24,148 nucleotides of DNA. Source: an uncultured Aquincola sp. (GTDB lineage Bacteria > Pseudomonadota > Gammaproteobacteria > Burkholderiales > Burkholderiaceae). Under the pieces are notes generated by a model that was given only the letters and a program-made list of their open reading frames with translations, had not been told where the DNA came from and searched no databases. Both the position numbers and the translations under genes were made by a program. Shown in pieces: positions 1-24,148 of the stretch. The stretch lies in the NCBI GenBank assembly GCA_937883885.1, contig CAKZXL010000676.1:1-24148 (forward strand). Reading direction: 5' to 3'. Position 1 is the first letter of the stretch, and every line of letters begins with the position of its first letter.

Positions 1-392
1 AGACCACCAAGGTGGCCAACCAGATCATCGTGGCGCTGAACATCGCGGCGGTGGGCGAAGCGCTGCTGTTCGCCAGCAAGGCCGGCGCCGACCCGGCCAA
101 GGTGCGCCAGGCGCTGATGGGCGGCTTCGCGGCCAGCCGCATCCTGGAAGTGCACGGCGAGCGCATGGTCAAGCGCACTTTCAACCCGGGCTTCCGCATC
201 GGCCTGCACCAGAAAGACTTGAATCTGGCCCTGCAAGGCGCCAAGGCCATTGGCGTGGCGCTGCCGCAGACGGCCGGCGCCGCGCAGCTGATGCAGGTGG
301 CCGCCGCCCAAGGCTGGGACCAGCTCGATCACTCCGCGCTGGTCAAGGCGCTGGAGGTGATGGCGGGGCATGAGGTGGCGAAGGGGGGCTGA
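1..392 (+). CDS. 2-hydroxy-3-oxopropionate reductase / 3-hydroxyisobutyrate dehydrogenase family, C-terminal part (5' end outside window)
   Basis: The reading frame is open from base 3 to the TGA at 390-392, giving 129 residues of the C-terminal helical domain of a beta-hydroxyacid dehydrogenase. The first codons read TTKVANQ; the Lys is the conserved catalytic Lys of the family motif (GxGQ..K..N). Further in are GGFAASRILEVHGERM and HQKDLNLAL, which most resemble tartronate semialdehyde reductase (GlxR/GarR), the enzyme that makes D-glycerate from tartronate semialdehyde with NAD(P)H in glyoxylate metabolism. The Rossmann domain lies before the window. GTG at 12 is an internal Val codon, not a start. 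The family call is firm; choosing GlxR over 3-hydroxyisobutyrate dehydrogenase (MmsB) is an inference from the similarity pattern. Confidence 0.85.
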   Translation, partial: TTKVANQIIVALNIAAVGEALLFASKAGADPAKVRQALMGGFAASRILEVHGERMVKRTFNPGFRIGLHQKDLNLALQGAKAIGVALPQTAGAAQLMQVAAAQGWDQLDHSALVKALEVMAGHEVAKGG

Positions 393-428
393 GATCCCCA
401 GGGTCCGAAGGGCCCTTTGACAAGGGCC

Positions 429-458
429 GGGGGACGCGAGCGCAGCGAGCTTGGGGGC
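429..458 (+). repeat. Partial copy of the intergenic repeat (right-hand module only)
   Basis: The module GCGAGCGCAGCGAGCTTG with flanking G runs (429-458) recurs almost exactly at 505-533 (GCGAGCGTAGCGAGCTTG). It therefore looks like a tandem partial copy of the larger repeat at 470-533. It lies in the 147-bp gap between the reductase gene and the end of proC, which contains no other gene. Confidence 0.6.
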
Positions 459-469
459 GAACCTCAGTC

Positions 470-533
470 CCGCCGGGCCGCCCCAAGGGACTGAGCTCCC
501 CCTCGGGGGGCGCGAGCGTAGCGAGCTTGGGGG
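470..533 (+). repeat. Dispersed GC-rich intergenic repeat, copy A
   Basis: This 64-bp element is built as CCGCCGGGCCGCCCCAAGG, a short variable spacer, CTCCCCCTCGGGG, a variable stretch around GCGAGCGTAGCGAGC, and CTTGGGGGC. The reverse complement of 8522-8587 has the same blocks in the same order, so the two are copies of one element in opposite orientation. The ends can pair (GCCCCAAG with CTTGGGG), and so can the centre (CCCC/GGGG). It sits 3' of the reductase gene and just beyond the stop codon of proC, so it may act as a bidirectional 3'-end structure (inference). Confidence 0.7.
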
Positions 534-539
534 CTGCAG

Positions 540-1379
540 TCACCCCGCCGCGCCGAACTCGTCGCCCAGTTCCGCAGCGCGATGCTGCGCCGCCTGCAGG
601 GCCTTCACGAACGCGGCCTTCACGCCGTCGGCTTCCAACGAGCTGAGCGCGGCGTAGGTGGTGCCGCCCTTGGAGGTGACGCGCTCACGCAGCACCGCGG
701 GCGGCTCCGCACTCTGCTGGGCCAGCGCAGTGGCGCCGGCGAAGGTGCCCAGCGCCAGCTGCTTGCCTTCTTCGGCGCTCAGGCCCATGGCCTCGGCCGC
801 GGCCATCATGGCTTCCAGCACATAGAACACATAGGCGGGGCCGGAGCCCGACAAGGCGGTGACCGCATCCAGCGCCACCTCCTGCTGCACCCACAGCACC
901 CGACCGGTGGGCGCCAGCACCGCCTCCACCGCGGCGCGCTGCCCGGCGCTCACGTCCGGGCGGGCATACAGGCCGCTCATGCCCTGGCCGATCAGCGCCG
1001 GGGTGTTGGGCATGGCGCGCACCACGGCCTGGCTGCCGGTGGCGCGGGCGATGTCGTCGCTGCGGATGCCGGCCATGACCGACAGTTGCAGCGCTCCGCC
1101 GATGTGGCCAGCGCAAGGGCGCGCGGCCTCCTGGAATAGCTGCGGCTTGACGGCCCACACCACCATCTGCGCCTCGGCCAGCGCCGGGCCGGGCTCAGCC
1201 AGCGTGCGCACGCCGAAGTCGGTCTGCAATCGGTCGCGCTGCGCCTGGCCGGGGTCCACCACCAGGATGGAAGCGGGCGCGCGGCCGGCGCGTACCAGGC
1301 CGCCGATGATGGCGCTGGCCATGTTGCCGCCGCCGATGAAGGCGATGGTGCCAAGTGTCGAAGGGCTGATTTCGCTCAT
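540..1379 (-). CDS. proC: Pyrroline-5-carboxylate reductase
   Basis: This gene encodes a 279-residue ProC, the NAD(P)H-dependent last enzyme of proline synthesis (1-pyrroline-5-carboxylate to L-proline, cytoplasmic). The dinucleotide-binding motif FIGGGNMA is at residues 14-21. Typical family signatures follow: MPNTPA, ALSGSGPAY, and near the C-terminus RERVTSKGGTT, the ProC signature. The length is normal for the family. The start at 1379 was chosen because the family begins only a few residues before the Rossmann strand; an in-frame ATG at 1454 would add 25 residues that look unlike coding sequence. No Shine-Dalgarno sequence is visible. Instead, a -10-like TACACT (minus strand, 1386-1391) ends six bases before the ATG. 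It is divergent from gdhA with a 139-bp spacer. Confidence 0.95.
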   Translation of the reverse strand: MSEISPSTLGTIAFIGGGNMASAIIGGLVRAGRAPASILVVDPGQAQRDRLQTDFGVRTLAEPGPALAEAQMVVWAVKPQLFQEAARPCAGHIGGALQLSVMAGIRSDDIARATGSQAVVRAMPNTPALIGQGMSGLYARPDVSAGQRAAVEAVLAPTGRVLWVQQEVALDAVTALSGSGPAYVFYVLEAMMAAAEAMGLSAEEGKQLALGTFAGATALAQQSAEPPAVLRERVTSKGGTTYAALSSLEADGVKAAFVKALQAAQHRAAELGDEFGAAG

Positions 1380-1385
1380 ACGGCC

Positions 1386-1391
1386 AGTGTA
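1386..1391 (-). promoter_or_regulatory. Possible -10 hexamer of proC (TACACT, 6 nt before ATG)
   Basis: On the minus strand TACACT is followed by six bases and the proC ATG. If used, transcription would begin at or very near the start codon and the mRNA would be leaderless. No convincing -35 was found at 16-18 bp, so this is a weak call. Confidence 0.3.
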
Positions 1392-1474
1392 GGCGGCGGG
1401 CCTCCGCGCCCGGGTCATGCACAACACGCATACATACCCACTCGCGGCGCACACGGCGCCTGACTACATTGGCG

Positions 1475-1491
1475 CCACGACAACATCGTGG
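1475..1491. promoter_or_regulatory. Inverted repeat in the proC-gdhA spacer (CCACGA-N5-TCGTGG)
   Basis: A perfect 6-bp inverted repeat with a CAACA spacer lies 27 bp before the gdhA ATG and just after a -10-like TACATT (1465-1470). GGCGCC also occurs three times nearby (1455, 1471, 1501). The IR could be an operator for gdhA or an mRNA hairpin; the sequence does not decide. Confidence 0.35.
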
Positions 1492-1518
1492 CCCGCAACA
1501 GGCGCCACCGGAGAAGCC

Positions 1519-2796
1519 ATGTCACAAGCAGCCTTGTCCTTTGTGAACCCCACCGACAACAGCCCGTGGGGCACCTACCTGTCGCAGGTCGACCGCGTGG
1601 CGCCGTACCTGGGCCACCTCGCCAAGTGGCTGGAAACGCTCAAGCGCCCCAAGCGCACGCTGATCGTCGACATCCCCATCGAGCTGGACAACGGCACCGT
1701 GGCCCACTTCGAGGGCTACCGCGTGCAGCACAACCTGTCGCGCGGCCCGGGCAAGGGCGGCGTGCGCTACCACCCCGACGTGACGCTGGAAGAGGTGATG
1801 GCGCTGTCGGCCTGGATGACGGTCAAGACCGCGGCGGTGAACCTGCCCTACGGCGGCGCCAAGGGCGGCATCCGCATCGACCCCAAGCAGTACTCGCGCA
1901 AAGAGATCGAGCGCGTGACGCGCCGCTACACCAGCGAGATCGGCATCATCATCGGCCCGCAGCAGGACATCCCCGCGCCGGACGTCAACACCAACGGCCA
2001 GATCATGGCCTGGATGATGGACACCTACTCGATGAACGTCGGCGGCACCGCCACCGGCGTCGTCACCGGCAAGCCCATCCACCTGGGCGGCTCGCTGGGC
2101 CGGGTCAAGAGCACCGGCCGCGGCGTGTTCGTCACCGGCCGCGAGGCGGCCCGCCGCATCGGCGTGAACCTGGAAGGCGCCCGCGTGGCGGTGCAAGGCT
2201 TCGGCAACGTGGGTTCTTCGGCCGCGGAGCTGTTCGCCCAGGCCGGCGCCAAGATCGTGGCGGTGCAGGACCACAGCGGCACCATCTACAACGACAACGG
2301 CGTGGACGTGGCGGCGCTGACCGCCGCGGTGAAGGACACCGGCGGCGTGGCCGGTTTTGCCGGTGCCGACCGCATGAACGCCGAAGAGTTCTGGGACGTG
2401 CGCTGCGACATCCTGGTGCCCGCCGCCCTCGAAGGCGTGATCACCGCCGAGCGCGCCCAGCGCATCACCGCCAAGCTGGTGCTGGAAGGCGCCAACGGCC
2501 CCACGGTGCCGCAGGCCGACGACATCCTGGCCGACCGCGGCGTGCTGGTGGTGCCGGACGTGATCTGCAATGCCGGCGGCGTGACCGTCAGCTACTTCGA
2601 GTGGGTGCAGGACTTTTCCAGCTTCTTCTGGAGCGAGGACGAGATCAACGTGCGCCTGGACAAGATCATGGTGGACGCGCTGTGCAAGATCTGGGACACG
2701 GCCGACAAGCACAAGATCACGCTGCGCACCGCCACCTTCGCGGTGGCCTGCGAGCGCATCCTGACCGCGCGCGAAGAGCGCGGCCTGTACCCCTGA
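1519..2796 (+). CDS. gdhA: Glutamate dehydrogenase (hexameric type, NAD(P)-dependent)
   Basis: This 425-residue cytoplasmic enzyme interconverts glutamate and 2-oxoglutarate plus ammonia. The glutamate-site residues have the spacing of the well-studied clostridial enzyme: Lys79 (GPGKGGVR), Lys103 (MTVKTAA), the catalytic Lys115 (PYGGAKGG) and Asp155 (PAPDVNT). The nucleotide-binding loop GFGNVG is at 227-232. The start at 1519 is supported by GGAG at 1510-1513, five bases upstream; an earlier in-frame ATG at 1417 would reach into the proC promoter region. Cofactor specificity (NAD versus NADP) was not determined. Two hairpins, the second with a T run, follow the stop. Divergent neighbour proC also acts in glutamate-family amino acid metabolism. 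Confidence 0.95.
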
Positions 2797-2807
2797 TACC
2801 CACGACA

Positions 2808-2829
2808 ACCCCTGCACAGCGGCAGGGGT
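2808..2829 (+). terminator. Hairpin downstream of gdhA
   Basis: ACCCCTGC (2808-2815) pairs perfectly with GCAGGGGT (2822-2829) across a 6-nt loop, 12 bases after the gdhA stop. No T run follows, so it may be a 3'-end stabiliser that works with the terminator just downstream. Confidence 0.55.
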
Positions 2830-2844
2830 GGCACAGCTACGATG

Positions 2845-2867
2845 CGGGCCCTTCCAGGCCCGTTTTT
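2845..2867 (+). terminator. Rho-independent terminator of gdhA
   Basis: CGGGCC (2845-2850) pairs with GGCCCG (2857-2862) across the loop CTTCCA and is followed by TTTTT (2863-2867). It ends nine bases before the start codon of the next gene, so a promoter for that gene must overlap it or lie inside it. TACGAT at 2838-2843 is a possible -10. Confidence 0.75.
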
Positions 2868-2876
2868 CATTTGCTC

Positions 2877-3857
2877 ATGCAACGCCGTACCGTTCTGCCC
2901 ACCCTGCTTGCCACCGTCGCCCTGGTGGCCGGCGCCCTGCCCGCCCGGGCGCAGCCGAACTGGCCCACGCGGCCGGTGCACATCGTGGTGCCGGCGCCGG
3001 CCGGCAGCTCGCTGGACATCATCGCCCGCCTGCTGGGCGAACGCCTGAAAGACCGCTGGGGCCAGCCCGTGATGGTGGACAACAAGCCCGGCGCCGGCGG
3101 CATGCTGGGCGTGGACGTGGCAGCCAAGGCGCGCGACGAGGGGCACACCCTCGCGCTGGGCTTCAACGGGCCCATCGCCTTTGCGCCCTACCTCTACCGC
3201 AAGATGCCCTACGACCCGGCCAAGGACCTGGTGCCGGTGGTGATGACCACCTCGCAGCCCAATGTGCTGGCCGTCAATGCCAACCTGCCGGTCAAGACAA
3301 CGCAGGAGTTCGTGGCCTGGGTGAAGCAGCAGAACGGCAAGATGAACTACTCGTCGCTGGGCATCGGCAGCTCCAGCCACCTGACGATGGAGCTGCTGCT
3401 GGCGCAGACGGGCCTGACCGGCACCCACGTGCCCTACAACGGCTCGCCGCCGGCCGCGCTGGCCGTGGCCCAGGGCGACACCGACGCCACCTTCACCACC
3501 GCGCCGGCGCTGCTCAACCACGTCAAGGCCGGCAAGGTGCGGCTGCTGGCCGTCAGCGCCGCCCAGGTGCCCGACAGCCTGAAGGGCCTGCCCACGCTGG
3601 CCGATGGCGGCGTCAAGGGCGTGGAGTCGATGGCCTGGAACGGCCTCTTCGTGGCCGCCGGCACGCCCGACGCGGTGGTGCAGAAGATCAATGCCGACGT
3701 GAACGCCGCGCTGGCCGACCCGCAGCTCAAGACCGTGATGGACAACCAGGGCCTGACCGTGGTGGGCGGCACGCAGGCCGACTTCCGCAAGCTGCTGGAC
3801 GCCGAGTCGCGCCGCTGGGGCGCGGTGATCGAGCGCATCGGCCTGAAACTGGATTGA
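2877..3857 (+). CDS. Bug/TctC-family tripartite tricarboxylate transporter substrate-binding protein
   Basis: The 326-residue product starts with an export signal (two Arg, a hydrophobic stretch, then an ALPARA cleavage region around residues 20-25; mature start near QPNWP). Its family signatures are RPVHIVVPAPAGSSLDIIAR, DNKPGAGGMLG, MPYDPAKDLVPV and the C-terminal region with WGAVIERIGLKLD. Bug proteins are periplasmic receptors for carboxylates and other small acids and are hugely expanded in Burkholderiales. No TctA/TctB membrane partner lies nearby, so this is an orphan receptor, as is usual for the family; its ligand cannot be read from sequence. The start is the only ATG before the signal peptide. 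The stop is followed by a weak hairpin (3856-3880) and an MFS gene 58 bp on. Confidence 0.92.
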   Translation: MQRRTVLPTLLATVALVAGALPARAQPNWPTRPVHIVVPAPAGSSLDIIARLLGERLKDRWGQPVMVDNKPGAGGMLGVDVAAKARDEGHTLALGFNGPIAFAPYLYRKMPYDPAKDLVPVVMTTSQPNVLAVNANLPVKTTQEFVAWVKQQNGKMNYSSLGIGSSSHLTMELLLAQTGLTGTHVPYNGSPPAALAVAQGDTDATFTTAPALLNHVKAGKVRLLAVSAAQVPDSLKGLPTLADGGVKGVESMAWNGLFVAAGTPDAVVQKINADVNAALADPQLKTVMDNQGLTVVGGTQADFRKLLDAESRRWGAVIERIGLKLD

Positions 3858-3915
3858 GGCTGGAAAGGCCCCTCAGCCTCGCGGCGGCCTTGCGGCACGT
3901 AGAGTCGGCCGACTG

Positions 3916-5079
3916 ATGCGACCGCTGCCGCTGCTGATCATCCTGATGGTGCTGGACCATGTGGCCTTCAATGGCGGCCGCATCGCCGTCTCGCTCACCG
4001 CCATCTCGCAAGGGGCCTCGCCGCTGACGGTGGGGCTGTTGATGGCCTCGTTCGCGCTACTGCCGGCGCTGCTGGCGGTGCCCGCCGGCCGCTGGATCGA
4101 CGGCGTGGGCGTGCAGCGGCCGATGATGGTGGGCTCGGTCGGCGTGGGTCTGGGCACCTTGCTGCCTTTCCTGGCGCCGCAGCTGCCCGGGCTGGCGGTG
4201 GCCAGCGTGCTCATCGGCGTCTCGTTCATGCTCATCAACGTGGCGGCCTACCACGCGGTGGGCGAGCTCAGCAGCGCCGAAGACCGCACCGCCAACTTCA
4301 GCTACGTGGCGCTGGGTTTCTCCACGTCCAGCTTCATCGCGCCGCTGCTCACCGGCGTGTCCATCGACCAGCTGGGCCACCGCAGCAGCTTCCTGGTGCT
4401 GGCGCTGTTCACCGTGATGCCGGCCGCCGTGCTGGCGCTGGTGGGCCTGCCCAACACGCGTCGCAAGCCGGTGGCCTTGCCCGAAGGCGGCAGCGCTGCC
4501 AAGCCGCGCCTCTTCGACCTGCTGCGCAGCCCGCAGATGCGCCACCTCTTCATCGCCATCGCGGTGCTGACGGTGGCCTGGGACATCTATACCTTTGCCA
4601 TGCCGCTGTACGGCACGCAGATCGGCCTCAGCGCCTCGCAGATCGGCATCGTGATGGGCAGCTTCGCAGCGGCCAGCTTCATGGTGCGGCTGGCGATGCC
4701 CTTCGTGGCGGCGCGGGTGGCGCCGTGGCAGCTGATCACGGTGTCGATGCTGCTGGCCGCGGCCAGTTATGCGGCCATCCCGTTCAGCCACGAGGTGGGC
4801 ACCCTGATGGCCATCATGTTCGTGCTGGGCGCCAGCCTGGGCGCGCCGCACCCGATGGTGCTGACGCTGCTGCACCACTCGGCCCCCGAAGGCCGCGCCG
4901 GTGAGGCGGTGGGCCTGCGCACCATGTTCATCAACACCAGCCAGACGGCGATGCCGCTGGTCTTCGGTGTGCTGGGCGCTGCGCTGGGCCTGGCCCCGCT
5001 GTTTCTGGCGATGACGGCTGCCCTGCTGGGCGGCGGCGCCATGGCGCGCCGCGTGGCACGCACGCAGCAAGGCCGCTGA
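3916..5079 (+). CDS. Major facilitator superfamily transporter
   Basis: The 387-residue product is almost entirely hydrophobic segments, fitting a 12-helix MFS carrier of the inner membrane. An MFS-like loop motif, PAGRWIDGVGVQRPM, falls between helices 2 and 3 (around residues 56-70). A charged central loop near residues 179-199 (NTRRKPVALPEGGSAAKP) separates the two six-helix halves. It is shorter than sugar or drug carriers with extra helices. No substrate can be assigned. It is 58 bp after the Bug-type receptor gene and in the same direction, so the two may be cotranscribed, although these families are not known to work together. No clear Shine-Dalgarno precedes the ATG. Confidence 0.88.
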   Translation: MRPLPLLIILMVLDHVAFNGGRIAVSLTAISQGASPLTVGLLMASFALLPALLAVPAGRWIDGVGVQRPMMVGSVGVGLGTLLPFLAPQLPGLAVASVLIGVSFMLINVAAYHAVGELSSAEDRTANFSYVALGFSTSSFIAPLLTGVSIDQLGHRSSFLVLALFTVMPAAVLALVGLPNTRRKPVALPEGGSAAKPRLFDLLRSPQMRHLFIAIAVLTVAWDIYTFAMPLYGTQIGLSASQIGIVMGSFAAASFMVRLAMPFVAARVAPWQLITVSMLLAAASYAAIPFSHEVGTLMAIMFVLGASLGAPHPMVLTLLHHSAPEGRAGEAVGLRTMFINTSQTAMPLVFGVLGAALGLAPLFLAMTAALLGGGAMARRVARTQQGR

Positions 5080-5186
5080 GCGGGCCGGCGCGGGCGGCCC
5101 GCCCGGCGCGAAACGATCCACCGCCCGGTGCGCCGCACCCTGGATAAATCGCGGCATTCGCGTTTGCCCGCAGAGGGTTGATGCGG

Positions 5187-5202
5187 GGACCGGCCCCGGT
5201 CC
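5187..5202. promoter_or_regulatory. Inverted repeat upstream of the Lrp-type gene (GGACCGG/CCGGTCC)
   Basis: GGACCGG (5187-5193) and CCGGTCC (5196-5202) form a near-perfect palindrome 84 bp before the regulator's ATG. It may be an operator or hairpin; there is no direct evidence of function. Confidence 0.35.
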
Positions 5203-5219
5203 ATTGGCACCAGAATCCG

Positions 5220-5242
5220 CGGCGCTGTGGCCCACAGCGCCG
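5220..5242. promoter_or_regulatory. Perfect 10-bp inverted repeat upstream of the Lrp-type gene
   Basis: CGGCGCTGTG (5220-5229) pairs exactly with CACAGCGCCG (5233-5242) across a 3-nt spacer, 44 bp before the start codon. It is the strongest palindrome in the 206-bp gap between the MFS gene and the regulator. It could be an autoregulatory operator of the downstream Lrp/AsnC protein or an mRNA hairpin. Confidence 0.45.
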
Positions 5243-5285
5243 AAGGAAATCCGCCGCAAATGGCCGATCGGACCTGTTCTGCACC

Positions 5286-5765
5286 ATGATGGATCTTTCC
5301 GCCAGCAGATCGCTCGACAAGATCGACACCAACATCCTGCGGGCACTCCAGGCCGATGGCCGCATGTCCAACCTGCGGCTGGCCGAGGTGGTGCAGCTGT
5401 CGCCCACGGCGGTGCTGGAGCGTGTCAAACGGCTGACGCGCGACGGCTTCATCCTCGGCTACGAGGCGCGGCTGAACCCGCAGCTGCTGGGGGCCGGACT
5501 GCTGATCTTCGTGGAGGTGCTGCTCGACCGCACCGCACCGCGGCAGCTCGAAGCCTTCAAGGCCGAGGTGATGGCGCGGCCCGAGATCCTGGAATGCCAC
5601 CTGGTGGCCGGCGCCTTCGACTACCTGCTCAAGACCCGGGTGGCCGACATGGCCGCCTACCGCGACCTGATCAGCTCCGGCATCTGGACCCTGCCCGGCG
5701 TGCGTGAGACACGCACCTACGCGGTGATCGAAGAAGTCAAGAGCACCACTTTGCTGCCTGTCTAG
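5286..5765 (+). CDS. Lrp/AsnC family transcriptional regulator
   Basis: This 159-residue protein has the standard two-part plan. An N-terminal winged helix-turn-helix (residues ~9-65: LDKIDTNILRALQADGRMSN, then LSPTAVLERVKRL) is followed by a C-terminal RAM ligand and oligomerisation domain (~70-150) containing the typical VAGAFDYLLKTRVADM. It closely resembles leucine-responsive regulatory proteins. The start was placed at the ATG just before the HTH; 5289 is an equally possible adjacent ATG, and there is no visible Shine-Dalgarno. Its TAG is only 8 bp before livG, so regulator and transporter genes probably share a transcript. Control of the transporter by branched-chain amino acids is a natural inference, not shown. 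Confidence 0.9.
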   Translation: MMDLSASRSLDKIDTNILRALQADGRMSNLRLAEVVQLSPTAVLERVKRLTRDGFILGYEARLNPQLLGAGLLIFVEVLLDRTAPRQLEAFKAEVMARPEILECHLVAGAFDYLLKTRVADMAAYRDLISSGIWTLPGVRETRTYAVIEEVKSTTLLPV

Positions 5766-5773
5766 ACAACTCC

Positions 5774-6544
5774 ATGAGCGACTACATCCTCGAGACGCGC
5801 GACCTGACCAAGGAGTTCAAGGGCTTCACCGCGGTGGACCGCGTGAACCTGCAGGTGCGGCGTGGCCACATCCATGCGCTCATCGGCCCCAACGGCGCGG
5901 GCAAGACCACCTGCTTCAACCTGCTGACCAAGTTCCTCACGCCCACGCGCGGCACCATCCTGTTCAACGGGGCGGACATCACCGGCGAGAAGCCGGCGCA
6001 GATCGCGCGCCGCGGGGTGATCCGCTCGTTCCAGATCTCGGCCGTGTTCCCGCACCTGACGGTGCTGGAGAACGTGCGCATCGGGCTGCAGCGCTTCACC
6101 GGCACTTCGTTCCATTTCTGGAAGGGCCTGACCGCACTGCGCGAGCTGGACGCCAAGGTGTTGGCGCTGCTGGAACTGGTGGACCTGCGCGACATGGCGC
6201 AGGCCAAGGCCGCCGACCTGCCCTACGGCCGCAAGCGCGCACTCGAGATCGCCACCACCATGGCCATGGAGCCTGAACTGATGCTGCTGGACGAACCCAC
6301 CCAGGGCATGGGCCACGAAGACGTGGACCGCGTGACCCAGCTGATCAAGCGCGTGGCCGAAGGCCGCACGGTGCTGATGGTGGAGCACAACATGCGCGTG
6401 GTCTCGACCATCGCCGACCGCCTGACGGTGCTGGCCCGCGGCGCCGTGCTGGCCGAGGGCAACTACGCCGAGGTCTCGCGCCACCCGGCGGTGCTCGAGG
6501 CCTACATGGGCAGCGAAGCCACCGAGCTGCAGGGTGCGCACTGA
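5774..6544 (+). CDS. livG: Branched-chain amino acid-type ABC transporter, ATP-binding protein LivG
   Basis: The 256-residue protein is a cytoplasmic ATPase that powers import together with LivF and the permeases LivH and LivM. Walker A is GPNGAGKT (residues 38-45), the signature region is LPYGRKRALEIA, Walker B is LMLLDEP, and the switch His is in MVEHNM. The signature departs from LSGGQ, which is normal for LivG (LSYG-like). The long insert with FPHLTVLENVRIG and the C-terminal EAYMG also fit LivG. Its TGA overlaps the livF ATG by one base (ATGATG context), which implies translational coupling. Substrate identity is uncertain because this family also carries urea, amides and aromatic acids. 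Confidence 0.92.
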   Translation: MSDYILETRDLTKEFKGFTAVDRVNLQVRRGHIHALIGPNGAGKTTCFNLLTKFLTPTRGTILFNGADITGEKPAQIARRGVIRSFQISAVFPHLTVLENVRIGLQRFTGTSFHFWKGLTALRELDAKVLALLELVDLRDMAQAKAADLPYGRKRALEIATTMAMEPELMLLDEPTQGMGHEDVDRVTQLIKRVAEGRTVLMVEHNMRVVSTIADRLTVLARGAVLAEGNYAEVSRHPAVLEAYMGSEATELQGAH

Positions 6545-7257
6545 TGTCTACTGCCGCCCTCGAAATCAAGGACCTGCAGGCCTGGTACGGCGAGAGCCAC
6601 ATCCTGCATGGCATCAGCCTGACGGTGCACAGCGGCCAGGTGGTGACGCTGCTGGGCCGCAATGGCGCCGGGCGCACCACCACGCTGCGGGCCATCATGG
6701 GCCTGACCGGTGACCGCAAGGGCTCGATCAAGGTGCACGGCACCGAGACCATCGGCCTGCCCACGCACCGCATCGCCCACCTGGGCATCGGCTACTGCCC
6801 GGAAGAGCGCGGCATCTTCGCGGCGCTGACCACCGAAGAGAACCTGCGCCTGCCGCCCAAGCTGACGGCCGGCCGCGGCAAGGCGATGACCGAAGCCGAG
6901 CTGTACGCCATGTTCCCCAACCTGCAGGAGCGCCGCCACAGCCCCGGCACGCGCCTGTCGGGCGGCGAGCAGCAGATGCTGGCCGTGGCCCGCATCCTGC
7001 GCACCGGTGCCGACATCCTGCTGCTCGACGAGATCTCCGAAGGCCTGGCGCCGGTGATCGTGCAGGCGCTGGCCCGCATGATCACCACGCTCAAGGCCCA
7101 GGGCTTCACCATCGTGATGGTGGAGCAGAACTTCCGCTTCGCCGCCCCGCTGGCCGATCACTTCCACGTGATCGAGCATGGCCAGGTGGTCGAGTCCTTC
7201 CCCGCCTCGCAACTGGCCGAGAAACAGGCCGTGCTCGACGAGCTGTTGAGCGTGTGA
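6544..7257 (+). CDS. livF: Branched-chain amino acid-type ABC transporter, ATP-binding protein LivF (Walker A Lys replaced by Arg)
   Basis: The 237-residue second ATPase of the transporter has the LivF plan: a canonical signature LSGGEQQMLAVARIL, Walker B DILLLDE, and VEQN at the switch position, where most ABC proteins have His (Gln is usual for LivF). Walker A reads GRNGAGRT at residues 38-45, so position 44 is Arg (codon CGC) where the nucleotide-binding Lys normally sits. The partner LivG keeps Lys at the equivalent place. The rest of the protein is intact, so this is not a decaying gene. The pair may have one standard and one modified nucleotide site (inference). The start overlaps the livG stop. 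Confidence 0.92.
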   Translation: MSTAALEIKDLQAWYGESHILHGISLTVHSGQVVTLLGRNGAGRTTTLRAIMGLTGDRKGSIKVHGTETIGLPTHRIAHLGIGYCPEERGIFAALTTEENLRLPPKLTAGRGKAMTEAELYAMFPNLQERRHSPGTRLSGGEQQMLAVARILRTGADILLLDEISEGLAPVIVQALARMITTLKAQGFTIVMVEQNFRFAAPLADHFHVIEHGQVVESFPASQLAEKQAVLDELLSV

Positions 7258-7303
7258 TCGCCGTTCCCACCCCTCACCCACCCATCCCTTCCTGGAGACG
7301 AGC

Positions 7304-8515
7304 ATGACTTTCGACTTCCGACGCATCGCGATCGCCGCCGCCGCTGCCTGCGGCCTGTCCGGCGCCGCCCACGCGCAGATCTCCGGCGACGTGATCAAGA
7401 TCGGCATCATCACCGACATGTCCAGCGTGTACGCCGACATCGACGGCGCTGGCGGCGTGGAGGCCATCAAAATGGCGATCGCCGACCTGAAGGGCAGCGT
7501 GGCCGGCAAGAAGGTGGAGGTGCTGTACGCCGACCACCAGAACAAGGCCGACGTGGCTGCCAGCAAGGCCCGCGAATGGATCGACACCCAGGGCCTGGAC
7601 ATGCTGATCGGCGGCACCAATTCGTCCACCAACCTGGCGATGGCCAAGATCGCGGCCGAGAAGAAGAAGCCCTTCATCTCCATCGGCGCGGCCACCGCCC
7701 GCCTGACCAACGAAGACTGCACGCCCTACACCGTGCACTACGCCTACGACACCGTGGCCCTGGCCAACGGCACCGGCAATGCGGTGGTCAAGGCCGGCGG
7801 CAAGAGCTGGTACTTCCTGACCGCGGACTACGCCTTCGGTCATTCGCTGCAGGCCGACACCACCGCGGTGGTGACCAAGGCCGGCGGCACGGTGGTGGGC
7901 AGCGTGCGGGCACCGCTGGGCGCCAGCGACTTCAGCTCCTTCCTGCTGCAGGCGCAAGGCAGCAAGGCGCAGATCCTGGGCCTGGCCAATGCGGGGGGCG
8001 ACACGGTCAACTCGATCAAGGCGGCCAACGAGTTCGGCATCACCAAGACGATGAAGCTGGCCGGCCTGCTGATGTTCATCAACGACGTGCACTCGCTGGG
8101 CCTGAAGGCCACCGAAGGCATGTACCTGACCGACGGCTGGTACTGGAACCAGAACGCCGAATCGCGCGCCTGGGCCAAGCGCTTCTTCGAGAAGATGAAG
8201 CGCATGCCGTCCATGCTGCAGGCGGCCGACTACTCGGCCACGATGCACTACCTGAAGGCGGTGGAGGCCACCAAGACCGACGACGCCGACAAGGTGATGG
8301 CGCAGATGAAGGCCACCAAGATCAACGACTTCTTTGCCAAGAACGGCGAGATCGGCCCCGACGGCCGCATGCGCTACGACATGTACCTGATGCAGGTGAA
8401 GGCGCAGAAGGACTCCACCGAGCCCTGGGACTACTACAACGTGGTGCAGAAGATCCCCGCCGCCGAGGCCTATACCAAGCTGGCCGAGAGCAAGTGCCCC
8501 TTGGTGAAGAAGTGA
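7304..8515 (+). CDS. Periplasmic amino-acid/amide-binding receptor of the LivFGHM-type transporter (LivK-like)
   Basis: This 403-residue secreted receptor starts with a signal peptide (cleavage near GAAHA-Q, residue 24/25). A type I periplasmic-binding fold follows, beginning IKIGIITDMSSVYADIDG and including VEVLYADHQNKADVAASKAREWID and GGTNSSTNLAMAKIAAE. The start is set by GGAG at 7294-7297, six bases before the ATG. It lies between livF and livH, so it is the receptor of this transporter. At 403 residues it is somewhat longer than E. coli LivK/LivJ and belongs to the wider Burkholderiales set whose ligands (branched-chain or aromatic amino acids, amides) cannot be told from sequence. A hairpin-forming repeat follows its stop. 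Confidence 0.92.
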   Translation: MTFDFRRIAIAAAAACGLSGAAHAQISGDVIKIGIITDMSSVYADIDGAGGVEAIKMAIADLKGSVAGKKVEVLYADHQNKADVAASKAREWIDTQGLDMLIGGTNSSTNLAMAKIAAEKKKPFISIGAATARLTNEDCTPYTVHYAYDTVALANGTGNAVVKAGGKSWYFLTADYAFGHSLQADTTAVVTKAGGTVVGSVRAPLGASDFSSFLLQAQGSKAQILGLANAGGDTVNSIKAANEFGITKTMKLAGLLMFINDVHSLGLKATEGMYLTDGWYWNQNAESRAWAKRFFEKMKRMPSMLQAADYSATMHYLKAVEATKTDDADKVMAQMKATKINDFFAKNGEIGPDGRMRYDMYLMQVKAQKDSTEPWDYYNVVQKIPAAEAYTKLAESKCPLVKK

Positions 8516-8521
8516 ATGTTG

Positions 8522-8587
8522 GCCCCCAAGACGCCTGCGACGTCGCCTCCCCGAGGGGGAGCCGGCCGCCTTGGGGCGGCCCGGCGG
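8522..8587 (-). repeat. Dispersed GC-rich intergenic repeat, copy B (inverted relative to copy A)
   Basis: Read on the minus strand, this 66-bp element has the same block order as 470-533. On the plus strand it forms two tight hairpins: CTCCCC/GGGGAG (8547-8561) and GGCCGCC/GGCGGCC (8564-8581). It fills most of the 109-bp gap between the receptor gene and livH. A stable structure here could slow 3' decay or cause partial termination and so raise receptor output above permease output, as REP elements do in some enterobacterial operons (inference). Confidence 0.7.
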
Positions 8588-8624
8588 CGGCCGGGTTGCC
8601 TCCCGCCGGTAGATAGGACCTTTC

Positions 8625-9512
8625 ATGTCCAACCTGTTTGACATTCCGCTGCCGGCGCTGCTCGGCCAGCTGCTGCTGGGCCTGGTCAACGGCTCGTTCT
8701 ACGCGATGCTGTCGCTGGGCCTGGCGGTCATCTTCGGCATGCTCAACATCATCAACTTCGCCCACGGGGCGCTGTACATGATGGGGGCCTTCCTGGCCTG
8801 GATGGGGCTGGAGTACCTGGGTCTGAACTACTGGCTGATGCTGCTGGCCGCGCCGCTGGTGGTGGGCGTGCTGGGCATCTTGATCGAGCGGCTGCTGCTG
8901 CAGTGGTTGTACAAGCTCGACCACCTGTACGGCCTGCTGCTCACCTTCGGCATCACGCTGGTCACCGAAGGTTTGTTCCGCTCGTTCTACGGCGTCTCGG
9001 GCAATCCTTATCCGGTGCCCGATGCGCTGCAGGGCGCCACCAACCTGGGCTTCATGGTGCTGCCCAACTACCGGGCCTGGGTGGTGGTGGCGTCCATCGT
9101 GGTGTGCCTGGCGGTGTGGGCACTGATCGAGAAGACCTCCATCGGCGCCACGCTGCGCGCCGGCACCGAGAACCCGAAGCTGGTGCAGGCCTTCGGCATC
9201 AACGTGCCGCGCATGATCACCCTCACCTACGCCGGTGGCGTGGCGCTCGCGGCCTTTGCCGGCGTGCTGGCCGCGCCCATCCTGCAGGTCAATGCGCTGA
9301 TGGGCAGCAACCTCATCATCGTGGTGTTCGCGGTGGTGGTCATCGGCGGCATGGGCTCCATCCTCGGCTCCATCCTCACCGGGCTGGGGCTGGGGGTGAT
9401 CGAGGGCCTGACCAAGGTGTTTTATCCCGAGGCTTCGTCCACCGTGGTGTTCCTCATCATGGCCGTGGTGCTGCTCATCCGCCCGGCGGGCCTGTTCGGC
9501 AAGGAAAAATGA
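8625..9512 (+). CDS. livH: Branched-chain amino acid-type ABC transporter permease LivH
   Basis: The 295-residue inner-membrane permease has the LivH hallmarks: LVNGSFYAMLSLGLAVIFGMLNIINFAHG near the N-terminus (residues ~20-48), the cytoplasmic coupling-loop region around IGATLRAGTENPKLVQAFGIN, and a C-terminal IRPAGLFGK. Around eight hydrophobic segments are visible. AGGA at 8615-8618 lies six bases before the ATG. It pairs with LivM, whose GTG start follows the TGA by one base, so the two are certainly cotranslated. Confidence 0.93.
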   Translation: MSNLFDIPLPALLGQLLLGLVNGSFYAMLSLGLAVIFGMLNIINFAHGALYMMGAFLAWMGLEYLGLNYWLMLLAAPLVVGVLGILIERLLLQWLYKLDHLYGLLLTFGITLVTEGLFRSFYGVSGNPYPVPDALQGATNLGFMVLPNYRAWVVVASIVVCLAVWALIEKTSIGATLRAGTENPKLVQAFGINVPRMITLTYAGGVALAAFAGVLAAPILQVNALMGSNLIIVVFAVVVIGGMGSILGSILTGLGLGVIEGLTKVFYPEASSTVVFLIMAVVLLIRPAGLFGKEK

Positions 9513-9513
9513 C

Positions 9514-10503
9514 GTGAGCACAGCCCCTGTGACCTCTCCGCGCTCGCCGCTGCTGGGCTATGCGCTGCTGTTCGCGGCGGTGGCGGCGCTGCCGCTGCTG
9601 GGCGCGTACCCCATCTTCGTGATGAAGGTGATGTGTTATGCCCTCTTCGCCTGCGCCTTCAACCTGCTGATCGGCTTCACCGGGCTGCTGAGCTTCGGGC
9701 ATGCGGCCTTTCTGGGTGCGGCGGCCTATGGCGCCGGCCATGCGCTCAAGGTGTGGGGCCTGCCCCCGCTGGCGGGCCTGGGCTTCGGCGTGCTGATGGC
9801 GGCGCTGGCCGGGCTGGCCTTCGGCTGGCTGGCCATCCGGCGCAGCGGCATCTATTTTTCGATGATCACGCTGGCGCTGTCGCAGATGCTGTTCTTCTTC
9901 TTCCTGCAGGCGCCGTTCACCGGCGGGGAAGACGGGCTGCAATCGGTGCCGCGCGGCACGCTGCTGGGCCTGGACCTGGGCAACGACCTGACGCTGTACT
10001 ACCTGGTGCTGGTGATCTTCCTGTTCGGCTTCTGGCTGATCTACCGCACGGTGCATTCGCCCTTCGGTCAGGTGCTCACCTCGATCCGCGAGAACGAGGC
10101 CCGTGCCACCTCGCTGGGCTACGACGTCGACCGCTTCAAGCTGGTGGCCTTCGTGCTGTCGGCGGCCCTGGCCGGCCTGGCCGGTGCCACCAAGACGCTG
10201 GTGCTGGGCTTTGCCACGCTGACCGACGCGGTGTGGACCACCTCGGGCGCGGTGATCCTGATGACGCTGGTAGGCGGCATGGGCACGCTGCTGGGGCCCA
10301 TCGTCGGCGCACTGGTGATCATCGCGCTGGAGAACAAGATCGGCGACGTGGGCAAGGCCCTGGCCGACCTGACCGGCGTGGCCTGGTTCAACGGCCTGGG
10401 CGAGGCGGTGAGCCTGGTCACCGGCCTCATCTTCATCGTCTGCGTGCTGGCTTTCCGCCGCGGGGTGGTGGGCGAGATCCAGCACCGCTGGGGCAAGCGC
10501 TAA
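9514..10503 (+). CDS. livM: Branched-chain amino acid-type ABC transporter permease LivM
   Basis: The 329-residue second permease starts with GTG; AAGGA at 9501-9505, inside the end of livH, supports this start. Family features are CAFNLLIGFTGLLSFGHAAFLGAAAYG (residues ~47-73), the FSMITLALSQM helix, and the coupling loop with SIRENEARATSLGYDVDRFKL. The C-terminus after EIQHRWGKR is short, so it is the membrane subunit alone and not fused to an ATPase as in some LivM-LivG fusions. It is the last gene of the transporter cluster. Its TAA overlaps the stop codon of the convergent DUF2254 gene. Confidence 0.93.
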   Translation: MSTAPVTSPRSPLLGYALLFAAVAALPLLGAYPIFVMKVMCYALFACAFNLLIGFTGLLSFGHAAFLGAAAYGAGHALKVWGLPPLAGLGFGVLMAALAGLAFGWLAIRRSGIYFSMITLALSQMLFFFFLQAPFTGGEDGLQSVPRGTLLGLDLGNDLTLYYLVLVIFLFGFWLIYRTVHSPFGQVLTSIRENEARATSLGYDVDRFKLVAFVLSAALAGLAGATKTLVLGFATLTDAVWTTSGAVILMTLVGGMGTLLGPIVGALVIIALENKIGDVGKALADLTGVAWFNGLGEAVSLVTGLIFIVCVLAFRRGVVGEIQHRWGKR

Positions 10504-11741
10504 GACGCCGCGAGCTGCCTCAGGCGCTGGAGATCCACTTCCGGCAGGCCCGCATGCTCCGCCCGGACGATGGCGTAGGCCGACATCGCCCGGGCCGCCG
10601 TCGGCACCGCTCCGGTGGTGCCGCACAGCGACTGCAGCGCCCGCTGCAAGGTCTCCCCTACCTCGACGGCCGAGGCGCCATAACGCGCGATGGGCGCGAA
10701 GACGTCTTCCACCATGCCGGCTTCACGCACGGCGGGTGCCCAGACCCGGTCGAACTGCACCGGCTCGGCCAGGTCGTGGCGCTGGCGTTGCACCGACCAA
10801 TGGGACAGCACCCGCACCGCGGTGGCCATCACGTCGAAGGCCGTGCCGGGATCGTTGACGGCCGGTGACAGCGACCGCGCCGCCACTTCACCCAGCACCA
10901 CCAGCCCGAAGCGCGGGTCGTGGTCGAAGGTGCGGGCCGGGCCGATGGAAAACGCATCGCGGATCTTTTGCCGGGCCGCATCGTCCATGGGCCGGGTGCA
11001 GCTGGCGATCACCGTGCCGGGGCCGATGAAATCACCCGGCAGCACATGCACATGCAGCTGCGCATCCAGCGCCTCGGCGCGGGCCTGCAGCAGGTCGGTC
11101 GACACATGCATGACGAAGCCGGTGTCCGGCGACACGATCTCGTGGCTGCCGCGCTCGCCCTCCTGCTGCGCATGACCGCCCAGGAAGGGCCTGGCCAGGC
11201 GCTCGTCCATGGCCTTGCGGGTGGCCGACTCGACGCGGCGGATGGTTTCGCCCAGCCGACCCAGCACCGACAGGTAGTCGATCCAGCGCAGGAACACGAT
11301 CACCACCGTGACCAGCACCACGAGCGTGAAGCCGAACAGCACCAGCCGCCCGCCATCGCCATAGATGTGCGCATGAAGGCCGACCAGCGCGATCACGCTG
11401 TAGACGAAGGCACCGATGAACACCGCCAGCGTGTTCTGGATGGTGGTGTCTTCGATCAGCAGCTGCGCCGCCCGCGGCGTGGCGCTGTTTGACACCGCCG
11501 AGAACGAAGCCACCATGGTGCTGGCCGAGAAGATCGCCACCGTCAGCATGCTGGAGGCCAGGATGTTGAGCAGGCTGTCGATGGAGTCCGAACCCAGCTT
11601 CAGCGCCACGTCGCGGCCGATGTAGGGGCCGAGCACCGACGCCAGCGCGACGGCCAGCACCGCAAAGCCGGCGAACAGCGAACAGCGCCACCAGGTCTTG
11701 CGGGTGATGCGCTGCAGGAAAAAGATGAGCTTGTCGGACAT
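10500..11741 (-). CDS. DUF2254 family predicted membrane protein
   Basis: This 413-residue protein has four hydrophobic segments in its first ~160 residues (around 20-42, 62-85, 105-125 and 135-155), then a soluble C-terminal half. The region SMLTVAIFSASTMVASFSAVSNSATPRAAQLL and the later AARSLSPAVNDPGTAFDV are the signatures that identify the DUF2254 family. The function of the family is not established. Convergent with livM, it shares bases 10500-10503 with it, so no terminator fits between the two genes. On its 5' side, TACCCT (minus strand) stands six bases before the ATG, and no Shine-Dalgarno is visible. Confidence 0.88.
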   Translation of the reverse strand: MSDKLIFFLQRITRKTWWRCSLFAGFAVLAVALASVLGPYIGRDVALKLGSDSIDSLLNILASSMLTVAIFSASTMVASFSAVSNSATPRAAQLLIEDTTIQNTLAVFIGAFVYSVIALVGLHAHIYGDGGRLVLFGFTLVVLVTVVIVFLRWIDYLSVLGRLGETIRRVESATRKAMDERLARPFLGGHAQQEGERGSHEIVSPDTGFVMHVSTDLLQARAEALDAQLHVHVLPGDFIGPGTVIASCTRPMDDAARQKIRDAFSIGPARTFDHDPRFGLVVLGEVAARSLSPAVNDPGTAFDVMATAVRVLSHWSVQRQRHDLAEPVQFDRVWAPAVREAGMVEDVFAPIARYGASAVEVGETLQRALQSLCGTTGAVPTAARAMSAYAIVRAEHAGLPEVDLQRLRQLAAS

Positions 11742-11782
11742 CGGCCAAGGGTAGCGCTTTGTCGCGCCGGGCCCAGGCTGCT

Positions 11783-12481
11783 TCAGCGGCTGCCGAAGAT
11801 CGCGGTGCCCACGCGCACGATGGTGGCGCCTTCGGCGATGGCGGCCTCCAGGTCGGCGCTCATGCCCATCGACAGCGTGTCCAGCTGCGGCGCCTGCTCA
11901 CCCAGCTCGGCGCGCAGCTTCTCCAGCAGCTCACGCAGCGCCCGGTGCGGCGCCCGCTGGGCGGCTTCGTCGGCCGCCGGCTCGGGGATGGCCATCAGGC
12001 CGCGCAGCACCAGCCGCGGCAAGGCCGCCACCTGTCGCGCCACTTCCAGCACTTCGGCGGGCTGCAGGCCGCTTTTGCTGGCTTCGCCGCTGATGTTGAC
12101 CTGCAGGCACACCTGCAGCGGCGGCAGGCCGGGCGGCCGCTGGTCCGACAAGCGCTGCGCGATCTTCAGCCGGTCGACCGAGTGCACCCAATCGAAGTTT
12201 TCTGCCACCGGCCGGCTTTTGTTGCTCTGAATCGGGCCGATAAGGTGCCATTGAAGCTGCGTGCGCAGCGCGGACAAGGCGTCTATCTTGGCCAGGGCTT
12301 CCTGGATGTAGTTCTCGCCGAAGGCGCGCTGGCCGGCGTCGAAGGCCTGCTGCACCGCGTCGGCGCCGAAGGTCTTGCTGACGGCCAGCAGCTGCACGCT
12401 GCCCGCCGGGCGTTGTGCGGTCTGGCAGGCGGCGGCGATGCGCGCGCGCGTTTGTTCCAACCGGGTCGGGATGCTCACCAT
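11783..12481 (-). CDS. yggS: YggS/PROSC family pyridoxal phosphate homeostasis protein
   Basis: The 232-residue protein is a PLP-binding single-domain TIM barrel of the alanine racemase N-terminal fold; the family buffers PLP and has no known catalytic reaction. The PLP Lys lies in LLAVSKTF (residue ~35). GQRAFGENYIQEALAK, WHLIGPIQSNK, VCLQVNISGEASKSG and the phosphate-binding C-terminal region LSMGMSADLEAAIAEGATIVRVGTAIFG all fit. GGAG on the minus strand (12488-12491) lies six bases before the ATG and sets the start; the frame stays open further upstream but that part lies antisense to pilT. Divergent with pilT, a common pairing in proteobacteria. Confidence 0.95.
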   Translation of the reverse strand: MVSIPTRLEQTRARIAAACQTAQRPAGSVQLLAVSKTFGADAVQQAFDAGQRAFGENYIQEALAKIDALSALRTQLQWHLIGPIQSNKSRPVAENFDWVHSVDRLKIAQRLSDQRPPGLPPLQVCLQVNISGEASKSGLQPAEVLEVARQVAALPRLVLRGLMAIPEPAADEAAQRAPHRALRELLEKLRAELGEQAPQLDTLSMGMSADLEAAIAEGATIVRVGTAIFGSR

Positions 12482-12503
12482 AATCAGCTCCGAGCCTAAC
12501 CCA

Positions 12504-12521
12504 GCCGCCCACCCGGGCGGC
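12504..12521 (+). promoter_or_regulatory. Hairpin just before the pilT start codon (GCCGCCC/GGGCGGC)
   Basis: GCCGCCC (12504-12510) pairs with GGGCGGC (12515-12521) across ACCC, ending eight bases before the pilT ATG. It occupies the place where a Shine-Dalgarno would be, and none is visible. It may limit pilT translation or be an operator in the yggS-pilT spacer. Confidence 0.35.
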
Positions 12522-12529
12522 CCGTTTCG

Positions 12530-13573
12530 ATGGACATCACCCAGCTGCTGGCGTTTTCGGTCAAGAACAAGGCCTCTGACCTGCACCTGTCGGCCGGCCT
12601 GCCGCCCATGATCCGCGTGCACGGCGACGTGCGGCGCATCAACGTGGAGGCGCTGGACCACAAGACCGTGCACGACATGGTGTACGACATCATGAACGAC
12701 GCCCAGCGCAAGCTCTACGAGGACACGCTGGAGTGCGACTTCTCGTTCGAGATCCAGGGCCTGGCGCGTTTCCGGGTCAATGCCTACAACCAGAACCGCG
12801 GCGCCGGCGCCGTGTTCCGCACCATTCCCAGCAAGATATTGACGCTGGAGCAGCTGCAGGCGCCCAAGGTGTTTGCCGACCTGGCGCTGCGCCCGCGTGG
12901 CCTGGTGCTGGTCACCGGCCCCACCGGCTCGGGCAAAAGCACCACGCTGGCGGCCATGGTCAACCACCTGAACGAAAACGAGTACGGCCACGTGCTCACG
13001 GTGGAAGACCCGATCGAATTCGTGCACGAGAGCAAGAAGTGCCTGGTCAACCAGCGCGAGGTGGGGCCGCATACGCTGAGCTTTTCGAACGCGCTGCGCT
13101 CGGCCCTGCGTGAAGACCCGGACGCCATCCTGGTGGGCGAAATGCGCGACCTGGAAACCATCCGCCTGGCGCTCACCGCGGCCGAGACCGGCCACCTGGT
13201 GTTCGGCACCCTGCACACCAGCAGTGCCGCCAAGACCATCGACCGGGTGGTGGACGTGTTCCCCGCGGCCGAGAAGGACATGGTGCGCGCGATGCTGTCC
13301 GAATCGCTGGTGGCGGTGATTTCGCAGACGCTGTGCAAGACCCGCGACGGCAGCGGCCGCGTGGCGGCGCACGAGATCATGATCGCCAACTCGGCCATCA
13401 AGAACCTGATCCGCGAGAACAAGATCGCCCAGATGTACTCCGCCATCCAGACCGGCCAGGGCCTGGGCATGCAGACGCTGGACCAGAACCTGGCCGACCT
13501 GGTGCGCCGCAACGTCATCACCCCGGCCGAAGCGCGCAGCAAGGCCAAGACGCCCGAGAACTTCCCGGGCTGA
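12530..13573 (+). CDS. pilT: Type IV pilus retraction ATPase PilT
   Basis: The 347-residue hexameric ATPase drives pilus retraction and twitching from the cytoplasmic side. An N-terminal PAS-like domain (SDLHLSAGLPPMIRVHG) precedes the RecA-like core: Walker A GPTGSGKST at 130-138, Asp box VEDPIEFVH at 158-166, Walker B ILVGEMRD at 200-207 and His box AAETGHLVFGTLHT up to 230. The AIKNLIRENK motif (289-298), which is specific for PilT and needed for retraction, is present. The length is the normal ~345. It is the first gene of a cluster with a cNMP-binding protein and pilU. Confidence 0.96.
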   Translation: MDITQLLAFSVKNKASDLHLSAGLPPMIRVHGDVRRINVEALDHKTVHDMVYDIMNDAQRKLYEDTLECDFSFEIQGLARFRVNAYNQNRGAGAVFRTIPSKILTLEQLQAPKVFADLALRPRGLVLVTGPTGSGKSTTLAAMVNHLNENEYGHVLTVEDPIEFVHESKKCLVNQREVGPHTLSFSNALRSALREDPDAILVGEMRDLETIRLALTAAETGHLVFGTLHTSSAAKTIDRVVDVFPAAEKDMVRAMLSESLVAVISQTLCKTRDGSGRVAAHEIMIANSAIKNLIRENKIAQMYSAIQTGQGLGMQTLDQNLADLVRRNVITPAEARSKAKTPENFPG

Positions 13574-13586
13574 AAGCCGCCACCTC

Positions 13587-14189
13587 GTGACTTCCCCGCC
13601 GTCCTCGCCATCCGCGCCCCACATTTCGGCCGACATGCCGGCCGACGCCGACGACACGCCCACCCCGATGCGCGTGCGCTGGCCCGAGCGTGCGCTGGCC
13701 ATCGGTGCCCGCGCGCTGCCCGAGGCCGAAGGCATCGCCCTCTTCGTGCAGGCCTGGCAGCGTGAGCCGCAGGTGCTGCCGCTGGCCGAACCAGAGCTGC
13801 AGCGCCTGGCCGCCTGGGCACAGGTGGTGGAAGTGCCCGCCGGCCGCCGCCTGATCGAGCAGGACGAGCTGGGCGACTACCTGCTGGTGGTGCTGGAAGG
13901 CAGCCTGGTGGTCGAGCGCAGCATCGCCGGCAGCCCGGCGGTGCGCCTGTCAGAAGCGCGCGCCGGCGACATGCTGGGCGAGATGTCGCTGCTGGACGCC
14001 GGCTCGCGTTTTTCGCACGTCACCACGACCACGGCCAGCCGCATCGCGGTGCTGCAGGCCGACCCCTTTCACCGGCTGATGCAGGAAGATCCGCGTCTGG
14101 CGCTGGCCTTGATGGCCGCGCTGTCGCGCCGCCTGTCGCTGCGGGTGCGGCAGCTGGGCGCCCGGCTGGGCGCGCTGCTGTCCGCCTGA
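13587..14189 (+). CDS. Cyclic nucleotide-binding domain protein between pilT and pilU
   Basis: The 200-residue product has a disordered, Pro/Ser/Asp-rich N-terminus (~1-35) and then one cNMP-binding beta-roll (~60-165: VEVPAGRRLIEQDELGDYLLVVLEGSLVVE). The phosphate-binding cassette reads GDMLGEMSLLDAGSRFSHV. Its Glu is present but the usual R-[ST]-A after the loop is not in place, so cAMP binding is doubtful. There is no DNA-binding domain, unlike Crp or Fnr, so it is likely a stand-alone sensor or adaptor. The start is GTG at 13587, 13 bp after pilT; ATG at 13635 is a possible alternative start. Its position in a twitching-motility operon suggests a role in pilus control (inference). Confidence 0.8.
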   Translation: MTSPPSSPSAPHISADMPADADDTPTPMRVRWPERALAIGARALPEAEGIALFVQAWQREPQVLPLAEPELQRLAAWAQVVEVPAGRRLIEQDELGDYLLVVLEGSLVVERSIAGSPAVRLSEARAGDMLGEMSLLDAGSRFSHVTTTTASRIAVLQADPFHRLMQEDPRLALALMAALSRRLSLRVRQLGARLGALLSA

Positions 14190-14228
14190 AACCCTCCCCC
14201 TGAACGAACCCCACGCCGGACCCGCACC

Positions 14229-15365
14229 ATGGAAAGAGACCAGGCCTCCAAGTTCGTCAGCGATCTGCTGCGGTTGATGATCGCCCGCGGCGGTTCCGAC
14301 CTCTTCCTGACCGCGGACTTTCCGCCGGCCATCAAGGTGGACGGCAAGATCACCAAGGTGTCGCCGCAGCCGCTGACCGCCCAGCACACGCTGGCGCTGG
14401 CGCGCGCGCTGATGAACGACAAGCAGGCCGCCGAATTCGAGCGCACCAAGGAATGCAACTTCGCCATCTCGCCGCAGGGCGTGGGGCGCTTCCGCTGCAA
14501 TGCCTTCGTGCAGCAGGGCCAGGTGGGCCTGGTGCTGCGGACGATTCCGGCCACGCTGCCCACCATCGACGGGCTGAACCTGCCGCCGGTGATGAAGGAA
14601 GTGGCGATGACCAAGCGCGGTCTGGTCATCTTCGTCGGCGCCACCGGCTCGGGCAAGAGCACCTCGCTGGCGGCGATGGTGGACTACCGCAACGAAAACT
14701 CGTACGGGCACATCATCACCATCGAAGACCCGGTGGAGTTCGTGCACCCGCACAAGAACTGCATCGTCACCCAGCGCGAAGTGGGACTGGACACCGACGG
14801 CTGGGACATCGCGCTGAAGAACACGCTGCGCCAGGCGCCCGACGTGATCCTGATGGGCGAGATCCGCGACCGCGAGACGATGGAGCATGCGGTGGCCTTC
14901 GCCGAGACCGGCCACCTGTGCATGGCCACGCTGCATGCCAACAGCGCCAACCAGGCGCTGGACCGGGTGATCAACTTCTTCCCCGAAGAGCGCCGCCAGC
15001 AGCTGCTGATGGACCTGTCGCTCAACCTCAAGGCGCTGGTGTCGCAGCGGCTGCTGCCACGCGAAGAGGGCAAAGGCCGCGTGGCCGCGGTGGAGATCCT
15101 GCTGAACACGCCGCTGGTGTCCGACATGATCTTCAAGGGCGAGGTGGGCGAGCTCAAGGAGCTGATGAAGCGCAGCCGCGAACTGGGCATGCAGACCTTC
15201 GACCAGGCCTTGTTCGACCTGTTCGAGGCCCACGCCGTGACCTACGAAGACGCTTTGCGCAACGCCGATTCGGTGAACGACCTGCGGCTGCAGATCAAGC
15301 TCAACAGCCGCCGGCTGCGCGGCGCCGACCTGGCCTCGGGCACGGAGCACCTGACGATCATTTGA
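14229..15365 (+). CDS. pilU: Type IV pilus retraction-associated ATPase PilU
   Basis: This 378-residue PilT paralogue supports PilT-dependent retraction. Walker A is GATGSGKST (137-145), the Asp box is IEDPVEFVH, Walker B is VILMGEIRD (206-214) and the His box is FAETGHLCMATLHAN. The segments GVGRFRCNAFVQQGQVG and EERRQQLLMDLSLNLKALVSQRLL are typical of PilU, and the PilT-specific AIRNLIRE motif is absent; these points separate it from a second PilT. It begins 39 bp after the cNMP-binding gene, with a weak GGA upstream. Confidence 0.95.
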   Translation: MERDQASKFVSDLLRLMIARGGSDLFLTADFPPAIKVDGKITKVSPQPLTAQHTLALARALMNDKQAAEFERTKECNFAISPQGVGRFRCNAFVQQGQVGLVLRTIPATLPTIDGLNLPPVMKEVAMTKRGLVIFVGATGSGKSTSLAAMVDYRNENSYGHIITIEDPVEFVHPHKNCIVTQREVGLDTDGWDIALKNTLRQAPDVILMGEIRDRETMEHAVAFAETGHLCMATLHANSANQALDRVINFFPEERRQQLLMDLSLNLKALVSQRLLPREEGKGRVAAVEILLNTPLVSDMIFKGEVGELKELMKRSRELGMQTFDQALFDLFEAHAVTYEDALRNADSVNDLRLQIKLNSRRLRGADLASGTEHLTII

Positions 15366-15407
15366 AGCCGGGCCCCCTAAACTCGCCGCACACACGAATG
15401 AGCGGAC

Positions 15408-15413
15408 GGAGGG
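15408..15413 (+). promoter_or_regulatory. Strong ribosome binding site GGAGGG deciding a GTG start
   Basis: GGAGGG lies five bases before the GTG at 15419. The in-frame ATG at 15398 has no such site, so the GTG is preferred as the start of the following gene. Confidence 0.7.
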
Positions 15414-15418
15414 ACGGC

Positions 15419-16267
15419 GTGTCCATCGAGATCAAGTTCGACGAAGCAGCGCGACGCATCTTCGTCTTCGATGAGGTGTACTCGGAGCGCGCGGCGCGCG
15501 AGCAGGCCGAAAAGCGCAAGCTCGGCGCCTTCGGCACGGTGGCGCGCATGCAATCGCTGATCGCGGGTGGGCCCAAGCCGGAGACGGTGTCGCTGTCCAA
15601 GTCGGAGCTGCGCTACGAGCCCTTCTGGCTGGTCAGCGCCCAGCGGGCGGTGGACTACACCTGCCAGGTGGAATACACGATGGCCGTCGACAACGCCCAT
15701 GCGCAACGGGTGCAGATCGGCAGCTTCACCACCGAGGTGGCCGCCCGGGGCAGCAAACGGCAGATCGTGGTGCCGGCGCTGGAAACCTGCCATCGCAAGA
15801 TCGACTTCGCGACCCACCTCGACGGACTCAAGCGCGAGATCCGCGCCGCCACGCTGGAAGCCTATGTGCGCAACTACAAGGCACAGGACGTGGAGGCGAT
15901 GACCGCCAGCAATGCTGTGGAGTCGCTGGTGTCCGTGGCCTCGGTGATCCAGATCGCCACCTCGCGGCTGACGGGCGAGGCCATCACCGCGCACGAGATC
16001 GGCCACGACCAGCTGCTGATCGACAAGCTGTACCTGTACTGGCGCCCGGTGTTCGCCTTTGAATACGTGTGGACGGCCAACGGCAAGACGGGCGTGGTGG
16101 AGATCGACGGCCTCACCGGCGACGGCGTCTCCAACGGTCAGTGGTTCAAGGACAAGCTGCAACGGGTGATGACCCGCGACATGCTGATCGAGGTGAGCTC
16201 CGAAGTGGCCAACGCCGTGGTGCCCGGCACCGGCGTGGCCGTCAAGCTGATCGACCGCATGCTGTGA
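15419..16267 (+). CDS. Conserved-looking protein of unknown function downstream of pilU
   Basis: I do not recognise this 282-residue protein. It has no signal peptide or clear membrane segment and is probably cytoplasmic. Visible features are a charged N-terminal helix (YSERAAREQAEKRKLG), two aromatic-rich strands of similar style (LRYEPFWLVSAQRAVDYTCQVEY and YLYWRPVFAFEYVWTANGK, followed by GVVEIDGLTGDG), and an HEIGH sequence at 192-196. The HEIGH resembles a zinc-protease motif but lacks supporting context. Codon use matches the neighbours, so it is likely a real and resident gene. The start follows the strong GGAGGG; ATG at 15398 would add seven residues. It is 53 bp after pilU and may be cotranscribed or use TAAACT (15378-15383) as its own -10. 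Confidence 0.75.
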   Translation: MSIEIKFDEAARRIFVFDEVYSERAAREQAEKRKLGAFGTVARMQSLIAGGPKPETVSLSKSELRYEPFWLVSAQRAVDYTCQVEYTMAVDNAHAQRVQIGSFTTEVAARGSKRQIVVPALETCHRKIDFATHLDGLKREIRAATLEAYVRNYKAQDVEAMTASNAVESLVSVASVIQIATSRLTGEAITAHEIGHDQLLIDKLYLYWRPVFAFEYVWTANGKTGVVEIDGLTGDGVSNGQWFKDKLQRVMTRDMLIEVSSEVANAVVPGTGVAVKLIDRML

Positions 16268-16296
16268 CGCGGCGGGCACCCGCCCACCGCGCCGCG
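16268..16296. terminator. GC-rich hairpin between convergent genes
   Basis: CGCGGCG (16268-16274) pairs with CGCCGCG (16290-16296), and an inner GCGG/CCGC can also form. It fills the 30-bp gap between the unknown gene (+) and dolP (-), so it could end both transcripts. There is no T run. Confidence 0.45.
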
Positions 16297-16297
16297 A

Positions 16298-16939
16298 TCA
16301 CTTCTCGACCACAGGCGCCGGCTTGGTGTTGGCCAGCTCGGCCTCGGTGATCACCTCGAACACGCGCACCACCTTCTGCACGCCGCTCACGCTGCGGGCC
16401 AGGTCGCTGGCGCGCACGGCTTCGCGTTCGGTGACCACGCCCATCAGGTAGACGGTGCCGCGCTCGGTCACCACCTTGATGGCGCTGGCCTGGATGTCCT
16501 TGGCGTCCACCAGCGTGGCCTTGACCTTGCTGGTCAGCAGCGAGTCGTTGGAGCGGGCGGTGAGCGAGCTGGGCGCCAGGATGGCCAGTTCATTGACCAC
16601 CGAGCGCACGCCTTCGATGCTGCGCACCTGTTGCTCCACGCGGGCGCGCATGGCCTCGTCGGGCACCTCGCCGCTCAGCAGCACCACCTTGTTGTAGCTG
16701 GTGGCACTCACGTGGCCGCGGTCGCCGGCGATCGGCGAGATGCGGTTGACGGCCTTGAGCTCGATGCCCTGGTCGTCCAGCTGGGTGCCGGGGGACCGGC
16801 GATCGGTGACGACCAGGGCGCTGCCGACGGCTGCGCCGCCCAGCAGCAGCGGCGCGCAGGCGCTGAGCAGCACGCTGGCACCGAGGGCGGACACCAGCAG
16901 GGCGGCCGAGCGGCCGAGGCGGTACTTCGAAGACTTCAT
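16298..16939 (-). CDS. dolP: Outer-membrane BON-domain lipoprotein DolP (YraP)
   Basis: The 213-residue product has a lipoprotein signal with lipobox LSAC (Cys28) and two BON domains: ~63-120 (VNRISPIAG...NKVVLLSGEVPDEA...VRSVVNELAI) and ~134-197 (SKVKATLVDAK...GTVYLMGVVTERE...VVRVFEVI). DolP is a division-site-localised lipoprotein that supports outer-membrane integrity. The start at 16939 overlaps the diaA stop (ATGA), with AGGA ten bases upstream on the minus strand. The diaA-dolP order is the same as in E. coli, which supports both calls. Confidence 0.92.
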   Translation of the reverse strand: MKSSKYRLGRSAALLVSALGASVLLSACAPLLLGGAAVGSALVVTDRRSPGTQLDDQGIELKAVNRISPIAGDRGHVSATSYNKVVLLSGEVPDEAMRARVEQQVRSIEGVRSVVNELAILAPSSLTARSNDSLLTSKVKATLVDAKDIQASAIKVVTERGTVYLMGVVTEREAVRASDLARSVSGVQKVVRVFEVITEAELANTKPAPVVEK

Positions 16940-17535
16940 GCGTTGGGTTCCTGTTCGCCCATGAGCTGCACGTCCACGGCATCGCACAGGCAGTGCAAGG
17001 CCAGCACATGAACCTCACGGATTCGCGCCGCACGGTCGTGCGGCACGGCCACGTGGACATCGGTCTCGATCAACTCGGCCGCCAGCCCGGGGGCCTGGCG
17101 GCCGGTGAAGGCGATGACCGTCATTTCCTTGCCATGCGCCGACTGCACTGCGGCGATGACGGCTTCGTCATCCCCCGCGGGCGCCAGCACCAGCAGCACA
17201 TCCCCGGGCAAGCCAAGGGCCTGCACCTGTTTGGCCAGCGCGTCCTGCACGCCCGATTCACGCGCCAGCGCCTGCGTGAGCACGCTGTCGGTGCCCAGGG
17301 CCAATGCGGCCAGGCCGGGCCGCTCCCGCTCGAAGCGGCCCACGAACTGGGCGGCCAGGTGCTGGGCGTCGGCCACCGAAGCGCCACTGCCGCACACCAT
17401 CAACTTGCCACCGGCGGTGATGCAGCCGAGCACGGCATGCACCGCATCGGCCAGCGGGCGCGCAAGGGTGTCGGCCGCCTGCACCTGCAGGTCGGCACTC
17501 TCGAAAAACTGCTGCTGGATGCGCTGTTCAAGCAT
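16936..17535 (-). CDS. diaA: SIS-domain protein DiaA (DnaA initiator-associating / phosphoheptose isomerase-like)
   Basis: The 199-residue single SIS-domain protein matches DiaA/GmhA in length and landmarks: DAVHAVLGCITAGGKLMVCGSGAS (residues ~30-53), AQHLAAQFVGRFERERPGLAALAL, ALAKQVQALGLPGDVLLVL and the C-terminal HVLALHCLCDAVD. E. coli DiaA binds DnaA and promotes timely replication initiation. The two Ser-rich sugar-phosphate loops are altered: GSGAS replaces GNGGS, and APAGDD (codons GCG CCC GCG GGG GAT GAC) replaces STRGNS, so isomerase activity is unlikely. The immediate dolP neighbour and the nearby yraN and rsmI favour DiaA over GmhA. Confidence 0.88.
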   Translation of the reverse strand: MLEQRIQQQFFESADLQVQAADTLARPLADAVHAVLGCITAGGKLMVCGSGASVADAQHLAAQFVGRFERERPGLAALALGTDSVLTQALARESGVQDALAKQVQALGLPGDVLLVLAPAGDDEAVIAAVQSAHGKEMTVIAFTGRQAPGLAAELIETDVHVAVPHDRAARIREVHVLALHCLCDAVDVQLMGEQEPNA

Positions 17536-17570
17536 GGCGGCGGATCATAAGACAGCAGGTGCACCAAGTC

Positions 17571-17586
17571 GGTTCGATCGCGAACC
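17571..17586. promoter_or_regulatory. Inverted repeat GGTTCG-N4-CGAACC in the diaA/DUF5672 spacer
   Basis: A perfect 6-bp inverted repeat lies in the 157-bp divergent spacer, 36 bp before the diaA start on one side and 107 bp before the DUF5672 ATG on the other. The spacer is clearly richer in A+T from 17600 to 17645 than its neighbours, as expected of a promoter region. No convincing hexamer pair could be fixed. Confidence 0.35.
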
Positions 17587-17692
17587 AGCCACGTCCAGCA
17601 ACACAATTTCAATGTGATGCATGTGATAGGAAATATCAGATTCACCGGCAAAGCATGCACTCGCGGGCGACCTCACGCCACCCGCTGCCTGC

Positions 17693-18643
17693 ATGCACAC
17701 GCCCCTGCTCCACCTGCCCGACGTCACGCTGGTTGGCGTGGACAACCGCACCCCTAAGCTGGCCTTGCAGGCGATGCAGCATTGCCGTGCCCAGGTGCGC
17801 TTTGCCCGCACGCTGTTGTTCACCGATGCGGCAACCGCCGCCGGGCCCTTGCCTGACGGCGTGCAGGCACTGCCGGTGCAGATCGACTCGGTATCCGCCT
17901 ACTCGCACTTCATGCTGCGCGGCCTGCTGCCGCACATCCATACCTCGCACCTGCTGGTGGTGCAGTGGGACGGCTACCTGCTGGACGCAGCGCAGTGGTC
18001 GCCCGAGTTCCTGGCCTGCGACTACATCGGCGCGCTGTTCCGCGATGAGCCTGAAGGCCGCAACGTGGGCAACGGCGGCTTTTCGTTGCGCTCGCGCCGG
18101 CTGCTGCAGGCTTTGCAGGACCCGCGCATCACGCCCACCCACCCGGAAGACGCCTGCATCGCGCAGCAGCACCGGCCGCTGCTGGAGCAGGCACACGGCA
18201 TCCGCTTCGCACCGCCCGCGCTGGCGGCGCGCTTTGCCTATGAACGTGTGGCGCCCGACGGTCCTACCTTCGGCTTCCATGGCCTGTTCAACCTGCCGCG
18301 GGTGATGGACACATTGGCGCTGAGCGACTTCATCGACGCCTTGCCCGACGCCCTGTTCAAAGGCGTGGACGCGCGCGACCTGTGCAAGGCGCTGATGCGC
18401 ATTGGGCGGCTGGCGGAAGCCCGCCAGGTGCTGGCGCGCCGACTGGCGGCCGGCCAGCGCGATGGCCGCACCCGCCAGCTGCAGGCGCGGTTGGCGCTGC
18501 GGCAATTGGGGCAACGGCTGGGGCTGCTGGCTGCGTCAGATCAACCGGCGTCGAAGGCCGCCACCAGCCATTGCAGCGTGTCGCCTTCGATGCTGACGAC
18601 ATCGAAGCGGCAGGGCGGCAGCGCGGGCAGGCGCATCAGGTAG
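17693..18643 (+). CDS. DUF5672 family protein (predicted glycosyltransferase-like)
   Basis: The 316-residue protein carries the DUF5672 core: LVGVDNRTPKLALQAMQHC near the N-terminus, VVQWDGYLLDAAQWSPEFLACDYIGALF (~89-116), VGNGGFSLRSRRLLQAL (~124-140) and an acidic PEDACIAQQHR. The layout of a WDG motif followed by NGGFSLRS is that of GT-A-type glycosyltransferases, but no activity is established for the family. The C-terminal ~100 residues are Leu/Arg/Ala-rich helices. The last 34 residues are read antisense to the end of yraN (18541-18643), look unlike the rest, and may be a recent extension. It interrupts the diaA...yraN block. Confidence 0.8.
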   Translation: MHTPLLHLPDVTLVGVDNRTPKLALQAMQHCRAQVRFARTLLFTDAATAAGPLPDGVQALPVQIDSVSAYSHFMLRGLLPHIHTSHLLVVQWDGYLLDAAQWSPEFLACDYIGALFRDEPEGRNVGNGGFSLRSRRLLQALQDPRITPTHPEDACIAQQHRPLLEQAHGIRFAPPALAARFAYERVAPDGPTFGFHGLFNLPRVMDTLALSDFIDALPDALFKGVDARDLCKALMRIGRLAEARQVLARRLAAGQRDGRTRQLQARLALRQLGQRLGLLAASDQPASKAATSHCSVSPSMLTTSKRQGGSAGRRIR

Positions 18644-18960
18644 TGCTGGGCCGCATAGATCACGCGCCGCTGCTTCAGGCCGGTGACGCTGCCGGCCGCG
18701 CCGCCATGGCTGGCAGCCGCGCGTGAGCGCACTTCCACGAAGACCAGGGTGCCATCGGTGTCGCGCATGATCAGGTCCACCTCGCCGGCGCGGCGGCTGG
18801 GGCCGCGGGCCACCCGATAATTGCGCTCCACCAGCGTCAGGCCGTGGCGCCGCAAGTGCGCCAGCGCACGGTCTTCGCCGGCGGTGCCGGTGGCCGTCGT
18901 GCTGCCTTCCGATCCTGTACTGCGCGACCTTGTACTGCCCCACCGCCTTGAATCAGCCAT
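18541..18960 (-). CDS. yraN: YraN family (UPF0102) endonuclease-like protein
   Basis: The 139-residue product has the UPF0102 core: GEDRALAHLRRHGLTLVERNYR, GEVDLIMRDTDGTLVFVEVRSR (the E-x-D...E-V-K/R restriction-endonuclease-like active-site pattern) and LKQRRVIYAAQHYL. The biochemical role of YraN is unsettled; homologues lie beside rsmI in many genomes. The start is uncertain. The family normally starts about ten residues before GED, but here the first ATG in frame is 27 residues before it, with a Ser/Thr/Gly-rich stretch containing a repeated STRSRST-like unit. No internal ATG, GTG or TTG exists in that stretch. As placed, its start codon overlaps that of rsmI on the other strand. Confidence 0.88.
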   Translation of the reverse strand: MADSRRWGSTRSRSTGSEGSTTATGTAGEDRALAHLRRHGLTLVERNYRVARGPSRRAGEVDLIMRDTDGTLVFVEVRSRAAASHGGAAGSVTGLKQRRVIYAAQHYLMRLPALPPCRFDVVSIEGDTLQWLVAAFDAG

Positions 18961-19867
18961 GTCCAGTGCCTTGACGATCGTGCAGGCCGCCGCCGAGGCG
19001 GCCGGTGCCCAGCAGTATCCGCCCGGCACGCTCTACGTGGTGGCCACGCCCATCGGCAATCTGGCCGACATCACGCTGCGCGCCGTGCACGTGCTGGCGC
19101 TGGTCGATGCGGTGGCCTGCGAAGACACCCGCGTGACCGCCGGCCTGCTGCGCCACCTGGGCCTGCACAAGCCGCTGCTGGCGCTGCACGAGCACAACGA
19201 GTTCGAAGGCGCCGCGGCCATCGTCGACCGTCTGTCCAAGGGCGAGCGCATCGCCTACGTCAGCGATGCCGGCACGCCCGCGGTCTCCGACCCCGGCGCG
19301 CGGCTGGTGGCCGCGGTGCAGGCGGCGGGCCTGCGCACCATGCCGCTGCCCGGCGCCAGCAGCGCGCTGGCGGCGTTGAGCGTGGCCGGCGATGCCGACA
19401 GCCGCGGCTTTGCGTTTGCCGGCTTCCTGCCCACCAAGGCCGGTGAGCGCCGCAGCGCGCTGCAGGCCGTGCTGGCGCAGCCGCTGACGCAGGTGCTGTT
19501 CGAGGCGCCGCACCGCATCGAGGGCCTGCTGCGCGAGCTGGCCGAGGCTGCGCCCGAGCGCCGCGTGACCGTGGGCCGCGAGCTGACCAAGCAGTTCGAG
19601 ACCGTGGCCACGATGCCCGCGGCCGAGCTGCCCGCCTGGCTGGCCGCCGATGCCAACCGCCTGCGCGGCGAGTTCGTGCTGGTGGTGCATGCGCCCGCCG
19701 CTGCTGAAGCGGCCGAGGGCGACGACGCGCTGCCGCCCGAAACTGAGCGGGTGCTGGGCCTGCTGCTGGCCGTGCTGCCGCTGAAGCAGGCGGTGGCGCT
19801 GGCCGCCGGCATCACCGGCGCGCCGCGCAATGCGCTGTACCAGCGGGCGCTGTCGCTGCGTGCCTGA
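18959..19867 (+). CDS. rsmI: 16S rRNA (cytidine1402-2'-O)-methyltransferase RsmI
   Basis: The 302-residue SAM-dependent enzyme methylates the ribose of C1402 in 16S rRNA. It has the tetrapyrrole-methylase fold with GTLYVVATPIGNLADITLRA (residues ~24-43), CEDTRVTAGLLRHLGL, LHEHNE, IAYVSDAGTPAVSDPGARLV and PLPGASSALAALSVAG, which are diagnostic for RsmI. The C-terminal helical region ends LYQRALSLRA. The length is typical. The ATG at 18959 has no Shine-Dalgarno; TTG at 18971 and GTG at 18977 are possible alternatives, since the conserved part starts later. TGTACT at 18916 and 18931 are possible -10 elements inside yraN. Confidence 0.94.
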   Translation: MSSALTIVQAAAEAAGAQQYPPGTLYVVATPIGNLADITLRAVHVLALVDAVACEDTRVTAGLLRHLGLHKPLLALHEHNEFEGAAAIVDRLSKGERIAYVSDAGTPAVSDPGARLVAAVQAAGLRTMPLPGASSALAALSVAGDADSRGFAFAGFLPTKAGERRSALQAVLAQPLTQVLFEAPHRIEGLLRELAEAAPERRVTVGRELTKQFETVATMPAAELPAWLAADANRLRGEFVLVVHAPAAAEAAEGDDALPPETERVLGLLLAVLPLKQAVALAAGITGAPRNALYQRALSLRA

Positions 19868-19877
19868 CCCCACCCCT

Positions 19878-19904
19878 TTCACAGAGGGGGCCGACTCCTA
19901 TACT
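19878..19904 (+). promoter_or_regulatory. Candidate tldD promoter (TTCACA-N15-TATACT), leaderless layout
   Basis: TATACT (19899-19904) matches the -10 consensus at five of six positions. TTCACA (19878-19883) matches the -35 at five of six, but with a short 15-bp spacer. The -10 ends seven bases before the tldD ATG, so the transcript would start at or next to the start codon. No Shine-Dalgarno is present. Confidence 0.5.
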
Positions 19905-19911
19905 CGTTCGC

Positions 19912-21387
19912 ATGATTTCGCGCGAACCCACCCTTGAACGCCTCGCGCTTGCGCAAGGCCTGTTGCTCGAACCCTTCGGGCTCACCGATGCAGCGCTGAC
20001 CAAGGCCCTGCGCACGATCAGCGCGCACCGCATCGACGACGCGGACCTGTACTTCCAGACCACCCGCCACGAAGGCTGGAGCCTGGAAGAAGGCATCGTC
20101 AAGAGCGGCAGCTTCAGCATCGACCAGGGCGTGGGCGTGCGCGCGGTGGCCGGCGAAAAAACGGCCTTTGCCTATTCCGACGACATCTCCGAAGCCTCGT
20201 TGCTGGACGCGGCGCGCACCGTGCGCACCATCGCCGCTGCCGGGCAAAGCGTGCGCGTGAAAGTGCCGGGCAAGGGCAAGGTGGTGGGCAGCCGCACGTT
20301 GTACGGCCCCACCGACCCCATCGGCACGCTGGACAGCGCGCAGAAGGTGGCGCTGCTGGAAAAAACCGAGAAGCTGGCGCGCAGCAAGGACCCGCGCATC
20401 GTGCAGGTGATGGCCGGCCTGGCCGCCGAGTACGACGTGGTGATGGTGGCGCGCGCCGACGGCACCCGCGCCGCCGACGTGCGGCCGCTGGTGCGGCTGT
20501 CGGTGACCGTGATCGCCGAGCAGACCATCGGCGGCGTGGTGCGGCGTGAAGTGGGCTCGGGCGGCGGCGGTGGCCGTTTCGGCCTCGGCTGGTTCCAGGA
20601 CGCGCAGATCGAGCAGTACGTCGACCAGGCCGTCAACGCGGCGCTCACCAACCTTGAATCGCGCCCCGCGCCGGCCGGCGAGATGACCGTGGTGCTGGGC
20701 CCCGGCTGGCCCGGCATCCTGCTGCACGAAGCCATCGGCCACGGGCTGGAAGGCGACTTCAACCGCAAGGGCAGCAGTGCCTTCAGCGGCCGCATCGGCA
20801 AGCGCGTGGCCGCCAAGGGCGTGACGGTGCTGGACGACGGCACCCTGCCCGACCGCCGCGGCAGCCTGAACGTGGACGACGAAGGCAACGCCACCCAGCG
20901 CACCGTGCTGATCGAGGACGGCATCCTGCGCGGCTACATCCAGGATTCAATGAACGCCCGGCTGACCGGCGTGGCCCCCACCGGCAACGGCCGCCGCGAA
21001 AGCTACGCCCATGTGCCGATGCCGCGCATGACCAACACCTACATGCTGGGCGGCGACAAGACCAAGGAAGAGATCGTCGCCAGCATGAAGCGCGGCCTAT
21101 ATGCCACCAACTTCGGCGGCGGCCAGGTCGACATCACCAGCGGCAAGTTCGTGTTCTCGGCCAGCGAGGCCTTCTGGGTGGAAAACGGCAAGATCCAGTA
21201 CCCGGTCAAGGGCGCCACACTGATCGGCAACGGCCCCGATGCGCTCACCCGCGTGAGCATGATCGGCAACGACATGCAGCTCGATTCCGGCGTGGGCACC
21301 TGCGGCAAAGAGGGCCAGAGCGTGCCGGTGGGCGTGGGCCAGCCGACGCTGCGCATCGACGGCCTGACCGTCGGCGGCACGGCTTGA
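19912..21387 (+). CDS. tldD: Metalloprotease TldD
   Basis: The 491-residue zinc metalloprotease subunit works as a TldD-TldE (PmbA) heterodimer on unfolded peptides and, in other bacteria, on microcin and CcdA-type substrates. The zinc motif HEAIGH is at 272-277 (HExxxH form), and the conserved Cys near the C-terminus (GVGTCGKEGQ, Cys464) matches the third ligand. The region RREVGSGGGGGRFG and the SMNARLTG and YATNFGGGQVDITSG segments are characteristic of TldD rather than PmbA. It is slightly longer than the E. coli protein (481). The TldE partner is not in this window. The tldD stop codon overlaps the -35 of the downstream leader promoter. Confidence 0.95.
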   Translation: MISREPTLERLALAQGLLLEPFGLTDAALTKALRTISAHRIDDADLYFQTTRHEGWSLEEGIVKSGSFSIDQGVGVRAVAGEKTAFAYSDDISEASLLDAARTVRTIAAAGQSVRVKVPGKGKVVGSRTLYGPTDPIGTLDSAQKVALLEKTEKLARSKDPRIVQVMAGLAAEYDVVMVARADGTRAADVRPLVRLSVTVIAEQTIGGVVRREVGSGGGGGRFGLGWFQDAQIEQYVDQAVNAALTNLESRPAPAGEMTVVLGPGWPGILLHEAIGHGLEGDFNRKGSSAFSGRIGKRVAAKGVTVLDDGTLPDRRGSLNVDDEGNATQRTVLIEDGILRGYIQDSMNARLTGVAPTGNGRRESYAHVPMPRMTNTYMLGGDKTKEEIVASMKRGLYATNFGGGQVDITSGKFVFSASEAFWVENGKIQYPVKGATLIGNGPDALTRVSMIGNDMQLDSGVGTCGKEGQSVPVGVGQPTLRIDGLTVGGTA

Positions 21388-21413
21388 CGGCCCGCCGGGC
21401 GCACGGCTACATT
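21384..21413 (+). promoter_or_regulatory. Promoter of the aroG leader (TTGACG-N18-TACATT)
   Basis: TTGACG (21384-21389) overlaps the tldD stop codon and matches the -35 consensus at five of six positions. TACATT (21408-21413) follows at an 18-bp spacing and matches the -10 at four of six. The predicted start of transcription is near 21420, two or three bases before the leader ATG, which would give an almost leaderless leader-peptide mRNA. Confidence 0.6.
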
Positions 21414-21422
21414 CGCCAGGTC

Positions 21423-21497
21423 ATGAAATTCGCCACTTTCTTTTTTGGCTACTTTTGGTTCTCGCACCGCCCAGCGGTTGGAGAGGCAAGCGCGTAG
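21423..21497 (+). CDS. Aromatic-residue-rich leader peptide of aroG (24 aa)
   Basis: ATG at 21423 opens a 24-codon frame ending in TAG at 21495-21497. Residues 3-13 read F-A-T-FFFGYFWF, so six Phe, one Tyr and one Trp fall within the first 13 residues; the tail (SHRPAVGEASA) is ordinary. This is the composition of a regulatory leader peptide of the pheL/trpL kind, in which ribosome stalling at scarce aminoacyl-tRNAs controls a downstream terminator. The gene after it is DAHP synthase, the entry enzyme of aromatic amino acid synthesis, which fits exactly. The start has only AGG two bases upstream, but the promoter places the ATG near the transcript's 5' end. An alternative is that the T-rich run belongs to an A/T-rich dispersed repeat translated by chance. 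Confidence 0.7.
   Translation: MKFATFFFGYFWFSHRPAVGEASA
21470..21479 (+). promoter_or_regulatory. Predicted antiterminator segment within the leader ORF
   Basis: CCCAGCGGTT differs at one base from the 3' arm of the terminator (CCCGGCGGTT, 21543-21552). It can therefore pair with the terminator's 5' arm (21528-21537) at nine of ten positions, with one A-C mismatch. It can instead be sequestered in a small hairpin (ACCGC 21466-21470 with GCGGT 21474-21478). These are the mutually exclusive pairings expected of an attenuator. Confidence 0.55.
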
Positions 21498-21524
21498 CTG
21501 AAAAGAAACGAGCAAACCGAATCC

Positions 21525-21558
21525 AAAAACCGCCGGGCACCCCCCGGCGGTTTTTTTT
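21525..21558 (+). terminator. Rho-independent terminator/attenuator before aroG
   Basis: AAAAACCGCCGGG (21525-21537) pairs perfectly with CCCGGCGGTTTTT (21543-21555) across the loop CACCC, and eight T's follow the GC stem (21551-21558). It lies 27 bases after the leader stop codon and 38 bases before the aroG ATG. It is the strongest intrinsic terminator in the window. It could simply end tldD transcription, but it sits downstream of a good promoter and a leader ORF, which points to attenuation. Confidence 0.85.
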
Positions 21559-21596
21559 CGCCCCTGCACCACCTGCCAACGCCACAGCCCACCGCC

Positions 21597-22715
21597 ATGA
21601 ACAGCACCAGCACCCCCGCCAGCGAAGGCTGGCAAGCGCCGCCGGACCGTACCAGCCAGACCGACGACGAACGCATCAAGGACATCGTGCCGCTGCCGCC
21701 CCCCGAACACCTGATCCGCTTCTTCCCCATCCGCGGCACCGCGATGGAAAGGCTGGTGTCGGACACGCGCCAGTCCATCCGCCGCATCCTGCACAAGCAG
21801 GACGACCGGCTGCTGGTGATCATGGGCCCCTGCTCCATCCACGACCCGGCGGCAGCGCTGGAATACGCCCGCAAGCTCAAGGCCCAGCGCGAGAAGTACG
21901 CCGACACGCTGGAAATCGTGATGCGGGTGTACTTCGAAAAGCCGCGCACCACCGTCGGCTGGAAGGGCCTGATCAACGACCCCTACCTGGACGAGACCTT
22001 CCGCATCGACGAAGGCCTGCGCATCGCGCGCCAGCTGCTGCTGGACATCAACCGCCTGGGCATACCGGCGGGCAGCGAGTTCCTGGACGTGATCTCGCCG
22101 CAGTACATCGGCGACCTGATCGCCTGGGGCGCCATCGGCGCGCGCACCACCGAAAGCCAGGTGCACCGTGAGCTGGCTTCGGGCCTGTCGGCGCCGATCG
22201 GCTTCAAGAACGGTACCGACGGCAACATCAAGATCGCGATGGACGCGATCCAGTCGGCCTCACGGCCGCACCACTTCCTGTCGGTGCACAAGAACGGCCA
22301 GGTGGCCATCGTCGAGACCTCGGGCAATGCCGATTGCCACGTGATCCTGCGCGGCGGCAAGACACCCAACTACAGCGCCGAGCACGTGGCCGACGCCTGC
22401 CGCCAGCTGGAGGCCGCCCAGCTGGACTGCGCGCTGATGGTGGACTGCAGCCATGCCAACAGCAGCAAGCAGCACGAGCGCCAGCTGGATGTGGCCCGCG
22501 ACGTGGCGCAGCAACTGCGCGACGGCGGCCGCTGCATCTTCGGCGTGATGGTGGAAAGCCACCTGAAGGCCGGCGCGCAGAAGTTCAACGCCGGCAAGGA
22601 CGACCCCGCCCAACTGGCCTACGGCCAGAGCATCACCGACGCCTGCCTGGGCTGGGACGATTCGCTGGAGTGCCTGGAGGTGCTGAGCGCTGCCGTGAAG
22701 GCCCGGCGCGGGTAA
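21597..22715 (+). CDS. aroG: 3-deoxy-7-phosphoheptulonate (DAHP) synthase, class I (AroG/AroF type)
   Basis: The 372-residue cytoplasmic enzyme condenses phosphoenolpyruvate and erythrose 4-phosphate in the first step of the shikimate pathway. Signatures are the metal and substrate motif IMGPCSIHD (Cys79), RVYFEKPRTTVGWKGLINDP, GAIGARTTESQVHRELASGLSAPIGFKNGTDG, HVILRGGKTPNY and VDCSHANSSKQ. Residues that form the Phe inhibitor site in E. coli AroG (INDP region and the Ser in SGLS) are conserved, but which aromatic acid inhibits this enzyme cannot be settled by eye. An N-terminal extension of about 20 residues precedes the core. No Shine-Dalgarno is visible before the ATG at 21597. The attenuator-like leader lies directly upstream. 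Confidence 0.95.
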   Translation: MNSTSTPASEGWQAPPDRTSQTDDERIKDIVPLPPPEHLIRFFPIRGTAMERLVSDTRQSIRRILHKQDDRLLVIMGPCSIHDPAAALEYARKLKAQREKYADTLEIVMRVYFEKPRTTVGWKGLINDPYLDETFRIDEGLRIARQLLLDINRLGIPAGSEFLDVISPQYIGDLIAWGAIGARTTESQVHRELASGLSAPIGFKNGTDGNIKIAMDAIQSASRPHHFLSVHKNGQVAIVETSGNADCHVILRGGKTPNYSAEHVADACRQLEAAQLDCALMVDCSHANSSKQHERQLDVARDVAQQLRDGGRCIFGVMVESHLKAGAQKFNAGKDDPAQLAYGQSITDACLGWDDSLECLEVLSAAVKARRG

Positions 22716-22810
22716 GAACGTTGGCGAGGCTTGTTCGGCACGCCAGATAGTGCCCTACTTACTCGGCGTCGCTAGCGTGCGGCACTCCATGTGACCAATG
22801 CAGAGCGCTC

Positions 22811-23656
22811 ATGCTTGCTGAAGCCTACTTCGACGAAAGCGGAACCAACGACGACAGCAGGAACTTGTGTCTTGGCGGGTACGTCTTCGAAGGTGCATCG
22901 ATTGCCGCCTTCGAAGACGACTGGCAGGAAATGCTGCGACGCTATGAGCTGCAGTATTTCCACATGCGTGAGTTCAATCAGCAGCGCGGCAAAGGCGTGT
23001 ATGGACACCTGAGTACGCCCGCTCGGCAGGCTGCCCTTGGCGAAGCGATCGGAATCATTGAAAGGCACGCCCTCTGCGGCTTCGCGTTTTCAGTCGAGAA
23101 GACTGCCTTCGACGATATCGCTGCTGGTAGCCCCTGGTCGAAGCAGTACGCGTTCCTCGCGAACCAGGCTTTTTATGGCATCGAGGAGACGTTCAAGCAT
23201 CACGGGCCGGGCTCGGTGAACTATGTGTTCGAGCAAGGCGCCCACGGATGGGGCAATGCGGCGAAAGTATTCCAAGAGGCGAAGGCGATCCCGGCGTTGA
23301 AGGACAAGTACCGTCTTGGCGAGCTTCGGCAAGAGCCCAAGTCCGGCGCCATCCATTTGCAAGCAGCCGACCTTTTGGTCTGGTCAACGCTGCGCGAGCG
23401 AAGGCGCGTGGATAGGGGTGAGCCTCTTGGGAGTCACGAAGAATTCAATCGACTGCGAGGCGTGAAGCTCCACGTTCACCATTGGGATTCCGAAGCCGGG
23501 GAGATCATCCAGTGGCTGCGAAACGTGGTTGGCCGTGACACCGCCTTCATGGAGTGGCTTCAAATGCACGCCACAAGGGAGTTCCTGCTGTTCCTTCGAG
23601 CGGACGGTCAAAATGCTGTCGACTACTTCAGAAGCGTTTTCAGAGCGAGCCGCTGA
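22811..23656 (+). CDS. DUF3800 domain protein
   Basis: The 281-residue protein has the DUF3800 landmarks: the N-terminal AYFDESG (Asp8, Glu9), YFHMREF (49-55), NYVFEQGAHGWGNA (~137-150) and the C-terminal IHLQAADLLVW (181-191, Asp187). The spaced acidic residues suggest an RNase H-like nuclease fold (inference). DUF3800 proteins are often found in mobile and defence-related contexts, but their activity is not well established. A+T content is visibly higher than in aroG: by hand count the row 23041-23100 is 33/60 G+C against 41/60 for 22501-22560. This suggests transfer. The 3' end overlaps the next gene by 44 bp, so the two are coupled. The start is the ATG immediately before the AYFDESG strand. 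Confidence 0.85.
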   Translation: MLAEAYFDESGTNDDSRNLCLGGYVFEGASIAAFEDDWQEMLRRYELQYFHMREFNQQRGKGVYGHLSTPARQAALGEAIGIIERHALCGFAFSVEKTAFDDIAAGSPWSKQYAFLANQAFYGIEETFKHHGPGSVNYVFEQGAHGWGNAAKVFQEAKAIPALKDKYRLGELRQEPKSGAIHLQAADLLVWSTLRERRRVDRGEPLGSHEEFNRLRGVKLHVHHWDSEAGEIIQWLRNVVGRDTAFMEWLQMHATREFLLFLRADGQNAVDYFRSVFRASR

Positions 23657-23882
23657 CGCCAGCGCATCGGTGGCAGACGCCGCCGACGTGCTGAATTTGC
23701 CGCTGCCACACGTCTTGAACCTGCTGAGTTCGGGCGTCCTTCCGTTCCACAAGGTGGGCGGGGATCGGCGAGTCAGCGTTTCCGCCTTGATGGCCTACAA
23801 ACTTGCTTTCGAGCAACGCCGCTCCGCCGCGCTGGAAACGCTGGCTGCGCAAGCTCAAGCCCTGCAGATGGGCTATGAGTGA
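23613..23882 (+). CDS. Excisionase-like helix-turn-helix protein (antitoxin-like)
   Basis: The 89-residue protein contains a MerR/excisionase-type winged HTH: SVADAADVLNLPLPHVLNLLSSGVLPFHKVGGDRRVSVSALMAYK (~22-66), then an Ala/Gln-rich C-terminal helix (QRRSAALETLAAQAQALQMGY). This layout of HTH, AYK and a helix with RRxAALxxLAxxAQ is that of antitoxin-like proteins usually encoded beside PIN-domain toxins; here the neighbour is DUF3800 instead. The start is ATG 23613, inside the DUF3800 frame; a longer start at 23529 would add sequence antisense in style. It probably binds DNA and autoregulates its operon (inference). Its last codons overlap the next ATG. Confidence 0.75.
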   Translation: MLSTTSEAFSERAADASASVADAADVLNLPLPHVLNLLSSGVLPFHKVGGDRRVSVSALMAYKLAFEQRRSAALETLAAQAQALQMGYE

Positions 23883-24012
23883 AGCGCTCGCGCGTCACCG
23901 AAGTTTCGAGAAGGCTGCGCGACGGTTCCCTGTGCTGCAGCAATTGGCGACCGACCTTTTTGCCGGCCGCAGGGGTTGCCCGCGCAGAGCCTGCGCGGGC
24001 CCCAGTACTTAA
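23875..24012 (+). pseudogene. Probable stub of a third operon gene (45 codons)
   Basis: An ATG at 23875 overlaps the end of the HTH gene (ATGAGTGA), the usual mark of a coupled downstream gene. The frame gives a plausible start (MSEALARHRSFEKAARRFPVLQ, then QLATDLFAG) for about 30 residues. After that it runs into the hairpin at 23978-24000 and reads an Arg/Cys/Pro-rich tail to a TAA at 24010-24012, overlapping the etfA stop. I read this as the N-terminus of a gene cut off at the junction with the etfA 3' region. It could also be a genuine 45-residue peptide; no family was recognised. Confidence 0.45.
23978..24000. terminator. Perfect 10-bp hairpin between the accessory patch and etfA
   Basis: GCCCGCGCAG (23978-23987) pairs with CTGCGCGGGC (23991-24000) across AGC, nine bases beyond the etfA stop codon. 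It is probably the etfA transcript's 3' hairpin and may also end the incoming plus-strand transcript. No clear T run follows on either strand. Confidence 0.6.
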
Positions 24013-24148
24013 AGGCTCTTCACCAGCTCCGGCACCGCATTGAACAGGTCGGCCTCCAGGCCATAGTCGGCCACGCTGAAGATCGGCGCCTCGGGGTCCT
24101 TGTTGATGGCCACGATGACCTTGCTGTCCTTCATGCCGGCCAGGTGCT
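24009..24148 (-). CDS. etfA: Electron transfer flavoprotein alpha subunit, C-terminal end (5' part outside window)
   Basis: The minus-strand frame ending in TAA (24009-24011) gives the last 45 residues of Etf[21 protein letters not shown], then [15 protein letters not shown] and VPELVKSL. This is the highly conserved FAD-binding C-terminal domain, including the [10 protein letters not shown] motif. ETF carries electrons from acyl-CoA and related dehydrogenases to ETF-ubiquinone oxidoreductase. The remainder, and presumably etfB, lies beyond the window. Codon use is of the high-GC core type, in contrast to the neighbouring accessory genes. Confidence 0.93.

Follow-up and report, generated by a model that had tools for sequence, protein, structure and literature searches.

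DAHP synthase determines the flux towards all aromatic compounds, and in Escherichia coli it is controlled by the TyrR repressor together with feedback inhibition. In Corynebacterium glutamicum, the leader peptide of ilvBNC is reportedly made without a ribosome binding site. A putative leader peptide containing Phe-Tyr-Phe has been described for aroF of the same organism (PMC4046766), and in Acholeplasma the small ORF uORFC-13-1, which carries one or more Phe codons and comes with an intrinsic terminator, lies exclusively upstream of the DAHP synthase gene aroF (PMC8632094). In Sinorhizobium meliloti, the 5' end of the trpL RNA (rnTrpL) is the ATG of the leader ORF (PMC7298713).

The leader described here precedes a DAHP synthase gene of an uncultured Aquincola sp. 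Like the E. coli pheA leader (Rfam family RF01859), it combines a Phe-rich leader ORF with alternative helices and a terminator; unlike the pheA leader, it stands before aroG, adds Tyr and Trp codons and probably has no 5' UTR. It shares the lack of a ribosome binding site with the ilvBNC leader of C. glutamicum, but the latter concerns branched-chain amino acids. Judged from the published descriptions, it resembles the aroF leader of C. glutamicum, an Actinobacterium, in placing an aromatic leader peptide before a DAHP synthase gene (PMC4046766), and uORFC-13-1 in placing a small ORF and a terminator there, although uORFC-13-1 is limited to Acholeplasma and environmental sequences, with 24 examples (PMC8632094). 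Like S. meliloti trpL it would be a leader-peptide attenuator on an RNA that probably begins at or near the ATG, a 5' end that is reported there and predicted here, whereas trpL senses Trp and controls trpE(G) (PMC7298713). The aroG leader is a new, widespread case of a known attenuator type with published analogues. An earlier sequence-only reading had proposed it as the best candidate for something undescribed. This may hold for the locus, as the literature search gave no report for aroG of Burkholderiales among the matches listed, but not for the principle, given the analogues in print at aroF of C. glutamicum and of Acholeplasma (PMC4046766 and PMC8632094). The main text of PMC5688073, on short attenuated 5' UTRs of B. 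cenocepacia, has no aroG, DAHP or phosphoheptulonate, and a word search of PMC4603805, on B. cenocepacia transcription start sites, gave no matching terms.

Over the leader, no Rfam family reached its gathering score, either in the window (the whole 24,148-nt stretch analysed) or in 24 related loci. RF01859 (Phe_leader) gave a full-length sub-threshold match at 21422-21560, with 29.1 bits against a gathering score of 55 (E 0.0043 in a 301-base search). A weak match to the Burkholderia sRNA ncS54 (12.7 bits) was attributed to chance; it was absent at gathering score in the Burkholderia loci. The features of the window, all on the forward strand, are as follows.

21384-21389 and 21408-21413, forward: putative promoter, -35 box TTGACG, 18-nt spacer and -10 box TACATT (sequence, promoter scan)
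21423-21497, forward: leader peptide ORF of 24 codons, MKFATFFFGYFWFSHRPAVGEASA and stop (ORF list, corresponding leaders in relatives)
21450-21461, forward: putative stall cluster Tyr10-Phe11-Trp12-Phe13, codons TAC TTT TGG TTC (conservation, footprint model)
21459-21470, forward: region 1, TTCTC at 21459-21463 and ACCGC at 21466-21470, which can pair with and hide region 2 (TTCTC:GAGAG helix)
21474-21485, forward: region 2, GCGGTTGGAGAG, antiterminator strand within the leader ORF (duplex with region 3)
21522-21537, forward: region 3, TCCAAAAACCGCCGGG, which serves both as partner of region 2 in the antiterminator and as 5' arm of the terminator (folding)
21543-21558, forward: region 4, terminator 3' arm CCCGGCGG and T run at 21551-21558 (folding)
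21597-22715, forward: aroG, class I DAHP synthase of 372 aa, proposed controlled gene (ORF, profile matches)

The promoter-like pair, the 24-codon ORF with six Phe (positions 3, 6, 7, 8, 11 and 13), one Tyr (10) and one Trp (12), and the 13-bp stem with eight T's were all present as first described. The promoter scan returned one match in 2 kb against 0.2 expected. The leader holds 8 aromatic residues within 12 codons; when the 500-nt upstream region was dinucleotide-shuffled 1000 times, no ORF exceeded 5. The terminator stem pairs 21525-21537 with 21543-21555, 8 of its 13 bp being G-C, and hairpin and T run together span 21525-21558. It was seen by folding; a simple terminator scan listed 0 terminators against 1.8 expected. 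The 181-nt leader fold had a z of -3.9, and none of 200 shuffles was equally stable.

The aroG start codon lies at 21597, 38 bases beyond the T run. The gene encodes a class I DAHP synthase: its product scored 525 bits against the NCBIfam model aroFGH TIGR00034 (cutoff 173) and also matched Pfam PF00793. The name aroG is less sure on sequence grounds, since the product scored 548 against the NCBIfam AroG model, under the cutoff of 568, and 500 against a subfamily model called Trp-sensitive AroH, over the cutoff of 463. The leader peptide itself matched no NCBIfam model.

Conservation of the aromatic codons had been named as a point on which the attenuator idea could fail. In the relatives, the leader, its aromatic codons, the antiterminator strand and the terminator are all retained before aroG, whereas the remaining sequence has drifted. 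Among 106 non-redundant leaders, all contained Phe, 105 Tyr and 89 Trp, and a terminator hairpin with T run was found at 105 of the 106 loci. This set omits duplicates or near-duplicates (L001, L050, L057, L095), false picks (L081, L149) and L066, whose Phe-rich ORF with terminator probably represents a divergent leader; L037 was included manually, and in L020 the start was shifted to a GTG. In the leaders, Phe is mostly encoded by TTT, a codon that is rare otherwise: it makes up 68% of their Phe codons against 14% in aroG and is more frequent in the leader at 92 of 93 loci.

This conservation is wide enough that the ORF might instead encode a small protein acting as such, alone or in trans as reported for S. 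meliloti peTrpL, with aroG regulation secondary; both the RNA and the peptide of an attenuator leader are able to work in trans (PMC7298713). However, what is conserved is the aromatic content and the codons bearing the RNA helices, while lengths and tails vary among relatives. Non-synonymous codon differences were frequent (238 against 123 synonymous across 56 pairs of similar leaders), and where RNA pairing would require it, or nearby, silent positions are fixed: the Trp codon is preceded by TTT in 62 and followed by TTC in 61 of 66 cases. We regard a small protein as very unlikely.

The leader also follows a particular gene. It was present at the best AroG match in all 36 genomes of the same family (G001-G036) and at none of their 25 weaker AroG matches; it would mark which of several DAHP synthase isozyme genes is under attenuator control. 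Beyond the family, it stood at AroG in 7 of 20 matched genomes. A search of 399 genomes of the order (Burkholderiales) with covariance model R1 found the element in 14 families; AroG lay directly downstream at 99 of 103 matches, the other four being partial, and just 102 of the 399 genomes were matched. The leader is absent from some AroG loci, including three in Polynucleobacter and two in Cupriavidus (77-78% AroG), and decays in one family. A second covariance model found the element outside the class too. The raw tallies of the R2 class and phylum searches (55 of 369 and 92 of 299 genomes) are not counts of the element, because all 20 distinct weak places fetched (L282-L294 and L321-L328, one place being in both lists) were without AroG; weak or partial matches are mostly chance.

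The constancy of AroG also bears on the possibility that the terminator merely ends the upstream tldD transcript, the ORF being a by-product and aroG having its own constitutive promoter. In the window tldD ends at 21387, and it was present in the available flank of 72 of 96 leader loci. Yet the remaining 24 keep leader and terminator with no tldD in the available flank, some flanks being short; at three Polynucleobacter loci tldD is present and the leader is not; and the constant partner across families is AroG. As a tldD terminator accounts for neither the aromatic codons nor the complementarity of regions 2 and 3, this explanation appears extremely unlikely.

The promoter geometry bears on how the ribosome loads. 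Among 191 leaders (leaving out L261 and L266-L268, which lack AroG, and L202, L215, L219, L263 and L264), 122 had a -10 box ending 6-9 nt before the leader start codon, with no Shine-Dalgarno sequence, and for this reason the leader mRNA is probably leaderless; a near -10 box was absent from the other 69. In the window, the -10 box has no TGn extension and ends 9 nt before the ATG, which predicts a transcription start at about 21420-21423 with little or no 5' UTR; up to ~3 nt would be compatible with this spacing. The leaders may provide a large natural series for ribosome loading and stalling on mRNAs that begin at or near the start codon.

A GGCGG element within the leader ORF is complementary to the terminator 5' arm; in 161 of 185 leaders at least 6 of the 7 pairs can form. 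Together with some compensatory changes, this indicates that an antiterminator can form. The region 2:3 duplex of the window had a predicted energy of -17.4 kcal/mol (z -3.1 against shuffles), and at 103 of 105 loci the duplex beat the mean of its own shuffles (mean z -2.8). Across many families (63 sequences), 90.7% of the 2:3 helix was paired and 18 cells had changed on both sides, a number that none of 500 shuffles attained, although relatedness alone can beat such shuffles; sliding the partner left at most 53% paired. The number of pairs with two-sided change and the number of further pair types did not exceed shuffles (reached by 336 and 167 of 500). The terminator helix was 97% paired with 29 cells of two-sided change, and the region 1:2 helix TTCTC:GAGAG 93.8% paired in 77 sequences, with two-sided change at 3 of 5 pairs (4 cells in total). 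Loci L115 and L121 carry CCGCT in the terminator arm and a matching AGCGG in the leader. When 110 sequences with a non-majority arm were pooled, with the same loci left out as in the -10 box count, the own arm scored 9.32 and the commonest arm 9.41, no gain for the own arm. The case for covariation thus comes from two large lineages and a small number of clear compensations. What sequence comparison documents is the anatomy and its conservation, the complementarity of the alternative helices and their covariation, and the constant association with AroG.

These comparisons support the earlier proposal that translation of the leader controls aroG, and, on sequence and modelling, 21384-21558 is very probably a ribosome-mediated transcription attenuator of aroG. 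We infer the following course for transcription start, ribosome stalling, termination and the response to Phe, Tyr and Trp. RNA polymerase would start at the leader AUG or within ~3 nt of it, so that the ribosome would load on an almost leaderless mRNA. With charged Phe, Tyr and Trp tRNAs plentiful, the ribosome would translate past the aromatic cluster as far as the stop codon, covering region 2; region 3 would then pair with region 4, and transcription would end at ~21558. With an aromatic tRNA short, the ribosome would stall on the Tyr-Phe-Trp-Phe cluster and cover region 1, leaving region 2 (GCGGTTGGA) to pair with region 3 (TCC...AACCGC); no terminator would form and aroG would be transcribed. 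The aromatic-codon ORF and the RNA switch would thereby probably let the cell make the first enzyme of the aromatic pathway only under aromatic amino acid shortage.

By sequence and folding model, antiterminator and terminator exclude each other, and a ribosome stalled at the aromatic codons exposes the former. In the folding model of the window, a ribosome with its A site in the Tyr10-Phe13 cluster frees region 2. The footprint model favoured the antiterminator in 174 of 185 leaders with the ribosome on at least one aromatic codon and in 0 of 103 with the ribosome at the stop codon, the latter being almost a given of the model, in which the footprint covers region 2. With no ribosome, the antiterminator was still favoured in 86 of 185 leaders (43 of 103 in another run), which suggests that nearly half of the leaders would need a ribosome at the stop codon for termination. 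That figure and the structured leader would also suit a riboswitch-like sensor of the same anatomy, in which a protein or small molecule is read and the ORF is a bystander, but no conserved RNA core was apparent by eye beyond the ORF and pairing elements, and none of the Rfam families reached gathering score on the leader of the window or of 24 related loci, which makes this exceedingly improbable.

Returning to the attenuator, Tyr, Phe and Trp codons all lie in the stretch whose occupation would expose the antiterminator, so a shortage of any one may switch aroG on. We put forward, tentatively and at slightly less than even chances, that the leaders form an old family of leaderless leader-peptide attenuators at the entry of the shikimate pathway, present in two or more classes of the phylum and acting as a three-input sensor. 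An RNA element of ~140 nt seems to take over part of the control that E. coli exerts through the TyrR repressor and feedback inhibition, both in many Burkholderiales and in certain other bacteria of the phylum. It points to a place where strains producing aromatic compounds could be freed of control.

On the + strand of the window, tldD is followed by a promoter-like pair, an ORF of 24 codons, a terminator and the DAHP synthase gene aroG, and each element described by the sequence-only reading was present at its place:

tldD: ends at 21387, + strand, first in order before the promoter-like pair
leader ORF: 21423-21497, + strand, short and aromatic-rich
aroG: start codon ATG at 21597, + strand

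The ORF holds 8 aromatic residues, a density never reached when the upstream region was shuffled 1000 times (at most 5). Folding of 21420-21600 gave a z of -3.9, with none of 200 shuffles as stable. In the proposed system, a shortage of aromatic tRNA would stall the ribosome in the Tyr-Phe-Trp-Phe cluster, region 2 (the antiterminator strand in the ORF) would pair with region 3 (the terminator 5' arm, region 4 being the 3' arm), and aroG would be transcribed.

The check proposed by the sequence-only reading, whether relatives keep such a leader, came out in its favour. An AroG search of 60 related genomes gave a match in 56, and up to 500 nt 5' of the matches were read. A short ORF rich in aromatic residues preceded the best match in 36/36 members of the window's family (G001-G036). 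Of 24 genomes searched in the order's other families, 4 lacked AroG, and 7 of the remaining 20 had such an ORF. None of the 25 weaker DAHP synthase matches of window-family members, all fetched, had a leader; one of them (L149), with a five-aromatic ORF lacking a terminator, was excluded. Among the best 80 loci on contigs of named genomes, 66 carried the leader, while L063 ends at the contig edge. It was absent from three Polynucleobacter, two Cupriavidus and two Enterovibrio loci, L082, L094, and L079-L081, three metagenome loci that carry the labels of other phyla. The two Cupriavidus records have a 77-78% AroG, and another Cupriavidus with a 63% AroG has the leader (L044, L053, L100); possibly aroG was gained horizontally and the attenuator left behind. 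In a metagenome relative (L066, not counted), aroG is preceded by a Phe-rich ORF, MKNFLQFGFFKNFLTAPGAAQRV, with neither Tyr nor Trp, and by a terminator; this may be a leader variant that uses Phe alone. After duplicate removal, Phe occurred in 106/106 leaders (2 to 6 each), Tyr in 105 and Trp in 89; 105 started with ATG and one with GTG, the ORF picker favouring ATG.

A terminator hairpin with T run followed in 105/106 leader loci. Inside the ORF, 6 to 16 nt past the last aromatic codon in 94/103 leaders, there is a GGCGG-type element similar to the 3' arm of the terminator and complementary to the 5' arm. The stability of the predicted 2:3 duplex exceeded its shuffle mean in 103/105 (mean z -2.8). 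In an enlarged set of 189 leaders (terminator parsed in 185), at least 6 of 7 pairs formed in 161/185. When the arms were permuted between leaders and the best window was picked anew, the mean score, 9.61 for the real arms, fell to 9.21 (sd 0.04), and 0/300 permutations scored as high; for the 110 non-majority arms, pooled, the own arm was no better than the commonest arm. With no window choice, the 2:3 helix in alignment A2 (63 sequences of many families) was 90.7% paired with 18 two-sided changed cells, a number reached by 0/500 shuffles; one pair is U-A in 28 sequences and C-G in 15. The helix was less convincing in alignment A1 (77 leaders; 85.8% paired, two-sided cells reached by 15/500 shuffles), partly because window-type leaders were aligned one base out of register. 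Clear compensation was seen in L115 and L121 (terminator CCGCT with leader AGCGG) and in L097 and L101 (CCGCCTC with GAGGCGG or AAGGCGG). In L115 (455-617), the leader ORF contains GCCCCATTAGCGGC, a mirror of the extended terminator arm ACCGCTGGTGGGGC; this predicted 13-bp antiterminator is the strongest single case of co-change.

A TTCTC:GAGAG helix, 93.8% paired in A1 with two-sided change in three of five pairs, would hide region 2. We infer that Gly-Gly, Ala-Gly or Leu-Ala persists in the peptide tail because the RNA element dictates these residues, not because of a peptide function. Phe was encoded by TTT at a mean of 68% in leaders versus 14% in aroG genes (leader higher in 92/93 loci). 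Of 66 leaders with Phe-Trp-Phe, 62 have TTT before Trp and 61 have TTC after it, the latter as part of the TTCTC helix. The TTT preference may reflect slow reading or RNA reasons.

We then modelled stalled ribosomes, placing the leading edge 12 nt beyond the A-site codon's first base and cutting the transcript right behind region 3; the figures are folding estimates, not kinetics. In 174/185 leaders, one or more aromatic codons gave a predicted probability of 2:3 pairing above 0.5. Mean modelled pairing was 0.94-0.96 when the A-site codon started 4-7 codons before region 2, 0.87-0.88 at 8-11 codons, 0.65 at 3 and lower below 3; the window's Tyr-Phe-Trp-Phe cluster lies 5-8 codons before it. 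Codons predicted to be effective covered all three aromatics in 113 leaders, Phe and Tyr in 47 and none in 11. For the window, the model gave 0.03 with no ribosome, 0.8 with one stalled at Phe6 through Phe13 and 0 with one at the stop codon. Without a ribosome, it favoured the antiterminator in 86/185 leaders, and many leaders would therefore terminate only if translated.

The distribution was explored with covariance models R1 (from A1) and R2 (from A2). Against 399 genomes of the order, R1 gave 103 matches in 102 genomes; all were read, and AroG lay directly downstream in 99, across 14 families, the other four being partial matches to the terminator end. The script's ORF was accepted in 94/99, and the five set aside all belong to family f44: in L202 and L219 the ORF proved good when inspected, the frame is broken in L215, and L263 and L264 have three and one aromatics. 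L215, L263 and L264 keep the terminator and GCGG element with aromatic codons or frame lost, through natural decay of the sensor or, for the frame, assembly error. Among 369 genomes of the class, nine had an R1 match, three of them in the window's family; full-length matches before AroG numbered three in f63 and one in f68, and two partial matches lacked AroG. In 299 phylum genomes, R2 matched at full length in 35 (E <=1.3e-6, E-values of both models being rough), with AroG downstream in 35/35; 17 lie outside the class (families f253, f256, f260), with leaders such as MITVATNYFWYFSYDSSLAAGGSRSI. Weaker matches were mostly chance (AroG in 0/20 distinct places fetched).

Promoter geometry predicts a leaderless start of the leader mRNA in many loci. 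A hexamer resembling TATAAT (T1, A2 and T6 required, 4 or more of 6 matching) stops 6-9 nt short of the start codon in 122/191 leaders (start codons of the 191: ATG 187, GTG 4), compared with 0 to 9 in seven other 4-nt windows, and TG precedes it by one base in 99/122. This motif resembles the extended -10, consensus TGnTA, given for mapped leaderless mRNAs of Bradyrhizobium japonicum in PMC4842269. No Shine-Dalgarno match below -6 kcal/mol was found in these 122 leaders, and such sites were present at 25/44 aroG starts versus 0/42 leaders of those loci; by eye, none is evident at the window's aroG start (21572-21599). The window's own -10, at 9 nt from the ATG, leaves room for a 5' UTR of up to ~3 nt. 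By eye, Burkholderia- and Oxalobacteraceae-type leaders have the -10 ~25-40 nt upstream instead. Outside the class, the strict hexamer occurred in 0/22 loci examined; in f253 and f256, 14/16 loci have a CTA-type box (seen by eye, then listed) that stops 7-8 nt short of the ATG and has TGACA upstream of it. In the remaining two, L308 and L312, it is an earlier ATG in the same frame that stands at this spacing.

No Rfam family matched over the leader at gathering threshold in the window or 24 related loci; Phe_leader gave a full-length sub-threshold match at the window leader. Published reports describe a putative leader of Corynebacterium glutamicum aroF (PMC4046766), Acholeplasma uORFC-13-1 (PMC8632094) and the leaderless Sinorhizobium meliloti trpL (PMC7298713), and the accessible part of a proteobacterial regulon comparison covers TyrR and TrpR as well as trp and pheA attenuators, naming none at aroG (PMC5343134). 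Our search, which reached few subscription papers and not the 2004 proteobacterial attenuator survey, found no report of a Burkholderiales aroG attenuator. We judge the aroG leader to be a new and widespread representative of an already-known kind of system, with an unusual predicted leaderless start.

Downstream of the window's aroG, 22811-23882 holds a DUF3800 ORF (PF12686) and an HTH_17 ORF (PF12728), which may form a mobile unit. In the nearest of the genomes searched (L001, 2739-3015), group II intron D1-D4 RNA matches follow soon after aroG; two group II intron domains in L001, away from the leader, were the sole gathering-level Rfam matches in the 24 related loci.
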